From assembly GCF_019264445.1 (NCBI RefSeq), contig NZ_JAHVAB010000067.1, forward strand, positions 1 to 64,000: a DNA stretch of 64,000 nt, in the 5' to 3' direction. Below the pieces are notes generated by a model, which did no database searches, was not told where the DNA came from, and saw nothing but the letters and a program-made list of their open reading frames with translations. Source of the stretch: Hydrogenophaga sp. GTDB taxonomy: Bacteria; Pseudomonadota; Gammaproteobacteria; Burkholderiales; Burkholderiaceae_C. A program made the position numbers and the translations under genes. Positions 1 through 64,000 of the stretch are shown one piece after another; the first letter of the stretch is position 1, and each line of letters opens with the position of its first letter.

Positions 1-29
1 AAAAGGAGGAGGGCCGGCAAAGCCGGCCC
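1..29 (-). terminator. Rho-independent terminator after the two-component operon
   Basis: An inverted repeat GGGCCGGC (11-18) / GCCGGCCC (22-29) with a three-base loop is followed, when read on the minus strand, by a pyrimidine tract ending in TTTT. It sits just past the end of the response-regulator gene, which stops at 97. The T tract is interrupted, so termination may be partial. Confidence 0.55.
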
Positions 30-96
30 GGGGGACAGTCGCGGAGGCGGTCACCCCGGCCGGCGGCGCCCGGCGCCCCGCCAACGAAGCAACCGC

Positions 97-837
97 TCAG
101 CTCATCAAGGCTTCGCGCACAGCGGCCAGTTGACGACGGGAAACCGCCAGGCGCTCGTCAACGCCATCGAGCCGCACCATCCAGCCCTCGCCCTCGACCG
201 GATCGTTGTGCTTCTCCACCGCACGCACCGCGCGGCGCGACACCAGCGCGTTGCGGTGCACCCGCACAAACAGGTGGGCGTAGCGCTGCTCCAGATCGCT
301 CAGCGCCCCATCGAAGATGTGTTCCTTGTCCGCCGTGCGCACGGTGATGTACTTCAGCTCCGCCTTGAGGTAGATCACATCGGCCAGCGCCACCCGCTCG
401 CTGCGGCCCCGCTCCTGAATGATCAGGCTCTCGGGCAGGCCCGGCTCCTGCGCGCCGTCGGCGGCGCTGCGCAGGCGAACCACCTTCTGCAAGGCCTGCT
501 GCAAACGCTCGCGCCGCACCGGCTTGGTGAGGTAGTCGATGGCCTCCAGCTCAAACGCATGCACCGCGTGCTCGGCATGCGCGGTGACAAACACGATGGC
601 CGGCGGTGCCGCCATCTGGCGCAAGGTGCTGGCCAGTGCAATGCCGTCCACGCCCGGCATGTGGATGTCGAGCATCACCAGGTCACAGTTCATGCGCTGG
701 ATCTGCTCCATCGCCTGCACGGCATTGGAAGCCTCACCGACCACGTCGGCCCGTGGCTCGGTGCATTCGCCCAACAGCGTGCGCATCCTCGACCGCGCCA
801 GCGCTTCATCGTCAACGATCAGTACCTTCAGTGCCAT
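97..837 (-). CDS. LytTR-family response regulator (AlgR/LytR type)
   Basis: This 246-residue protein has an N-terminal receiver domain (about 1-120) with acidic residues D9/D10 and the phospho-acceptor D57 in the motif MLDIHMPG. A C-terminal LytTR DNA-binding domain (about 140-240) carries the characteristic VHRNALVSRRAV stretch. It lies 41 bp downstream of the sensor kinase gene on the same strand, so the two form an operon and a cognate pair. Proteins of this kind bind DNA as beta-strand LytTR dimers and often control surface or virulence-type traits; the target genes here cannot be told from sequence. Its position beside argH mirrors the algZR-argH neighbourhood seen in many proteobacteria. 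Confidence 0.9.
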   Translation of the reverse strand: MALKVLIVDDEALARSRMRTLLGECTEPRADVVGEASNAVQAMEQIQRMNCDLVMLDIHMPGVDGIALASTLRQMAAPPAIVFVTAHAEHAVHAFELEAIDYLTKPVRRERLQQALQKVVRLRSAADGAQEPGLPESLIIQERGRSERVALADVIYLKAELKYITVRTADKEHIFDGALSDLEQRYAHLFVRVHRNALVSRRAVRAVEKHNDPVEGEGWMVRLDGVDERLAVSRRQLAAVREALMS

Positions 838-878
838 GTCACGCTCCGTTGCCAGATCCGTTTCGGTTCAAACCCCGC

Positions 879-1940
879 TTATACCGGTATTTCGAGTCTC
901 ACTTGAAACACGCCATTCACCAATGCGCTCTGAAAACGACCCTGCACGTCGTGCAGCAGCGTCAGGCGCTGGCGCACGTTGTCGAGTGCCAGCCCGTTGC
1001 CGGGCTTGCCGCTGCCCGCCGGCACGGTGTTGGTGACCTTGATCACCACCACGCTGCCCCGGCGCTGGGTGCTGATGCGCACCACCGCCCCCGTGGCACT
1101 GGGCTCCACACCGTGTTTCACCGCATTCTCCACCAGCGGTTGCAGGATCAGCGGGGGCAACTTGGCCTTGGACGCGGTCTCGTCCACGCTCCACTCCACG
1201 CGCAGCCGCTCACCAAAACGCACACCCTCGATGGCCAGGTAGTGCTCGGCCAGCTCCAGCTCCTGCCACAGGGGCACCGCTTCCTTGGGGTCGGCCAGCG
1301 CGTGCCGAAACAGCTCGCTCAGGTCTTCAAGCAAGTTCTCGGCCTTGGCGGGTTCTTCGCGCACCAGCGCGATGGCGCTGTTGAGCGTGTTGAACAGAAA
1401 GTGCGGGCGAATGCGCGCCTGCAGCTCGGCAAGACGCGCCGTGGCACCGGCCGGGCCGCGGGCTTTGGAGCGCCACATGAGCGCGGCCACCAGCACCGCC
1501 GACACCAGCGCGCCCGAAGCCGCACTGGCCAGCCACGGCGAGGGGTCGGCCAGGCCCATCCAGACCAGCAGGCCGCAGCCATACAGGCCGGCGAGCGCGC
1601 CAAAGGCGATGGCCGCCGCCCACTGGCCGGGAATCGGCAGCAAACCCAGCTGGCGCTTGAGCCCGCAGACGCAGAGCAGCCAGGCCAGCACCGCCGGCAG
1701 GGCCGCCCCGGTGTAGATGGCCATTTGCGTCACCCAGGCCACGAAGCTGTGCGCGCCAAACAGCGCCGCCACCGCGACGATGGCCTGCACGAACAGCACC
1801 GCGCGCAGCACCGTGCCGACCTGGCAGGTGTCAAACACCTGCACGCGCGCACGCAGGTGCTCGGGCATCTCGGCAATCGGGCGCGCACCGGCCGCATGCG
1901 CCAGCTCCTGGAAGCTCGATAAAATTCTGGAGTCTTTCAT
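879..1940 (-). CDS. LytS/AlgZ-family sensor histidine kinase
   Basis: The protein has 353 residues. Roughly residues 45-160 form four hydrophobic membrane segments with almost no periplasmic domain. The His_kinase domain follows, with the phospho-acceptor H180 in the motif IRPHFLFNTLN, and a HATPase domain with N-box LVENAVKHG. The architecture matches membrane sensor kinases that pair with LytTR regulators. The gene is followed by the response regulator and is divergent from argH, with 145 bp between the two start codons. The short linker between the last membrane segment and the catalytic histidine is typical. The signal sensed is unknown. Confidence 0.9.
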   Translation of the reverse strand: MKDSRILSSFQELAHAAGARPIAEMPEHLRARVQVFDTCQVGTVLRAVLFVQAIVAVAALFGAHSFVAWVTQMAIYTGAALPAVLAWLLCVCGLKRQLGLLPIPGQWAAAIAFGALAGLYGCGLLVWMGLADPSPWLASAASGALVSAVLVAALMWRSKARGPAGATARLAELQARIRPHFLFNTLNSAIALVREEPAKAENLLEDLSELFRHALADPKEAVPLWQELELAEHYLAIEGVRFGERLRVEWSVDETASKAKLPPLILQPLVENAVKHGVEPSATGAVVRISTQRRGSVVVIKVTNTVPAGSGKPGNGLALDNVRQRLTLLHDVQGRFQSALVNGVFQVRLEIPV

Positions 1941-2085
1941 GGGAACCTATCCGTCTTTCGGGTCGAACCCGTGAGGCCTCTACTGGGCACTGTGGCGCCG
2001 TCAACCGGCCCCGGGGTCATGCCCCAAGCCCCATCCCTGGCGGACTTCCGCTCCCTCCATTTCCCATCCAGCCGCTGGCAACAAC

Positions 2086-3537
<1,452 letters not shown>

Positions 3538-3630
3538 GTCCACCGGGCTCAAGTAATGCCCGCGCCGGGCCGATAGAGCCGACAGGTTCTGCCTATCGTG
3601 GTGGTGCCTGTCCCTGCGCGGAGGCTCCCC

Positions 3631-4725
3631 ATGTCCCAATGGCTCATCTGCTCCCTGGCACTGGCGTCGCTGGCCCTGGCCGCCCTTTGGCGCTGGGCTC
3701 GCCCGGTGGCGATACCCATTCAGCCGCAGACCACACCGTGCCCCACCGCGCCACTGGCGCAACCGCAGCCACTGCTCCGTCCCTCCACTGCTGTGCGAAC
3801 CGACCTGGTTTGGCGCACCACCGACCAACTCGATGAAGACCGGCGCACCCGGCTGCTGGCGGGCATCCGCAACATCCCGCGCCCTCCGCATGCGCTTCAG
3901 CGCCTCCTGGAGCCCGAATTCATGGCGCGCGCAAGCACCGCCGAACTGCGCGAGCTGGTCGGCGGTGAGCCCCTGGTGGCCGCGCGCGTGCTCGCGTCGA
4001 TCAACAGCCCGATGTATGGACTGCAATCCCCCGTCAACGACATCGGCCAGGCCGTGACGTACCTGGGCGCGGCCAGCGTGCGCGGGCTGTGTCTGCAGCA
4101 CATGCTGGCGGCGTCGTTTCCCAGCCGCCTGGCGGGTGTGCGAAAGACCTTCCACACCTTGTGGAACGCTTCGGCGCTCGCCAGCGAACTCGCAGTGCGG
4201 CTGGACCGCATGCCCGGGCTGCCGTCGGCCGGCCCGTTGAACACGCCCGTGGTGCTGGGGTTTGTCGGGTCGCTGGCCACCGCCTCGCTGATCCCACCCA
4301 CCGGTCTGCCGGCATGGCTGCAGCGCGAGCCCGAGGCACGCGCGCGGCTTGAGCAAGACCTGCTTGGCCTGAGCGCCGCTGAAGTGGGCCACCTGCTCAT
4401 GACCCACTGGGGCCTGCCCAGCGCCCTGGTGGACACCGTGCGCGACGCCGGCCGCCTTCAGGTGGTGCCATTGCCCGCCGGCACGGCCGAGCCATCGCCC
4501 CGGCTGGCTCTGGCCGCGCTGTGCGCCCGACTCGGCGAGCGCCTGGCGCTGGGCCAGCTAGCGTCACTCGACGGCTACCTCGTGGCCGAAGACGAATCGC
4601 CCGACATGCAGCCGCTTCGCATGGCGCTGGCGCACCCTGCGCTCGCCGGGCTGGACATTGCGCTGCAAGCGCCCGAGCTGCGCCGATCGGTGCGGCAACT
4701 GCTGGCACCTCGCACTCCCGCCTGA
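3631..4725 (+). CDS. HDOD domain protein
   Basis: This 364-residue protein has one N-terminal hydrophobic segment (about residues 5-20, probable membrane anchor) followed by an HDOD domain (about 70-270), recognisable by the PPHALQRLLE...STAELRELVGGEPLVAARVLASINSPMYGL pattern, which is given here only in part. HDOD proteins are related to HD hydrolases but usually lack the metal-binding HD pair and act in signalling. The ATG at 3631 was chosen because GGAGG lies 6-7 bases upstream; an earlier frame opening at 3598 would spoil the hydrophobic start. It lies 93 bp after argH and could be read through from it. Partner and role are unknown. Confidence 0.8.
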   Translation: MSQWLICSLALASLALAALWRWARPVAIPIQPQTTPCPTAPLAQPQPLLRPSTAVRTDLVWRTTDQLDEDRRTRLLAGIRNIPRPPHALQRLLEPEFMARASTAELRELVGGEPLVAARVLASINSPMYGLQSPVNDIGQAVTYLGAASVRGLCLQHMLAASFPSRLAGVRKTFHTLWNASALASELAVRLDRMPGLPSAGPLNTPVVLGFVGSLATASLIPPTGLPAWLQREPEARARLEQDLLGLSAAEVGHLLMTHWGLPSALVDTVRDAGRLQVVPLPAGTAEPSPRLALAALCARLGERLALGQLASLDGYLVAEDESPDMQPLRMALAHPALAGLDIALQAPELRRSVRQLLAPRTPA

Positions 4726-4802
4726 CCCGAACTCCGTCCCGCCCCAAAGTGGGGCGCCACACTGGGGCAACCGTGGTCTTTCCGCTACCCTTGGCGTCTG
4801 CC

Positions 4803-7800
4803 ATGGAGGAAGCCTTGAAGACCGTTCTGTCCCACCTTGTTGCCGCCGCGCTGTTGGCGCTTGCCCTCCCGGCTTCCGCACTGCAGGTCACGAACGTGTC
4901 GCCCCAGGGCGAGGTGGCCCAGGTCCGGCAGCTCGTGGTGAAGTTCAACGAGAGCGCCGTGGCCTTTGGCGATGCCCAGGCCGCCGCGCCCGTGACGCTG
5001 AGCTGCAGCGACGCGCAGGCCACCCGGGGCAACGGCCGCTGGACCAGCGACCGCGAATGGGCGTTCGAATTCGAAAACGATTTGCCGCCCGGCGTGCGCT
5101 GCGCGGTGCAGGTCAAGAGCGGCTTCAAGTCGCCCAAGGGCGCCGAGCTGGCCACCGGCCGCTTTGCGTTCAACACCGGTGGGCCCTTCGTGCAGCAGGT
5201 GCGCCCGGGCACGTCCTCGCGCATCGACGAAGAGCAGTACTTCGTGCTGCGGTTCAATGGCTCGGCCACCCCCGCCAGCCTGCAGGCCAGCGTGTGGTGC
5301 GCGGTGGAGGGTCTGGGCGAGCGGGTGGCGATCCGCCTGATTGAAGGCCAGGACCGCGCCGCGCTGCTCAAGGCCAACGGCTGGGACAAGGCTGCGGCAC
5401 AGGAGCCTCTGCGCTATGCCACGCTGGCCTGCAACCGCCGTTTCACGCCCGACGCCAAGGTCGCCCTGGTGATCGGCAAAGGCGTGGCCACGCCCTCGGG
5501 TGTGGCCAGCACGGTGGAGCGGCGCCTGGGCTTTCAGGTGCGCGAGGCGCTGACCGTGAACTTCAGCTGCGAGCGCGAGAACGCGCAGGCGGCCTGCCTG
5601 CCGATCCGGCCCATGACGCTGAACTTCAGCGCCCCCGTGCCACGCAAGGTGGCCGAGGGATTGCGCCTGAGCTCGGCCCAGCAGACGCACAAGCCGGTGT
5701 TCGACGAAGACAGCCCCGACGGCGACAGCGTGGTCAACGAAGTCACGTTCAAGCCCCCGTTTGCCGAGCAGACCGCATACGCGGTGGAACTGCCGCGCGC
5801 GTTCCAGGACGCGGCGGGCCGCACACCCGTCAATGCCGACAGCTTTCCGCTGAAGGTGTCCACCGGCGCGATGCCACCGCTCGCCAAATTCGCGGCGGCG
5901 CCTTTTGGCATCGTCGAGCGGTTGGCCGAACCGGGCGGCACGCCGCTGCTGCCGGTGACGCTGCGCAACGTGGAGGCGGTGCTGCAGGTGCAGGGACTGG
6001 CCGCCGGCCAGGTGAGCGACCTGCAACCGCGCACGGACGGGCAGATCATTGCGTGGTTCCGCAAGGTGCAGCGCTACCACGGCTTCCACGTGCAGCGCCA
6101 GCAGGCCCAGGCCGACGGCGTGGGGCCACTGCCCCGCGTGCTGCCCGACCAGGACAAGCGCTGGATCGAGTCGCGCGCGGTGTCGCTGCTCAAGGGCCAG
6201 CCGGGCGTGAAAGCGCTGGACCTGCCGCGCCCGGCCGGCAACGACCCCCGGCCGTTCGAGGTGGTCGGCATTCCGCTCACGCCCGGCTTTCATGTGCTCG
6301 AAATCGCATCGCCCGCGCTGGGGGACGCGCTGCTGGACGCGCGCTACGGCAACCAGCGCACGATGTACGTGCGCACCTCGGCGCTGGTGACCAACCTGGG
6401 TGTGCACTTCAAACTCGGTCGCGAGAACGCGCTGGCCTGGGTGACGACGCTGGACAAGGGCAAACCGGCCGCCGGCGCCAGCGTTCGCGTGTCCGACTGC
6501 AGCGGCAAGGAAGTGGCCACCGGCACCACCAACGCGCAGGGCGTGGTGAACTTCAAAGGCGTGCCGCCCGAAGCGCCGCGCTGCCGCGACGGGGGTGACG
6601 GCACGGCGGCCTATTTCGTGAGCGCGCGGTACAAGGACGGTGCCACGGAAGACATGGCCTTCACCTGGAGCGACTGGAACCGGGGCATCGAGCCCTGGCG
6701 CTTCAACCTGCCCACCAGCCGCGAAGCGCGGCCCGATGCACGCGCCCACACGGTGTTTGACCGCACGCTGGTGCGCGCGGGCGAAACGGTGTCGATGAAG
6801 CACCTGATCCGCACCGAAACCAGCCAGGGTTTCGGCCTGCCCGAGGTGTTGCCCGACACGCTGGTGGTCACGCACACCGGCAGCGGCCAACAGTTCACAC
6901 AGCCCGTGGCCTGGCGCAAGACGGCCACGGGTGGCCAGAGCGCGCAGAGCAGCTTTGCCGTGCCCGGCGGTGCCAAGCTGGGCCTCTACGAAGTAACGCT
7001 GCGCAGTGCCGACGAACGCCAGCGCCAGTACAGCAGCGGCGAGTTCCGGGTGGAGGAATTCCGGCTCCCGGTGCTCGAAGGTCGCATCGCGCCGCAGGAG
7101 CCCAAGGCGCTGGTCAACGTCAAGAGCGTGCCCACGCAGCTGCAGGTCAACTACGTGTCGGGCGGCGGTGCGGCCAACCTGCCGGTGCGCGTGTCGGCCC
7201 TGGTGCGCGACAAGGCGCTGGGCTTTCGCGACTTTGAAGGCTTCAGCTTCCAGCCGCCGCGCGCGCCCTCGCTGGACGGCGCACCCACCAGCGATGAAGG
7301 CGAGGAAGAGACCACGGCCTCCGAGGACCAGCGGGTCATTGCCGACAAGCTGCCCGTGACGCTCGACCGCAATGGCGCGGGTGCCGTCACCATCGAGAAC
7401 GTCCCCGCCGCGCCAAGGCCGCAAGAGCTGCTGCTCGAGGCCAGCTACGCCGACCCGAATGGCGAGGTGCAAACCTTGCGCAGCGTCTCCACCGTGTGGC
7501 CCGCCAGCGTGGTGACGGGCATCAAGACCGAGGGCTGGGTGTCGGCCAGCCAGAAGATCCGCTTTCAGGCGCTGGCGCTGGACCTGGCCGGCAAGCCCGC
7601 GTCCAACGTGTCGCTGAGCGTCACGGCGTTTGCGCACATCACCACCACCAGCCGCAAGCGCATGGTGGGCGGCTTCTACACCTACGACAACCAGAAGCAG
7701 GTGAAAGAGCTGGGCGTTGTGTGCAGCGGCAAGAGCGATGCGCGCGGCCTGCTGCTGTGCGAGGCGCAGCTGGGCCAGCCCGGGGAGGTGGAGTTGGTGG

Positions 7801-10754
7801 TCACCGCGCGCGACGCCGATGGCCGAGGCATTCAGGCCGCCAGCTCGGTGTACGTCACGCGCCAGGGCGAGCTCTGGTTTGGCGGCGAGAACCACGACCG
7901 CATCGACCTGCTGCCCGAGAAGAAAAGCTACCAGCCCGGCGAAACCGCGCAGTTCCAGGTGCGCATGCCGTTTCGCTTTGCCACGGCCTTGCTGACGGTG
8001 GAGCGCGAAGGCATCCTGGACACGCAGGTGGTGCAGCTCAACGGGCAGGACCCGACCGTGCGGCTCAAGATCCAGGAGGGCTGGGGGCCGAATGTGTACG
8101 TGAGCGTGCTGGCCTTGCGCGGGCGCCTGCGCGAGGTGCCGTGGTATTCGTTCTTCACCTGGGGCTACAAGGCGCCGCGCGAGTGGTGGACTTCGTTCTG
8201 GGTCGAAGGCCGCGAGTACGTGGCCCCCACCGCGCTGGTGGACCTGAGCAAGCCGGCCTTCCGGCTGGGTGTGGCCGAGATCCGCGTGGGCACGCAGGCC
8301 CACCAGCTCGATGTGCGCGTGACGACCGACCAGGCGAGCTACCCGGTGCGCGGCAAGGCGCAGGTCACGATTTCCGCGAAGCTGCCCAACGGCCAGCCCG
8401 CGGCAGGGGCTGAAGTGGCGCTCGCCGCGGTCGACCAGGCCCTGCTGGAGCTCATGCCCAACCGCAGCTGGAACCTGCTGGAGGCCATGCTGCAGCCGCG
8501 CGCCTGGGGCGTGGAAACGTCGACCGCGCAAATGGAAATCATTGGCCGGCGGCACTACGGCCGCAAGGCGGTGCCTGCGGGCGGCGGTGGCGGCAAGAGC
8601 GGCACGCGCGAGCTGCTCGACACCCTGCTGCTGTGGAACCCGAAGATCACACTGGACGCGAAGGGCCAGGCCGTGGTGACCGTGCCGCTGAACGACGCGC
8701 TCACCACCTTCCAGATCGTCGCCGTGGCCGACATGGGCATCGGTTTGTTTGGCACCGGACAGGCCAGCGTGCGCGCCACGCAAGACCTGCAGATCATCAG
8801 CGGCCTGCCGCCGCTGGTGCGCGAGGACGACCAGTTCCGCGCCCAGCTCACGCTGCGCAACACCACCGCCAAGGCCATGAAGGTGGCGGTGACACCGCGC
8901 GCCACCCTGCTCGAACTCGCGCCGCAAACGGTGGACATTCCCGCCGGTGAAGCGCGCGAGGTGGCCTGGACCGTGACAGCGCCCGCGCAACTCGCGCTCA
9001 CCCGGGCCGAAGCCATCCTGTGGGAGGTGGAGGCGCGGGACACGCTGGGTGGTGCAAAGGACGCCCTGAAGCTGCGCCAACGCATCGTGCCCGCCGTGCC
9101 GCTGTCGGTGCAGCAGGCCACGCTGGTGCAACTCGATGGGCCGTTCAGCCTGGACGTGAGCGCGCCCGCCAGCGCGCTGCCCGGGCGCGGTGGCCTGAAG
9201 CTGGCGCTGCAACCCAAATTGGCCGAAGGCCTGCCCGGCGTGCGCGACTGGTTTGCCAACTACCCCTTTGTGTGCCTGGAGCAGAAAACCAGCAAGGCCG
9301 TGGGCCTGCGCGATGCCCGTCTCTGGCAGGGCGTGGTGTCTCAGCTGCCCACCTACCTCGACGCCGATGGCCTGGCCAGCTACTTCCCGCCGCGCGAAGG
9401 CGATGGCAACCGGGGCAGCGACACGCTCACCGCCTACCTGCTCGCGGCCACGCACGAAGCCGCGGGCATCGACCCGGCCTTCGCCCTGCCCGATGACGTG
9501 CGCGCGCCGATGGAGCGCGGGCTGATCGCCTTTGTGGAAGGCCGCATTGCGCGCGACTTCTGGAGCCCGCGCAAAGACCTGGACGCGCGCAAGCTCGCCG
9601 CCATCGAAGCGCTGTCGCGCTACGGCAAGGCGCGCGGGCGCATGCTGGGCAGCGTGACCATTGCCCCCAACCAGTGGCCCACCAGCGCGGTGATCGACTG
9701 GGTCAACATCCTGCAGCGGGTCACCGATGTGCCGCAGCGCGAGCAACGCTTGGCCGAGGCCATGCAGGTGCTGCGCGCACGCCTGAGCTTCCAGGGCACC
9801 AAGGTGATGTTCAGCACCGAGCAGGACGACTACTGGTGGTGGCTCATGGCCAACGGCGACGTCAACACCGCGCGCCTGATGCTCACCGTGATGGACGACC
9901 CGGCCTGGCAGGCCGACATGGGCCGCCTGGCCAACGGCTTCATGGGCCGCCAGCAGAACGGCGCCTGGCACACCACCACGGCCAACCTGTGGGGCGGTCT
10001 GGCGCTGGAGAAGTTCTCAGCCAGGTTCGAAGCCGTGGCGGTGGCCGGCATCACACGCGCCACCCTGGGCAGCGGCAAGGCAGCCGTCGACTGGGCGAAG
10101 GTGGAGCGGGCCAAGGCCAGCGACGCCACGGGCGCGGCGCACCAGACGACCGGCTTCGGCGCGCCCGCTGCGCCGGGCCAGCTGAAGAACAACACCGGCT
10201 TTCTGCCGTGGCCTGCCAACGGCGGCAAGGGCGCGCTGGGCGTGATCCACCAGGGCGCGGGCAAGCCCTGGCTCACGCTGCAGTCCATCGCCGCTGTGCC
10301 GCTGCAGGCGCCGCTGAGCGCGGGCTACACGCTCAAGAAGACCATCACCCCGGTGGAGCAGGCGGTGCCCGGCGTGCACACGCGTGGCGATGTGTGGCGT
10401 GTGGCGCTGGAGGTCAACGCGTCGGCCGACATGACCTGGGTCGTGGTGACCGACCCCATACCGGGCGGTGCGACCATTCTGGGTGGCGGCCTGGGCCGCG
10501 ACTCCCAGATCGCCACCGCGGGCCAGCGCGGCACCACGGGCAACGCCTGGCCCGCCTTCGAGGAACGCAGCTTCGAGGCCTACCGCAGCTATTACGAATA
10601 CGTGCCCAAAGGCGTGATCCGCATGGAATACACCGTGCGCCTGAACAACGTGGGCGAGTTCGCCTTGCCACCCAGCCGCGTGGAAGCCATGTACGCCCCC
10701 GAAATGTTTGGCGCCCTGCCCAACGCCCGCGTGAAGGTGGAGGCCGCGCGGTGA
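4803..10754 (+). CDS. yfhM: bacterial alpha-2-macroglobulin (YfhM-like)
   Basis: The protein is very long (1983 residues if started at the ATG at 4803). It has a signal peptide (hydrophobic run ending ALPASA), repeated macroglobulin beta-sandwich domains, and the thioester motif CLEQ at C1491, within the complement-like helical domain near the C-terminus. Bacterial A2M proteins sit in the periplasm, often tethered, and trap foreign proteases that breach the envelope. It overlaps the penicillin-binding protein 1C gene by four bases, the classic A2M-PBP1C pairing that links protease trapping to wall repair. A TTG at 4815 with GGAGGA about four bases upstream is an alternative start and would give a cleaner signal peptide (MKTVLSHLV). 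Confidence 0.93.
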   Translation: MEEALKTVLSHLVAAALLALALPASALQVTNVSPQGEVAQVRQLVVKFNESAVAFGDAQAAAPVTLSCSDAQATRGNGRWTSDREWAFEFENDLPPGVRCAVQVKSGFKSPKGAELATGRFAFNTGGPFVQQVRPGTSSRIDEEQYFVLRFNGSATPASLQASVWCAVEGLGERVAIRLIEGQDRAALLKANGWDKAAAQEPLRYATLACNRRFTPDAKVALVIGKGVATPSGVASTVERRLGFQVREALTVNFSCERENAQAACLPIRPMTLNFSAPVPRKVAEGLRLSSAQQTHKPVFDEDSPDGDSVVNEVTFKPPFAEQTAYAVELPRAFQDAAGRTPVNADSFPLKVSTGAMPPLAKFAAAPFGIVERLAEPGGTPLLPVTLRNVEAVLQVQGLAAGQVSDLQPRTDGQIIAWFRKVQRYHGFHVQRQQAQADGVGPLPRVLPDQDKRWIESRAVSLLKGQPGVKALDLPRPAGNDPRPFEVVGIPLTPGFHVLEIASPALGDALLDARYGNQRTMYVRTSALVTNLGVHFKLGRENALAWVTTLDKGKPAAGASVRVSDCSGKEVATGTTNAQGVVNFKGVPPEAPRCRDGGDGTAAYFVSARYKDGATEDMAFTWSDWNRGIEPWRFNLPTSREARPDARAHTVFDRTLVRAGETVSMKHLIRTETSQGFGLPEVLPDTLVVTHTGSGQQFTQPVAWRKTATGGQSAQSSFAVPGGAKLGLYEVTLRSADERQRQYSSGEFRVEEFRLPVLEGRIAPQEPKALVNVKSVPTQLQVNYVSGGGAANLPVRVSALVRDKALGFRDFEGFSFQPPRAPSLDGAPTSDEGEEETTASEDQRVIADKLPVTLDRNGAGAVTIENVPAAPRPQELLLEASYADPNGEVQTLRSVSTVWPASVVTGIKTEGWVSASQKIRFQALALDLAGKPASNVSLSVTAFAHITTTSRKRMVGGFYTYDNQKQVKELGVVCSGKSDARGLLLCEAQLGQPGEVELVVTARDADGRGIQAASSVYVTRQGELWFGGENHDRIDLLPEKKSYQPGETAQFQVRMPFRFATALLTVEREGILDTQVVQLNGQDPTVRLKIQEGWGPNVYVSVLALRGRLREVPWYSFFTWGYKAPREWWTSFWVEGREYVAPTALVDLSKPAFRLGVAEIRVGTQAHQLDVRVTTDQASYPVRGKAQVTISAKLPNGQPAAGAEVALAAVDQALLELMPNRSWNLLEAMLQPRAWGVETSTAQMEIIGRRHYGRKAVPAGGGGGKSGTRELLDTLLLWNPKITLDAKGQAVVTVPLNDALTTFQIVAVADMGIGLFGTGQASVRATQDLQIISGLPPLVREDDQFRAQLTLRNTTAKAMKVAVTPRATLLELAPQTVDIPAGEAREVAWTVTAPAQLALTRAEAILWEVEARDTLGGAKDALKLRQRIVPAVPLSVQQATLVQLDGPFSLDVSAPASALPGRGGLKLALQPKLAEGLPGVRDWFANYPFVCLEQKTSKAVGLRDARLWQGVVSQLPTYLDADGLASYFPPREGDGNRGSDTLTAYLLAATHEAAGIDPAFALPDDVRAPMERGLIAFVEGRIARDFWSPRKDLDARKLAAIEALSRYGKARGRMLGSVTIAPNQWPTSAVIDWVNILQRVTDVPQREQRLAEAMQVLRARLSFQGTKVMFSTEQDDYWWWLMANGDVNTARLMLTVMDDPAWQADMGRLANGFMGRQQNGAWHTTTANLWGGLALEKFSARFEAVAVAGITRATLGSGKAAVDWAKVERAKASDATGAAHQTTGFGAPAAPGQLKNNTGFLPWPANGGKGALGVIHQGAGKPWLTLQSIAAVPLQAPLSAGYTLKKTITPVEQAVPGVHTRGDVWRVALEVNASADMTWVVVTDPIPGGATILGGGLGRDSQIATAGQRGTTGNAWPAFEERSFEAYRSYYEYVPKGVIRMEYTVRLNNVGEFALPPSRVEAMYAPEMFGALPNARVKVEAAR

Positions 10755-12931
10755 CGCTGCGGCGAGCGCTCGCGGCGTGTGTGCTGGGCCTGGGCATGGC
10801 CCACGCCGCGCAGGCCCTGCCGGCCTTCAACGAAGTGCGCGCCGGCTGGCGCTCGTCCGAGGTGCGCGTGCTCGACCGCCACGGCGAACTGCTGCAGCGC
10901 CTGCGTGTGGACCACCAGGCGCGCCGCGGTGAATGGATCGCCCTGGCCGATGTATCGCCCGCGCTGCGCACCGCCATGGTGTGGAGCGAAGACAAGCGCT
11001 TCTTTGAACACAGCGGCGTGGACTGGCGCGCCGTCTCGGCCGCCGCCTGGGGCAACCTGTGGAACACGCGCACGCGCGGCGCCTCCACCATCACCATGCA
11101 GCTCGCCGCCCTGCTCGATGAGCCCGATGGCGACCTGCAGCGTGGCGCGGGCGGGCGCCGCCTGCCGCAAAAGCTCGGGCAGGCGGTGGCCGCGCAAAGC
11201 CTGGAGCGGCGCTGGCGCAAAGACCAGATCCTGGAGGCCTACCTCAACCTCGTGCCGTTTCGGGGCGAGCTCATCGGCATCGACGCGCTCTCGCGCACGC
11301 TGTTTGGCAAGGCCGCGCACGGCCTGGACGAACGCGAGGCGGCGTTGGCTGCAGCGCTGGTGCGCGGTCCAAACGCCAGCCCGCGCCAGGTCGCCCAGCG
11401 CGCCTGCGGTGTGCTGCAGCTCATGCAGCCCGGCACGCCGGCCGACTGCGCATCGCTGCAGCTCTTCGCCACCAGCGCGCTGAGCCAGCGCGACTTTGCC
11501 GCCAGCGAAGGCATGGCCCCGCACTACGCGCGCCGCCTGCTGGCCAACGAGCCCGCGCAGGGCGGCGCGCGCCCGCTGCGCTCCACGCTCTCGGCGCCGC
11601 TGCAGCGCTTTGCCGTGCACACGCTGCAGCGCCACCTGCGCGAACTGCAGGGCCGCCACGTGCAGGACGGCGCGCTGCTCGTGCTCGACAACGCCAGCGG
11701 CGAGGTGCTGGCCTGGGTGGGTTCATCGGGCGACATGAGTGCCGCGCCGGAAGTAGACGGCGTGACCGCCCTGCGCCAGCCCGGCTCCACGCTCAAGCCC
11801 TTTCTGTACGCGCAGGCCATCGCCGAGCGGCGCATGACGGCGGCCTCGCTGCTGGAGGATTCGCCGGCCGCGATTCCCACCGCCAGCGGCCTCTACATTC
11901 CGCAGAACTACGACCGCCGCTTCAAGGGCTGGGTGTCGGCGCGCACCGCGCTGGCTTCTTCGCTCAACGTGCCGGCCGTGCGCACGCTGGTCATGGTCTC
12001 GCCCGATGCCTTTCACCAGCAGCTGGGCGCCATCGGCCTGCCCCTGCAGGAGCCCGCCGGCTACTACGGCTACAGCCTCGCGCTGGGCAGCGCCGAAGTG
12101 CCCCTGCTCTCGCTCACGAACGCCTTTCGCACGCTGGCCAACGGCGGGCGCTACGGCGCGGTGGGCGCCGCGCCGCAGGCCAGGCCGGCCATCGACCCGC
12201 GCGCGGCCTTCATCGTGGGCGACATCCTGAGCGACACCCAGGCACGCGCCCGCACCTTCGGCAGCGACAGCCTGCTCGCCACGCGCTTCTGGAGCGCCGT
12301 GAAGACCGGCACCAGCAAGGACATGCGCGACAACTGGGCCGTGGGCTGGTCCGAGCGCTACACGGTGGGTGTGTGGGTGGGCAACGCCAGCGGCGCGCCG
12401 ATGTGGGACGTCAGCGGCACCAGCGGCGCGGCGCCCGTGTGGGCGGCCGTCATGCAGCACCTTCACAGCACCACCCCCAGCCGCGCACCGCGCGCGCCTG
12501 CCGGGCTGGTGCACGCCAGCGCATCGTTCGAGAGCGCGGCCAGCACCAGTCAACCGCCACTGGAGGCCGCGCGCACCGAGTGGTTCATCGCCGGCACCGA
12601 GCAGGCCCGCTTCGCGGTGGACTCGCCCGAACGGGCCTCCACGCCGCGAGCCGGCGCCGCCCTGCACATTCGCTCGCCGGCCAACGGCACCATCGTGGCG
12701 CTGGACCCCGACATCCCGCCCCAGCGCCAGCGCCTGACCTTCACCGCCAGCGGCGCCGGTGGCCGCTGGCGCCTCGACGGCAAGCCCCTCGCACAGGGCA
12801 CCCAGGTGCAATGGCTGCCGTGGCCGGGCCGCCATGTGATGCAGCTCACCGACGCGCGCGGCCGCGTGCTGGATGAAGTGCGGTTTGAAGTGCGCGGGGC
12901 CGGAGTGAAAGAGCATGCAAGAAACCATTGA
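10751..12931 (+). CDS. pbpC: penicillin-binding protein 1C
   Basis: This 726-residue bifunctional peptidoglycan synthase starts at a GTG overlapping the stop of the A2M gene (GTGA), implying translational coupling. After a short exported or anchored N-terminus come a glycosyltransferase domain with the catalytic glutamate E80 in the motif SEDKRFFEH, a transpeptidase domain with S346-T-L-K349 and K518-T-G, and a C-terminal beta-sandwich (BiPBP_C, about 630-726). The order and length match E. coli PbpC. It probably repairs peptidoglycan where A2M meets proteases. The last 17 bases overlap the LysR gene that follows. Confidence 0.93.
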   Translation: MTLRRALAACVLGLGMAHAAQALPAFNEVRAGWRSSEVRVLDRHGELLQRLRVDHQARRGEWIALADVSPALRTAMVWSEDKRFFEHSGVDWRAVSAAAWGNLWNTRTRGASTITMQLAALLDEPDGDLQRGAGGRRLPQKLGQAVAAQSLERRWRKDQILEAYLNLVPFRGELIGIDALSRTLFGKAAHGLDEREAALAAALVRGPNASPRQVAQRACGVLQLMQPGTPADCASLQLFATSALSQRDFAASEGMAPHYARRLLANEPAQGGARPLRSTLSAPLQRFAVHTLQRHLRELQGRHVQDGALLVLDNASGEVLAWVGSSGDMSAAPEVDGVTALRQPGSTLKPFLYAQAIAERRMTAASLLEDSPAAIPTASGLYIPQNYDRRFKGWVSARTALASSLNVPAVRTLVMVSPDAFHQQLGAIGLPLQEPAGYYGYSLALGSAEVPLLSLTNAFRTLANGGRYGAVGAAPQARPAIDPRAAFIVGDILSDTQARARTFGSDSLLATRFWSAVKTGTSKDMRDNWAVGWSERYTVGVWVGNASGAPMWDVSGTSGAAPVWAAVMQHLHSTTPSRAPRAPAGLVHASASFESAASTSQPPLEAARTEWFIAGTEQARFAVDSPERASTPRAGAALHIRSPANGTIVALDPDIPPQRQRLTFTASGAGGRWRLDGKPLAQGTQVQWLPWPGRHVMQLTDARGRVLDEVRFEVRGAGVKEHARNH

Positions 12932-13802
12932 CCTGAGCACCCTGCGCGTGGTGATCGCCGCGGCCGACCTCGGCTCCATCAGCGCGGCCAGCGAGCGCCT
13001 GCAGCTCGCCGTGGCCGCCGCCAGCGCGCGCATCACGGCGCTGGAAGAGTCGCTCGGCTTTCGGGTGTTCGAGCGCTCGTCGCGCGGGGTGCAGCTCACG
13101 CCCGCCGGCCAGATGCTGGTGCAGCGCAGCCGCGCGCTGCTGACCGACGCCGACCGCCTCGCGCAGCACCTGCGCGGCTACAGCGAAGGCCTGCAAGGCC
13201 ATGTGCGCGTGCTGGCCAACACCTCGGCCCTGCTCGAAGTGCTGCCGCAGCGGCTCGAACAATTCATGAAGGCACACCCGCTGATCCGCATCGACCTCGA
13301 AGAGCGCGGCAGCCCGGAGATTCCGCTGGCGCTCATCGAGGGGCGGGCCGACTTCGGCGTGGTCGACCTCCCGGTGCCGCCCGCCGGGCTCACGTTCACG
13401 CCTTTCTTCACCGACACGCTGGTGCTGCTCACGCCGCGCACGCACCGGCTGGCGAGCCGGCGCCGGCTGCGCCTGGCCGACGCGCTGGACGAACCCTTCA
13501 TCACGCTCACCGACGGCACCGCGCTGTCCAACCGCCTGCTGGCCTCGGCAGCAGACGCGGGCCGCGCGCTGAACGTGCGCATGCGCATGCGCGGCTTCGA
13601 TGCGGTCTGCCGCATGGTGGCCGCTGGCCTGGGCGTGGGCGTGCTGCCGCTCGAAGCGGTGGCCCCGCAGCTGGCGCACCTGCCGCTGAGCGCGGTGCCG
13701 CTCTCCGACGCGTGGGCGCAGCGCACCCACCACATCGCCACGCGCACCGACGCACCACCGGCCCCCGCCGCGCTCACGCTGATCCGCGCGCTCACGAACT
13801 GA
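12915..13802 (+). CDS. LysR-family transcriptional regulator
   Basis: The 295-residue protein has an N-terminal winged helix (about 1-65; SAASERLQLAVAAASARITALEESLG) and a LysR substrate-binding domain (about 90-290). It starts inside the end of pbpC and is followed after 127 bp by the enolase-superfamily gene in the same direction. The gene next downstream, not pbpC, is its plausible target, with the ligand an acid related to that enzyme's substrate. LysR proteins usually sit divergent from their target; here the same-strand arrangement makes the assignment an inference. Confidence 0.88.
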   Translation: MQETIDLSTLRVVIAAADLGSISAASERLQLAVAAASARITALEESLGFRVFERSSRGVQLTPAGQMLVQRSRALLTDADRLAQHLRGYSEGLQGHVRVLANTSALLEVLPQRLEQFMKAHPLIRIDLEERGSPEIPLALIEGRADFGVVDLPVPPAGLTFTPFFTDTLVLLTPRTHRLASRRRLRLADALDEPFITLTDGTALSNRLLASAADAGRALNVRMRMRGFDAVCRMVAAGLGVGVLPLEAVAPQLAHLPLSAVPLSDAWAQRTHHIATRTDAPPAPAALTLIRALTN

Positions 13803-13929
13803 CCTGGCTTTCGCGTTTGGCGAAAGCGGCGTTTGCCGCACGCCATTGCGGAGCACGCAGCGCGGTTCCTACACTGCGCCCAGACCCCACAAACACAAGC
13901 GCTGCCACCCCCGCAGCGCAGGAGACCGC

Positions 13930-15084
13930 ATGAAGATCGTTCGCGTCAGCGCCACGCCGCTGAACCTGCCTGTGACCGTGCCCATGGCCAACGGCACCAA
14001 GAGCACCAGCCTGTCGGTGTGCATCGTCCAGATCGAAACCGATACCGGCCTGGTGGGCACCGGCATGACCGCCATCACCGAAGAAGAGGTGATCGGCAGC
14101 ATCGTCAACGACATCGCCGCGCACCACCTGGTGGGCCTGGACCCGATGCGCCACGAACAGATCTGGGAGCGGCTGTACTGGCTGCTCACGCCGCGCGGGC
14201 AGTCGGGCTACGCCAGCCACGCCATCGCCGCCATCGACCTCGCGCTGTGGGACATCAAGGGCCAGGCGCTCGGCGAACCTTGCTGGCGCCTGCTCGGCGG
14301 CGCGCGTGCCGAGGTGCCGGTGTACGCCACGTTCGGCTTCGCCTTCTTCGACCGCGACGAAATCGCCGCCGCCGCGCAAGACTGGGTGGCGCGCGGCTTC
14401 ACGCGCCTGAAGATGACGGTCGGCCACCACGCGCTGCAGCGCCGCGACGAGCCGCGCCCGCTCGACCAGGTGATCGCCGAAGATGTGCAGCGCATCCGCG
14501 CCGTGCGCGAAGCGGTCGGGCCCGACGTGCAGATCTACATCGACGCCAACTGCAGCCTCGACTACTTCCACGCGCTGTGGCTGGCCCAGCGGGTCGAGGC
14601 CTGCGACATCAGCTTCTTCGAAGAGCCGGTGTCGCAGAACGACATTCCCAACCTGGTGAAGCTGCGCGGCAAGACGCGTATCCCGCTGGCCGCCGGGCAG
14701 AACGAAGGCCTGGCCTCGCGCTTTCGCGACCTGCTGGTGGCCCAGGCGGTGGACGTGGTGCAGCCCAACGCCTGCATCACCGGTGGCTTCACCCAGTGCG
14801 GGCGCATTGCCGGCATGGCCGCCGCGTTCAACACGCGCTTTGCCAACGGCGGCGCCTGGCCGCACCACAACATGCACCTGCACGCCGGCCTGGCCAACGG
14901 CTCGCTGGTGGAATACCACTCGGTGGCCGTGCAATGCTGCGAACTCGTCTTTGACGACCTGCCCAAGCCCGAGCGCGGCGTGCTGCGTCTGCCTGACACA
15001 CCGGGCCTGGGCTTCGCGCCCAACCCCGGGCGGCTGGCCGAACTCGCCCGGCGCCCCGGATCGCGCGGCGCAGGCAAGGCCTGA
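13930..15084 (+). CDS. mandelate racemase/muconate lactonizing enzyme family protein
   Basis: This 384-residue protein of the enolase superfamily has an N-terminal alpha+beta capping domain and a C-terminal (beta/alpha)7 barrel. Metal-binding residues appear as the aspartate in IYIDANC, the glutamate in SFFEEPV and the glutamate in AAGQNEG. A histidine-rich end (PHHNMHLHAGLANG) supplies the general base seen in mandelate-racemase-type members. The second-strand KxK lysine pair reads LKMT, so one lysine is missing. The ATG at 13930 follows AGGAGA and fits the family; an upstream in-frame ATG at 13846 lacks homology-like sequence. With the next gene (Bug binding protein) it suggests uptake and dehydration or racemisation of a sugar acid or hydroxy acid. 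Confidence 0.85.
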   Translation: MKIVRVSATPLNLPVTVPMANGTKSTSLSVCIVQIETDTGLVGTGMTAITEEEVIGSIVNDIAAHHLVGLDPMRHEQIWERLYWLLTPRGQSGYASHAIAAIDLALWDIKGQALGEPCWRLLGGARAEVPVYATFGFAFFDRDEIAAAAQDWVARGFTRLKMTVGHHALQRRDEPRPLDQVIAEDVQRIRAVREAVGPDVQIYIDANCSLDYFHALWLAQRVEACDISFFEEPVSQNDIPNLVKLRGKTRIPLAAGQNEGLASRFRDLLVAQAVDVVQPNACITGGFTQCGRIAGMAAAFNTRFANGGAWPHHNMHLHAGLANGSLVEYHSVAVQCCELVFDDLPKPERGVLRLPDTPGLGFAPNPGRLAELARRPGSRGAGKA

Positions 15085-15114
15085 CGCACCCCCACAAAAA
15101 AGAAGGAGACAAAC

Positions 15115-16107
15115 ATGCAACGCAAAACCCGTTCCCCCTCAATGAGCCGCCGCGCAGCGCTGCTGCTGGCGATCGCTGCCACCGCCACGGCGAGCACCGG
15201 CGCCTGGGCGCAGGCCTGGCCCACCAAGCCCGTGCGCCTGGTGGTGGGCTACTCCGCCGGTGGCGGGGTGGATGCCATGGCGCGGCTGCTCGCGCCGCGT
15301 CTCTCGGCCGTGCTGGGCCAGCAGGTGGTGGTGGAGAACCGCACCGGCGCGGCCGGCCTGATCGCGGGCGACACCGTGGCCCGCGCCGCGCCCGATGGGT
15401 ACACGCTGATGCTGGGCGACAGCTCGCTGCTGATCGCGCAGCACCTGCAGCCGCGCATGAGCTTCGACCCCATCAAGAGCTTCACGCCGGTGGCCGGCGT
15501 GTTCACGCTGCCGCTGGTGATCGTGGTGAACAACGATGTGCCCGCGAAGACGCCGGCCGAGTTCGTCAAGCTGCTGCGCGACCAACCTGGCCGCTTTTCA
15601 TACGCCACCTCCGGCGTGGGCACGGTGCACCACCTGGGCTTCGAGATGCTCAAGGCCAAGGCGCGCAGTTTCGTGGTGCACATCCCGTACCGCGGCGCCT
15701 CACAGATCGTGCCCGATGTCATGAGCGGGCAGGTGCCCATCGGGGTGGTGAGCGCCACCTCGGCCATTGCGCAGGCGCGTGCAGGCAAGCTGCGCGCCCT
15801 GGCGGTGATGAACCCGGTGAAGCTGGCGGGGGCCGAAGACATCGCGCCGCTGTCCGACGCGCTGCCCGGTTTCTCGGCTGTGCCGCGCCTGTATGTGCTG
15901 GCCCCCACCGGCACGCCCGCGCCCATCGTGGACAAACTCAGCGACGCCCTGCGCACCGTGATGGACGCGCCCGACATCGCTCAGGTGTCTGCGCAGCAGG
16001 GCGCGGTGCCGGCCTACATGCCAGCGGGTCCGCTGGCCGCCGACATCGTCAGGGAATCGGCCGAGTGGGGCAAGGTGATCCGCGAGCAGGGCATCACCGC
16101 GCAGTGA
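15115..16107 (+). CDS. Bug-family (TctC-like) periplasmic solute-binding protein
   Basis: This 330-residue exported binding protein has a signal peptide ending near TGAWAQA and then the PTKPVRLVVGYSAGGGVD motif typical of Bug receptors. Bug proteins are extremely expanded in Burkholderiales and bind carboxylates for tripartite tricarboxylate transporters. The transporter's membrane subunits are not in this neighbourhood, so it is an orphan receptor that may use a remote TctAB pair or act in sensing. Start at 15115 is supported by AAGGAGAC seven bases upstream. Same strand and 30 bp after the enolase-family gene, so likely one operon. Confidence 0.9.
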   Translation: MQRKTRSPSMSRRAALLLAIAATATASTGAWAQAWPTKPVRLVVGYSAGGGVDAMARLLAPRLSAVLGQQVVVENRTGAAGLIAGDTVARAAPDGYTLMLGDSSLLIAQHLQPRMSFDPIKSFTPVAGVFTLPLVIVVNNDVPAKTPAEFVKLLRDQPGRFSYATSGVGTVHHLGFEMLKAKARSFVVHIPYRGASQIVPDVMSGQVPIGVVSATSAIAQARAGKLRALAVMNPVKLAGAEDIAPLSDALPGFSAVPRLYVLAPTGTPAPIVDKLSDALRTVMDAPDIAQVSAQQGAVPAYMPAGPLAADIVRESAEWGKVIREQGITAQ

Positions 16108-16124
16108 GCGCCGCCGCGCCGGCT

Positions 16125-16448
16125 TCAGGAGCAGGGTTCGGGCTGGGGCACTTCGGTGCAGCGCTGGAAAGCCTCGGGCTTGAGGCCGCCACGCACCACG
16201 CGGTACTGGTCGAAACAAGCCGCGCTGGCCAGGTAACGGTGCCAGCGCGCCTGGCAGGCGGTGGTGCCCGGTGGCAGCGGCGCATTGGCCGGCACCGCGC
16301 GCGAGCGCAGGTGCGGCGGCACCTCGGTGCCGTACACCAGCTGGCCGAAGTCGTCCACCCAGCGGTACATCTCGGCCGCCGAGGCCACGCCCGGCAACGC
16401 CAGGACCCAGGTCAGGGCCAGTGCGAAAGGCGCTTTGTGCAGTTTCAT
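16125..16448 (-). CDS. DUF4124-domain secreted protein
   Basis: This is a 107-residue protein with a clear signal peptide (MKLHKAPFALALTWVLALPGVASA) followed by the DUF4124 pattern EMYRWVDDFGQLVYGTEVPP, in which a tryptophan and a DxxG turn are hallmark residues. The domain is common in proteobacterial periplasmic proteins; function is unknown. Two cysteines in the C-terminal half (TTACQARW, AACFDQY) and another pair near the end could form disulfides. Convergent with the Bug gene and divergent from the hydroxy-acid oxidase gene. Confidence 0.75.
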   Translation of the reverse strand: MKLHKAPFALALTWVLALPGVASAAEMYRWVDDFGQLVYGTEVPPHLRSRAVPANAPLPPGTTACQARWHRYLASAACFDQYRVVRGGLKPEAFQRCTEVPQPEPCS

Positions 16449-16645
16449 GGTGCTGGGAGTTTGCCAGCGCCCCCGCAGTTCCGCCAGCCACCGGCCAGCC
16501 CGCTGTGCACCGCAGCAAAAATTTCAAACCGCGCTGTCCCGCTTTCACAAGCCATTTCAGGGACGCGCCGCTAACATCCGTGCCACGCCGGGCCAGCCCC
16601 CCGCGCGGCAACGCCTTCACCCTACACACAACGGAGACCCCGGAC

Positions 16646-17797
16646 ATGACCGTCATCACCAACGTCGAAGACCTGCGCGTGCTCGCCCAGAAGCGCGTGC
16701 CGCGCATGTTCTACGACTACGCCGACAGCGGCTCCTGGACCGAGGGCACCTACCGCGCGAACAACGAGGACTTCCAGAAGATCAAGCTGCGCCAGCGCGT
16801 GGCGGTGAACATGGAAAACCGCAGCACGCGCAGCACCATGATCGGCCAGCCCGTGGCCATGCCGGTGGCGATCGCGCCCACGGGCCTCACCGGCATGCAG
16901 CACGCCGACGGCGAAATCCTGGCCGCGCGCGCGGCCAGGAAGTTCGGCATTCCCTTCACGCTCTCGACCATGAGCATCTGCTCGATTGAAGACGTGGCGC
17001 AGCACGCGGGTGAAGGCTTCTGGTTCCAGCTGTATGTGATGCGCGACCGCGGTTTCATCGAACGCCTGATCGACCGCGCCAAGGCCGCACGCTGCGGTGC
17101 GCTCGTGCTCACGCTGGACCTGCAGATCATTGGCCAGCGCCACAAGGATTTGAAGAACGGCCTCTCCGCGCCGCCCAAGATGACGCTGGCCAACCTCATC
17201 AACATCGCCAGCAAGCCGCGCTGGGCCATGGGCATGCTGGGCACGCCGCGCCGCCAGTTCGGCAACATCGTGGGCCACGTGACCGGTGTGGAAAACATGG
17301 GCAGCCTCAGCGAATGGACCGCCAAGCAGTTCGACCCGGCGCTCAACTGGGGCGACGTGGAGTGGATCAAGAAGCGCTGGGGTGGCAAGCTGATCCTCAA
17401 GGGCATCCAGGACGTGGAAGACGCGAAGCTGGGCGTGGCCTCGGGTGCGGACGCGCTGATCGTTAGCAACCACGGGGGGCGCCAGCTCGACGGGGCACAA
17501 AGCAGCATCGAGGCGCTGCCGGCCATCGTGGACGCGGTGGGCAGCCAGATCGAGGTGCACATGGACGGCGGCATCCGCAGCGGACAGGACGTGCTCAAGG
17601 CCCGCGCGCTCGGCGCACGCGGTGTCTACATCGGCCGGCCCATGCTGTACGGCCTGGGCGCCATGGGCGAAGCCGGCGTGACCAAGTGCCTGGAGATCCT
17701 GCACAAGGAGCTCGACCTCACCATGGCCTTCTGCGGCCATACGCAGATCGAGAACGTGGACAAGTCGATCCTGCTGCCGGGTACGTTCCCGACCTGA
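16646..17797 (+). CDS. FMN-dependent alpha-hydroxy-acid oxidizing protein
   Basis: This 383-residue enzyme is of the lactate/mandelate dehydrogenase-glycolate oxidase family. It is a single FMN-binding TIM barrel with the N-terminal substrate tyrosine region (MFYDYADSGSWTEGTYR), the lysine in LILKGI, and the catalytic histidine H276 in SNHGGRQLDG followed by the FMN-phosphate loop GGIRSGQDV. It oxidises an S-2-hydroxy acid to the 2-oxo acid, passing electrons to quinone or oxygen. The start at 16646 gives the family N-terminus; longer readings add non-homologous sequence. Nearby hydroxy-acid genes (enolase family, Bug receptor) suggest a shared catabolic theme. The exact substrate cannot be fixed from sequence. 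Confidence 0.9.
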   Translation: MTVITNVEDLRVLAQKRVPRMFYDYADSGSWTEGTYRANNEDFQKIKLRQRVAVNMENRSTRSTMIGQPVAMPVAIAPTGLTGMQHADGEILAARAARKFGIPFTLSTMSICSIEDVAQHAGEGFWFQLYVMRDRGFIERLIDRAKAARCGALVLTLDLQIIGQRHKDLKNGLSAPPKMTLANLINIASKPRWAMGMLGTPRRQFGNIVGHVTGVENMGSLSEWTAKQFDPALNWGDVEWIKKRWGGKLILKGIQDVEDAKLGVASGADALIVSNHGGRQLDGAQSSIEALPAIVDAVGSQIEVHMDGGIRSGQDVLKARALGARGVYIGRPMLYGLGAMGEAGVTKCLEILHKELDLTMAFCGHTQIENVDKSILLPGTFPT

Positions 17798-17807
17798 GCG
17801 CTGACGG

Positions 17808-18629
17808 TTACCGGGGCGTCTTGCGCCGCGGGGCTGGCAGCTCGAAGGTCAGGTTGCCCCAGTGGCTGTCCCAGTCCCAGCCCGCCTGATCGGTGGCGGG
17901 CACCATGTGCACCACGCTGGCCATCCACACGCCGGACCACGGCAACACCGTGGTGCTGTGCCCCTGCGCATCGGTGCGGGTGCGCAGCACATTGAGCTGA
18001 GTGCCGCTGTGGTTCCACAGCTTCACCAACGCCCCCTGCAGCGGCTGGCCATCAAACAGCACCTGCAGCGACAGCGTGCCGCCCGGCTTCACGCCCGCAG
18101 GGTCGGACAGCGGCACGATCTCCAGCGTCTGGCCGGTGCGCACGGCGTGGCTCGCGTCGCTGAGGCCTCCCACGTTCAGCAAGGTCTTGACGTGCCGGCG
18201 GTAGCGCTCACGCCCGGGCTCGGCCTGGCGCGCCGCGGCTTCGCGCAGCGCCACTACACGATCGAGCCCTTCTTCTCGCAGGTAGGCGTTGAAGGTGTCG
18301 GCCGCCAGCGTGACGGTGAAGGGCCTGGTGTCGAGCACGATCATCTGGGTGCCGGGTCGCTCGAAGGCCAATGAAATGCGGTCCTGGTTGAGTTGATCGG
18401 GCAATTGCGCGGTGAGGTCGACCGTGCCCGACCGGCTGACCCAGCGCAGCGCTTCGGTGATGGGTCGTCCGAAACCGACCGGGTCGCCGCTGAAGTGCTC
18501 ACCCACCCGAAGGGCCAGCGCAACCTCGCTGCGCACGGGCAAGGCGAAGCGGTCCGGTGCCATCCAGAACTCATGGGCCTGGGCGGAAGCGCCCAGCCAC
18601 AGGGAGAAGAGAAGCAGCCATTTGTTCAT
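17808..18629 (-). CDS. DUF4198-domain secreted protein
   Basis: The 273-residue protein starts MNKWLLLFSLWLGASAQAHEFW; the ATG at 18629 is preferred over an upstream GTG at 18635. Cleavage after AQA leaves a mature N-terminus HEFWMAP, the hallmark of DUF4198/NikM-like periplasmic proteins that are linked to cobalt or nickel handling. The N-terminal histidine is a plausible metal ligand. It lies downstream of the lipoprotein and DUF4331 genes on the same strand, and across from a HupE/UreJ-type permease, which strengthens a metal-uptake theme. Only ten bases separate it from the convergent hydroxy-acid oxidase gene. Confidence 0.75.
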   Translation of the reverse strand: MNKWLLLFSLWLGASAQAHEFWMAPDRFALPVRSEVALALRVGEHFSGDPVGFGRPITEALRWVSRSGTVDLTAQLPDQLNQDRISLAFERPGTQMIVLDTRPFTVTLAADTFNAYLREEGLDRVVALREAAARQAEPGRERYRRHVKTLLNVGGLSDASHAVRTGQTLEIVPLSDPAGVKPGGTLSLQVLFDGQPLQGALVKLWNHSGTQLNVLRTRTDAQGHSTTVLPWSGVWMASVVHMVPATDQAGWDWDSHWGNLTFELPAPRRKTPR

Positions 18630-18693
18630 GCGCACAACGGACCGGCACCCCAGGTGCCGGTCCGTCCCTGGACAGTTGAAAGGAGCGCGGGGG

Positions 18694-18945
18694 TCAGACC
18701 GCGTCGTCGACTGGCAGCGGCCGATCGGCCAGCGGCTGCGGCTCGCTGGTTTCGTCGGTCTGTGCGATCAACTGGTTCATGTAGTCCAGCAACGATTGCA
18801 CCGTGGCGCCCATGAAAGGCGCCGGGCCCGATGGTTGCTGGGGCTGGGCCGTTGAAGAGGCATCACCGCCGCCTCCGCCACAGCCCGCCAGCGCCGCGAC
18901 CACGACGGCGGCAGCCATCGCACATTTGGCAAGTTCGTGTCTCAT
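18694..18945 (-). CDS. small lipoprotein, hypothetical
   Basis: The 83-residue protein has a lipobox LAGC at residues 19-22, after a hydrophobic run, followed by a glycine run (GGGGG) typical of outer-membrane-directed lipoproteins. The rest (LLDYMNQLIAQTDETSEPQ) is predicted helical and ends acidic. AAGGA lies just upstream of the ATG at 18945. It sits between the DUF4331 and DUF4198 genes on the same strand and is probably co-transcribed with them. No family assignment is possible by eye. Confidence 0.7.
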   Translation of the reverse strand: MRHELAKCAMAAAVVVAALAGCGGGGGDASSTAQPQQPSGPAPFMGATVQSLLDYMNQLIAQTDETSEPQPLADRPLPVDDAV

Positions 18946-18973
18946 GGTGTGTCCTTGGTGGATGGAGAGGACA

Positions 18974-20569
18974 TCACAGGTTCGACGCGCCCGGATTCGG
19001 CGTGTTCAGGTACGGGAACGCGTCCTGGAAGGGCACGACCGCCTGGTCCACGGCGTCGTGGATGTTCGCCGACGTTGCCCCCAGCGGCACGCTCGAAGCG
19101 CGGCACGCCGAGTTGAGCGACGGCACACCCGGCACGCTGTTGAGGCCCAGCGCGTTGTTGTCGCCGTTGATCACGCACAAACCGCCGACCATGGCCACGA
19201 GCGCGATGTCGACAACATCGTCCTTCGGGCGCCGGCCGTTGGGAAAGCCAGCGTTGTCGTTGACCTTGTTGGGGTCGGTGTTGAGCGCGTTGCCGGCCAC
19301 ACCCAGACGGTTCTGGTTGGCAAACGGCACCGGTGGCACAGCGGTGTTCAGGCGCAGCATTTCGGAAGGCGTGGTGTTCACGGGTTTGTTCACGCCGGTG
19401 ATGCCGGTCAGGAAGGTGGTGGCCAGGTCGGTGCGCGGCAGGTTGGTGGGCGCCAGCGCGGTGGCGTTGCCCGCGAGCACGAGGCCGAGCAGCGCAGGCA
19501 AGGTCGGGTTCGTCACGTAAGAGAGGAACTGGCCGTCGTCCCTGGGTGCCGAGGCGTTGAACTTGTCTTTGTCGCCCAGGCCGATCACCACTTCATTGAC
19601 CAGCGGATTGCCCAGGCGCGAGACCTGGGTCCACGCACCACCGGCCCTTTCGCTGGCCTGGTGACCCGAGGGAGGAGCGCCGTTGAGCAGGCGCGCCTGG
19701 CGCAGGCTGGCGGTGGTCCAGCCACCGATCACGGGATCACCGCCTGTGGTCAGGCAGCTGCGGTGCACTTCCAGCGCCAGCGAAGTCACGTTCTGCCGCT
19801 GGATGTAGTGGTTGCCGTTGGCGCCCTCGGCATCGATGGCCGCGGGGTTGAGGAGCAGCGCGGCTGGGGCATTGACCAGGTCAAAGATGCGCCCGAGGTT
19901 GACGGCAAAACCTTCCTGACGCTGGCCCACGAACACCTTGGCGGGCATGGCACAGCCAGGAATGTTCACGGTGTTGATGTGCCGGTCGGCGTAGGCTTTG
20001 TAGGCGGCTGCGTCACCCAGCGTTTTCTGGCCGATGTAGTCCACCGGCTTGGGCAGCGAGGTCGCCACCGTCTGGGCCACACCCCGGCGTCGATCACCGC
20101 GCACCACGGTCAGGCTGTAGGTTTCGTTGAGATTGAGGTTGGGGTCGTTGATGGCCGACACGGGGCCGGCCTGGATCAGCGGAATCTGGACGTTCTGCGT
20201 GCCGATGGGCAGCGCTGCGCTGTTGAGGCGGTTGTTGAAGCGGAACTGGAAGGTGATGTCCTCGCGCGCATCGCCGTTGTTGTCGATATGGATTTCGTAC
20301 AGCGCGTTGGGGTCCATCGAGAAATAGTTCGGGCCGCCGTAGGGGCCTTGCAGCGGCTGGTAGTTCGCGATCATCGTCACGTACTCGGAGCGCCCGCCGG
20401 TGCCTGCGGCATTCACGCCTTCGTAGCTGCGAAACATGTAGAAGTCGGTACCGTCGACTTTGGGCACGGTGGCAATGAACGGGGCTTCACGGTGACTCGA
20501 GGCCAGCGCCGCGCCGGCGACGGCCATCAACAAACATCCTCTGGCGATGGATGCGGGTTTCATCTTCAT
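18974..20569 (-). CDS. DUF4331-domain secreted protein
   Basis: This 531-residue exported protein has a signal peptide (MKMKPASIARGCLLMAVAGAALAS) followed by SHREAPFIATVPKVDGTDFYMFRSYE, the N-terminal hallmark of DUF4331. Start at 20569 is supported by AGGAG seven bases upstream; a reading from 20620 would add sequence unlike a signal peptide. The family is widespread in proteobacteria and is often neighboured by a TPR protein and a HupE/UreJ-like permease, as here across the divergent region. Function is unknown; a beta-rich secreted scaffold is likely. First gene of a three-gene minus-strand set with the lipoprotein and DUF4198 genes. Confidence 0.85.
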   Translation of the reverse strand: MKMKPASIARGCLLMAVAGAALASSHREAPFIATVPKVDGTDFYMFRSYEGVNAAGTGGRSEYVTMIANYQPLQGPYGGPNYFSMDPNALYEIHIDNNGDAREDITFQFRFNNRLNSAALPIGTQNVQIPLIQAGPVSAINDPNLNLNETYSLTVVRGDRRRGVAQTVATSLPKPVDYIGQKTLGDAAAYKAYADRHINTVNIPGCAMPAKVFVGQRQEGFAVNLGRIFDLVNAPAALLLNPAAIDAEGANGNHYIQRQNVTSLALEVHRSCLTTGGDPVIGGWTTASLRQARLLNGAPPSGHQASERAGGAWTQVSRLGNPLVNEVVIGLGDKDKFNASAPRDDGQFLSYVTNPTLPALLGLVLAGNATALAPTNLPRTDLATTFLTGITGVNKPVNTTPSEMLRLNTAVPPVPFANQNRLGVAGNALNTDPNKVNDNAGFPNGRRPKDDVVDIALVAMVGGLCVINGDNNALGLNSVPGVPSLNSACRASSVPLGATSANIHDAVDQAVVPFQDAFPYLNTPNPGASNL

Positions 20570-20687
20570 GGGGTGCTCCTGGGTTGTGGTTGCAGCAATC
20601 TGCTCCACCACTACGTGCACCCGTTCACACTGGATTCAATCCAGTCCAATACCCCTTGGACCAGCGAGGGCAGGCCAGCGAGAGGAC

Positions 20688-20712
20688 AAAAAAAAGCCCG
20701 CAGACGCGGGCT
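20688..20712 (-). terminator. Rho-independent terminator of the 50-residue peptide gene
   Basis: A perfect seven-base stem AGCCCGC (20695-20701) / GCGGGCT (20706-20712) with a four-base loop is followed on the minus strand by eight consecutive T (A run at 20688-20695 on the plus strand). It begins 24 bases after the stop codon of the small gene at 20736, a textbook intrinsic terminator. Confidence 0.85.
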
Positions 20713-20735
20713 CTTTTCGTGCGGCGCGAAGCCGG

Positions 20736-20888
20736 TCACTTCTTCTTGCACTCGTCCTTGGTCTTGTTTTCGTCTTTCATGCAATCCATCTTCTTGTCGT
20801 CCATTTTGCCGCCCGCATGGCTGGCAGCAAACGCAGGAACCGAAGCCATCATGAATGCAGCGATCATTGCGGAGAGGAGCGTTTTCAT
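20736..20888 (-). CDS. 50-residue exported Lys/Asp-rich peptide
   Basis: A short gene read MKTLLSAMIAAFMMASVPAF (signal peptide, cleavage after FAA or AFA) and then a tiny mature part rich in methionine, lysine and aspartate with two cysteines (MDCMKDENKTKDECKKK). It has its own strong terminator 24 bases after the stop, which supports it being a real transcript. The two cysteines and the Met/Asp/His content would suit binding of a metal such as copper, but this is inference. It lies between DUF4331 and the divergent TPR/HupE operon. An overlapping longer frame on the same strand (20611-20928) has no protein-like features. Confidence 0.7.
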   Translation of the reverse strand: MKTLLSAMIAAFMMASVPAFAASHAGGKMDDKKMDCMKDENKTKDECKKK

Positions 20889-21006
20889 AGATTACCTTTG
20901 CGGTTGAGTTGTCTATTGACACTGGCACACAATGAGGAATCGCCCACTGCTGCCGTTGGCAAGGATATCGAGTTCAATGCGCCAGAACCTTACAAAGTGT
21001 GTTCCC

Positions 21007-22230
21007 ATGAAACGGCATCGGGTATTGGGTGGATTCAGGTGGAAACCCTGTTGCAACGGCCTGTTGTTGCTTGTAGCAGGCCTCACGTCGAGCGCCTGGG
21101 CACAGCCAAGACTGGTGCCTTCAAACGATGCGATCGTGTTGCCCGCATCGGTCCATGCCCAGAACCCTCAAGCCAGATCCCTGCGCGAGCTGGAGCAGGC
21201 CTGGCGCCAGAACCGCAACGACATGCCCGTGGCGCTGCGCTATGCGAGAGCGGTGTTCCTGCTGGGTTTGACGGAAGGCGACCTGCGTTGGTACGGCGCG
21301 GCAAAAGCCGCGTTGCAGCCGTGGTGGAGTGCCACGACATTGCCCGCTGACGCGCACTTTCTTCGCGCGCTGGTGAAGCAGGGTTTTCACGATTTCAAGG
21401 GCGGCATTGACGATCTCGGCGCGGCGATCGAGCTGGACCCCACCCAGTCGGAATACTGGTCGTGGCGCTTCTCGCTGCAGCTGCTCACCTCCCGCATGGA
21501 GGCCGCGCGCGCCGACTGCGCCGCCATCGCCCAGCGCTTTGGCAGCGATGAAGGGCAGGCCTGTGCAGCCACGCTGCTCTACCGCACCGGCCAGCCACAG
21601 CAAGCCATCCCGCTGTTCAACCGTCTGGTTGACCTGCCCGACTACCAAGGCCCCTACACGCAGGACTGGCTGCGGTACCACCAGGGCGAGGCCTACCGCG
21701 TGGCGGGGCAATACGAACAGGCCATCGCGGTATGGGAGAAGCACCTGCAGGCGCGGCCCAGCTCGCACCTGATCCGGCTCACCCTGGTCGAACTGCTGAA
21801 CCAGCAGTCGCAGTTTTCAAAGGCGCGGCGGCTCGCCGAAGCGCCATCGCCCACCGACGCCTTGCTGGTCCAGTCGCTGCTGGCGAGTCGCGGCTTGAAC
21901 GATGGCCAGACCCAGCGGCTGGCCGAGCAGTTCGAGAACCGGATGAACAACCAGGCCCTGCGCGGTGAGAGCCTGATTGAACGGCCGACCATGGTCTACC
22001 TCATCACCTACGGGCGCGACAACGCGCAAGGCCTCAAGCTCGCCGCCGACAACTGGAGCACCCAGAACGAGCCGGCCGACGCCGTGTTGCTGGTTCAGGC
22101 CGCGCTCAAGGCGCAACAGCCCAAACTGGCCGAGCCCGTGCTCACGTGGATGACGGCCACCGGCTACACCGACCCCGTGTTGAAGGCACTCGCCACCGAA
22201 CTGCAAACCCGGCTGGGCACATCGCGATGA
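21007..22230 (+). CDS. TPR-repeat exported protein
   Basis: The 407-residue protein starts at the ATG at 21007, giving a signal peptide (hydrophobic run CCNGLLLLVAGLTSSAWAQ). The remainder is all-helical with several tetratricopeptide-like repeats, for example SLRELEQAWRQNRNDMPVAL and residues matching the W-LG-Y-A-P pattern in the DPTQSEYWSWRFSLQLL and GEAYRVAGQYEQAIAVWEKH segments. Such proteins are partner scaffolds in the periplasm. Its stop overlaps the HupE/UreJ-like permease start by four bases (ATGA), so the two are translationally coupled. It is divergent from the DUF4331 and small-peptide genes. Confidence 0.8.
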   Translation: MKRHRVLGGFRWKPCCNGLLLLVAGLTSSAWAQPRLVPSNDAIVLPASVHAQNPQARSLRELEQAWRQNRNDMPVALRYARAVFLLGLTEGDLRWYGAAKAALQPWWSATTLPADAHFLRALVKQGFHDFKGGIDDLGAAIELDPTQSEYWSWRFSLQLLTSRMEAARADCAAIAQRFGSDEGQACAATLLYRTGQPQQAIPLFNRLVDLPDYQGPYTQDWLRYHQGEAYRVAGQYEQAIAVWEKHLQARPSSHLIRLTLVELLNQQSQFSKARRLAEAPSPTDALLVQSLLASRGLNDGQTQRLAEQFENRMNNQALRGESLIERPTMVYLITYGRDNAQGLKLAADNWSTQNEPADAVLLVQAALKAQQPKLAEPVLTWMTATGYTDPVLKALATELQTRLGTSR

Positions 22231-23378
22231 ACGACCTTCTTACACGCCTGGTCAGGCGCCTGACCTTGCTCGCCCTGCTGGCGTCGCTGGCGGGCACCGC
22301 CTTCGCCCACTCCAGCAGCAACGCCTACCTGACGCTGTCGCAGCGGGGCGACGACCTCGTGCTGCGCACCGACATCAACCTGCGCGATGTCGACCTCGTT
22401 TTCGACCTCGACACCGACCGCGATGGCAAGGTGAGCTGGGGCGAAACGGCAGCACGCCTGAACGAGCTCAAAGCCTGGATGCAGCAAGGCATCACGGTGC
22501 GCGGGGCGTCAGCAGCCTGCGAGCTTGAACCCTTGGACGTGATGGCCAGTCCGCATTCAGACGGTTTCTATCTCAGCGCCGAGTGGCGCGTCGCCTGCCC
22601 CAACGCACAGGACGTGGCCAGCCGTGCGCTCACCGTGGCCTACGGCCTCATGTTCGACCAGGACAACCTGCACCGCGGCCTGCTCAAGGTGGACCTGCCG
22701 GACTCGCAGAGCAGCGCCATCCTCAGCCCGGATCGGCCCGAGGCACCGCTCTTCACCGAGGAAGCTTCAGGCTGGTCGGTCTTCGGGCGCTATGTCGTGG
22801 AAGGCGTGTGGCACATATGGATCGGCATCGACCACATCCTGTTCCTGCTCAGCCTGCTCGTGCTTGCACCGCTGGTGCCATCTCGCCAGCGCGTCACGCA
22901 ATGGCCTGCTGTGGCGGGTTTTCGCACAGCGTTGGTCGATGTGCTGGCGGTGGTGACGGCCTTCACCGTGGCGCACTCGATCACGCTGGTGTCGTCCATC
23001 CTGGGCTGGCTCACGCCCCCGGTGGCCATCATCGAATCGGTGATTGCGCTCTCGGTCGTCCTGGCCGCGCTCAACAACCTGCTGGGGTGGTTTTCACTCA
23101 AGCGCTGGCGACTGGCGTTCGTCTTTGGCCTCATCCACGGCTTTGGGTTCGCCAATGTGCTGCTCGACCTGTCGTTGCCCGGCCAGCAGCTGGCGCTGGC
23201 GCTCGGTGGCTTCAACGTGGGTGTGGAGATCGGGCAGCTGGCCATCGTGCTGACCTTCCTGCCGCTGGCCTGGCTGTTGCGTCACACGCGCTTCTACCGG
23301 TGGGTGGTGGTGGTCGGTGGCTCGCTGGCCATTGCCGTGATCGGCACGGTGTGGCTGGTGGAGCGCATGGGCTTCTGA
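22227..23378 (+). CDS. HupE/UreJ-family membrane protein with periplasmic domain
   Basis: In this 383-residue protein the N-terminal signal peptide (ending AGTAFAH) is followed by a soluble periplasmic domain of about 170 residues (HSSSNAYLTLSQRGDDLVLR). Five or six membrane helices then carry the family motifs HIWIGIDHILFLLSLL and LIHGFGFANVLLDL, with conserved histidines and an aspartate. HupE/UreJ relatives move nickel or cobalt for hydrogenase or urease. The two-domain version here is common next to DUF4331 and TPR genes, for which no substrate is established. The histidine at the mature N-terminus recalls the DUF4198 protein nearby, and both may handle the same metal. Confidence 0.8.
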   Translation: MNDLLTRLVRRLTLLALLASLAGTAFAHSSSNAYLTLSQRGDDLVLRTDINLRDVDLVFDLDTDRDGKVSWGETAARLNELKAWMQQGITVRGASAACELEPLDVMASPHSDGFYLSAEWRVACPNAQDVASRALTVAYGLMFDQDNLHRGLLKVDLPDSQSSAILSPDRPEAPLFTEEASGWSVFGRYVVEGVWHIWIGIDHILFLLSLLVLAPLVPSRQRVTQWPAVAGFRTALVDVLAVVTAFTVAHSITLVSSILGWLTPPVAIIESVIALSVVLAALNNLLGWFSLKRWRLAFVFGLIHGFGFANVLLDLSLPGQQLALALGGFNVGVEIGQLAIVLTFLPLAWLLRHTRFYRWVVVVGGSLAIAVIGTVWLVERMGF

Positions 23379-23403
23379 CGCTGCGGCTGGTGGCGTCCCC
23401 GCT

Positions 23404-24645
23404 ATGCTCACCGGCGTGACCGGCTCCCCCCCTCTCCTGCGGCGCATTGCGCACCTCGACATGGACGCGTTCTTTGCGTCGGTCGAGCTGCTGCGCTACC
23501 CGCAGCTCAAGGGCCTGCCGGTGGTCATTGGCGGAGGGCGCCGGCGCGAAGACGACATGTTTGCGCGCCTGCGCGAGGCCTACCCCGAGCGCGAGTGGAC
23601 CGGCGATGACCTCTCGCGCATTCCCGTGGAATTTTTTCCACGCCTGGAAACGTATGTGGGACGCGGCGTGGCCACCACCGCCACCTACGCCGCACGCCAG
23701 TTCGGCGTGGGCTCGGCCATGGGGCTCATGAAGGCGGCCAAGCTGTGCCCGCAAGCCATCTTGCTGCCGGTGGACTTCGACGAGGTGCGCCGTATCTCGC
23801 GCCTGTTCAAGAGCACCATCCGCGAGATCGCGCCGGTGATGGAAGACCGCGGCGTGGACGAGGTCTACATCGACTTCACCGACGTGCCCGGTGGCCAGCG
23901 TGAAGGCGGTCGCGTGCTGGCGCGGCTGATCCAGAAGAGCATCTTCCAGGCCACGGGTCTCACCTGTTCGCTGGGCGTGGCGCCCAACAAGCTCATCGCC
24001 AAAATGGCCAGCGAGTTCAAGAAGCCCAACGGCATCAGCGTGGTCCACACCGAAGACCTGGAGGCGCTCATCTGGCCGCTGCCGTGCCGCAAGATCAACG
24101 GCGTGGGCCCCAAGGCCGACGCCAAGCTGCAGGGCCACGGCATCCACACCATAGGCGAGCTGGCGCAGCGCGAGCGCGCCTGGCTGGTCGAGCATTTCGG
24201 CAAGAGCTACGGCGCCTGGCTGCACGAGGTGGCCTGGGGCCGCGACGAGCGCCCCGTGCAGACCGAAAGCGAGCCGGTGAGCATGAGCCGCGAAACCACC
24301 TTTGACCGCGACCTGCTCGCCAGCCGAGACCGCACCGAGCTCGGCGCCATCTTCACCCGCCTGTGCGAACAGGTGGCCGACGACCTGCAGCGCAAGGGCT
24401 ACGTGGGCAAGACGATCGGCGTGAAACTGCGCTACGACAACTTCCAGATCGTCACGCGCGACAGCACCATCGACCACTTCACCAGCGACGCGGCCAGCAT
24501 CCGCCGCCATGCCGGCCTGTGCCTCAAGCGCGTGGACCTGACGCGGCGCATCCGGCTGCTCGGCGTGCGCGTGGGCTCGCTGGCCAAGGTGGGCGAGGTG
24601 CCGCCCGCGCCCGAGCCGGCGCCCGACCTCGCGCAGCTGTTCTGA
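23404..24645 (+). CDS. dinB: DNA polymerase IV (Y-family translesion polymerase)
   Basis: This 413-residue enzyme copies damaged DNA. The palm carboxylates are visible as D19 and D21 in HLDMDAFFAS and as D152-E153 in RGVDEVYID. The usual serine of the SLDE motif is replaced by glycine or valine. Between VVIGGG and the RGVATTATY finger motif is an extra segment of about 35 residues (roughly 46-82) that E. coli DinB lacks. The C-terminus ends DLAQLF, like a sliding-clamp binding peptide. No LexA box could be confidently seen upstream. It follows the HupE gene by 25 bp but is functionally unrelated. Confidence 0.93.
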   Translation: MLTGVTGSPPLLRRIAHLDMDAFFASVELLRYPQLKGLPVVIGGGRRREDDMFARLREAYPEREWTGDDLSRIPVEFFPRLETYVGRGVATTATYAARQFGVGSAMGLMKAAKLCPQAILLPVDFDEVRRISRLFKSTIREIAPVMEDRGVDEVYIDFTDVPGGQREGGRVLARLIQKSIFQATGLTCSLGVAPNKLIAKMASEFKKPNGISVVHTEDLEALIWPLPCRKINGVGPKADAKLQGHGIHTIGELAQRERAWLVEHFGKSYGAWLHEVAWGRDERPVQTESEPVSMSRETTFDRDLLASRDRTELGAIFTRLCEQVADDLQRKGYVGKTIGVKLRYDNFQIVTRDSTIDHFTSDAASIRRHAGLCLKRVDLTRRIRLLGVRVGSLAKVGEVPPAPEPAPDLAQLF

Positions 24646-24727
24646 CGCTTGCACCGTCCGGCCCGTGACAGCCGGGCGCAGGGGCACGCACTACAGTGCC
24701 TCGTCGCCACCCCACGAGACAACGCCC

Positions 24728-25570
24728 ATGACCGCACCCACCTGCTTCTCCCTCACGACCACCGACCACGTGGCCCACCTGGTGATGAACCGCCCCGGCG
24801 AGCTCAACACCATGCACCCGACGTTCTGGCGCGAACTCGACGAGTTGCTGACGCAGATGCACCGCGAAGGCACGGCACGCGCACTGGTCATCAGCAGCAC
24901 CGGCAAGCACTTCAGCGCGGGCATGTCGCTGCAGACGTTTGCCGGCGCGATCCAGATGGACGACCAGAGCCCTGAAGGCCGCGCCGCCATCTTTGACCTG
25001 CTCACCGACATGCAGGCCACCTTCACCAAGATCGAGAACCTGCGCATCCCGGTGATCTGCGCGATCCAGGGCGGCTGCATCGGCGGCGCGGTGGACATGG
25101 TCACCGCCGCCTGCATCCGGTACGCCTCGGCCGACGCGTTCTTCTGCATTCAGGAAATCAACATCGGCATGGTGGCCGACGTGGGCACGCTGCAGCGCCT
25201 GCCCAAGCTCGTGCCGTTTGCCGTGGTCAAGGAGATGGCCTACACCGGCCGCCGCCTGCCGGCCGCGCGCGCCATGGCGTATGGCCTGGTCAACGAGGTG
25301 TTTGACAGCGCCGAGGCCACGCTCGCCGCCGCGCTGCAGTGCGCGAAAGAGATCGCGGCCAAGCCGCCGGTGGCGATCTGGGGCACCAAGCAGGCAGTGA
25401 CCTACGCACGCGACCACTCGGTGGAAGACAGCCTGCGGCAGATGGGCTGGCTGCAAGGCGCGGTGTGGAGCAACGCCCACGTGCGCGAAGCCATTGCCGC
25501 CATGAAAGACCAGCGCGCGGGCGACTTCACGCCGCTCACGCGGTTGCAGCCGTTCACCACGCTGGGTTGA
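24728..25570 (+). CDS. crotonase-family protein, dienoyl-CoA isomerase-like
   Basis: This 280-residue enoyl-CoA hydratase/isomerase family enzyme has oxyanion-hole segments at HFSAGMSLQ and GGCIGGAVD. The run EINIGMVADVGTLQRLP, with acidic residues in VD, QE and AD, matches the active site of delta3,5-delta2,4-dienoyl-CoA isomerases (ECH1) more closely than that of enoyl-CoA hydratases. It would shift double bonds when odd-numbered unsaturated fatty acids are degraded. The start at 24728 fits the family. The last 17 bases overlap the convergent isochorismatase gene. Confidence 0.85.
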   Translation: MTAPTCFSLTTTDHVAHLVMNRPGELNTMHPTFWRELDELLTQMHREGTARALVISSTGKHFSAGMSLQTFAGAIQMDDQSPEGRAAIFDLLTDMQATFTKIENLRIPVICAIQGGCIGGAVDMVTAACIRYASADAFFCIQEINIGMVADVGTLQRLPKLVPFAVVKEMAYTGRRLPAARAMAYGLVNEVFDSAEATLAAALQCAKEIAAKPPVAIWGTKQAVTYARDHSVEDSLRQMGWLQGAVWSNAHVREAIAAMKDQRAGDFTPLTRLQPFTTLG

Positions 25571-26099
25571 GCCCCACGTCCGCGCTGTTCACCGCCCGAA
25601 CGCGCGGGCCGAAGCTGGAGATGTTGGTCAGCGTCGCGTTGTGGTGCGCAATCACCTGCGGCGCGCCCAGCACTTCGTTGCCCGCCGAGGTGTGGGCATC
25701 GGCCACCAGCGTCACCGGGTAGCCCAGCGCGAGCGCACGGCGCGTGGTGGTGTCCACGCAGAACTCGGTGTGCATGCCGCAGACGATCACCTCTTCCACG
25801 CCCCGCGCCTTGAGCAGCGCCTCCAGGTCGGTGTTCAGGAAAGCGTCCGGCGTCTTCTTGCGCACCCGCAGGTCGCCGGGCTGCACCTGCAGGCCGTCGG
25901 CCAGCTGCCACTCGCGTGTGCCGTGCTCCAGATAACCCGCCGTCGACTCGTGCTGGATGAAGACCACTGGCGCACCCGCCGCGCGCAGCCGCGCCGCCAC
26001 GTGGTTGATGCGCGCGATCACCATGTCCGACTGCCAGGCGCGGCCTTCGCCTTCGCAAAGGCCTTGCTGCATGTCGATGATGAGCAGGGCGGTTTTCAT
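25554..26099 (-). CDS. isochorismatase-family cysteine hydrolase
   Basis: The 181-residue protein has the family catalytic triad: aspartate D9 in LLIIDMQQG, a lysine in VRKKTPDAF and the nucleophile cysteine in CGMHTEFCVDTT, followed by the GYPVTLVADAHTS strand. Members hydrolyse amide or vinyl-ether bonds (nicotinamide, N-carbamoyl compounds, isochorismate). Which one is not clear here. It starts four bases after the stop of the antitoxin-like gene on the same strand and may be read from its promoter. Confidence 0.88.
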   Translation of the reverse strand: MKTALLIIDMQQGLCEGEGRAWQSDMVIARINHVAARLRAAGAPVVFIQHESTAGYLEHGTREWQLADGLQVQPGDLRVRKKTPDAFLNTDLEALLKARGVEEVIVCGMHTEFCVDTTTRRALALGYPVTLVADAHTSAGNEVLGAPQVIAHHNATLTNISSFGPRVRAVNSADVGLNPAW

Positions 26100-26103
26100 G
26101 CCC

Positions 26104-26451
26104 TCACGCCACGATTCGGAACTCGGTCGCTTTGGCCACCGGTTTCACCTGGTTTTTCTCGCGCTGCATCTCGATCAGGCCGTAGTTGGCCATGGTCTTG
26201 AGCGTGCGCGACAGATTGCTCGTCCTGCGGCCAGTGAGTTCAGCCAGCGACGTGATCGACTCGGGATGGATTTCCGAAATGAGTCTGAGCAGTGCGCGGT
26301 TCTCATCACTCAGCACCTCAGCCAACGAGCGCATGGACGTGAACCAGATCTTGGGCTCCGAGGCCTTGGGTTTGTACTCTCCACGTGCAATGGACAGGAC
26401 TCGAGCGCGAATCTTCTCCTGGGGCATGATGCCGATGACCATGGATTTCAT
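26104..26451 (-). CDS. HTH antitoxin-like regulator partner of TumE-type toxin
   Basis: This 115-residue protein has a winged-helix C-terminal half (NRALLRLISEIHPESITSLAELTGRRTSNLSRTLKTMANYGL), in the style of HVO_A0114/MarR-like antitoxins, and ends in an extended basic tail (KPVAKATEFRIV). Its ATG overlaps the stop of the upstream TumE-like gene by four bases (ATGA), so the pair is translationally coupled with the toxin first. It is the likely antitoxin and autorepressor, binding the perfect inverted repeat at the head of the operon. The DNA-binding and toxin-neutralising roles are inferred from the arrangement. Confidence 0.75.
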   Translation of the reverse strand: MKSMVIGIMPQEKIRARVLSIARGEYKPKASEPKIWFTSMRSLAEVLSDENRALLRLISEIHPESITSLAELTGRRTSNLSRTLKTMANYGLIEMQREKNQVKPVAKATEFRIVA

Positions 26452-26816
26452 GATGTCTGGATTTCCTTGAGCACCTGATCAACCTCTGCAAAGAAGTCGC
26501 TCAGCAATTGGTAGGCGTCTTGAAACGCGTAAGGCACGCCCTTGTCGCTGACGTGCCGATGTTTGTGGTCGTACGCCAACCGCGTGCCGGCGTACTTGAA
26601 TTTCTTGGGCGGCTTGACCGCATGCGCGTTGTCGTATCCCAGAATGCGCCTTCCATAGGGCTCATGCAAGGTGAGCGAGTAGCGGACACCGTGCGGAACG
26701 AAACGGGTAGGCTCGACCCGCCATGCCTCGATCTTGATCCAGTAGCCATTCCCCTGGTCGATGATCTGATCGTGAAGATCGATCAGCGTGCCAATCCCTG
26801 TCTCTTCTTTTTTCAT
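26448..26816 (-). CDS. TumE-family toxin (DUF6516-like)
   Basis: The 122-residue protein reads GYWIKIEAWRVEPTRFVPHGVRYSLTLHEPYGRRILGYDNAH, then KYDHKHRH-like residues (LAYDHKHRHVSDKG) and a helical end DAYQLLSDFFAEVDQVL. This order (beta-rich core with a conserved YD-H-H patch) matches the TumE/DUF6516 toxin family. The mode of action is not established with certainty for this family. The start codon is embedded in one arm of a perfect 16-base inverted repeat, and there is no ribosome-binding site upstream, suggesting a leaderless transcript. The antitoxin-like gene follows with a four-base overlap. Confidence 0.75.
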   Translation of the reverse strand: MKKEETGIGTLIDLHDQIIDQGNGYWIKIEAWRVEPTRFVPHGVRYSLTLHEPYGRRILGYDNAHAVKPPKKFKYAGTRLAYDHKHRHVSDKGVPYAFQDAYQLLSDFFAEVDQVLKEIQTS

Positions 26817-26852
26817 GCTCGAATATTATCAACGGCTGATAATATTCGAGCA
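26816..26852. promoter_or_regulatory. perfect 16-bp inverted repeat operator/promoter of the toxin-antitoxin pair
   Basis: The two arms TGCTCGAATATTATCA (26816-26831) and TGATAATATTCGAGCA (26837-26852) are exact reverse complements, separated by five bases. The left arm ends on the first base of the toxin start codon. On the minus strand the right part supplies a possible -35 (TTGCTC) and, 17 bases on, a -10 (GATAAT) placed so that transcription would begin within a base or two of the ATG. It fills almost all of the 39-base gap to the Lrp gene. An autoregulatory operator is the simplest reading. Confidence 0.75.
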
Positions 26853-26855
26853 ACT

Positions 26856-27281
26856 TCAAGACAGGCGGTAGGTGGCCAGGTGCAGGCTGGTTTCGGTGCT
26901 GCTGATGCCGCGGATCAAGCGGATGCGCTCCAGCACCTGCGACAGCTCGGCCAGGCTGGTGGCGCGCAGTTCGGCCAGCAGGTCCCAGCGGCCGTTGGTG
27001 TCGTGCAGCTCGGCCACGCCCGGCTCGCCCAGAAGGCTGGCGATCACGGCGCGCGTCTGGTTGCCTTCCACCGCCACGCTCATCCACGCGCTGATTTCGC
27101 TGGGCTCGGCATCCGGTCGCAGGCGCACGGTGTAGCCCACGATCAGGCCGCTGTCTTCCAGCCGGGTGATGCGGTTGGTGACCGTGCCGCGCGACACGCC
27201 AAGCTGCTTTGCGAGCGCGGCCACGTTGGTGCGCGCGTCCTTGCGCAAAAGGGCGATGAGTTGCTGATCGAGGGCATCCAT
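26856..27281 (-). CDS. Lrp/AsnC-family transcriptional regulator
   Basis: This 141-residue regulator has an N-terminal helix-turn-helix (LDQQLIALLRKDARTNVAAL...LGVSRGTVTNRITRLEDSGLI) and a C-terminal RAM/AsnC ligand-binding domain. It is divergent from the ornithine cyclodeaminase gene across 120 bp containing repeated TTCAAGC elements. Proteins of this type usually sense an amino acid and activate the adjacent catabolic gene, so arginine, ornithine or proline is the probable effector. That is inference from the neighbour. Confidence 0.9.
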   Translation of the reverse strand: MDALDQQLIALLRKDARTNVAALAKQLGVSRGTVTNRITRLEDSGLIVGYTVRLRPDAEPSEISAWMSVAVEGNQTRAVIASLLGEPGVAELHDTNGRWDLLAELRATSLAELSQVLERIRLIRGISSTETSLHLATYRLS

Positions 27282-27295
27282 GAGCGCATTTTGCT

Positions 27296-27338
27296 ATTCA
27301 AGCCTGACGTTTTGGCAGTTTTCTGACGAAATTCAAGC
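27296..27338. promoter_or_regulatory. candidate Lrp-binding repeats between lrp-like gene and ornithine cyclodeaminase
   Basis: Two direct copies of ATTCAAGC lie at 27296-27303 and 27331-27338, start-to-start distance 35 bases. TGACG also occurs twice between them (27305-27309, 27324-27328). They lie in the intergenic region of the divergent pair. Lrp-type regulators bind degenerate repeats in phase with the helix, so this is a plausible but unproven operator. Confidence 0.35.
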
Positions 27339-27401
27339 AGAGTTGGCGATTTACATTGAATCGGCGGCTGGCGACACTGGTGGGACACCGAAGGACACCC
27401 C

Positions 27402-28502
27402 ATGCAAGCCGCTTCCAACACCCTCCCCACCCTGTTTCTCAGCGCCCAGGACGTGGCCCACCTCGTCCACCGCCTGGGCCTGCCCGCCACGCTCGAGCGC
27501 CTGGCCGCCACCCTGTACGCCGACTACCTGCGCTGGCCCGACTTCGACAAATCGGCCCGCGTGGCCAGCCACTCGACCGACGGCGTGATCGAGCTCATGC
27601 CCATTGCCGACGACACCACCTACGCTTTCAAGTACGTCAACGGCCACCCCAAGAACACCCAGGCCGGCCTGCCCACCGTGATGGCCTTTGGCGTGCTGGC
27701 CGACGTGGACACCGGCGTGCCCGTGCTGCTGAGCGAGCTCACGCTCACCACCGCGCTGCGCACCGCCGCCATGTCGGTGGTGGCCGCACGCGCCCTGGCC
27801 CGCCCCGACAGCCGCCGCATGGCGCTGATCGGCAACGGCGCGCAAAGCGAGTTCCAGGCGCTGGCCTTTCACCACCTCATGGGCATCGACGAAATCCGCC
27901 TGTTCGACACCGACGCCCGCGCCACCGCCAAGCTCCTGCACAACCTGGGCGCCCTGCCCGGCCTGCGGCTCATCCCCTGCGACAGCGTGGCGCAAGCCGT
28001 GCGCGGCGCCGACATCGTCACCACCGTGACGGCCGACAAGACCAACGCCACCATCCTCACGCCCGACATGATCGAGCCGGGCATGCACATCAACGGCGTG
28101 GGCGGCGACTGCCCCGGCAAGACCGAGCTGCACCCCGACGTGCTGCGCGGCGCCTCGGTGTTCGTGGAATACGAACCGCAGACCCGCATCGAAGGCGACC
28201 TGCAACACCTGCCCGCCGACTTCGGCGTCACCGAACTCTGGCAGGTGCTGGCGGGCCATGCCACAGGCCGCACCCGCGCCACCGAGGTCACGCTGTTCGA
28301 CTCCGTGGGGTTCGCGCTGGAAGACTACTCGGCGCTGCGCTTCCTGCGGCAGGCCGCAGGCGAACTCGGCCTCGGCCAGGCGCTGCCCCTCATCCCCGCA
28401 CTCGCCGACCCCAAAGACCTCTTCAGCCTGCTGCGCGCCACCGCGCCCCAGAACACAACGCACGCCAAGCCCCAGGCCGCGCGCCTGGCCCTGGCGGCCT
28501 GA
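27402..28502 (+). CDS. ornithine cyclodeaminase
   Basis: This 366-residue enzyme is of the ornithine cyclodeaminase/mu-crystallin family. Features are the substrate-binding ELMPIADDTTYAFKYVNGHPKNT region, a Rossmann fold (MALIGNGAQSEFQALAF) and the family GVGGDCPGKTEL loop. It converts ornithine to proline and ammonia using bound NAD. The divergent Lrp-type gene probably controls it, and the HDAC-like gene starts 43 bp downstream on the same strand, suggesting a two-gene operon. Related family members use other amino acids, so the substrate is likely but not certain. Confidence 0.9.
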   Translation: MQAASNTLPTLFLSAQDVAHLVHRLGLPATLERLAATLYADYLRWPDFDKSARVASHSTDGVIELMPIADDTTYAFKYVNGHPKNTQAGLPTVMAFGVLADVDTGVPVLLSELTLTTALRTAAMSVVAARALARPDSRRMALIGNGAQSEFQALAFHHLMGIDEIRLFDTDARATAKLLHNLGALPGLRLIPCDSVAQAVRGADIVTTVTADKTNATILTPDMIEPGMHINGVGGDCPGKTELHPDVLRGASVFVEYEPQTRIEGDLQHLPADFGVTELWQVLAGHATGRTRATEVTLFDSVGFALEDYSALRFLRQAAGELGLGQALPLIPALADPKDLFSLLRATAPQNTTHAKPQAARLALAA

Positions 28503-28545
28503 CACCCCGGCTTTCGCTACCATGGCCTCCCCCAAGAGGCTGCCC

Positions 28546-29616
28546 ATGAAGACTTTTCACAACCCCCACCACGCCGGCCACGCCGGCCAGCAGGAAATGT
28601 TTCGCGGCCGCATGGTGCCGTGCCACGAAGTGCCGGCCCGGCTGGACTTCGTGCTCACCGAGCTGCAACGCCGCCCGCTGGGCGACATCGCCCCACCCTC
28701 GGTGGATGGCACCGCGCTGGACGCCGCCATTGCCCGCGTGCACAGCGCCCGTTACCTGGACTTTCTGGCCAGCGCCTGGAGCGACTGGGTCGCCATGGAC
28801 CCGGCCAACGCCGAGCGCGACGCGCTGCCTTCGGTGTGGCCCATCGGCAATCCGCACGCCTTTCGCACCGACGTGCTGCCCCGCAACTTCGCCGCACGGC
28901 TGGGCCTGTTTTCGTTTGACTCCGGCTCGCCGCTGACCGCCGGCACCTGGGCCGCCGCGCGCGGTGGTGCCGCCTGCGCGCTCGCCGCTGCGCAAGCCGT
29001 GGCCCAGGGCGACCGCAGCGCCTTCGCGCTCACCCGCCCGCCCGGACACCATGCCGGTCCGGACTTTCTGGGCGGCTACTGCTTCCTCAACAACGCCGCC
29101 ATTGCCGCGCAGGCGCTGCGCGATGCCGGCCACGCCACAGTGGCCGTGCTCGACGTGGACTACCACCACGGCAACGGCACGCAAACCATCTTTTATGAGC
29201 GCGCCGATGTGCTCACCCTCTCCGTTCACGGCGACCCGGCCACCGAATACCCCTTCTTCCTCGGGCACGCGGACGAGCGCGGCGCGGGGGCGGGCGAGGG
29301 CTTCAACCTCAACCTGCCGCTGCCCCGCGGCACCGGCCTTGCCACCTGGCGCGCTGCCCTGGACACCGCGCTGCAAGCGGTGAGCGACTTCGGCGCCAGC
29401 GCGCTGGTCGTGCCCATGGGCCTGGACACCTTCGAGGGCGACCCCATCTCCGGCTTCACCCTGAAGAGTGCCGACTACGCCGGCGTGGGTGCGGCACTGG
29501 CCCGCCTCGGCCTGCCCACCGTGTTCACCTTCGAGGGCGGCTACGCCGTGGATGCGGTGGGCACCAACGCGGTGAACCTGCTGGAAGGCTTTCAGCAGGC
29601 AACTGAAAAAAAGTGA
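28546..29616 (+). CDS. histone deacetylase-like amidohydrolase (acetylpolyamine/acetoin-utilisation family)
   Basis: The 356-residue protein has the zinc amidohydrolase signature RPPGHHAGPDFLGGYCFLNNAA, the zinc ligands in LDVDYHHGNGTQ, and the LSVHGDP..YP and GLDTFEGDP motifs of the HDAC superfamily. Bacterial relatives remove acetyl groups from polyamines or small amides. Next to ornithine cyclodeaminase, an acetylpolyamine or N-acetylornithine-type substrate is attractive. The ATG at 28546 has AAGAGG six bases upstream; an ATG at 28522 is an alternative. Confidence 0.88.
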   Translation: MKTFHNPHHAGHAGQQEMFRGRMVPCHEVPARLDFVLTELQRRPLGDIAPPSVDGTALDAAIARVHSARYLDFLASAWSDWVAMDPANAERDALPSVWPIGNPHAFRTDVLPRNFAARLGLFSFDSGSPLTAGTWAAARGGAACALAAAQAVAQGDRSAFALTRPPGHHAGPDFLGGYCFLNNAAIAAQALRDAGHATVAVLDVDYHHGNGTQTIFYERADVLTLSVHGDPATEYPFFLGHADERGAGAGEGFNLNLPLPRGTGLATWRAALDTALQAVSDFGASALVVPMGLDTFEGDPISGFTLKSADYAGVGAALARLGLPTVFTFEGGYAVDAVGTNAVNLLEGFQQATEKK

Positions 29617-29841
29617 CAGCAAAAAGGCGGAGGGCGTTTCAAGACCGCCCCCGTCCTCGGAGATCGGGCGCTCGGCATCAGGTGTGACAGCCTTCACGCT
29701 GGGTACGTGAAAAGAGGCCGGGGCGGATTCAACAAAGGCCTTTTTGCCGTCAAAAGTTGAATCCAGGCACGCGTGGTGGGCGTATCCGGAAGGCGAGGAC
29801 AGCAATGTCCACCCCCCTCCTTCCCAACGCAGCACCACCCC

Positions 29842-30792
29842 ATGACACACTTCCAGACCGCCTCTCCCAGCCGCAACTTCCTGCGCCTGTTGCCCTTGGC
29901 CGCTGCCGCAGCGTTGCTGCTCGCCACACCCGCGCGCGCAGACACCGGCAAGTTGCTGCTCACCGGCGGTGTCAGCAGTGTCGAGGGCGCGGCCGGTGGC
30001 GGGATCTCGCCCTGGGCGGTGATTGGCAGCCAGGCCACCGAGGGCGAGGTGGGCGTGTCGGCCTACGCCAGCCGCGCCGTCACGCGGGACTACCGCCTGA
30101 GCGCCTACGGCGTGGCGGTGGGTATCAACGACCGGCTGGAACTCTCCCTGGGTCGGCAGGACTTCAACACGGGCATCACAGGCGTCGGTCTGGGCTTGCC
30201 CGGCCTGCAGCTGAAGCAAAACATTGTGGGCGCCAAGCTGCGCGTGGCGGGTGACGCCGTGCTCGACAGCGACAGCCTGATGCCCCAGATCGCCGTGGGC
30301 GTGCAGTACAAGAACCTGCAGTCAAGCGGGCTGGACAGCACGCTGGACGCGCTGGGCGCGAAGCGCAGCGGTACTGACGTGTATGTGAGCGCCACCAAAC
30401 TCTTCCTCGCGCAGGGCATCGTGGTCAACGGCACATTGCGCGCCACGAAGGCCAACCAGGGCGGACTGCTCGGTTTCGGTGCCCGGCTGGGTGGCGCCGA
30501 CAACGGCTACGAACTGCAACCCGAGATCTCGGTGGCGTACCTGCTCAGCAGCAAGGTGGCGGTGGGTGTTGAATACCGCGCCATGCCCAACAAGCTCGAG
30601 CGCGCCGGCCGGGCCGCCGGCCTGGGCGGCGGCCTTCGCTCCGACGACTGGATGGACGTCTTCATCGCTTGGGCGCCGAGCAAAAACGTGTCCCTCACCG
30701 CCGCCTATGTGGACCTGGGCCGCATCGTGCCCGCGACCACCAACAGCCGCCGCCAAAGCGGTGTGTACGCCTCCGCGCAGATCGCTTTCTGA
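29842..30792 (+). CDS. DUF3034 outer-membrane protein
   Basis: This 316-residue protein has a signal peptide (LRLLPLAAAAALLLATPARA) and then alternating hydrophobic/polar strands, ending with a terminal aromatic residue in QSGVYASAQIAF, typical of an outer-membrane beta-barrel. GGVSSVEGAAGGGISPWAV and VGVEYRAMPNKLE are recognisable DUF3034 segments. First gene of a run with an exported globin, a copper protein and an ECF sigma/anti-sigma pair. The spacing (36 bp to the next start) suggests an operon. Substrate or role is unknown. Confidence 0.8.
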   Translation: MTHFQTASPSRNFLRLLPLAAAAALLLATPARADTGKLLLTGGVSSVEGAAGGGISPWAVIGSQATEGEVGVSAYASRAVTRDYRLSAYGVAVGINDRLELSLGRQDFNTGITGVGLGLPGLQLKQNIVGAKLRVAGDAVLDSDSLMPQIAVGVQYKNLQSSGLDSTLDALGAKRSGTDVYVSATKLFLAQGIVVNGTLRATKANQGGLLGFGARLGGADNGYELQPEISVAYLLSSKVAVGVEYRAMPNKLERAGRAAGLGGGLRSDDWMDVFIAWAPSKNVSLTAAYVDLGRIVPATTNSRRQSGVYASAQIAF

Positions 30793-30827
30793 TCGCTCCA
30801 CCCCATCCACGTCCCGAGCACACCACC

Positions 30828-31304
30828 ATGAAAACCCTCATCGCTTCCACCGTCCTGACCCTGTTGGCCCTCAGCGGCGGCGCCGCGCTCGCACAGGCCA
30901 TGCAGCCCGCACCGTCGGCCGCCAGCGCCTACCCCGTGGCGCCCGCGCCCGGCCTGTACGAAGCCTTCGGCGAACAGGCCGGCATCCGCAGTCTGATGGA
31001 CGATTTCGTGCAGCGGCTCCGCTCCGACGCCCGCATCGGCGACCAGTTCAAGAACACCAACCTTCCCAACCTGGCCAAATCCCTGGGCGACCAGCTCTGC
31101 CAGCTCTCGGGTGGCCCCTGCGTCTACAAGGGTGCGGACATGAAAACCGCGCACCAGGACCGCGACATCACCAAGGCGCACTTCAACGCCCTTGTCGAGG
31201 TGCTGCAGGACAGCATGAACGCACGCGGCATTCCTTTCGCACGTCAGAACCAGATGCTGGCCTTGCTCGCGCCCATGCACCGCGACGCCATCACCGTGCG
31301 CTGA
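30828..31304 (+). CDS. exported group-1 truncated hemoglobin
   Basis: This 158-residue protein has a signal peptide (MKTLIASTVLTLLALSGGAALA), unusual for the globin class. The globin part begins LYEAFGEQAGIRSLMDDFV and carries the proximal heme histidine in GADMKTAHQDRDITKAHFNALV. Truncated globins bind oxygen or nitric oxide; a periplasmic location suggests NO or oxygen chemistry at the envelope. It lies between the DUF3034 barrel and the cupredoxin gene on one strand. The ATG at 30828 gives the signal peptide; longer frames do not. Confidence 0.88.
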   Translation: MKTLIASTVLTLLALSGGAALAQAMQPAPSAASAYPVAPAPGLYEAFGEQAGIRSLMDDFVQRLRSDARIGDQFKNTNLPNLAKSLGDQLCQLSGGPCVYKGADMKTAHQDRDITKAHFNALVEVLQDSMNARGIPFARQNQMLALLAPMHRDAITVR

Positions 31305-31309
31305 AAACA

Positions 31310-31981
31310 ATGAAAGACCGGTTCGCCATGACCACCCGCACCGCCGCCGCACTGCTCGCCTTGGCACTGCTGCCCATGGCGGCGCCCGCTGCCACCGTGC
31401 AGGTGACCGTGCTTGCGCGCGACGGCCAGCCACTTGCCGACGCCGTGGTGGTGGTTGAACCAGTTTCCGGCAACAAGCCCGCTGCACCCCCGCCCGTTCA
31501 GGCCACGATCCAGCAGCTCAAGATGCAGTTCGTGCCCGCCACCAGCGTGCTCCCGGTGGGGTCGCGCGTGAGCTTCGTCAACCTCGACGGCTGGGAACAC
31601 CATGTGCGTGGCGTGCCCGCTGGCCTCGCCGGCCTGAATGCCGGCCCAGGCGCGGGCTTTGAGCTGCGGCTGGACGGCAAGGTGCTCAACAAGGAACCCG
31701 CGACGGCCGACGTCACCCTGGCCAAAGCCGGTCCCATGCAACTGGGCTGTCACTTGCACAGCTCCATGCGCGGCTTTGTTTTCGTGACCGACTCTCCGTG
31801 GGCGGTGAAGACCGATGCACAGGGCGTGGCCATGTTGCAGGACGTGCCCGAGGGCGCCGCGCGCCTGCGCGTGTGGCACGGCGAGCAGATCGTGGAGCAG
31901 CCGCCCGGTGCGCTCACGGTGACCAGTGTCACGGCGTTGAGCGTGCCCACCCAGATCCAGCCTCGCAGGAGGCGGCCATGA
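31310..31981 (+). CDS. type-1 copper (amicyanin-like) methylamine-utilisation protein
   Basis: In this 223-residue exported protein the copper ligands are visible: a histidine in DGWEHHVRG and the set C-x2-H-x2-M in the stretch LGCHLHSSMRGFVFV, the amicyanin spacing. The C-terminal part (PWAVKTDAQGVAMLQDVPEG) looks like a carboxypeptidase-regulatory-type beta-sandwich. It would carry one electron in the periplasm. An in-frame ATG at 31328 is another possible start and would shorten the signal peptide. Only five bases separate it from the globin gene, so the two proteins may share a redox role. Confidence 0.82.
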   Translation: MKDRFAMTTRTAAALLALALLPMAAPAATVQVTVLARDGQPLADAVVVVEPVSGNKPAAPPPVQATIQQLKMQFVPATSVLPVGSRVSFVNLDGWEHHVRGVPAGLAGLNAGPGAGFELRLDGKVLNKEPATADVTLAKAGPMQLGCHLHSSMRGFVFVTDSPWAVKTDAQGVAMLQDVPEGAARLRVWHGEQIVEQPPGALTVTSVTALSVPTQIQPRRRRP

Positions 31982-32112
31982 AGCACCCCGCTCGACACCC
32001 AGACGACCGTCGCCGGGTGGCGCGGGCCGAAGGCCACCTGCATCTGGCATGGAGCCGCCCCTCGCATCCGCCCAGCGGGACGGAAACACCGGCCCTGCCC
32101 CACAATGCGTGC

Positions 32113-32685
32113 ATGAGCGACCAACCCGACGACACCCTGATAGCCCTGATCGACCGCATCGCCCAGCGCGACGAAGCGGCCCTGAAAGGTCTCTACGACC
32201 TCGTGTCGTCCAAGCTCTACGGCCTGGCGCTGCGCGTGGTCGCCAAACACGAATGGGCCGAAGACGTGCTGCAGGAAACCTTCCTCCAGATCTGGCGCTC
32301 GGCGGGCGACTATCGCGCCAGCCTGAGCCCTCCCATGGCCTGGCTGGGGCTGATCGTGCGCAGCCGCTCGCTGGACTTCCTGCGCCGCCGCAGCGCCGAG
32401 CGCGCGCACCTCACCGACGAGATCGACGACGTGATGGCCGACACCCTGGAAGGCACCTCACCCAACCCGATGGACGTGAGCCTGGCCAGCCAGCAGGCCT
32501 GGGCGCTTCATCAGTGCCTGGGCAAGCTGGAGAACCGCCAGCGCGAGGTGGTCAGCCTGGCGTACCTGCGCGACCTGAGCCACAGCGAACTGGCCGAACA
32601 GCTCAAGCTGCCGCTGGGCACCGTCAAGACCTGGATCCGACGCGGGCTGGACCAGCTGCGCACCTGCATGTCGCGCTACGCGTGA
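32113..32685 (+). CDS. ECF-type RNA polymerase sigma factor
   Basis: The 190-residue protein has sigma2 (AALKGLYDLVSSKLYGLALRVV...EDVLQETFLQIW) and sigma4 (LENRQREVVSLAYLRDLSHSELAEQLKLPLGTVKTWIRRGL) regions. The ATG at 32113 is chosen because the text upstream is not sigma-like; an in-frame ATG at 31978 overlaps the copper-protein stop (ATGA) and would add 45 residues. It is followed 10 bp later by an anti-sigma gene. It presumably drives the envelope redox genes upstream and its own expression, but no promoter consensus was verified. Confidence 0.9.
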   Translation: MSDQPDDTLIALIDRIAQRDEAALKGLYDLVSSKLYGLALRVVAKHEWAEDVLQETFLQIWRSAGDYRASLSPPMAWLGLIVRSRSLDFLRRRSAERAHLTDEIDDVMADTLEGTSPNPMDVSLASQQAWALHQCLGKLENRQREVVSLAYLRDLSHSELAEQLKLPLGTVKTWIRRGLDQLRTCMSRYA

Positions 32686-32695
32686 CCACCTCACC

Positions 32696-33475
32696 ATGAA
32701 CCTCATCCGACACCCCGAACTGCTCGACCAACTCGCCGCTGCCCACGCGCTGGGCACGCTGCGTGGTGGGGCAAGACGACGCTTCGAAGCCATGGCGCGC
32801 GACCAAGCTCCCGTGCGCGCCGCCGCCCTGGTGTGGCAAAGCCGCGTGGCCAGCATGAACGAACTGCAGGCGCCCCGCGATCCCGCACCTGCCGTGTGGA
32901 CCCGCATCGAAAACCTGGTGCGCGCCGAAGGCGAGCAACAGGCCATGGCCGCCGCCCGTGCCAAACCGCCCGCACCCCGCCAGGGCGGCTGGCTGAGCAG
33001 CCTGGCGCTGTGGCGCGGCACCACCGCCGCCGGTGCGCTGGCCACCGTGCTGGCGGTCGTCACCGCCGTGGGCCTGCGCGACAACCTGGGCGCTCAGATT
33101 GGTGAGCTGCAGGCAAAGCTGGAGGCCACACCCGCCATCGAGTACGTCGCCGTGCTGAACGACGACAAGGCCAGCGCATCGATGCTGGTCACCTTCGACC
33201 CCAAGAGCAAAAAGCTCACGCTGCAGCGCGTGGGCGGCTTCCAGGAAGCCAGCGACAAGTCGCTGCAGCTCTGGGCACTGCCACCTTCGGGCGGTCCGCG
33301 CTCGCTCGGTGTGCTGACCCAGGAGCGCCTGCTGCAGCTCGCCGCAGGCGAGCGCGACGTGCGCGAGGTGCCGGCGCTGGCGGTGAGCCTGGAGCCCAAG
33401 GGCGGTGTGCCCAGCGAACGCGGCCCGACCGGGCCCGTGCTCTTCAAGGGCGCGCTGATTCAGAAGATGCTCTGA
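32696..33475 (+). CDS. anti-sigma factor (RskA/anti-sigma-K type)
   Basis: The 259-residue protein has an N-terminal cytoplasmic anti-sigma part (LLDQLAAAHALGTLRGGARRRFEAM), one membrane helix near residues 105-125 (TTAAGALATVLAVVTAVGL), and a C-terminal RskA domain (ASMLVTFDPKSKKLTLQRVGGF ... LQLWALPP). It holds the ECF sigma at the membrane until a periplasmic signal releases it. No zinc-binding HxxxCxxC motif is present at the N-terminus, so it is of the zinc-free class. It is translated immediately after the sigma gene. Confidence 0.85.
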   Translation: MNLIRHPELLDQLAAAHALGTLRGGARRRFEAMARDQAPVRAAALVWQSRVASMNELQAPRDPAPAVWTRIENLVRAEGEQQAMAAARAKPPAPRQGGWLSSLALWRGTTAAGALATVLAVVTAVGLRDNLGAQIGELQAKLEATPAIEYVAVLNDDKASASMLVTFDPKSKKLTLQRVGGFQEASDKSLQLWALPPSGGPRSLGVLTQERLLQLAAGERDVREVPALAVSLEPKGGVPSERGPTGPVLFKGALIQKML

Positions 33476-33487
33476 ACCGCGCGGCCC

Positions 33488-34339
33488 TCACTGCCGCGCC
33501 GTGCGCACGTTGGCCGGCGGCGACTGCGGGTGGCTGCTGCGCCAGGGGTTGATGTCCAGCCCGCCACGGCGCGTGTAGCGCGCATACACCGTGAGCTTCG
33601 TGGGCTTGCAGCGCTGCGAGATGTCCATGTAAATGCGCTCGACGCACTGCTCATGGAATTCGTTGTGGTTGCGAAAACTCACGATGTACTGCAGCAGCCC
33701 AGCCTGGTCGATCTGCGGGCCGCTGTAGCTGATCTGCACACTGCCCCAGTCGGGCTGGCCCGTCACCAGGCAGTTGCTCTTGAGCAGGTGGCTCACCAGC
33801 GTTTCCGTCACGGGTTGCTCGTGCAGCGCGGCGGTGAGCAGCTCGGGGGCGGGATGGTACTGGCTGCACTCGACGTCAAGCCGGTCGATGGACAGGCCGC
33901 TGAGCTCCTGCACCGGCTCGCGGTCGAACTGCTCGGGCAACAGCAGCTTCACGCCCGCGCTGGCCTGCACCGGGCCACCGAACCAGATGGCCGCGCTCAC
34001 ATCGGCGCGGATGCGGTCGCGCACCGCGTCGGCGCTGGCAAATGCCGTGTTGTTGAAACTGTTGAGGTAGAGCTTGAACGACTTGCTCTCGACGATGTGC
34101 GTGCTCTCGCAGGGAATGGTGATGTGCGCGAGCGCCACCTGCGGCTTGCCCTTGGGGTTGAGCCAGCTCAGTTCAAACGCAGTCCAGAGGTCGGCACCCA
34201 GAAATGGCACGCTGCCGGTGACGCCGATCTCGCGGCGCTTGGCTTCGCGCGGCAGGGGGTAGAGCAGCGTGGCGTCGTACTGGTCGACGTAGGCCGAGGC
34301 CCGGCCCAGCTGGGATTGTTCAGGGGTGTTGGGGGTCAT
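33488..34339 (-). CDS. queF: NADPH-dependent 7-cyano-7-deazaguanine reductase
   Basis: This 283-residue long-form QueF (YqfB-type, like E. coli) reduces preQ0 to preQ1 in queuosine synthesis. The N-terminal half carries the QueF motif [16 protein letters not shown]. The C-terminal half has the catalytic cysteine region [13 protein letters not shown] and the histidine-bearing [13 protein letters not shown]. Length equals the E. coli enzyme (282). It is convergent with the anti-sigma gene. A prolyl-hydroxylase-like gene starts upstream on the same strand. Confidence 0.95.
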
Positions 34340-34358
34340 GGGGACGCAGAAGAGGTGA

Positions 34359-35231
34359 TCAGTTGAACTCGCGCTCGCGCAGCCACTTGGTGGCCACCCA
34401 CTTCTCGCCTTCGATCACGGGCGCACCGCCGTGCAGCGTGCGCGTGGCGGGGTGGGCCCGGTCGTAGCTGAAGAACACGGCGTTGCCGCGCACCGGCGCC
34501 ACTTCAAAGCCGACGTCGGGGAACGTGGTGCCGCCGCCGCGCGTGGGCTCGTTGAGGTACATCACCAGCGTGGCCACGCGCTGGCCGCCGCGGCGCAAGA
34601 TGGTGGGCGTGCCGGGTTCATTCGGGTCGAAGTAGTCGTAGTGCGGCTTGTACTCGGCACCGGGCTTGTAGTTCAGCACCTGGAAGCCCTCACCGTTTTC
34701 CAGCGGCCAGTTCAGCAGCCGCGCGATGCGGGCTTCCACGCGCGCCACCTCGGGCGTCTGGCCGCGCGTGAAAAACATGCCGCTGCTGGTGCGGTCGGGG
34801 TTGAGCTCTTCACCACCGGTCTTGGTTTCCACCGTGAGCGAGCGCGCCAGGTGCGGGCGCGCGGCCTCGATCAGCGCATCGCACTCTTCGGCACTGAGCA
34901 GGTTGCCCAGCACCACCACGCGGGGGTGGTTCAGCGTGGCGATCACGTCGACCATGCGGTCCCCGGCGTCGATCTGGCGCGGCGACTGGCTCAGGTCGAG
35001 GTCGGGCACCGGCACGGTGTCACCGGCCGACGCGGTCGCCACGGGCTCTGCAGGCTTGGCCGCAGCCTGCGTGCGCAGGTGCTCGCGCAGCGTGGTTTCC
35101 AACGCCAGCAACGCCACCGACTCCTGCCAGCCCGACGACACCATGGACGCGAGCACCGCTTCGGGCGTGAAGCCGGCGGTGGCCTGTTCGATGATCCAGC
35201 GGCGCAGTTCGGGGGTGATGGTCTGGCTCAT
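34359..35231 (-). CDS. 2-oxoglutarate/Fe(II) dioxygenase, prolyl-4-hydroxylase-like
   Basis: In this 290-residue protein the iron ligands are visible as HYD in [10 protein letters not shown] and a histidine in [16 protein letters not shown], with the 2-oxoglutarate-binding lysine or arginine nearby ([10 protein letters not shown]). The N-terminal third ([31 protein letters not shown]) is a helical extra domain that is common in Burkholderiales members. Bacterial prolyl hydroxylases of this sort act on peptides such as elongation factors or on free proline. The natural substrate here is unknown. It follows yaaA by 17 bp on the same strand. Confidence 0.88.
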
Positions 35232-35248
35232 GGTGGTGTGTCGAGGCC

Positions 35249-36025
35249 TCAGGCCTTTTGTTCGCGGCGGAACACCAGCCGGTCGACCGAGGACGCGGCG
35301 GGCACGAATCGATAGCCCTCAAGGTCGAAGCCCTTGAGCTGCTCGGGTGTGGTGGCGCGGTGCGCCACGGCGTAGCGCACCATGAGGCCGCGCGCGCGCT
35401 TGGCCATGAAGCTGATGACCTTGTAGCCATCGGCCTTGCGCTCTTCAAAGGCACAGGTGACCACGCGCGGGCGCAGCGCCTTGCGGTCCACCACCTTGAA
35501 GTACTCCTCGCTGGCCAGGTTGATCACGACGGGGCTCACATCGGCCTGGGCGCGCTGGTTCAGGTACTCGGCCACCTCGCTGCCCCAGAACTCGTAGAGG
35601 TTTTTGCCCTTGGGCGTTTTCAGGCGCGTGCCCATTTCAAGGCGGTAGGGCTGCATCCAGTCGAGCGGGCGCAGCACGCCATACAGGCCGCTGATAATGC
35701 ACAGGTGTTGCTGCAGCCAGTCCAGGTCGGCCTCCGGCAGGGTCTTGGCGTCCAGGCCGCCGTACACATCGCCATCAAAGGCCAGCACCGCCTGCTTGGC
35801 GTTTTTGGCGGTGAACTTGCGGGCCCAGGCCTGGTAACGCGCCACGTTCAGACCCGACAGCGCATCCGACAGGCTCATGAGCTCGCTGATCTGCGCAGGG
35901 GTCTTCTCGCGCAGCACATCGATGAGCTCGGCCGCCTGTTTCACAAACAACGGCTGCGTGTGCGTGGTGACATGAGGCGGCGTGTCGTAGTCCAGGGCCT
36001 TGGCGGGCGAAATCAGGAAGAGCAT
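35249..36025 (-). CDS. yaaA: peroxide stress protein YaaA
   Basis: The 258-residue protein begins MLFLISPAKALDYD, the YaaA/DUF328 hallmark. It also contains NAKQAVLAFDGDVYGGLDA, LYGVLRPLDWMQPYRLEMGT and the ARGLMVRYAV box. YaaA proteins bind DNA and iron-limit damage during peroxide stress. Start at 36025 is chosen because the reading from 36079 adds non-family residues. Confidence 0.92.
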   Translation of the reverse strand: MLFLISPAKALDYDTPPHVTTHTQPLFVKQAAELIDVLREKTPAQISELMSLSDALSGLNVARYQAWARKFTAKNAKQAVLAFDGDVYGGLDAKTLPEADLDWLQQHLCIISGLYGVLRPLDWMQPYRLEMGTRLKTPKGKNLYEFWGSEVAEYLNQRAQADVSPVVINLASEEYFKVVDRKALRPRVVTCAFEERKADGYKVISFMAKRARGLMVRYAVAHRATTPEQLKGFDLEGYRFVPAASSVDRLVFRREQKA

Positions 36026-36120
36026 GTGGGGTGGGTTGCGGGTGTGAACCGGCGAAACAGCAGAGGCGGAAATGAACAAGGCTTCCCGCGGGAAGCCTTG
36101 ATTATCACCATCGATGCGCG

Positions 36121-36711
36121 TTACTTCAGGTCACCGGCCAGACTCGCCAGGGTTTCGGCCGACAGCTGCCCGTGCGCCGGGTAATGGGTGTGGTCGCAGC
36201 CCAGCTTCACGCCCGCGCCAGCCTGTATGGCCGCGCGCATCGGAGCGGTGAATTCAAAGCGCACGAAGTGCACGGCGGAGGTCTTCTCGTCGTTCTCGCG
36301 GTCCAGGTCTTCGTCGGCAATCGCATACACCCGCGCATGGCCTTCGACCTCCACGAACAGGCGGTCTTCCACACCGATCAGCCTTGCGAGTTCGCGCTTG
36401 CGTTCGTTCACATCGGTGTACTCGATCAGCACCGTGGCTTTCCAGTTCGTGCCGTCGGGCACCAGCGGGGCGTAAGCGTCGATCTCTTGCTGAATGCCCT
36501 CTTCCTCGAACACCTTTTCGATGCGCAGCATCTCCTGGATCTGGTAGCGGATGGTGGTCTCGCTCTCGAACTGCACATGCAGGTGCTCGCCCAGCACCGC
36601 GCTGCGCAACCGCCGGTGCGCGATCACCGATGGCTTGTGCACCTTGCGCCACTTGGTGTACGCCTCCAGGCTCATGAGGTTGTCCGGCGTGATGTGTCCG
36701 GTGAGTTGCAT
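36121..36711 (-). CDS. DUF3501 family protein
   Basis: This 196-residue cytoplasmic protein reads LTGHITPDNLMSLEAYTKWRKVHKPSVIAHRR, the DUF3501 N-terminal block. Its partner genes, an iron-sulfur oxidoreductase and rubrerythrin, follow the conserved order of the family. Its ATG at 36711 lies nine bases downstream of the oxidoreductase stop, so the three form an operon (rubrerythrin, oxidoreductase, DUF3501). The role is not established; a helper in peroxide or iron-sulfur metabolism is inferred. Confidence 0.8.
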   Translation of the reverse strand: MQLTGHITPDNLMSLEAYTKWRKVHKPSVIAHRRLRSAVLGEHLHVQFESETTIRYQIQEMLRIEKVFEEEGIQQEIDAYAPLVPDGTNWKATVLIEYTDVNERKRELARLIGVEDRLFVEVEGHARVYAIADEDLDRENDEKTSAVHFVRFEFTAPMRAAIQAGAGVKLGCDHTHYPAHGQLSAETLASLAGDLK

Positions 36712-36720
36712 GGCGCGTCC

Positions 36721-38070
36721 TTACTTGAGGCCGTAGGCACGCGCCACGAGACTCAGCGGATGCTGCAACTCGGGCGCGCCCAATCCATTCACTTCAAACC
36801 CTTGCGCGATGTGATGACCGCCCAACGGGCAGTCCGAGCTGATGTAGTCGGGCAGGTTGCCGTCCTTCATGGTCGCCATGGCCTTGAACACCGGCTTACC
36901 GATCTTCATGGCCTGCTGGTGGCTGGCCTTCTTCACGCCGAAAGTACCCGCGTGCCCGGAACAGCGCTCGATGGTGTTGACCGTGGTGTCGGGAATCAGC
37001 TTGAGCATTTCCTCGGTCTTGCGGCCGATGTTCTGCACGCGGCCGTGGCAGGGTATCTGGTAGCTCACATGGCCCAGCTTCTGCGGGAACTCGGTCTTGA
37101 GCAGGCCATCGCGCTTGCGCGCCATGAAATATTCGAACGGGTCCCACACGTGCGCTTTCACGAGCTGCGTGTCGGCGTCGTCGGAAAACATGAGCGGGAT
37201 CTCCTGCTTGAACATCAGCGCGCAGCTGGGCACCGCCGCCAGGATGGCATAGCCCTCTCTCGCGTACTTCGCCAGCACCGGAATGTTCGCCTGCTGGCTC
37301 TTCTCAACCGCGTCCAGATCGCCCAGCTCCAGCCGGGGCATGCCGCAGCACGACTCCTTCTCGACGAGGGTGTACGGAATGCCGTTGTGGTCGAGGATCT
37401 TGAGCAGATCCAGGCCGATGCCGGGCTCGTTGTAGTTGATGTAACACGTGGAGAAGATGGCCACCTTGCCCGGTGTCCGCTCGCCGTCGACCACCTGCGT
37501 GGAGGCCGCCTGCGGCGCCGCCGAGCGGAACCGCTTCGTCGCCAGCTCGGGCAGCCAGGCGTTCTGGTCCACACCGGCCACACGCTCGAGCAGCCCACGC
37601 GCCGCCTTCGTCTTGTTCACGGCATTCACCGCCTGCACCACCACCGGAATGCCCGCAAACTGGCCATGCACGTCGGTCGACGCCAGGAAACGCTCGGCCA
37701 GCCCCACCTCGCCCTTCTTGAACTTGATGGCCTTGGCCCGCAGCATGGTGTGGGGAAAGTCCAGGTTCCACTCGTGCGGCGGGGTGTAGGGGCATTTGGT
37801 CATGTAGCAGAGGTCGCACATGTAGCACTGGTCGACCACCTTCCAGTAGTCGGCCTTGTTCACGCCATCGACCTCCATCGACGGGCTTTCGTCCACCAGA
37901 TCGAAGAGCGTGGGGAACGAGCCGCACAGGCTCACACAGCGCCGGCAGCCGTGGCAGATGTCGAAAATGCGCTCGAGTTCTTCGAAGCATTTCGCTTCGT
38001 CGTGGAAGTCCGGGTTCTTCCAGTCGAGCGCATGGCGCGTGGGCGCCTGCAGGTTGCCTTCGGTGGCCAT
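36721..38070 (-). CDS. heterodisulfide-reductase-like iron-sulfur oxidoreductase
   Basis: The 449-residue protein has two ferredoxin-type cysteine motifs (CHGCRRCVSLC and CYMCDLCYMTKC) in the N-terminal third, then two CCG domains of the type found in HdrB/GlpC (ESCCGMPRLELG, RCSGHAGTFGVKK). It probably transfers electrons between a quinone or flavoprotein and the rubrerythrin encoded just upstream. Length is normal for the family. It is followed by DUF3501. Confidence 0.85.
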   Translation of the reverse strand: MATEGNLQAPTRHALDWKNPDFHDEAKCFEELERIFDICHGCRRCVSLCGSFPTLFDLVDESPSMEVDGVNKADYWKVVDQCYMCDLCYMTKCPYTPPHEWNLDFPHTMLRAKAIKFKKGEVGLAERFLASTDVHGQFAGIPVVVQAVNAVNKTKAARGLLERVAGVDQNAWLPELATKRFRSAAPQAASTQVVDGERTPGKVAIFSTCYINYNEPGIGLDLLKILDHNGIPYTLVEKESCCGMPRLELGDLDAVEKSQQANIPVLAKYAREGYAILAAVPSCALMFKQEIPLMFSDDADTQLVKAHVWDPFEYFMARKRDGLLKTEFPQKLGHVSYQIPCHGRVQNIGRKTEEMLKLIPDTTVNTIERCSGHAGTFGVKKASHQQAMKIGKPVFKAMATMKDGNLPDYISSDCPLGGHHIAQGFEVNGLGAPELQHPLSLVARAYGLK

Positions 38071-38087
38071 GGGCCCTCGCCGCCGGC

Positions 38088-38510
38088 TCAGTCCTGCAAC
38101 TCGTTCAGGGCCTTCTGGTAGCGGTTGGCGTGCGAGCGCTCGGCCTTGGCCAGGGTCTCGAACCAGTCGGCCACTTCGTCAAAGCCTTCTTCCCGCGCGG
38201 TTTTGGCCATGCCGGGGTACATGTCGGTGTACTCGTGGGTTTCACCCGCCACGGCCGAGGCGAGGTTGTTGCGGGTGGAGCCAATGGGCAGGCCGGTGGC
38301 CGGGTCACCCGACTGCTCGAGGAACTCCAGGTGGCCGTGCGCGTGGCCCGTTTCGCCTTCGGCCGTGGAACGAAACAGCGCCGCCACGTCGTTCTGGCCT
38401 TCCACATCGGCCTTGTTCGCGAAGTACAGGTAGCGCCGGTTGGCTTGCGATTCGCCTGCGAAGGCGTCCTTGAGGCATTGCTCGGTCTTCGAGCCTTTCA
38501 GTGCGGGCAT
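38088..38510 (-). CDS. rubrerythrin-family ferritin-like protein
   Basis: This 140-residue ferritin-like four-helix protein has glutamate/histidine diiron ligands at [36 protein letters not shown] and [11 protein letters not shown]. It lacks the C-terminal rubredoxin domain, so it is a short rubrerythrin (erythrin). These proteins reduce hydrogen peroxide with electrons from an associated reductase. It is first in a three-gene operon with the iron-sulfur oxidoreductase and DUF3501. A GGAGA ribosome site precedes the ATG at 38510. Confidence 0.88.
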
Positions 38511-38671
38511 GCGTGTCTCCTTGTGGGGTGGAAAAAGCGCCCTTGCGGCCCGGACGGCAGGCTCCGAACCTGGCAGGACCTGCGCAACTTACGCCTGGCG
38601 GCGGTGGTCGTCTAATTGTTCTGGGCTATCCACTGAATTGCCATGGCCTATCACCGCTCCCCGCGCGCCGC

Positions 38672-41134
38672 TCACGCGCGCAGCGCGCTCCAGATGCGCT
38701 CGACGATCCGCGGGTAGTGATCGGCAATCACGGGCGACACGCCCCAGGCCGGGTCAAAAGCGAAATCGGCCGGCGGCTTTTCATCGAACAGTTCGATGTA
38801 GTCGGCCACGGCGGCGATGAAGTACATCGAAGGTCTGCCATGGGGCGCCAGTTCTTCAAACAACTCCTCGGGTGGCACGGTGCCCAGCACCGTGTCGCGG
38901 TAGGCCATCAGCGACGCCTTGCTGATCGCGTGCAGCCGGATGTCGAGCGCGGGGCGGGCGGCCTGCAGGCGGGCCACCAGCAGCTCCATCCATTGCTGGT
39001 AAGCCCCCAGGCCATCAGCCACCCAGGCCGAACACATGGCCGGCGAGATGGCACACGCACCGCTGCCGCTGTCCGGCCGCAAGGCAGGCCAGCCGGCGAA
39101 AACGGCATAGCGCCGCTCCGGATTCGGCGCGTGGGTTTCCCACTCGTCGATCAGCTGCAGCAACCGGGTTTCGTAGGACGCCCCCATGCGCGTGCAAGCC
39201 GCCGGATCGACGTGCGGCGCATCGAAGTTGTCCGGCACGATCTCGACCACATCGATCTTCGAAGCCCCCTCCCAACCGGGCGTCCACGGGTCCAGGTGCG
39301 GCGTGGACACCTCTTCAAACATGTTGCCGGCGGCGGGGGGCACCGTCCACTGCGTGAAGTAGCCGAACTGCGCACCCACGGTGTAGGTGTTGCCGCCGCC
39401 CGGCGCGCGCGCCGCCATGCGGGCGACCCAGTTGGACACGCGGGTGCTGGCGTTTTGCGCCGACGTGGGGTGCGCGTGGTTGTGCAGGCTGTTGAGGTAC
39501 GCGTAGGCATGCACCGTCTTGCCGCCGACCGGCGTGCCTTCCACACCCGAGACCACGAGCTTGCGCTGGTTGTAGTCCTGGCAGGCGCGAAAGCGCGACT
39601 GGCTCACGTCGCGCAGGTGGAACTGGGCGCCGAAGGTGCCGGCATCTGCCTGCCTTGTGACGGACGAATACTGGTTGAAACCACCGTCGCCCACCTTGTC
39701 CCAGGCCGTCATCACGCGGGCGTACATCGGGTACATGAGCGCACCGTTGTTCACGTCGTTGACCAGCCGGTTGGCCAGCGCCATGTTGGGCAGATCGCCC
39801 GGGGCCTGCAGGTGGGTGCCGCCTTCGTACATGACCAGCTTCTTGCGCAGGCCGTTGGCCACACCGCGGAAGTACGGGAACGTCGACTTCGTCAGCTGGC
39901 CAATGTTGTCGTTGAGCTTGTCCACCAGCAGGGCGCGCCCCGCTTCGTAGTTGGACGCCGCGGCCTTCATCACCTCGGGCCATTTCTCACCAGGCACATA
40001 GAAATAGCCGGTGATCGCAATCGCATCGTGCACGGTGTGCGGCACCACGCGGCCCGGCACCTCGGCCACCCAGCCAGGCGCATGCAGGAAGCTGTGCTCC
40101 AGCCCCTGCCACCCGGTGTGAAGGCCTGCCACACGCACCGTGCGGTGCATCTGGCCGGCAAACACCGCTGACCAGGCCAACATGGTTTCGGTGCTGCGCC
40201 CGCCGGCTTGCTCGGCCCAGTTGTAGCGTTTGGTCTTGCGCAGCGCTTCCAGGTAGGCGGAGGTGTTGAACCCGTAGCCGAAATTCCACCACTCGTTGGA
40301 GTACTCCACATACGCCTTGAGCGCCGGGTTGAGCCGGTCGCGCACCAGCGTGGCGGCCCGAGTCACGTAGTCGGCGTTGGCTTGGTAAGGCAGGGTGAAC
40401 CAGCCGTCGCAACCCAGTTCGTTGCACATGTCGACAAGTTCGGCCAGCGCAGGCCCGCGGCCGATGGACGTGAGCGTCGGAGCCTCGCTCCAGTTGACAT
40501 ACGGTGCCGTGTTGGCGCTCATCGGATCCATGAAGCGCAGCAACTTCACGCCGCCCCACACGCCCGCAAAGCCCGGGTGCACCCGTCTGCCTTCTGCCAC
40601 CAGCTTGGCGTGCGCCGTCATGTAGCAGCGCATGCCACGAACGTGGTTGCCCGCGGTGGTGGCCGTGATCTGGATGTCCACCATGTTGTTGCCGGTGGGC
40701 ATGTAGTCAAACTCGATCCAGTTGGCGCCACGCGTCTGGCCCTGCACGCCATTCACCACCACCGTGCCCGAGCCCTGCCATTCGAGTCGGTACCGGCCAC
40801 CAAACAGCGGTGCGGTCTCGGGGGCTTGTTCGGTCAGCACCAGGGTGCCTGCCGATGTACCGGCGGGCAGCACGGTGGGGTAGCCATCGGCGTCCACGTT
40901 CGCCTGCATGCGCTTGAGCGCAGCCGCGTCGCTCCAGGCGGAGGCGGTCTGCGCGCGCCATTCGCGCGCGTAGCGCATCACATCCAGAAATGGGTTGTCG
41001 CGCCCCCAGTCCGCCGCAAAACTGAGGTTGAGCCACAGGCGCCCCTGAGAAAGAGGGGCATGTGCCGGCGTTCGCGCGGCGGGTGCCGCTGGCGTTCCTG
41101 GGGCTGCGGCGTGGGCGCTTTTGAAAATAGACAT
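38672..41134 (-). CDS. large glycoside-hydrolase-like (TIM-barrel) protein
   Basis: The protein has 820 residues. An N-terminal beta-rich part is followed by a barrel-like region with a candidate acid/base E281 in YVEYSNEWWN and a candidate nucleophile E437 in VMYEGGTHL, the spacing expected for a retaining clan-A glycosidase. The C-terminal about 200 residues (PMYARVMTAW..., PAACTRMGASYETRLLQLIDEW, GWPALRPDSG) form a separate unassigned domain. The ATG at 41134 has GGAG 11 bases upstream; a TTG at 41191 would add a hydrophobic, signal-like leader ending SAHA. It is divergent from the VOC gene. Substrate is unknown, probably a cell-surface or plant glycan. Confidence 0.6.
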   Translation of the reverse strand: MSIFKSAHAAAPGTPAAPAARTPAHAPLSQGRLWLNLSFAADWGRDNPFLDVMRYAREWRAQTASAWSDAAALKRMQANVDADGYPTVLPAGTSAGTLVLTEQAPETAPLFGGRYRLEWQGSGTVVVNGVQGQTRGANWIEFDYMPTGNNMVDIQITATTAGNHVRGMRCYMTAHAKLVAEGRRVHPGFAGVWGGVKLLRFMDPMSANTAPYVNWSEAPTLTSIGRGPALAELVDMCNELGCDGWFTLPYQANADYVTRAATLVRDRLNPALKAYVEYSNEWWNFGYGFNTSAYLEALRKTKRYNWAEQAGGRSTETMLAWSAVFAGQMHRTVRVAGLHTGWQGLEHSFLHAPGWVAEVPGRVVPHTVHDAIAITGYFYVPGEKWPEVMKAAASNYEAGRALLVDKLNDNIGQLTKSTFPYFRGVANGLRKKLVMYEGGTHLQAPGDLPNMALANRLVNDVNNGALMYPMYARVMTAWDKVGDGGFNQYSSVTRQADAGTFGAQFHLRDVSQSRFRACQDYNQRKLVVSGVEGTPVGGKTVHAYAYLNSLHNHAHPTSAQNASTRVSNWVARMAARAPGGGNTYTVGAQFGYFTQWTVPPAAGNMFEEVSTPHLDPWTPGWEGASKIDVVEIVPDNFDAPHVDPAACTRMGASYETRLLQLIDEWETHAPNPERRYAVFAGWPALRPDSGSGACAISPAMCSAWVADGLGAYQQWMELLVARLQAARPALDIRLHAISKASLMAYRDTVLGTVPPEELFEELAPHGRPSMYFIAAVADYIELFDEKPPADFAFDPAWGVSPVIADHYPRIVERIWSALRA

Positions 41135-41218
41135 GGTTGACAACACTCCAATAGCGTGCGAGACCATACACGCGCGCCATCTCCCCGACAAACCGGAGTG
41201 CGCCGAAGGCCTTTTAAA

Positions 41219-41246
41219 TTACGATAAGTGAAATTCGTTGCATAAT
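41219..41246 (+). promoter_or_regulatory. predicted sigma-70 promoter of the VOC/monooxygenase operon
   Basis: A -35-like TTACGA (41219-41224) and -10-like CATAAT (41241-41246) are separated by 16 bases, upstream of the ribosome site and start at 41289. The match to consensus is fair (CATAAT 5 of 6). It lies in the divergent region shared with the glycosidase-like gene. Confidence 0.5.
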
Positions 41247-41288
41247 GGTGAATCGCAAGGCCCGCTTTTGTCCACACAGGAGACCGAC

Positions 41289-41903
41289 ATGCCCACCCCC
41301 GCCACCCTGCCGCCGCCGGCGCCCATCCAGCAGTTGCACCACTACGCCTACCGGGCCAAGGACGCCGAGGAAACGCGGCGTTTCTACGAAGACATTCTGG
41401 GGCTTCCGCTCTATCACATCATCCAGAGCGACGTGGTGCCCAGCACGGGCGAGTACTGCCCGTACACCCACTTCTTCTTCCGCCTGCAGGATGGCTCGTT
41501 CATCGCGTTCTTCGATCTCGGCGACGACGAAGCCGCGCTGCCCAGCCCGAACACGCCGAAGTGGGTGAACCACATCAGCTTTCGTGTGGACACCGTGCAG
41601 GAACTAGAGAACACCAAAGCGCGCCTGGAGGCCAGCGGCATCGAGGTGCTGGGCGTCACCGACCACCACATCTTCAAGAGCATCTATTTCTTCGACCCCA
41701 ACGGCATCCGCCTGGAACTCACTGCGCAACTGGCCGACGAGTTCGCCATGCTCCAGGAAAGCAAGACCGCGCACGCGCGTCTGGCCGAATGGAACGCCCG
41801 CAAGGAGCAATGGCGCCGCGAGCGCGCCGAGGGCAACACCACAGCGCCGCTCAAACCCCAGCAGAACGACCGCCCGGAAGTGGTCGCTCGCGCCAAAGCC
41901 TGA
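41289..41903 (+). CDS. VOC-family ring-cleavage dioxygenase or lactoylglutathione-lyase-like protein
   Basis: The 204-residue protein has two beta-alpha-beta-beta-beta modules of the vicinal oxygen chelate fold. The metal-binding positions are visible as H in LHHYAYRAKD, and H plus E in NHISFRVD and IYFFDPNGIRLELT. CAGGAGA precedes the start at 41289. It is followed after 13 bases by a flavin monooxygenase gene and then a DUF2783 gene, a set that fits hydroxylation and ring cleavage of an aromatic acid. Substrate is not fixed by sequence. Confidence 0.8.
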   Translation: MPTPATLPPPAPIQQLHHYAYRAKDAEETRRFYEDILGLPLYHIIQSDVVPSTGEYCPYTHFFFRLQDGSFIAFFDLGDDEAALPSPNTPKWVNHISFRVDTVQELENTKARLEASGIEVLGVTDHHIFKSIYFFDPNGIRLELTAQLADEFAMLQESKTAHARLAEWNARKEQWRRERAEGNTTAPLKPQQNDRPEVVARAKA

Positions 41904-41916
41904 ACGGAGCTCGCGA

Positions 41917-43641
41917 ATGACCACCTACCGCGAAACCGCGCTCACCAACAACTACGAGTTCACCAGCGGGGCGGGCTATGTCCTGCCTGAATACCCCTTC
42001 TTCGCACCGCCCGAGCTGCAAAGCACGGCCACCGTGCGCCACCCGATCGTCATCGTGGGCGGTGGTATCTCAGGCCTCACGCTTGCCTGCTCGCTGGCGC
42101 GCCTGGGCGTGCAGGCGGTGCTGCTCGACGAGGACAACACGGTGGGCGTGAAAGGCGCTTCTTCCCGTGGCATCTGCTACACGCAGAAGTCGCTGGAAAT
42201 CTTCGAACGCCTGGGCATCTTCGAGCGCATCGCGGCCAAGGGCACGCAATGGAGCGTGGGCCGTACGTTTGCGGGTGACGACGAGGTCTACAACTTCGAC
42301 CTTCGCCAACAAGGCAACTTCCACCTGTCCAGCCAGCCCCCGTTCATCAACATCCAGCAGTTCTACATCGAAGCGTTTCTGGTGGATCGCATCCAGGAGC
42401 TCGGCGGCGTGGAGCTGCGCTGGAACAACCGCCTGACGGCCTTCGAGCAGAACGACAAATTTGCCACGCTCACTGTCGAGACCCCCGCGGGCAGCTACCG
42501 CATCGAGGCCGAGCATGTGATCGATGCCACCGGCTCACACAGCCCGCTTCGCAAGTGGCTTCAGGTGCCTTTCGACTCGCGCCGCGGCGACGACCGCTGG
42601 TGCATCGCCGATGTGCGATTCACCACCCAGCCTCCCACCGAACGCCACACCTGGATCGAAGCGCCCTTCAATGAAAACCGCGCTGTGTGGCAACACCTCA
42701 TGGCCGACGACGTCTGGCGCATCGACTACCAGATGGCACCCAACGCCGATCCGGAATACGTCAGTCGCGAAGACGTCGTGCGCGAGCGTCTCGCGCGGCA
42801 GTTCGGCAAGGATGTCGACGTCGAGATCGTGTGGGTGGGCCCCTATGCCTACCGCAGCGAATGTGTGCACGCCATGCGTCACGGTCGTGTTTACCTGATG
42901 GGCGATTCCGCCAAAGTGGTCAGCCCGTTCGGCGCCCGCGGCGGCAACACCGGTGTCTCGGATGCCGACAACCTGGCCTGGAAGCTGGCAGCCGTGCTGC
43001 GCGGCAAGGCTGGTGCGACCCTGTTGCAGAGCTACCACGACGAGCGTCTCGAGGCGGCGCAACAGAACGTGTGCGTCACCAATCGCACCGCGCGCTTCCT
43101 GCGCCCGGCCGACGGCAGCGAGCGCGTGTTCCGCCACGCCGCCATCGGCTTGGCCAAGCAGTATCCGTTTGCGCGAAGTCTCATCAACACCGGCCGCATG
43201 GCGGTGGCCAACACCTACAGCCGATCGGCCGTCTGCACGTACAGGCCGGGCTCGGCGGCCGGCGAGTCGGTGCAGAACGTGGCGCTGACCTGGGCCAATG
43301 GCCGACGCGGCCATCTGCACGATTTGTTGAACTGGGCCAAGGGCGACCTGCTGCTGCTGGTGTTCGGCGCACAGTCACCCGCCTCGCTGAAGCGCCTGCG
43401 ACACCTCAGCCTGAACCACGCCGTGCGCAGCGTGCAGGTGCTGAATGCGCCGACGCCCGCGCAAGCCCAGGAGCATGTGCGTGACCCGAAAGGGCAATTG
43501 CAGGGCGCTTGTCACGCGACTGGACAAGCCTGGGCGCTGGTGCGCCCCGACGGCTACCTCGCAGCGTCAGGCGAATCGATCAACGCCTCATTGCTCACTG
43601 CCATCGAACGCGCGCTCAGTCTGCAGGGAGAAACCGCATGA
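41917..43641 (+). CDS. FAD-dependent aromatic-ring monooxygenase (PheA/TfdB-type)
   Basis: The 574-residue protein has an N-terminal dinucleotide-binding loop (IVIVGGGISGLTLACSLARLG), the arginine and aspartate motif region VIDATGSHSPLRKWL, and the second FAD-binding motif GRVYLMGDSAKVVSPFGARGGN. A thioredoxin-like C-terminal domain (about 460-574) is typical of group-A phenol or 3-hydroxyphenylpropionate hydroxylases. It would insert one oxygen atom into an aromatic substrate using NAD(P)H. Its stop overlaps the DUF2783 start by four bases, and the VOC dioxygenase gene is just upstream. Confidence 0.88.
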   Translation: MTTYRETALTNNYEFTSGAGYVLPEYPFFAPPELQSTATVRHPIVIVGGGISGLTLACSLARLGVQAVLLDEDNTVGVKGASSRGICYTQKSLEIFERLGIFERIAAKGTQWSVGRTFAGDDEVYNFDLRQQGNFHLSSQPPFINIQQFYIEAFLVDRIQELGGVELRWNNRLTAFEQNDKFATLTVETPAGSYRIEAEHVIDATGSHSPLRKWLQVPFDSRRGDDRWCIADVRFTTQPPTERHTWIEAPFNENRAVWQHLMADDVWRIDYQMAPNADPEYVSREDVVRERLARQFGKDVDVEIVWVGPYAYRSECVHAMRHGRVYLMGDSAKVVSPFGARGGNTGVSDADNLAWKLAAVLRGKAGATLLQSYHDERLEAAQQNVCVTNRTARFLRPADGSERVFRHAAIGLAKQYPFARSLINTGRMAVANTYSRSAVCTYRPGSAAGESVQNVALTWANGRRGHLHDLLNWAKGDLLLLVFGAQSPASLKRLRHLSLNHAVRSVQVLNAPTPAQAQEHVRDPKGQLQGACHATGQAWALVRPDGYLAASGESINASLLTAIERALSLQGETA

Positions 43642-43826
43642 AACAGGAACTGAATTTCCAGGACGCGGACACGTTTTATGAACAGCTGCTCGACGCGCAC
43701 GAGGGCCTGAGCCGGGAAGACGCCGAGCTCTTCAACGCGCGCCTGATCCTGCTGCTGGCCAACCAGATCGGCGACCCAGGCGTGCTCAAGGCCTGCATCG
43801 ACGCGGCGGCGCAGGCGCCTCGCTAA
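43638..43826 (+). CDS. DUF2783 family protein
   Basis: This short protein (62 residues) has the pattern [42 protein letters not shown], matching DUF2783. The family is repeatedly found downstream of flavin monooxygenase genes. Its ATG overlaps the monooxygenase stop (ATGA), so it is translationally coupled and probably a small regulatory or stabilising partner. Its function is unknown. Confidence 0.8.
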
Positions 43827-43852
43827 AATCAGGACCTTCCCTGATCTCCCAG

Positions 43853-43884
43853 ACGGCATCCTGCGGGATGCCGTTTCCATTTTT
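43853..43884 (+). terminator. hairpin with T tract between DUF2783 gene and valS
   Basis: A perfect nine-base stem ACGGCATCC (43853-43861) / GGATGCCGT (43866-43874), loop TGCG, is followed by TTCCATTTTT. It ends ten bases before the valS start at 43894. It reads as an intrinsic terminator of the monooxygenase operon. If valS has a promoter just upstream (TAAAAT at 43824-43829), the hairpin would lie inside the valS leader and could act as an attenuator. Confidence 0.6.
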
Positions 43885-43893
43885 GGCGCGCCC

Positions 43894-46794
43894 ATGACCG
43901 ACACCCTGAACCAGCCTGGCTTGCAATCCCTGGCCAAATCGTTCGAACCCGCACCGCTCGAAGCCCGCTGGGGACCCGAGTGGGAGCAGCGCGGTTACGG
44001 CGCCGCCGGCTTTCGTGGCACGGGCGCACCCCAGGCCGACGCACCCTCGTTCGCCATCCAGTTGCCGCCGCCCAATGTGACCGGCACGCTGCACATGGGC
44101 CATGCGTTCAACCAGACCATCATGGACAGCCTCACGCGCTACCACCGCATGGCGGGCGCCAACACCGTGTGGGTGCCGGGCACGGACCACGCCGGTATTG
44201 CCACGCAGATCGTGGTGGAGCGCCAGCTGCAGGCCCAGGGCATCAGCCGCCACGACATGGGCCCCACGCCCGCCGAAGCGCGCAAGAACTTCGTGGCCAA
44301 GGTCTGGGAATGGAAAGAGCACAGCGGCAACACCATTACCACGCAGATGCGCCGCATGGGCGACAGCGTGGACTGGAGCCGTGAGTACTTCACCATGGAC
44401 GACAAGCTCTCGTCCGTGGTCACCGAAACCTTCGTGCGCCTGTACGAGCAGGGCCTGATCTACCGGGGCAAGCGGCTGGTGAACTGGGACCCGGTGCTCA
44501 AGACCGCCGTCTCCGACCTGGAAGTGGAAAGCGAGGAAGAAGACGGCTTCCTCTGGCACATTGCGTACCCGCTGGCCAACGGCTCGGGCTCGCTGACCGT
44601 GGCCACCACCCGACCCGAAACGCTGCTGGGCGACGTCGCCGTGATGGTGCACCCGGAAGACGAGCGCTACACCGCGCTGATCGGCCAGCAGGTGAAGCTG
44701 CCGCTGTGCGATCGCGAGATTCCCGTCATTGCAGACGCCTACGTGGACCGCGCCTTCGGCACCGGCGTGGTCAAGGTCACGCCCGCCCACGACAACAACG
44801 ACTACGCTGTCGGCCAGCGCCACGGCCTGCCCATCATCGGCGTGCTCACGCTCGACGCCGCCATCAACGACAACGCGCCCGAGAAGTACCGCGGCATGGA
44901 CCGCTTCGTGGCCCGCAAGGCCGTGGTGGCCGACCTCGAAGCCGCCGGCCTGCTGGTGGAGACCAAGAAGCACAAGCTCATGGTGCCGCGCTGCGCGCGC
45001 ACCGGCCAGGTGATTGAACCCATGCTCACCGACCAGTGGTTCGTGGCCATGAGCAAGGTGAGCGAATCCGACCCCAGCGGCAAGAGCATTGCGCAAAAGG
45101 CCATCGATGCCGTGCAGTCGGGCCAGGTGACGTTCGTGCCCGAGAACTGGGTGAACACCTACAACCAGTGGATGAACAACATTCAGGACTGGTGCATCAG
45201 CCGCCAGCTCTGGTGGGGCCACCAGATCCCGGCCTGGTACGACGAAGCCGGCAACGTGATCGTGGCGCGCAACGAAGCCGAAGCCCAGGCCAAGGCACCT
45301 GGCCAGACGCTCACGCGCGACCCCGACGTGCTCGACACCTGGTACTCCTCGGCGCTGGTGCCGTTCAGCACCATGGGCTGGCCGAACCAGAAGAACGGCG
45401 CCACCGAGGACTTCAACCTCTACTTGCCCAGCACGGTGCTGGTCACCGGCTACGACATCATCTTCTTCTGGGTCGCCCGGATGATCATGATGACGAACCA
45501 CTTCACCGGCCGCGTGCCGTTCAGGCACGTCTACATCCACGGTCTGGTGCGCGACGCGCAGGGCCAGAAGATGAGCAAGAGCGAAGGCAACGTGCTCGAC
45601 CCGGTCGACCTGATCGACGGCATTGCGTTGCCACCGCTGCTCGAGAAGCGCACCACCGGCCTGCGCAAGCCCGAAACCGCCCCCAAGGTGCGCAAGCAGA
45701 CCGAGAAGGAATTTCCCGAAGGTATTCCTGCCTATGGCGCCGACGCGCTGCGCTTCACCTTTGCGGCTCTCGCCTCGCTGGGCCGCAGCATCAACTTCGA
45801 CAGCAAGCGCTGCGAGGGCTACCGCAACTTCTGCAACAAGCTCTGGAACGCCACGCGTTTCACGCTGATGAACTGCGAGGGCCACGACTGCGGCCTGCAG
45901 GAACACACCAAAGCCGAATGCGCGGTGGGCCAACCCTTCCACGGCTACCTGAGCTTCAGCCAGGCCGACCGCTGGATCAGCTCGGTGCTGCAGCAGGTGG
46001 AGGCCGAAGTGGCCAAGGGCTTCGCGGAATACCGCCTGGACAACGTCGCCAACGCCATCTACGACTTCGTCTGGAACGAGTTCTGCGACTGGTACCTGGA
46101 AATCGCCAAGGTGCAGATCCAGACCGGGGACGCCTCACAGCAGCGGGCCACACGGCGCACGCTCATCCGCACACTGGAAGCCATCCTGCGGCTGGCGCAC
46201 CCGATCATTCCCTTCATCACCGAAGAACTCTGGCAAAAGGTCGCGCCTGTGGCCGGCCTCCCTGGCGAGTCGGTGAGCATCGCGCGCTATCCGCAAGCGC
46301 AGCCCAACAAGATCGACGAAGCGGCCATCGCCCACGTCGTCAAACTCAAGGGCCTGGTGGACGCCTGCCGCAACCTGCGCGGCGAGATGAGCGTGTCACC
46401 CGCCACCCGGCTGCCGCTCTACGTGCTGGGAGACACCGCTTTCATGAAAACCGCCGGACCGGTGCTGCAGGCGCTGGCCAAGCTGAGCGAAGTGCGCGTG
46501 TTTGAAGACGAGGGCGCGTGGGCCGCTGCAGCACAGGCGGCACCTGTGGCGGTGGTGGGCGAAGCGCGCATGTGCCTCTTCATGGAGATCGACATCGCTG
46601 CCGAGAAGGCCCGCCTGGGCAAGGAAGCCGCGCGCCTGGAGGGCGAAATCACCAAGGCCAACGGCAAGCTCTCCAACGAGGCTTTCGTCGCCAAGGCACC
46701 GCCCGCCGTGATCGACCAGGAAAAGAAACGCGTGGCCGACTTCAGCGCCACGCTGGCCAAGGTGCGGGAGCAGCTGCAACGGCTGGGCGCCTGA
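43894..46794 (+). CDS. valS: valyl-tRNA synthetase
   Basis: This 966-residue class-I aminoacyl-tRNA synthetase contains the HIGH-like motif HMGH at residues 67-70 ([11 protein letters not shown]), the CP1 editing domain ([14 protein letters not shown]), the KMSKS motif at 559-563 and an anticodon-binding domain followed by a C-terminal coiled coil ([25 protein letters not shown]). It charges tRNA-Val and edits threonine. Length matches the family. It is downstream of the DUF2783 gene, which is probably a different transcription unit because of the hairpin between them. Confidence 0.98.
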
Positions 46795-46831
46795 GCAAGA
46801 CGCGAAGCCGGCGGAAGGGTTCCTGGTCCAG

Positions 46832-46912
46832 AATGCCGCGGGTCTGGCTCCGCCAGCCCGCAGGCATTGCCCCCTGGGGGGTGACGCACCGCAGGTGCGG
46901 CGCGGGGGGGGC
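46832..46912. repeat. compound palindromic element (REP-like) in a convergent intergenic gap
   Basis: A long imperfect stem, AATGCC-GCGGG-T-CTGGC (46832-46848) with its complement at 46852-46868 (two one-base bulges, loop TCC), is followed by a CCCCTGGGG palindrome (46871-46879) and a CGCACC/GGTGCG stem (46885-46899). The gap lies between the convergent valS and hydroxyacid dehydrogenase genes. The run of palindromes resembles interspersed intergenic repeats I associate with comamonad genomes; copy number elsewhere cannot be tested here. Confidence 0.45.
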
Positions 46913-46916
46913 CCAA

Positions 46917-47957
46917 TCACCCGCGATGCATCGCGATCGAACTCCACTGCGACGGTGAGACCGCCTGCGGATCGCTGGTTTCCTGAAAGTCCAGGTTGTC
47001 CAGCACCGAGAAGTCGCTCACGCGGGTCTCCTGGTGCGCGGCGCCCGGAGACAGGGTCTCGTGCATGCGATGCGCCACATACCAGCTGGCGCGCAGCTTG
47101 GCCTCTCGCGTGTGCGAGCCCAGGCGCGGTGTGAGGTGCAGATTGGGAATGCCATGCAGCGGCGTGCCTTCAGCGGCAAACTGCGGGTTGGCGCCGTCCA
47201 GCAGACAGGCATCGATACGGCCATCGCACAAGGCCAGCGCCAGCGCCTCGGCGTCAAACAGCGAACTGCGGCTCACCCCCACCCAGAGTTGACCGGGCTT
47301 GCAGTGGTTGAGCATGCGCTCGTTGATCCAGCCCCGGAAGCGCGAGGCATACACCATCTGCAACGAGATGGCGTCCGAATGACCCAGCAGCTCCTGCAGC
47401 GATACCGGCTCGACCTTGAGCTTGTCCCAGATGTCGGCGGCGTGGTGAATGGCGGGGTCGTAGCCGAGCAGGCGCACGCCCAGGCTGCGCAGCATGGGCG
47501 CCAGCGTGTGCGCCACAGGCGCCAGGCCCAGCAAACCGACCGTGCTGCCAGAGAGTTCGCGCCCCATGCGCACCTGGGAAATCTTGCGCCCGAGCAGCGC
47601 GCTGATCATGCCGCGGCGGTACAGCATCAGCAGACCGTAGAGCAGGTACTCAGCGTTCGAGCGCACCGTGGCGCTGCGGGCCTGCAACACGCGCACATTG
47701 CGCCGCGCACATGCGTCCAGATCGGTGTTGTCGCTGGAGATCTGCATGCGCGCCACGATCTCCAGCTTGGGCGCGAAGTCCAGAAACTCGCCAGACACCA
47801 CCACATGCGGCGGCAGCACGATGGCGCGCGTCTTGTAGGTGCTCTTGCGCAGCTCGGCGGGATCGTCGGCCAGCTCGGGCCGGAAACTCACCTCATGACG
47901 CTCCTGCAACCAGGCCAGCGCCTCGGGCACGAGCGGATCCAGGAGCAGGACTTCCAT
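46917..47957 (-). CDS. D-2-hydroxyacid dehydrogenase-like protein, catalytically degenerate
   Basis: The protein (346 residues) has the two-domain fold of D-isomer-specific 2-hydroxyacid dehydrogenases. The nucleotide loop reads GLLGLAPVAHTL instead of the usual GxGxxG. The catalytic arginine region is SRSSLFD. The expected glutamate segment is DGANPQF, and the TPH histidine is replaced in LTPRLGSHT. It may therefore not turn over substrate and could be a regulatory or binding homologue. It is upstream of tusA on the same strand but 56 bp apart. Confidence 0.7.
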   Translation of the reverse strand: MEVLLLDPLVPEALAWLQERHEVSFRPELADDPAELRKSTYKTRAIVLPPHVVVSGEFLDFAPKLEIVARMQISSDNTDLDACARRNVRVLQARSATVRSNAEYLLYGLLMLYRRGMISALLGRKISQVRMGRELSGSTVGLLGLAPVAHTLAPMLRSLGVRLLGYDPAIHHAADIWDKLKVEPVSLQELLGHSDAISLQMVYASRFRGWINERMLNHCKPGQLWVGVSRSSLFDAEALALALCDGRIDACLLDGANPQFAAEGTPLHGIPNLHLTPRLGSHTREAKLRASWYVAHRMHETLSPGAAHQETRVSDFSVLDNLDFQETSDPQAVSPSQWSSIAMHRG

Positions 47958-48013
47958 GTCGGGTGAGTGGGGCGTTGAAAGAAGTGGAAAAACCGGATCG
48001 CGCCTGTGAGCGT

Positions 48014-48241
48014 TCAGCGGCGCTTCAGAATGGAAATGTGATCACCGCCCACCGTCTCCTGCTGCACCAGCACGTTGCCCGTCTGCTTGGCAAAGGCCTG
48101 AAAGTCGCGCACGGAACCCGAGTCGGTGGCGATCACCTTGAGCGTCTGCCCGCTGAGCATGTCGGCCAGCGCCTTCTTCGCTTTGAGAATGGGCAAGGGG
48201 CAGTTCAAGCCACGGGCGTCGAGTTCTTTGTCGGCAGTCAT
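48014..48241 (-). CDS. tusA: sulfur-carrier protein TusA
   Basis: This 75-residue protein has the sulfur-carrier motif CPLP with C14 as the persulfide-bearing cysteine (DARGLNCPLPILKAKKAL). TusA moves sulfur for 2-thiouridine in tRNA and molybdenum cofactor synthesis. Size and motif are normal. The hydroxyacid-dehydrogenase-like gene follows on the same strand, and the NUDIX and cysM genes lie upstream, also minus strand. Confidence 0.93.
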   Translation of the reverse strand: MTADKELDARGLNCPLPILKAKKALADMLSGQTLKVIATDSGSVRDFQAFAKQTGNVLVQQETVGGDHISILKRR

Positions 48242-48322
48242 GGGGTGGGGGGTATTCCTGGGTTGTCGTGATTCTAAGGGTCAGGCCGCACAGCGCAGGG
48301 GCTGCGTGCGCGGCCCTCCTCG

Positions 48323-48883
48323 CTAGCCGGCGCCTTCGGTCGGACCCACGGCGGGTTTCTGTCGCAAATCTTCCATGAACACCGGTTCATGGCCCTGCTG
48401 GCGCAGCCATTGCGCCAGCGCCAGCCCGGTGCCCGCGCGCCAGCAACGCACCTTGTCGGGTGGCATCAGCTTGTACTCAACCAGCTCCGGCGACAGCCGC
48501 ACCTGTCCATGGGCACGCGCGTGGTAGGTGATGATGATCTGGTTCATGCGCTGGAAGTCGTGCACACCCACAAGCTCCAGGGTGTCAACCGCCAGCGAGG
48601 TTTCTTCTGCGATCTCGCGCCGGATACCCTCTTCCGGCGTCTCGCCCGCCTCCATGAAGCCGGTGATCAGCCCGAACATCTTGCTGGGCCAGGCGGCGTT
48701 GCGCGCCAGCAGAATCTGGCCATCCATCTCCACAATAGCCGCGAGCACGGGGGTCGGGTTGTTCCAGTGCGTGAAGCCGCATGCCGGGCAGCGCAAGCGC
48801 TGCGTGAAGCCACCGTCTTCTTCCTGGCCAATGAGCGCCAGGGGCGTGGCGCAGGCGGGACAGAACCGGAATTCGGTGCTCAT
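48323..48883 (-). CDS. NUDIX hydrolase with zinc ribbon (NADH pyrophosphatase-type)
   Basis: The 186-residue protein starts at 48883: MSTEFRFCPACATPL with a zinc-ribbon C-x2-C pair at the beginning and a second pair in LRCPACGF. The Nudix box reads GFMEAGETPEEGIRREIAEETSL with all invariant residues. It resembles the catalytic part of NudC-like NAD(H) or dinucleotide pyrophosphatases, but is shorter. The ATG of this gene lies 17 bases after the cysM stop. Confidence 0.9.
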   Translation of the reverse strand: MSTEFRFCPACATPLALIGQEEDGGFTQRLRCPACGFTHWNNPTPVLAAIVEMDGQILLARNAAWPSKMFGLITGFMEAGETPEEGIRREIAEETSLAVDTLELVGVHDFQRMNQIIITYHARAHGQVRLSPELVEYKLMPPDKVRCWRAGTGLALAQWLRQQGHEPVFMEDLRQKPAVGPTEGAG

Positions 48884-48899
48884 GTTCGACCGCAGGCCG

Positions 48900-49802
48900 T
48901 CAGGCCGGGAAAACGCCGGTGGAGAGGTAGCGGTCGCCGCGATCGCACACCACAAACACGATGGTGGCGTTCTCGACCTGGCTGGCGATCTGCTGCGCGA
49001 CCCAGCACGCGCCAGCCGCCGAGATGCCGGCAAAGATGCCCTCCTCTCGTGCCATCTGGCGGCACATGGCCTCCGCATCGCCCTGGCTGACGTACACCAG
49101 TTCGTCGACCGTGCTCGGGTCGTAAATCTTGGGCAGGTATTCGGTGGGCCACTTGCGGATGCCGGGGATGCGCGAGCCCTCGCTGGGCTGCGCACCCACG
49201 ATGCGCACCGCAGGGTTCTTCTCCTTGAGGAAACGCGACACGCCCGTGATCGTCCCGGTGGTGCCCATGGCGCTCACGAAGTGCGTGATGCGTCCACCGG
49301 TTTGCTCCCAGATTTCCGGCCCGGTCGTCTCGTAATGAATGCGCGGGTTGTCGGCATTGGCGAACTGGTCGAGCACGCGGCCTTTGCCTTCGGCCTGCAT
49401 CTTTTCGGCCAGGTCGCGGGCGGACTCCATGCCGCCGCTCTTGGAGGTGAGGATCAGCTCCGCACCGAAGGCCTTCATGGTCTGCGCACGCTCGATGGAG
49501 AGGTCCTCCGGCATGATCAACACCATGCGGTAGCCCTTGATGGCTGCGGCCATCGCCAGCGCGATGCCGGTGTTGCCCGACGTGGCCTCGATGAGCGTGT
49601 CGCCCGGCTTGATGTCACCGCGCTCCTCGGCGCGCTTGATCATCGATACCGCAGGCCGGTCTTTCACGGAGCCCGCGGGGTTGTTGCCTTCGAGCTTTCC
49701 CAGGATCACATTGCCGCGTGCCTGGTTGCCCGCTGCACCAATGCGTTGCAGCGCCACCAGAGGCGTTTTGCCAATGGCGTCTTCAATCGTCGGGTAGTTC
49801 AT
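48900..49802 (-). CDS. cysM: cysteine synthase B
   Basis: This 300-residue PLP enzyme makes cysteine from O-acetylserine and sulfide or thiosulfate. The PLP lysine lies in NPAGSVKDRPA, the substrate loop in ATSGNTGIALA, and the phosphate loop in VSAMGTTGTITG. Size and motifs favour CysM over CysK. The promoter region is shared with the tRNA-Leu gene, which reads the other way from 49842. Confidence 0.93.
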   Translation of the reverse strand: MNYPTIEDAIGKTPLVALQRIGAAGNQARGNVILGKLEGNNPAGSVKDRPAVSMIKRAEERGDIKPGDTLIEATSGNTGIALAMAAAIKGYRMVLIMPEDLSIERAQTMKAFGAELILTSKSGGMESARDLAEKMQAEGKGRVLDQFANADNPRIHYETTGPEIWEQTGGRITHFVSAMGTTGTITGVSRFLKEKNPAVRIVGAQPSEGSRIPGIRKWPTEYLPKIYDPSTVDELVYVSQGDAEAMCRQMAREEGIFAGISAAGACWVAQQIASQVENATIVFVVCDRGDRYLSTGVFPA

Positions 49803-49841
49803 GCCCGCACTGTGCCATAATTTCGAGTCTCCCTTCTGGCA

Positions 49842-49926
49842 GCCCGGGTGGTGAAATTGGTAGACGCGCCGGACTCAAAATCCGGTTCCGAAAGGAGTGT
49901 CGGTTCGATTCCGACCCCGGGCACCA
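49842..49926 (+). tRNA. tRNA-Leu(CAA)
   Basis: The 85-base gene folds into a complete cloverleaf. The acceptor stem is GCCCGGG/CCCGGGC, the anticodon loop CTCAAAA gives anticodon CAA (reads UUG), and a variable arm (TTCCGAAAGGAGTG) shows a class-II tRNA. The T-arm is GTCGGTTCGATTCCGAC, and the discriminator plus CCA is encoded at 49923-49926. A -10-like CATAAT lies at 49816-49821. A site-specific integrase gene starts 170 bases downstream, so this tRNA is the likely island insertion site. Confidence 0.96.
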
Positions 49927-50040
49927 AGTGATCGTTTCCAAGCGATCCTTATCGTCTCATTGGGCCGCCCATCTCGGCGTTTCCCCTATGAGAACGCCAC
50001 TTAAGGGTGTCACTTCGGCCCCCGCCAGCCCGATATATTT

Positions 50041-50087
50041 GCGGTACCGCTAACGGTATGTGCCTTAGCGGTATCCAGATACCGTAA
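50041..50087. promoter_or_regulatory. inverted-repeat cluster upstream of the integrase
   Basis: GCGGTACCGC (50041-50050) is a perfect ten-base palindrome, and TTAGCGGTATC ... GATACCGTAA (50065-50087) forms an inverted repeat with a two-base loop. The 5' end of the second (TTAGCGGTA) repeats the reverse complement of the first element with its flank (GCGGTACCGCTAA). A -10-like TATATT lies at 50035-50040. It ends nine bases before the integrase start codon. It is a likely operator for the AlpA/integrase control circuit, or an arm-type integrase site. Confidence 0.5.
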
Positions 50088-50095
50088 AGGGCAAC

Positions 50096-51415
50096 ATGCC
50101 ACTCACTGACACCGCTCTTCGACAGCTGAAGTCAAATCCGCACGCGCGCCGACAAAAATTGGCTGACTCTGGCGGCCTATACCTCCTCATCGATGGACCA
50201 GGCCGCTACTGGCGCCTTGACTACACATACGCACAGAGACGAAAAACGCTCGCATTGGGCGTTTATCCCGTAGTGTCCTTGGCGCAGGCAAGACGCATGA
50301 GAGACGAGGCAAAGTCACTGCTCGTCGAAAACATCGACCCCATGGCCGCCAAGCGCGAACGCAAACAAGCAGCAGTCGCAGCAGCGGACAGCACGTTTGA
50401 GTCGGTTGCGCGTGCATGGCTAAAGAAGACAAAAGCCACAAGAAAAGCAATTACTGATGACAAGCTGGTCGGCTGGCTTGAACGCGACGTATACCCCTCG
50501 CTAGGCCGCCGTGCGATCTCGGAGTTAGGACCGCGTGACGTGCTGGCGGTTGTCAGGCGAATCGAAGATCGGGGCTCAATCGATACAGCCCATCGTATTC
50601 TTCAACTCTGCAGCCGCATCTTTCGGTTTGCAGTCGCGGGAGGGCAAGCCGATCGAGACGTCACTGTGGATCTGCGAGGTGCTCTGAGTGCAGTCCCCAA
50701 GAATCACCACGCGGCCATCACGGATCCCGCCCCGTTTGGGGCCTTGCTTCGAGCCATTGAGGGTTACAGAGGAAATCCTGTGGTTGCATCTGCGCTGAAA
50801 CTCGCGCCGCTCGTGTTTGTACGTCCCGGTGAACTGCGCCACGCAGAGTGGAGTGAAGTCGATCTAGAAAGGCGGGAATGGCGAATTCCCGCGGAGAAGA
50901 TGAAGATGAAGCTGCCTCACCTCGTCCCTTTGTCCAGACAAGCCTGTGAACTCCTAAAAAACTTGATGCCGATTTCGGGGAACGGGAAGTACCTTTTCCC
51001 AGGCCTCAGAACTCGGACGCGTCCCATCAGCGACAACACGCTGAACGCTGCGCTCCGCAACTTAGGTTATCCAGGTAACACCCATACTGCGCACGGTTTT
51101 CGTGCCTCCGCCAGGACGATGCTTGATGAAATTCTGGGCGAACGGGTTGATCTAATTGAGCATCAGCTTGCACACGCAGTCAAAGACCCTAACGGGCGGG
51201 CTTACAACCGTACGAGTCACCTTGAGGCAAGGCAACTCATGATGCAGCGTTGGGCCGACTACCTAGATGCCCAAAAAGAAGGTGCGCAGAAGGTCGAGGT
51301 CCGAGGCCACCGAGTGCGCATACTTGCAAAGCCAATCCAACCCTCCTTCGCACCCGCAGAGACAACAAAGCGGGTTCGAATCTTGAAGAGCGCGACCTTC
51401 TCGGACGCGCATTAA
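50096..51415 (+). CDS. int: P4-type tyrosine recombinase (island integrase)
   Basis: The 439-residue protein has an N-terminal DUF4102 arm-binding part (MPLTDTALRQLKSNPHARRQKLADSGGLYLLI) and a C-terminal catalytic domain. The tyrosine-recombinase residues are R243 in RPGELRHAEW, H333-x-x-R336 in HGFRAS, H in EHQLAHAV and the nucleophile Y370 in RAYNR. It integrates and excises the island at the tRNA-Leu. The C-terminal tail twice repeats a RVRIL motif (near R406 and R426), also present in the next gene. AAAGG precedes the start. Confidence 0.95.
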   Translation: MPLTDTALRQLKSNPHARRQKLADSGGLYLLIDGPGRYWRLDYTYAQRRKTLALGVYPVVSLAQARRMRDEAKSLLVENIDPMAAKRERKQAAVAAADSTFESVARAWLKKTKATRKAITDDKLVGWLERDVYPSLGRRAISELGPRDVLAVVRRIEDRGSIDTAHRILQLCSRIFRFAVAGGQADRDVTVDLRGALSAVPKNHHAAITDPAPFGALLRAIEGYRGNPVVASALKLAPLVFVRPGELRHAEWSEVDLERREWRIPAEKMKMKLPHLVPLSRQACELLKNLMPISGNGKYLFPGLRTRTRPISDNTLNAALRNLGYPGNTHTAHGFRASARTMLDEILGERVDLIEHQLAHAVKDPNGRAYNRTSHLEARQLMMQRWADYLDAQKEGAQKVEVRGHRVRILAKPIQPSFAPAETTKRVRILKSATFSDAH

Positions 51416-51449
51416 GGCAGTAAAACGTACAGACAACGGGAGGTATCGC

Positions 51450-51728
51450 GTGGTCCAATCCAATCGTTCTTTTGATCAACTTCCCGACTCGGCCTATGTT
51501 CGCGAATCAGATCTCGTCACAAGACCAAGAGAGAACGACCCCGCTCTCCTACCGTTCAGCAAGTCAACGCTTTGGCGTCATGTCCGCGCTGGCACATTTC
51601 CCGCACCAGTCAAGCTTTCAGAACGGGTGACTGCGTGGCGAGTAGGCGATGTGCGGCAATGGCTTCTCAAGTTCAACAAGAGTGCGCCAGTGGGTGCATC
51701 TGGTCGGGTTCGAATTCTGCGCAAGTAG
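51450..51728 (+). CDS. AlpA-like excisionase/regulator
   Basis: This 92-residue protein has a compact helix-turn-helix (LLPFSKSTLWRHVRAGTFPAPVKLSERVTAWRVGDVRQWL), the AlpA/PF05930 pattern. It starts at GTG 51450 with a strong GGGAGGT ribosome site five bases upstream. AlpA proteins activate or excise islands by binding near the integrase promoter. Its C-terminus GRVRILRK repeats the motif in the integrase tail. It follows the integrase by 34 bases. Confidence 0.8.
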   Translation: MVQSNRSFDQLPDSAYVRESDLVTRPRENDPALLPFSKSTLWRHVRAGTFPAPVKLSERVTAWRVGDVRQWLLKFNKSAPVGASGRVRILRK

Positions 51729-51841
51729 ATCGGATGCCGCCAAAAGATCAGAGCAGACTGACTGCCGTTAGCGGTTCCATGCTGGACCCGAGATAGAGAT
51801 GGTGCTGCTGGCGGGGATTGACCCCAACTCTCCTACTCACT

Positions 51842-52250
51842 ATGAGCCACCGGCTAAGCCCCTCGCATTTGCACCACGAGGTTGCTGTAGAGAGGATTTT
51901 ATCGCTGCACGCTCGGGCGCCAGGTCGCACGCGTCCCGGGAGCCGACGTAGCCTCGGCGATGAGATCCTGAGTGCGCAGATGCGCCAAAGCTTCGTTCGC
52001 AGCGACCGTACCTACGGCGCACGCCGCGTGTGGCACGACGTGCTGGGGCAAGGCCAGACCTGTGGTTTGCATCGCGTCGAGCGGCTCATGCGAGAACAGG
52101 CGCTGCGCGCCGGACCCCGCCGGCGATGGCGTCCCAAGGACCGTAGCGTGCGCAGTGCTGTGACCGACAACGTGCTGGACCGCCAGTTCCAGGCCGACGG
52201 CCCGAACCCGAAGTGGGTGGCCGACTTCACCTACAGCTGGACGGGTCAAA
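51842..52250 (+). pseudogene. IS3-family transposase orfB fragment
   Basis: The remnant reads RRSLGDEILSAQMRQSFVRSDRTYGARRVWHDVL and DRQFQADGPNPKWVADFTYSWT, the N-terminal half of IS3 (IS407-like) OrfB. It breaks off at about 52250, where the catalytic DDE region should follow, so it is non-functional. No orfA partner, inverted repeats or target duplication could be seen. Confidence 0.75.
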
Positions 52251-52619
52251 CTGTTCCCCAACCTCTACTTCTGACTGGCTCAAGAAATCGAGGGGACTTC
52301 AAGCGAGCTAAAGCATCTCAATATGCTAAAGGATGCTGTGCTTAACGAGTACGAAGAAGTGGCTACAGGAGAGATCAGCTCGGCCTAAGGCCAAAGCCCC
52401 CTCAGATTTCTTAAAGGACATCGCGAGGCGCATTCGAGTCCAGGGCGCGGGGTAGGTGCCAAGGTCCGGCGCGGGTGGTGCCTGAGGGCGCCCTAGGTTG
52501 GCTCGAGGGGACGCCGCCGGCGCTCGGCCATGCCACCCCAATGGCACGTGTCCGCGTTGCTCCCGTGGCCAGCCATTGATTGGCGAATCGGCGCAGTCGG
52601 CACTGGTGGAGCGCTACGG
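52251..52619. other. no clear gene; short orphan reading-frame tails
   Basis: This 369-base stretch after the transposase break contains no gene with a start. On the plus strand a tail at 52275-52388 would encode LAQEIEGTSSELKHLNMLK and more helical residues, ending in TAA. A second at 52486-52623 would give a cysteine pair (GTCPRC) before a stop. Both look like ends of genes whose beginnings are missing, consistent with an eroded island segment. They could not be identified. Confidence 0.4.
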
Positions 52620-53618
52620 TTAAGCGGACAACGCCTGCATTCCGCTTGAGTTGATTAAATACCCTGATGTACTTCCATCAGGGTTGCGCGCAAGTACAAA
52701 CTGCAACTGGCCGGCAGGCTCAGTAGTGATACCAGACACGAACGGAACCGATCGAAATTTCCCAGCCGCGTAGCGCACTGGTGACGTGGTTCGCACAACC
52801 TTCAGAGCGATGACAAGCTCAAGAATTTCCCCCGACCGCGCACCATCGTCAATCTTCCACAACCCGTTGGAGTCGGTATAGGTGAGATGACAAACACGCT
52901 CCTCGCCTCCTTTCACGTGCGCGCGAACTGTTTCTTGCACGAGGTCTGTATTCAGAAGGCGACGCACGAACGCATCCATAGACATGGGGCCGATGCGCGT
53001 GGGAAGAACGTCCGTCGCAGGAATTGGCAAATGTTCCTTTGCTCCGTTCGAAAACTGACACAAAGCAGCGACATCAAAATTCATCGTCACCACATCAAAC
53101 ACGCCCAACCCTTCTAGAGCAGCGATCATGGGCCAGTCGGCGCCACAAGCCTCTTCAACGGTGAGGGTTTCGATCCCCAAGAATTGCGCCTTTCGGAGAG
53201 CCGGTTTGGAGAAGCCACTTTCAGACACAAGGATCAGCTTGTCTGTTGCGAGGTTCTGGTGCTTCGCATGCATCTTCTCGATCCAAGGCGTGTCCGCAGG
53301 CCGGCTCCAAGCAACCACCTCCAAGCTCAAGTGAACTTGATAGCTCGCGGTGTTGGAAATGACGATGACATCGACCTCACGCAACTCGCCTGTAACACGA
53401 TCAAGCAACATGGCGGATTCAGAAACCTTCGCTTGTCCAGCGAAAGTCGCTGTCAGCAGTGCAACAAGTCGCTGAAACGCATTTGTGCGAGCGGGCATAA
53501 GAGCTAGATCGTGACGTTTGAGGAAGGCGCAGATGTTGTCACCGAATGCGTAGTGACGTCGCAATGATCGTCGTCCACAGGCTAAGAACCCCTTGCTGAG
53601 CGGTTGTTTTGAAGCCAC
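52620..53618 (-). CDS. putative PD-(D/E)XK (Mrr/type IV-like) nuclease
   Basis: The 332-residue protein starts at a GTG. The central part has a restriction-endonuclease-like core: ELREVDVIVI followed by LSLEVVAWSRPADTPWIEKM, in which the aspartate and the E-x-V replace the usual D...ExK. A conserved helix-strand segment follows (ATDKLILVSESGFSKPALRKA). This pattern is what I associate with Mrr/type IV restriction families. It overlaps the upstream gene by 37 bases, suggesting tight coupling. The C-terminal about 120 residues are unassigned. No methyltransferase is nearby. Confidence 0.6.
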   Translation of the reverse strand: MASKQPLSKGFLACGRRSLRRHYAFGDNICAFLKRHDLALMPARTNAFQRLVALLTATFAGQAKVSESAMLLDRVTGELREVDVIVISNTASYQVHLSLEVVAWSRPADTPWIEKMHAKHQNLATDKLILVSESGFSKPALRKAQFLGIETLTVEEACGADWPMIAALEGLGVFDVVTMNFDVAALCQFSNGAKEHLPIPATDVLPTRIGPMSMDAFVRRLLNTDLVQETVRAHVKGGEERVCHLTYTDSNGLWKIDDGARSGEILELVIALKVVRTTSPVRYAAGKFRSVPFVSGITTEPAGQLQFVLARNPDGSTSGYLINSSGMQALSA

Positions 53619-54346
53619 TGCTGGGCAATCGTTCTAACGAACGACTCTGCTTCCACCCTCGTCATTGGATTGCTCGTCGATGGCGGATCGCCATGGGCGT
53701 GTCGTGCCCAATCGCCGCTCACAGTGTCGTTGTGCACGACGTCACTGAAGCGTCGATACTGTTCAGCAGTGATCCCATACTGCTGCCCAAAAGCGGCGGC
53801 ATTCGCCCTTGGCCCTCTCATAAGTTCGTAGATTTTGAATAGTGTCTCGCCGGTTGGAACCTCCGCGGCCAAAAGTTCCAAGACCTTCGCACCCTTTGGA
53901 CTGAAGTAGGCGGGTTCGAGCAAAGAAAGCTGTGACTCCAATTTCGCTTGGTACTCAGCCTCGGCTCTCTGCTCGTACCATATCCTCAGTGCGTCCTCTG
54001 AAAGCCCTGGGCCTGGACTCACCGTCAACGTGGCGTCGGAGGTCGCATGAAAGTGAATGGCTTCGTGGATCTCCAAGAATGCATGCCGGCTGGCGGGACG
54101 TCTTGAGTAGTCAATAACAGATCCCAAGGCAAATGAGGTATCGATGTTTGCTGCTCCGGCAAAAGCACTTTGCACCTTCTTGGCAATTTGAAACGCCTCG
54201 GAAGCCGTCGCACACTGATCTATCTGACCGGATGTGAACGCGACATGTGGCGCCTCGTCCACGACAACAAGTCCCAGCCTCTCCAGCAGGTCCTCCAGAT
54301 TTCTGCGTTCTAGTTTCGTGCTCTGAATCTCTATTGCCCAACGCAT
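53582..54346 (-). CDS. conserved hypothetical protein, partner of the nuclease
   Basis: This 254-residue protein starts at 54346 (MRWAIEIQSTKLERRNLEDLLERLG). Recognisable blocks are FELGSVIDYS-like (FALGSVIDYSRRPASRHAF), LEPAYFSPKGAKVLELLAAEVPTGETLFKIYELMRG, and DVVHNDTVSGDWARHA. I do not know a function. The regular helix-rich C-terminal half and the coupled downstream nuclease suggest a two-gene module. No membrane segment or catalytic motif is visible. The start at 54346 is preferred to a longer reading from 54412. Confidence 0.6.
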   Translation of the reverse strand: MRWAIEIQSTKLERRNLEDLLERLGLVVVDEAPHVAFTSGQIDQCATASEAFQIAKKVQSAFAGAANIDTSFALGSVIDYSRRPASRHAFLEIHEAIHFHATSDATLTVSPGPGLSEDALRIWYEQRAEAEYQAKLESQLSLLEPAYFSPKGAKVLELLAAEVPTGETLFKIYELMRGPRANAAAFGQQYGITAEQYRRFSDVVHNDTVSGDWARHAHGDPPSTSNPMTRVEAESFVRTIAQQWLQNNRSARGS

Positions 54347-54362
54347 GGTCCGCGCTCCGAAG

Positions 54363-54536
54363 TCACTGCCCAAACGTGAGATACATCCACAAGCATCCCG
54401 CCACACCCACAAGAAGGATCAACAACGTCATGACCAAGGCTACAAAGTAGCGCGTCTCGCTCAGGAGATGACAGTAGTCAACCGTATTGGTCCCTACTAT
54501 CCCGCTGCCTATGGGCCACCGACGAATGCTCGTCAA
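54363..54536 (-). CDS. possible small membrane protein
   Basis: A reading frame of 57 codons begins at TTG 54536 and ends at 54363, 16 bases before the start of the next gene. It holds one strong hydrophobic helix (YFVALVMTLLILLVGVAGC) preceded by arginines, the look of a single-span membrane peptide. A shorter version would start at ATG 54431. No clear ribosome site supports either start, so it is a tentative call. If real, it is the first gene of the nuclease set. Confidence 0.3.
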   Translation of the reverse strand: MTSIRRWPIGSGIVGTNTVDYCHLLSETRYFVALVMTLLILLVGVAGCLWMYLTFGQ

Positions 54537-54622
54537 ATTTGCAGCGCGAAGTTTCTAGGTTGAGACCTCACAAAGCACGGGAAACTTATAAGCAGAATTA
54601 CGAGCCAAGCTAAGTGACTCCG

Positions 54623-54838
54623 TCAATTTGCTGAGGGGGTAGGCGAGCGATAAACCTTCGCTGGCCCTGGGCCCTTATAGACCACCTCCCCGTTTGCAAC
54701 CGCAACCACGATCACGATCTTCAGGCTGTTCAATTCGATGACGTGGTAGTCAGCTGGCTCCCTTGGAAGAGATACCTCGCGGAAGCTGTGCAAGCCGTGA
54801 GCCGTTGGATGCCACAGCAACGTGGGGTGCTCGGCCAT
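54623..54838 (-). CDS. small protein B, tandem paralogue of protein A
   Basis: This 71-residue protein starts at an ATG sharing one base with the stop of the preceding gene (TGATG). It reads HPTLLWHPTAHGLHSFREVS and ends in GEVVYKGPGPAKVYRSPTP. The same framework (PTLLxHP, G-E-x-V-Y-x-G-P-G-P) recurs in the neighbouring 98-residue protein. No known domain is recognisable; the short beta-rich form with an alternating pattern suggests an SH3-like or small barrel fold. Confidence 0.6.
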   Translation of the reverse strand: MAEHPTLLWHPTAHGLHSFREVSLPREPADYHVIELNSLKIVIVVAVANGEVVYKGPGPAKVYRSPTPSAN

Positions 54839-55134
54839 CAGAATGGAACCTCGGATACTAAAACTTCGACCGGGCCTGGACCTTGGTAAACGGCTTCGCC
54901 GGTTGTCACGACCCGTACGATCCACCAATTACCGTGTTGCTCAACTTGATACTCAGCTGCTGGCAGTTTGAGCACCGTCTCTACCGGGAATGGAATCCCA
55001 TCCGGCACGGGGTGCCGGAGCAATGTGGGATTCCCGGGCGGTAAGTTCACGGAGGACATCATACGGCGGCTCAACCACTCCGCCATCTTAGAAGTTGATT
55101 GACGCAAGGTCAGATCTGGGAAGTTCACTTTCAT
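54838..55134 (-). CDS. small protein A, tandem paralogue of protein B
   Basis: This 98-residue protein starts at 55134, overlapping the stop of the RepB-like gene by four bases (ATGA), and its stop overlaps the next start by one. Residues 36-98 parallel the 71-residue neighbour: NPTLLRHPVPDGIPFP, VETVLKLPAAEYQV, IVRVVTTGEAVYQGPGPVEV. The first 35 residues are basic and unique. Two adjacent diverged copies suggest an old duplication. No function is known. Confidence 0.65.
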   Translation of the reverse strand: MKVNFPDLTLRQSTSKMAEWLSRRMMSSVNLPPGNPTLLRHPVPDGIPFPVETVLKLPAAEYQVEQHGNWWIVRVVTTGEAVYQGPGPVEVLVSEVPF

Positions 55135-55400
55135 TGGTCAAGAGCAGCAACTTGAGCCAAGGCGTTGAACTCCTGCAAGAAGTCCGGGTGACGCTTCTGC
55201 AAAAACCCTGCGATCGCCTGGTTCTCGAGAAGCTTCTTGATGTAGCCCCTGACGAGCGAGAGGCTCAGCACGTCATCTCCGTAATTTTGCTCCACTATGC
55301 GATAGCGCTCATGTAGGTTGGCCGTCTCGCGTTCAAGCTTAGCGATCTGCTCTTGTGTCGCCGCTTGCGCTCGACCAGTTCTCCTAGGGTTGACGAGCAT
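55131..55400 (-). CDS. RepB-type plasmid-partition C-terminal domain protein (truncated?)
   Basis: The 89-residue protein has the C-terminal domain pattern of RepB/ParB plasmid partitioning proteins: QEQIAKLERETANLHERYRIVEQNYGDDVLSLSLVRGYIKKLL...FLQKRHPDFLQEF. A full-length homologue has about 200 more N-terminal residues with the ParB nuclease-like and DNA-binding parts. These would lie beyond the island border, where a different gene remnant starts, so this is probably a 3' fragment that may still be translated. Its ATG is in the disrupted tphB-like sequence. Confidence 0.6.
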   Translation of the reverse strand: MLVNPRRTGRAQAATQEQIAKLERETANLHERYRIVEQNYGDDVLSLSLVRGYIKKLLENQAIAGFLQKRHPDFLQEFNALAQVAALDQ

Positions 55401-55798
55401 CTCCGAAGAAGTGGAGGCTATCCGCTGAATGTGATGCCTGCCTTCGCGATCGCTGTCTCATGGTGCGGGCAGGCAATGACAGCGTCGCAAGTGCCCGCCT
55501 ATGCCGCCTGAATGGCCGCGGTGGCACATGCCACTGCTGAAGCGCCAGCCGCTGCGTCAATCCGACCCGGAATGGCCGCAGCCGGATCAAGGGCGCCTGC
55601 CTCGTAGCAGCGAACACCCTCTAGCACCCAGCTCAGGTTCAGCTGCTCGGCGCAGCGGCGCAGCACCGAATCCGGGCCGAACAGTACAAAGCGGTCATGC
55701 TCGGACGGGGGCATTGCAGCAATCGCCTTGAGCGCGATCTCAGGTCCGATGCCATGCGGGTCGCCAATCGAAATGGCAAGCCGCGCACTGCTGCTCAT
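55400..55798 (-). pseudogene. tphB/pdxA-family dehydrogenase pseudogene
   Basis: The 5' part reads LAISIGDPHGIGPEIALKA, the PdxA/TphB family N-terminus. A TAG at 55499-55501 interrupts it after ATAAIQAA. In the same frame the sequence continues CDAVIACPHHETAIAKAGITFSG, then a second TAG (55418-55420) and PPLLRR, where similarity ends near the island border. TphB-type members oxidise the cis-diol from terephthalate dioxygenase, which fits the operon. It overlaps the TRAP gene by four bases, as expected for the operon's last gene. Two nonsense changes plus truncation make it non-functional. Confidence 0.8.
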
Positions 55799-56847
55799 GC
55801 GATCTTGGGCCTGTGTTTAGCAATGAGCGCCTTTGCACCCGCCAGGAGCTTCTCGCCGTCCTGTCCCCGCTTGTTCATCTCCTGGACCCATTCGCTGGCG
55901 ATGGCTCCAGTGAGTTGTACAAACTCGTTAGTTTGAGCCTCGTTGAAAACGTGCACCTTGTTGCCTCGATCGGTGGCCATCTTGCGGCTGATGGGATCGT
56001 GGTCCTGCTGCACCTTGCCGAACCAGGCCGAGGTCTCCATGCCCGAGTTGTCATCGATCACCTTCCTGATGTCGGGTGGCAGCGAGGCGTACTTGCTTTT
56101 GTTCATCACCATCACGAAGGCGGTGTTGTAGAGCGCTGGCTTGCCAGGCGCGAATTCGCTGTGGTGCTGCACGAGCTCGTGCACCTTCACCGAGGGAATC
56201 ACCTCCCAAGGCAAGGCTGCACCCTCGATCACGCCCTTGGACAGTGCATCTGGAATCTGTGGCAGCGGCATGCCCACGGCGGAAGCCCCGGCAGCGTTGA
56301 GCAGCTTTGTGGCTTGCCTAGTCGGACCTCGCACCTTCATGCCGCGCAGGTCGGCAGCGCTGATGATGGGTTTTGTCTTTGAGTGCAGTACGCCCGGGCC
56401 ATGGGTGTGGAAGGCCAGCGGTTGCACATCCTTGAACTCGTCTGCCGCATGGGTCTGCAGGTACTCCCAGGCCGCGCGGGAGGCGCCAATGGCGTCCACC
56501 GTCATGAACGGTAGTTCGAACACCTCGGTACGCGGGAAGCGGCCGGGCGTGTTGCCGGCCAACGTCCAGACGATGTCGACCACTCCGTCGCGCGCTTGGT
56601 CGTACAGCTGCCCAGGCGAGCCGCCCAGCTGCATGGCCGGGTAACCCTCGAACTTGATGCGACCGCCCGAGTCTTTCTCGACCTTGGTCATCCAGGCCTT
56701 GTGTGCGTTGAGATAGACATTGGAAGTCGGGGCCATGAAGGTATGGAACTTCAGGGTGACCACTTGCTGGGCGAAGGCCCCCAGGGAGGGTGCTCCAAGG
56801 GAAACGGCTGCCGCCGCCGATTTGATGAGTGTTCTGCGTTGCATCAT
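55795..56847 (-). CDS. TRAP transporter substrate-binding protein (DctP family)
   Basis: This 350-residue exported binding protein has a possible Tat signal (QRRTLIKSAAAAVSLG) and then LKFHTFMAPTSNVYLNAHKAWMTKVEKDSGGRIKFEGYPAMQLGG, the DctP-family start. TRAP receptors bind acids such as aromatic carboxylates. The DctQ/DctM membrane subunits are not within the window, so it may pair with distant ones. It lies in the operon between ALDH and the pseudogene, and probably delivers the pathway substrate. Confidence 0.88.
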   Translation of the reverse strand: MMQRRTLIKSAAAAVSLGAPSLGAFAQQVVTLKFHTFMAPTSNVYLNAHKAWMTKVEKDSGGRIKFEGYPAMQLGGSPGQLYDQARDGVVDIVWTLAGNTPGRFPRTEVFELPFMTVDAIGASRAAWEYLQTHAADEFKDVQPLAFHTHGPGVLHSKTKPIISAADLRGMKVRGPTRQATKLLNAAGASAVGMPLPQIPDALSKGVIEGAALPWEVIPSVKVHELVQHHSEFAPGKPALYNTAFVMVMNKSKYASLPPDIRKVIDDNSGMETSAWFGKVQQDHDPISRKMATDRGNKVHVFNEAQTNEFVQLTGAIASEWVQEMNKRGQDGEKLLAGAKALIAKHRPKIA

Positions 56848-56921
56848 GGGTTTGTCTCCTAGATTGATGGGAAAGGCGTTCCGGCCCCCTGGTCGGTGCT
56901 AGCTTCTTGTAATGACGGTAA

Positions 56922-58370
56922 TCAAGCAGGGCTCGCCTGCGAAACGAACTTGGTGACGAGGTAGCTGTCGAAGGTTTCACTGCCGCCTTCGCTGCCCATC
57001 CCGCTGTCCTTCACGCCACCGAATGGTGTTTCTGCCAACGTGATGCCGAAATGGTTCACGTTGACCATGCCCACCTCAAGGCCGTTGACCATGCGCTCCG
57101 AGGTTTTGATGGAGCCGGTGAACACGAAACTGGTGAGGCCAAAGGGCAGGGCGTTGGCGCGCTTCAACACCTCGTCGGTGTCTTGGAAGCGCGTGATCGG
57201 TGCTACCGGGCCGAAGGGTTCTTCGAGCATCAGGCGCGCGTTGTCGGGAATGTCGGTGAGGATGGTGGGCGGGTAGAAGTAGCCCGGGCCGGCGAGCCGC
57301 GTGCCGCCGCTGGCCAGCTTCGCGCCACGCTCCAGCGCATCGGCCACGAAGCCTTCCATGGCATCGACCCGGCGCAGGTGCGCCAGGGGGCCCATCTGCG
57401 TGTCCTTGTCCATGCCGTCGCCCACCTTCAAGCCACCGTATGCTTTCGTGAAGGTGTCGAGGAAGCGGTCGTACACCTTCTCCTGCACGAAGAAGCGGCT
57501 GGGCGCAATGCACAGCTGACCCGCGTTGCGCGCCTTGAAACGCGCCAGCAGATGGGCCGCGTCGTCCACGTCGGCGTCGTCGAACACCACCACCGGCGAG
57601 TGCCCGCCCAGTTCCATGCTGATGCGCTTCATGTGCAGGCCGGCGAGCGACGCCAGCTGCTTGCCCACCGCCACCGAGCCGGTGAACGACACCTTGCGCG
57701 AGATCGGCGAGCGGATCAGGTGGTCCGACACCTCGGCCGGCACGCCCCAAACCACGTTGAGCACGCCCGGGGGCAGACCCGCGTCGTGGAACAAGCGCGC
57801 GAGCGCGATCACCGCGCCCGGCGAATCTTCCGGTCCCTTCAATACCAGCGTGCAGCCCGCGCCAATGGCCGCCACCATCTTGCGGATGGCCTGGTTGAAC
57901 GGAAAGTTCCAGGGCGTGAAGGCCACGCATACTCCGACGGGCTCGCGCAGCACCAGCTGGCGCACATGCGGCAGGCGCGCGGGAATCACGCGGCCATAGA
58001 TACGGCGGCATTCCTCAGCGTGCCACTCCGCGTGTTCGGCGCAGGTGGTTACTTCCAGCAGCGCCTCGCTCAGCGGCTTGCCCTGGTCGAGCGTGATCTG
58101 ACGTGCGATCTGGGGTGCGCGTTCGCGCGTGAGCTCGGCCACGCGGCGCAGCACCTTCGAGCGTTCCATCGGCGAGCTCTTGCGCCAGCTCTCGAAGGCA
58201 CGTTGCGCTGCGTTCAGCGCGCGGTCTAGGTCGTCGCGGCGTGCATGCGGCAACGAGCCGATCACCTCGCTGTTGGCGGGGTTGACGATGTCCTGGTGGG
58301 GGCGGTCACCGCCCTCGATGAATTCACCATCGATGTAAAGGTACGGCTTGCTGTAGGCGCTGTCGGTCAT
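56922..58370 (-). CDS. NAD(P)-dependent aldehyde dehydrogenase
   Basis: The 482-residue ALDH starts at 58370. The catalytic cysteine is in NAGQLCIAPSRFFV, the glutamate in SMELGGHSP and the NAD-binding motif in SFTGSVAVGKQL. It is closest in look to the succinate-semialdehyde/benzaldehyde-type group. In this operon the likely role is oxidation of an aromatic aldehyde (for example 4-formylbenzoate) to the acid. The SDR gene lies 14 bases upstream on the same strand. Confidence 0.88.
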   Translation of the reverse strand: MTDSAYSKPYLYIDGEFIEGGDRPHQDIVNPANSEVIGSLPHARRDDLDRALNAAQRAFESWRKSSPMERSKVLRRVAELTRERAPQIARQITLDQGKPLSEALLEVTTCAEHAEWHAEECRRIYGRVIPARLPHVRQLVLREPVGVCVAFTPWNFPFNQAIRKMVAAIGAGCTLVLKGPEDSPGAVIALARLFHDAGLPPGVLNVVWGVPAEVSDHLIRSPISRKVSFTGSVAVGKQLASLAGLHMKRISMELGGHSPVVVFDDADVDDAAHLLARFKARNAGQLCIAPSRFFVQEKVYDRFLDTFTKAYGGLKVGDGMDKDTQMGPLAHLRRVDAMEGFVADALERGAKLASGGTRLAGPGYFYPPTILTDIPDNARLMLEEPFGPVAPITRFQDTDEVLKRANALPFGLTSFVFTGSIKTSERMVNGLEVGMVNVNHFGITLAETPFGGVKDSGMGSEGGSETFDSYLVTKFVSQASPA

Positions 58371-58384
58371 CGCGGGCCTGCCGA

Positions 58385-59140
58385 TCAGATGAACACCGAG
58401 CCACCATCGACGGCGATGGTCTGGCCGGTGATGAACCCCGCGCCGTCGCTCACGAGGAATACCAGCGCGCCGACCAGATCCTCGGGCACCTGGTCGCGCT
58501 GCAGCGAGCGGCTGGTCTTGCGCACCACGTCGCCCATCTTGCTGTGCAGGTCGTTGTCGAGCACACCGTCGCTCAGCGTGAAGCCCGGGGCAATGGCGTT
58601 CACGGTGATGTCGTCCTTGCCGAGTTCGCGGGCCAGCGAACGCGTGAACGCGATCACCGCGCCCTTGCTGGCCACGTAGTGCAGCATGTTGGGCGTGCCC
58701 TTGATCGGCGTGGTGGACGCGATGTTCACGATGCGGCCAAAGCCGTTCTTGCGCATTTCGGGCACGACCGCTTTGGCGCACACGAAAGGCCCGAGGGTGT
58801 TGACTTCCATCACGCGCATCCACTCGGCGTCGCTGATCTGGTCGAACGGTTTGAGCGCGAGCGTGGTGAACAGGCCGGCGTTGTTCACCAGCACGTCGAG
58901 CCGGCCGAACGCCTTCACGGCCTGTTCGACCATGCCCGCCACGTCGGCGGGCTTGACGACATCGGTCTGCGTGCCGATGGCCTTCAGGCCCTGGGCCTGG
59001 AGGCGCTGGGCCGCTTCGGCGGCGCCGCGCAGGTCGGCAATGACGACCTGGTGGCCCGCGCGCGCGAGCGCTTCGGAGAATGCGAAACCGATGCCGCTGG
59101 CGCCGCCAGTGACGGCGATGACCCGGGATGCTGCTGTCAT
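58385..59140 (-). CDS. short-chain dehydrogenase/reductase (SDR)
   Basis: This 251-residue classical SDR has the NAD-binding TGGASGIG motif and the S-Y-K triad (IASTTPIKGTPNMLHYVASKGAV). It probably oxidises an alcohol to an aldehyde, or a cis-diol to a catechol, using NAD. The position before ALDH fits an alcohol to aldehyde step. If it oxidises the cis-diol instead, it could replace the broken TphB-like enzyme. The start at 59140 gives the family N-terminus. Confidence 0.88.
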   Translation of the reverse strand: MTAASRVIAVTGGASGIGFAFSEALARAGHQVVIADLRGAAEAAQRLQAQGLKAIGTQTDVVKPADVAGMVEQAVKAFGRLDVLVNNAGLFTTLALKPFDQISDAEWMRVMEVNTLGPFVCAKAVVPEMRKNGFGRIVNIASTTPIKGTPNMLHYVASKGAVIAFTRSLARELGKDDITVNAIAPGFTLSDGVLDNDLHSKMGDVVRKTSRSLQRDQVPEDLVGALVFLVSDGAGFITGQTIAVDGGSVFI

Positions 59141-59193
59141 GTGTTGTCTCTTTCTGTGGGAAGGGGTGGATGTCGAATGGGGCTGTGGGAATC

Positions 59194-60369
59194 TCAGGCC
59201 GGTGCGAGCGCGGGCGCGAGGGCTTTTCGCGCGCGCATGTGCGCGGCGGGGTCGTTGAGGGATTCGACGGCGCTCAGCTGGTCGCCGCGGTAACGCAGCA
59301 CCGAGAAGCGGCCGCTGGCCGGATCGCCCTCGATGTCGCTGCGGTCGCTTGGTTCGGCCAGGCCGGCCATCTGCAGCCGGCAAGGGCCTTGCTCGCTCCA
59401 GAACCAGGGCACCTTGGCGTACGGCACGGGTTGGCCGCACAGGCGCGCGGCGATGCAGCGCGCCTGATCCACCGCGTTCTGCACCGACTCGATGCGCACA
59501 CGGGCACCGCCGCCGAAGGCGAACGGAAAACTCGCGCCATCGCCGAGCGCGGAAATGGCTGGGTCGCTGGTGAGCAGCAGCTCGTCCACCTCGATGCCGT
59601 TGCCGACCCGCAGGCCGGCGTCGCGCGCCAGTTGATCGTTGGGGGTCACGCCGACCGCGACCACCACCAGGTCGGCCGCGACGGGGCTGCCCTCCCGCAG
59701 GCGCAGGCCGGTGGCGTGGCCGTGCGCGCCCTCGATGGCAGCGAGCTGCGCCGACAGATGAAACCGCGTGCCCTGCGCTTCATGGAACGCCTGCAGGTGC
59801 CGCGCCATGGGCTCGGAGAGCGCACGCGCCAGGGGCCGCGCGGCGGTGTCGATGACGTGCATCGCCAGGCCCATGCCGCGCACCACGGCCGCGAGTTCGA
59901 GGCCGATGAAGCCGGCGCCGACCACGGCCACCGCGCTCGCCTGCGCCAGCCGCGCGCGGATGCGCTGCGCATCGTCGAGTCCGCGCAGCACGAAGACGCC
60001 TTGCAGGTCGGCACCGGGCACGGCCAGCGTGCGCGCGGCCGCGCCGGTGGCGAGCACCAGGTGGTCGTAGGGCAGCGCCGCGCCGCCGGAGAGCGCCACC
60101 TGGCGCGCCATGCGGTCGATGCTTAGAACCCGCGTGCCGCCGCGCACGCGCACGTCGATGCGCTCGTAGAACGCGGGTGGGCGCAGCAGCAGGCCGGCGT
60201 CGTCCACCTTGGCCTGCAGGAAACCTTTGGACAGCGGTGGGCGCTGGTAAGGCAGGCCGGGCTCGTCGCCCACCAGCGTGATGGGTGCCGCAAAGCCCGC
60301 CTCGCGCAACGAAGCCGCGAGCTGAAAGCCCGCCTGGCCGGTGCCGACGACGACGACGCCGTGCGCCAT
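59194..60369 (-). CDS. FAD-dependent ferredoxin reductase (P450 partner)
   Basis: The 391-residue protein has two dinucleotide folds (VVVGTGQAGFQLAAS and AVVGAGFIGLELAAV), as in putidaredoxin reductase and adrenodoxin-type reductases. It passes electrons from NADH to the [2Fe-2S] ferredoxin encoded next to it. The ATG at 60369 shares one base with the ferredoxin stop (TGATG). It is a dedicated P450 reductase rather than the Rieske reductase, which is encoded further upstream in the operon. Confidence 0.9.
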   Translation of the reverse strand: MAHGVVVVGTGQAGFQLAASLREAGFAAPITLVGDEPGLPYQRPPLSKGFLQAKVDDAGLLLRPPAFYERIDVRVRGGTRVLSIDRMARQVALSGGAALPYDHLVLATGAAARTLAVPGADLQGVFVLRGLDDAQRIRARLAQASAVAVVGAGFIGLELAAVVRGMGLAMHVIDTAARPLARALSEPMARHLQAFHEAQGTRFHLSAQLAAIEGAHGHATGLRLREGSPVAADLVVVAVGVTPNDQLARDAGLRVGNGIEVDELLLTSDPAISALGDGASFPFAFGGGARVRIESVQNAVDQARCIAARLCGQPVPYAKVPWFWSEQGPCRLQMAGLAEPSDRSDIEGDPASGRFSVLRYRGDQLSAVESLNDPAAHMRARKALAPALAPA

Positions 60370-60692
60370 CAGACCTGGCGCTCCGGGATGTGCACGATCA
60401 GCTCGTCCACGCCGGCGGCGAGCACCAGCTGGCAGCTGAGGCGGCTGTGTTCCTGGCGCTCGCTCGCGGCGCTGGCCAGCATTTCGTTCTCGACGTCGCT
60501 GGTCGGCGGCAGGAACCCGACCGAGGCTGGGTCCACGTACACGTGGCAGGTGGCGCACATGGCCGAGCCACCGCACTCGGCGACGATGCCGGCAATGCCG
60601 TGGGTGACGGCGGTCGTCATGACCGTGGCGCCGGCGCTGGCGGGCACGGCTTCGCGCGAGCCGTCGGGTTGCACGTAAACAATGTGGGGCAT
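60369..60692 (-). CDS. [2Fe-2S] ferredoxin (P450 partner)
   Basis: The 107-residue ferredoxin is of the adrenodoxin/putidaredoxin kind, with cluster ligands in AECGGSAMCATCHVY and LSCQL (C-x5-C-x2-C...C). It starts at 60692 with AGAGG seven bases upstream. It delivers electrons from the neighbouring reductase to the P450. Compare HaPux, which serves CYP199A4. The pair of electron carriers next to a P450 is diagnostic of a class I P450 system. Confidence 0.9.
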   Translation of the reverse strand: MPHIVYVQPDGSREAVPASAGATVMTTAVTHGIAGIVAECGGSAMCATCHVYVDPASVGFLPPTSDVENEMLASAASERQEHSRLSCQLVLAAGVDELIVHIPERQV

Positions 60693-60723
60693 CGTGGGCC
60701 TCTTTCCTGGTGTCTGTGGGGTG

Positions 60724-61944
60724 TCAGTCAACGGCGGCCAGCAGCGGCTCGACCGTCACCGGCATGTGCTTGAGCCCGCGCACGGTGTTGTTGAAGTGCT
60801 GGACCGGCTCGCCGTCGAGGCGGAACGAGGCCACGCGGCGCGCGAGTGCGGTGAGCACGATCTCGCCTTCGAGGCGCGCCATCATCTGGCCGGCGCAGCC
60901 GTGGATGCCCGTGCCGAAGGCCATGTGGCCGGTGGCGCGGCGTGTGATGTCGAAGCGGTCGGCATCGGGCCAGCGGCGCGGGTCGCGGTTGGCCGAGGCA
61001 ATGAACACCACGATCTTCTGGCCGGCTTTCACGGTGATGCCGCCGAGTTCCACGTCCTGCGTGCTGGTGCGGTAGAACGAATGGAAGGTGCTGTCGAAGC
61101 GCAGCACCTCTTCGAGCGCCTGGCGCGCCAGCGAAGGGTCTTCGCGCAGCAGCGCCCATTGCTCGGGGTGGCGCGCGAAGCTGGTGATGGCGTTGCAGAG
61201 CGTGAACACGGTGGTGTCCAGCCCGGCGGAGAGCAGGGTGCGCACCAGCATGCCGGCCTCGTCGTGCCCGATCTCGCCCGCGTCGGCGGCGGCGAAGAGC
61301 TGCGCACCCAGGCCATCCTTCGTGAGCGCGTCGCGCTGGCACACCTTCGCGATCCAGTTCACGGCCTCGCCCGAGCTGTCCATGCGCGCCTGGAAACGCT
61401 CGTTGATCGGGCCGAAACCGTTGAACACCATGTCGCCATACGGCAGCAGGTGTTCGCGTCCGTCGGCGGGCAGGCCCACCGCATCGCCGAAGGCCTTGAT
61501 GGGGAAGGCCTCGCAGAGGTCTTTGGCGGCGTCGAACGAGCCGCGCTCCACCAGGTCGTCGACCATGCGCGCAGCCACGTCTTCAAAAGTGGTGCGAAGG
61601 CGGCCGATGGACGCCGGCGAGAGCACGCGCGCCACCACCTTGCGCGTGCGGCTGTGGTGGGGTGGGTCGGCTTCCAGAATGATGCTGGGCTTGCGCCACG
61701 GCGTCTCGGTGTGGAAGTTGGCCAGGCCCACGCCCGCGCTGGAGCAGAACACCTCGGGCTGCGACAGGATGCGCTGCACCTCATCGTGGCGCGCGACCGC
61801 GAGCACACCGTAGCGCTCCAGCCAGGCCCAGGGGCCAAGGTCGCGCAGCTGCGCGTAGTGCGGGTAGGGGTTGGCCAGCACCTCGGTGGTGTAGGGATCG
61901 AAGTCGCTGGTGGGGACGTCGGCGTAGGGGTTGGGGTGTGTCAT
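60724..61944 (-). CDS. cytochrome P450, CYP199-like
   Basis: The 406-residue class-I P450 has the I-helix SAGLDTT (oxygen activation), the ExxR in EEVLRF and the heme-thiolate C350 in FGTGIHGCAGQ. The substrate-recognition blocks FCSSAGVGLANFHTETPWRKPSIILEADPP and MVFNGFGPINERF closely resemble CYP199A2/A4 as I recall them. These enzymes oxidise the para substituent of benzoic acids (4-methyl, 4-methoxy, 4-ethyl). The start at 61944 gives the family N-terminus. It is preceded by the Rieske reductase gene, gap 25 bases. Confidence 0.85.
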   Translation of the reverse strand: MTHPNPYADVPTSDFDPYTTEVLANPYPHYAQLRDLGPWAWLERYGVLAVARHDEVQRILSQPEVFCSSAGVGLANFHTETPWRKPSIILEADPPHHSRTRKVVARVLSPASIGRLRTTFEDVAARMVDDLVERGSFDAAKDLCEAFPIKAFGDAVGLPADGREHLLPYGDMVFNGFGPINERFQARMDSSGEAVNWIAKVCQRDALTKDGLGAQLFAAADAGEIGHDEAGMLVRTLLSAGLDTTVFTLCNAITSFARHPEQWALLREDPSLARQALEEVLRFDSTFHSFYRTSTQDVELGGITVKAGQKIVVFIASANRDPRRWPDADRFDITRRATGHMAFGTGIHGCAGQMMARLEGEIVLTALARRVASFRLDGEPVQHFNNTVRGLKHMPVTVEPLLAAVD

Positions 61945-61969
61945 GGGTGGGCTCTTTTTCGGGTGCGCT

Positions 61970-63004
61970 TCAGTCGGCCAGCGCGGGTGTGCGGGGTTGG
62001 GCCACCACGAACGCGTCGCAGAAGAACGCATCGGGCGGCAGGCCCCGGGTGGCAACGAAATCGCTGCGCGCCGCGCTCACCATGGCGGGCGCGCCGCAGG
62101 CATACACCTGGTGGCCGGCGAGGCTGTCGTGGTCTTGCAGCACGGCCTGGTGCACGAAGCCGATGCGGCCGGTCCAGCCGGCATCCGGCTCGGAGAGCAC
62201 GGGCACGAAGCGCAGACCGGCCTGCTGGCCCCAGCCGCGCGCGAGGTCGAGCAGGTACAGGTCTTTCTCGGTGCGCGCGCCCCAGTACAGCGCGATCTCG
62301 CGCCGCTGTCCCTGGCGCAGGCCGTCTTCCACCATGGACTTGATCGGTGCGAAACCGGTGCCACTGGCCAGCATGACGATGGGCGCGTCGCTGTCCTCGC
62401 GCAGGAAGAAGTCGCCGTGCGGCAACTCCACTGGCAGCGTGTCGCCGACTTTGAGTGCGTGGGTGAGTGTTTGCGAGAACGCGCCGCTCTCGAGCAGGCG
62501 GATGTGCAGTTCGGCGCCGTCGTTCTGGTGTGGCGGATTGGCCATGGAGAAGCTGCGGCGCTGGCCGTCGGGCAGCAGCACCTGCAGGTACTGGCCGGCC
62601 TTGAACTTCACCTTCTCGCCCGCAGGAAAACGCAGCTTGAGGCGCGCCACGTCGGGGGCCGGAAAGTCGATGCGCATGACGCGGGCGTCGAGCTGGCGGC
62701 GCGCGTTCGGGTCGGTCTTCTCGATCTGGCGCGGTTCGATCTCGATGTCGGTGAGCGGCCGGGCCTGGCAGAACAGCACCTGCCCGTGCGCGATCTCGTC
62801 GGCGGAGAGCGTGTGGTCGCCCGCGGCGCCGGGGTTCACCCGGCCCGAGACCACGCGGCCCTTGCAGCTCGCGCAGATGCCCGAGTTGCACGAGAACGGC
62901 ATTTCGTAGCCCGCCTGGCGCACCGCGTCGAGCACGGTCTGGCCCTCGGTGCAAGGCACCGTGGTGCCGAGGCCGGCGATGTGGATGAGGTGCGTGGCGC
63001 TCAC
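61970..63004 (-). CDS. Rieske dioxygenase reductase (TphA1-like)
   Basis: The 344-residue reductase has an N-terminal plant-type ferredoxin domain (MPFSCNSGICASCKGRVVSG...VLFCQARP, four cysteines) followed by FAD- and NAD-binding halves (SFSMANPPHQNDG, MLASGTGFAPIKSMVED, YACGAPAMV). The domain order (2Fe-2S, FAD, NAD) matches TphA1 of terephthalate dioxygenase. It feeds electrons from NADH to the oxygenase encoded upstream. Confidence 0.88.
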   Translation of the reverse strand: MSATHLIHIAGLGTTVPCTEGQTVLDAVRQAGYEMPFSCNSGICASCKGRVVSGRVNPGAAGDHTLSADEIAHGQVLFCQARPLTDIEIEPRQIEKTDPNARRQLDARVMRIDFPAPDVARLKLRFPAGEKVKFKAGQYLQVLLPDGQRRSFSMANPPHQNDGAELHIRLLESGAFSQTLTHALKVGDTLPVELPHGDFFLREDSDAPIVMLASGTGFAPIKSMVEDGLRQGQRREIALYWGARTEKDLYLLDLARGWGQQAGLRFVPVLSEPDAGWTGRIGFVHQAVLQDHDSLAGHQVYACGAPAMVSAARSDFVATRGLPPDAFFCDAFVVAQPRTPALAD

Positions 63005-63011
63005 GGCGTGC

Positions 63012-63488
63012 TCACAGTGGAATGGCCAGCAGGGTGTCGGTGTTGTGGCTGTCGCAGACCACGACGCGGCTGGCCAGGCGCAGTGTGTCGGTGCCGTCGA
63101 TCACCAGTTCGTCGAGGTAGCGCCCGGTGGCGAAGATCGTGGTCTCGCCGCCGCGCATGACGCGCACCACCACGAAGGGCGTTTCGCTCTGCCGGCCGCG
63201 CGGCGTGTCGCCGAGCAGCACCGGCAGGCCCACCAGGTGGCGGTAGCGCTGCTTCTCGTACACGTTGGCCGTGCGCAGCGAGAGCACGCGGTCGCCGAGC
63301 ATGGCGCGGGAGTCGGCATAGATCAGGCTGGCTTCCATGCCCTGGGCATGGTTGTCTGCGGTGGTCACGCGGTAGAGACAGCGTTCGGTGAAGAGTCGTA
63401 CCCAGGCCTCGAGATCGTCGTTGTCGATGCAGCGCGCGCACTGGGCGTTGAGCGCCATCGCGCTCGTGGCGTCGATGACCGCGCTCAT
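63012..63488 (-). CDS. aromatic-ring-hydroxylating dioxygenase beta subunit (TphA3-like)
   Basis: This 158-residue protein of the NTF2-like SnoaL/Rieske-beta fold contains [35 protein letters not shown] and the conserved [10 protein letters not shown] block. It is structural and supports the alpha hexamer. Its start overlaps the alpha-subunit stop by four bases (ATGA), so the oxygenase subunits are made in step. Length matches TphA3. Confidence 0.88.
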
Positions 63489-64000
63489 GAACCGGCCTCC
63501 ATGTGCACGCGATACGCCTTCCAGAAGCCGCGAACCGAGGCCTCCGTGGTGCGGCTGCCCTGTGACCGGACGCTGTCGCCCCCCATCTCGACGATCGCTG
63601 CTTTGCCGCCGGCGCTGGCAATGCCACGCTGAACGAAGCTACCCACCGCGCCGTCTTCCATGGAAACGAACCCGGCGGGTCCGATCAGGTTGGATTGTTT
63701 GTGGCGCATGGTGCGCAGCTCGGGCGTGTCGTCCTGGAACCCGAGGTAGACCCAGTTCAGCGCCGTGGATTCGATGCCCTCGGGCAACACCTGGCGCACG
63801 GCCAGCGTGTTCTGAATCTGCGCCAGCACGAAGCCCGGAAACACCGAGAGGATCTGCAGCGTCACGCCGTCGCCGAATTCGTCCATGCCTTTCAGCAGCG
63901 TGGCGTCTTCGAGCTTGAAGTCGTCCTTTTCCGAGCGCAGTTCCTCGGCCTGGTAGTCCTCGCCCTGGTCGGCCGCCGGGTCGATGGCCGAGAAGCTGAT
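63485..64000 (-). CDS. Rieske aromatic dioxygenase alpha subunit (TphA2-like), C-terminal part
   Basis: This is the last 171 residues of a gene that runs past the window edge (minus strand). It covers part of the catalytic helix-grip domain: [53 protein letters not shown] and [15 protein letters not shown]. These blocks match terephthalate dioxygenase TphA2 as I recall it. The Rieske cluster and iron ligands lie outside the window. A dioxygenase that makes a cis-1,2-dihydrodiol from terephthalate or a close para-carboxylate is the best reading. Confidence 0.85.

Follow-up and report, generated by a model that had tools for sequence, protein, structure and literature searches.

Organization of the operon-like gene run

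In the window (the whole 64,000-nucleotide stretch of Hydrogenophaga sp. DNA analysed here), ten minus-strand genes form one operon-like run adjoining a divergently oriented IclR regulator (Table 1). The sequence-only reading had listed these genes on one strand, in order from the oxygenase alpha subunit to a tphB-like gene, and all of them were found as claimed, with short gaps ranging from -4 to 74 bases (-4, 7, 25, 31, -1, 53, 14, 74 and -4 bases in that order). It had also described a P450 "fused in one operon" with the oxygenase; the genes are joined in an operon-like run, but there is no fusion at the protein level. The TTCGNNTATCGAAC repeats constitute a candidate site of the IclR protein. 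The predicted structure of the DctP-type receptor, obtained from an 8-row alignment, was unusable (mean pLDDT 43).

Table 1. Genes of the operon-like run, with coordinates in the window.
Feature	Coordinates	Strand	Details
tphA2-like Rieske oxygenase alpha, 3' part in window	63485..64000; whole gene 63485-64750, same contig	-	421 aa (L004:8485-9750)
tphA3-like oxygenase beta	63012..63488	-	158 aa; PF00866 55 bits, cut-off 27
tphA1-like [2Fe-2S]/FAD reductase of oxygenase	61970..63004	-	344 aa, GTG start; Fer2 + FAD_binding_6 + NAD_binding_1
CYP199-family P450, predicted p-toluate methyl hydroxylase	60724..61944	-	406 aa; PDB CYP199A2 446 bits, CYP199A4 437
[2Fe-2S] ferredoxin, putidaredoxin type, predicted P450 electron donor	60369..60692	-	107 aa; PDB 4ltu 109 bits, putidaredoxin 91
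FAD ferredoxin reductase	59194..60369	-	391 aa; Pyr_redox_2 + Reductase_C; 1-base overlap with ferredoxin gene
SDR, predicted 4-hydroxymethylbenzoate dehydrogenase	58385..59140	-	251 aa; PF13561/PF00106
Aldehyde dehydrogenase (ALDH), predicted 4-formylbenzoate dehydrogenase	56922..58370	-	482 aa; PF00171 518 bits; PDB 5vbf 639 bits
DctP-type TRAP receptor, predicted aromatic acid uptake	55795..56847	-	350 aa; PF03480; PDB 5im2 470 bits, 7nr2 310, 7nsw 249
Truncated tphB (PdxA-like cis-diol dehydrogenase)	55388..55798; tphB-like start 55499-55798	-	homology to L044 relative

The last gene of the run proved to be a remnant, confirming the tphB-like pseudogene of the earlier reading: residues 1-133 of 316 align at 92.5% identity to an intact relative at locus L044, there are two TAG stops, and homology then ends. 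The window operon thus holds no full-length TphB gene, the 3' end being absent. Assignment of the remnant to PdxA was considered and rejected, as the intact L044 relative is 67% identical to the copy in a Variovorax tph-type cluster, 47% to the Rhodococcus RHA1 copy and 34% to the copy on contig C36 of the same genome. Open tphB copies lie on two further contigs of this genome, C70, which carries a second P450 operon, and C84, which carries a third, separate tph cluster; because the window copy is truncated, TphB must come from one of these.

Relationships of the P450 and the oxygenase

P450s sharing more than 40% identity are assigned to the same CYP family. The window P450 is 51.0% identical to CYP199A2 (394 aligned positions) and 49.9% to CYP199A4 (391), placing it in family CYP199, and its top PDB match scores 446 bits vs 211 for the next group. 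In a midpoint-rooted tree of rows with at least 42% identity and more than 330 aligned residues, it falls within a 40-row clade of its own (support 100/98) that leaves CYP199A2 and CYP199A4 outside, so that it does not group with the CYP199A subfamily. The proposed CYP199 likeness therefore stands as regards identity range and benzoate-binding residues, but the P450 belongs to a clade beside, not inside, CYP199A2/A4. Residues R92, S95, S247, F182, F185, F298, D251 and T252 are as in CYP199A4, and S244 is replaced by Thr. The carboxylate site of the related enzyme PbdA comprises R84, S87 and S237 (PMC11530827, in part); the equivalents here are R, S and T, the Thr still providing a hydroxyl, and we count the benzoate-carboxylate site as present. 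Unlike CYP199A2/A4 and PbdA, the window P450 is linked to terephthalate genes and carries four substitutions, S244T, V295F, Q296H and T297S, which it has in common with 36 fetched rows and which are absent from all 15 CYP199-like rows that do not belong to the clade.

The oxygenase alpha subunit shares 63% identity with Comamonas TphA2; its best PDB matches are 7vju and 7q04 (612 and 609 bits), followed by the NagG-type 7c8z (265 bits). All eight iron- and terephthalate-binding residues are kept: the iron ligands H210, H215 and D356, together with N224, S243, I290, R309 and R390, of which N224, S243 and R390 are exclusive to terephthalate 1,2-dioxygenases (TPADO) among characterised homologs (PMC9060491, in part). 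Every one of the 24 fetched rows that span these eight sites has the same residues; L039 and L075 represent a single gene. The sequence-only reading had likened this Rieske oxygenase to TphA2, a resemblance upheld by its grouping with TphA2-type alphas and by these diagnostic para-dicarboxylate residues, and we predict that the alpha/beta oxygenase is a TPADO. Anthranilate dioxygenase was rejected as an identity for alpha: AndAc is the best NCBIfam model, but its 431 bits fall far below the cut-off of 750, and the TphA2 residues are kept. The beta subunit scores 128 bits against NF041685, under the model cut-off of 230.

Recurrence of the P450-dioxygenase partnership

Related loci were retrieved with six short peptides of the query P450, a procedure that leans to close relatives. 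The P450 clade comprises 35 of the 71 loci (L044-L075, L086, L087 and L093), and 11 CYP199-like loci (L076-L085 and L088; 47.7-55.2% identity) served as controls; L089-L092 (36-47%) and L094-L114 stand outside the counts. Relatives were scored at identity thresholds of 50% for alpha and SDR, 45% for ferredoxin and 60% for ALDH. A TphA2-type alpha is present in the fetched flank at 28/35 clade loci vs 0/11 controls; eight of these 28 alphas run off the end of the fetched DNA, and for six (L059, L065, L066, L067, L069 and L073) less than half of the length remains. Anywhere in the genome, the figures are 32/35 and 0/11, with L073 counted only through a 26% piece at its contig edge; the three clade genomes without such an alpha (L064, L087 and L093) are all MAGs, and the 13-kb contig of L093 holds none of the partners. 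In a neighbourhood survey extending to L104, alpha was missing throughout L089-L104, and L088 gave a single 26% match.

The remaining partners follow the clade to differing degrees. SDR relatives occur at 33/35 clade loci and ALDH relatives at 23/35 (12/35 lacking one in the flank at this threshold), with 0/11 controls in both cases; ferredoxin relatives occur at 31/35, and the DctP receptor is less constant (10/35, absent from the flank at 25/35). In the Piscinibacter locus (L075), where the P450 match ends at residue 347, ferredoxin, SDR and ALDH are absent. Where alpha lies ~9.5 kb away, SDR and ALDH still sit beside the P450, which links both to the product of that enzyme.

Among 399 sampled genomes from the host family, with at most four candidates scored per genome, 25 contained a TphA2-type alpha and four, the present genome included, a P450 of the clade; all four had both on one contig (1.2e-5; the loci share descent, so Fisher and hypergeometric values treat them as more independent than they are). 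A further family genome (G115) has a CYP199-like P450 only from outside the clade, yet carries a TphA2-type alpha on another contig. Together with the recurrence of the gene set at loci of many genera, the family sample indicates more than chance.

Gene order differs between loci while membership holds, so that many related bacteria display the same partnership in other arrangements. In a tree of alphas with more than 300 aligned residues, the P450-linked alphas do not form one clade: there are seven label changes, at least three of them forced by starred branches, where "unlinked" denotes genomes with no clade P450 listed plus the annotated regions of L115 and L116. Rows L039, L088, L121-L125 and L134 were dropped (six being genes kept as other rows), as was L164 (same gene as L142), and L119/L160 and L075/L156, each one gene, are in the tree twice. 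This scatter, with the variable order, indicates that the pairing recurred.

A predicted route from p-toluate to protocatechuate

The presence and family of each gene, the residues for substrate in the TPADO and for carboxylate in the P450, and the conserved partnership are all read from sequence. We consider it probable that the operon serves to import a para-methylbenzoate, p-toluate being the likeliest, and to oxidize it in an upper pathway to terephthalate, whose ring is then attacked. The TRAP receptor would help import the para-methylbenzoate, and the P450, with its own ferredoxin and ferredoxin reductase, would hydroxylate the p-toluate methyl group to give 4-hydroxymethylbenzoate. The SDR would oxidize this alcohol to 4-formylbenzoate, the ALDH would convert the aldehyde to terephthalate, the TphA2A3A1-type dioxygenase would form the cis-diol, and TphB would yield protocatechuate. 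We infer the step order, the IclR effector and p-toluate as substrate; the route from p-toluate through terephthalate to a cis-diol, as first suggested by the sequence-only reading, is supported by the recurrence of the P450-ferredoxin-SDR-ALDH set with TphA2-type dioxygenases.

In the TsaMBCD system of Comamonas testosteroni, acting on 4-methylbenzenesulfonate and 4-methylbenzoate, methyl hydroxylation is likewise followed by alcohol and aldehyde steps, performed by the SDR TsaC and the ALDH TsaD, to a para-dicarboxylate with NADH recycling (PMC10579966, in part). By analogy, SDR and ALDH would return two NADH, and one of these would cover the cost of hydroxylation by the P450. The operon would thus work similarly, with SDR and ALDH beside a predicted methyl hydroxylase, but is not a member of this system: a P450 with ferredoxin and reductase stands in place of the Rieske TsaM/TsaB as predicted first oxygenase, and TPADO genes lie within the operon. 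Its SDR, judged by PDB comparison only, is no close relative or ortholog of TsaC, being nearest to 8cxa and (S)-1-phenylethanol dehydrogenase 2ew8 (top match 204 bits vs 133 for TsaC, 8sy8). The tph/tpa operons provide the likeness to TphA2, and Rhodococcus RHA1 pRHL2 (L115) also has genes for alpha, beta, a reductase and a PdxA/TphB-like protein next to an IclR-type regulator; unlike these, the window adds P450, ferredoxin, ferredoxin reductase, SDR, ALDH and a DctP receptor, and its tphB, which is truncated, stands last, at the 3' end of the operon.

No P450-started p-toluate operon appeared among the matches listed in open-licence literature, making novelty provisional, with subscription papers mostly outside that search. 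On balance, we favour the view that a P450-initiated p-toluate pathway is recognised here for the first time. On this view, the CYP199 clade marked by T244-F295-H296-S297 would be a dedicated 4-methylbenzoate methyl hydroxylase. With its own ferredoxin, SDR and ALDH it would form a transferable cassette that converts methyl to carboxyl groups, recycles NADH and was added to terephthalate operons on several occasions in beta- and alphaproteobacteria. CYP199-type P450s would then gain a second natural role beside O-demethylation, along with a residue signature separating the two activities. Methylbenzoates arise when p-xylene and p-cymene are broken down, and terephthalate is the acid from which PET plastic is built. 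A P450-based path that feeds methylbenzoates into the metabolism of terephthalate and protocatechuate could then prove useful in work on PET monomers and xylene.

The same logic might apply to another acid, a ring-substituted or longer para-alkylbenzoate (e.g. 2,4-dimethylbenzoate or 4-ethylbenzoate), from which a substituted terephthalate or some other product would form. CYP199 enzymes take p-ethylbenzoate (PMC11530827, in part), V295F alters the pocket wall and, as C84 holds a tph cluster apart from the P450 operons, the TPADOs linked to the P450 may have specialised and could serve a different terephthalate. We nonetheless judge such a substrate unlikely, with the TPADO terephthalate-contact residues all kept, an SDR/ALDH pair that would not yield terephthalate from longer para chains, and a Val to Phe change that should narrow, not widen, the pocket. 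It is more doubtful still that the P450 acts as a common O-demethylase of the CYP199A type on 4-methoxybenzoate or veratrate and merely adjoins a tph operon, with SDR and ALDH serving formaldehyde or other aldehydes. Such a role would agree with the carboxylate residues common to the P450 and CYP199A enzymes and with the demethylation of methoxybenzoates by PbdA and CYP199A2, A4, A25 and A35 (PMC11530827, in part), but the separate clade, its four private substitutions and the TphA2-type alpha that tracks this clade rather than the controls all argue against it, and the product of demethylation, 4-hydroxybenzoate, needs no TPADO.

SDRs act as cis-diol dehydrogenases in benzoate pathways, and the truncation of tphB in the window would fit an SDR in that role, making tphB dispensable and leaving the alcohol step to the P450 itself or another enzyme. 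We find this very improbable, as the SDR keeps its place next to the P450 at loci with a distant alpha, and also where a full-length PdxA/TphB-like gene is present (L044, L050, L057, C70 and the operon of Hydrogenophaga palleronii NBRC 102513, L054).

Composition of the operon and its edges

The window lies on a 105,840-base contig (C34) of a Hydrogenophaga sp. genome comprising 4.43 Mb in 91 contigs. The sequence-only reading described a single-strand operon joining a P450 to a terephthalate-dioxygenase-like enzyme, and its composition and order were recovered: alpha, beta, oxygenase reductase, P450, ferredoxin, ferredoxin reductase, SDR, ALDH, DctP receptor and a tphB remnant follow one another on the minus strand in order of descending coordinate, with intergenic gaps of -4 to 74 bases. 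The terminal tphB was likewise rightly called a pseudogene, retaining only residues 1-133 of 316 and carrying two stops. An ORF with an HTH_21 domain, as in IS3-type transposases, lies about 3 kb past the broken 3' end and is possibly a trace of the tphB-truncating event. The two short ORFs immediately downstream of tphB appear paralogous by eye, sharing a GPGP stretch, and returned no match in a Pfam search. At the other edge, alpha lies 139 bases from the start of a divergent IclR regulator gene, whose product scores 278 bits against the PcaR/PcaU/PobR subfamily model, slightly below the model cut-off of 285.

Coordinates of features in and around the window operon and of related clusters in the same genome (L004, fetched locus continuing the window contig; G000, own genome; C70 and C84, other contigs of it)
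Feature	Coordinates	Orientation	Remarks
Alpha subunit	63485-64750	-	extends beyond window end
Near-palindromic TTCGNNTATCGAAC repeats (two)	contig 64751-64889 (L004:9751-9889)		between IclR gene and alpha
IclR regulator	L004:9890-10675	opposite to alpha	PcaR/PcaU/PobR subfamily model
Adjacent short ORFs, 101 and 98 aa	54623-55134
HTH_21 ORF	51818-52345
Second BenC-like reductase gene, adjoining TctC-type receptor and another DctP receptor	L004:15454-18663		outside window
Second operon (L036)	G000:C70:7737-18700		open tphB frame
Third tph-type cluster (L160)	G000:C84:8014-11709		alpha 66%, own PdxA/TphB-like gene, reductase-like ORF

Identity of the two oxygenases

The closest solved structures to the window alpha are TphA2 (612 and 609 bits; 63% identity), followed by a NagG-type protein at 265 bits. 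PMC9060491 gives H210, H215 and D356 as the Fe ligands of terephthalate 1,2-dioxygenase (TPADO), R309 as its carboxylate residue and I290 as a ring residue, with N224, S243 and R390 restricted to TPADO among the five characterised homologs aligned there. All eight, with residue numbers verified, are identical in the window alpha, bearing out the proposed TphA-like character of the Rieske part, and all eight are matched in 24/24 fetched alpha rows spanning every position (L039 and L075 being one gene). Rows L061, L065 and L073 span only some of the positions and match at each of those.

The assignment of the P450 to CYP199 was supported, with identities of 51% to CYP199A2 and 50% to CYP199A4, but the tree (midpoint root) places it in a clade of 40 rows, separate from CYP199A2/A4, with support of 100/98. 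Its identity to the P450s of Hydrogenophaga loci L044, L045, L046 and L054 is 94-97%. In CYP199A4 numbering (solved-chain indices are one higher), the window P450 retains the carboxylate and ring pocket residues R92, S95, L98, F182, F185, R243, S247, A248, D251, T252 and F298, and differs by S244 to Thr, V295 to Phe, Q296 to His and T297 to Ser. Besides the window P450, 36 fetched rows carry all four changes (L036-L039, L044-L071, L073, L075, L086 and L087, including the same-gene pairs L038/L059 and L039/L075); the clade rows L072, L074 and L093 have F295 and H296 and retain S244. Among 15 non-clade CYP199-like rows (L040-L043, L076-L085, L088), 0 carry the full set; partial sets comprise F295 alone in L077 and H296 with S297 in L088. 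Phe at 295 plausibly narrows the substrate space, by analogy with PbdA Val288, the equivalent of V295 by offset, which PMC11530827 places in the hydrophobic substrate pocket.

Co-occurrence, rearrangement and probable shared regulation

A scan of genome contigs found 71 loci. In the fetched flanks of 35 P450-clade loci we identified alpha in 28 (8 of them incomplete, broken off at the end of the fetched stretch), SDR in 33, ferredoxin in 31 and ALDH in 23; the corresponding numbers for 11 CYP199-like controls were 0, 0, 2 and 0. Whole-genome search of the 14 clade genomes with alpha absent or incomplete in the flank identified a TphA2-type alpha (at least 56%) in 10, and returned none at its E-value for the L073 genome, which yet carries a 58% piece at a contig edge. 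Flank and genome searches combined give 32/35 for the clade versus 0/11 for controls, two of which have only 37-45% relatives; the three clade genomes lacking a TphA2-type alpha are all MAGs. The host's family was sampled with 399 genomes. A TphA2-type alpha (E <= 1e-130) occurs in 25 of them and a clade P450 (at least 64% identity) in 4, own genome included; all four have the P450 on the same contig as such an alpha (probability 1.2e-5; 3/3 versus 24/398 with own genome excluded, ~2e-4 by hand). Among the family genomes listed by the P450 search, ten have a best P450 44-52% identical, and one of these (G115) has a TphA2-type alpha, on a different contig.

Two P450s from Rhizobiales (L072, L074), placed on a side branch within the clade, have an SDR alongside (51-52%) and no ferredoxin match, and their genomes carry TphA2-type alphas (58% and 56%) at sites not adjoining the P450. 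In Piscinibacter defluvii (L075, the same gene as L039) the P450 match ends at residue 347 and ferredoxin, SDR and ALDH are absent, with alpha, beta and reductase still following; either the cassette has decayed or the assembly is at fault.

On the alpha tree, P450-linked alphas fail to unite in a single clade: the label changes 7 times, and at least 3 of these changes are forced by well-supported branches. Ramlibacter- and Ottowia-type linked alphas fall within a supported group (100/97) containing Comamonas TphA2, and alphaproteobacterial ones group with the RHA1 alpha (100/99). Gene order varies between lineages, from alpha-beta-reductase-P450-ferredoxin-ferredoxin reductase-SDR-ALDH in Hydrogenophaga to alpha-beta-PdxA/TphB-reductase-P450-ferredoxin-SDR-ALDH-ferredoxin reductase in Celeribacter and kin, P450-ferredoxin-SDR-ALDH-alpha-beta-reductase in Neopusillimonas, while Afipia and Bradyrhizobium have the P450 set and alpha in divergent orientation. 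In Noviherbaspirillum malthae (L050), a divergent IclR gene accompanies a single run of TctC-type receptor, alpha, beta, PdxA/TphB-like gene, reductase, P450, ferredoxin, ferredoxin reductase, SDR and ALDH, which is a complete tph-type operon continuing into the P450 set. That the same genes stay together through such reshuffling argues most strongly for a P450 set that feeds the dioxygenase. None of the 1311 PLSDB records with any match has a P450 of at least 60% identity, and the cassette was therefore not seen on plasmids.

The TTCGNNTATCGAAC repeats resemble PcaR-type boxes. With a match defined as at least 10 of the 12 fixed positions of the pattern, which derives from the window locus, a site lies closely upstream of the IclR gene in 21/24 loci (20/23 without the window locus; L038 and L059 being one locus), versus 33/960 random pieces from the same loci. 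Several Ramlibacter-type loci have the same regulator and site preceding the P450, not alpha, and one signal therefore probably governs both the P450 and dioxygenase halves.

Predicted route and further copies in the genome

The P450 set is predicted to supply a terephthalate-type product to TPADO, with p-toluate as the predicted substrate. According to PMC10579966, TsaMBCD converts 4-methylbenzoate to terephthalate via a Rieske monooxygenase, SDR and ALDH with NADH recycling. The window set retains the same oxidation logic but, unlike TsaMBCD, has a P450 as its first oxygenase and the dioxygenase directly attached. According to a 2026 perspective (PMC12933326), engineered CYP199A4 can oxidise 4-tert-butylbenzoate over several steps to a dicarboxylic acid, so that the fold is capable of such chemistry. 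Among the matches listed in open-licence literature, none describes a p-toluate operon that starts with a P450.

The second operon, on C70, is a diverged whole copy, ~90% identical to the window operon in P450, alpha, SDR, ALDH and DctP and 79-82% in reductase, beta and ferredoxin reductase. On C84, no clade P450 was found among the best candidates (at most 4 per genome) of the genome P450 search. The genome also encodes LigB-type extradiol dioxygenases in 6 places and intradiol dioxygenases in 2, making protocatechuate cleavage plausible.
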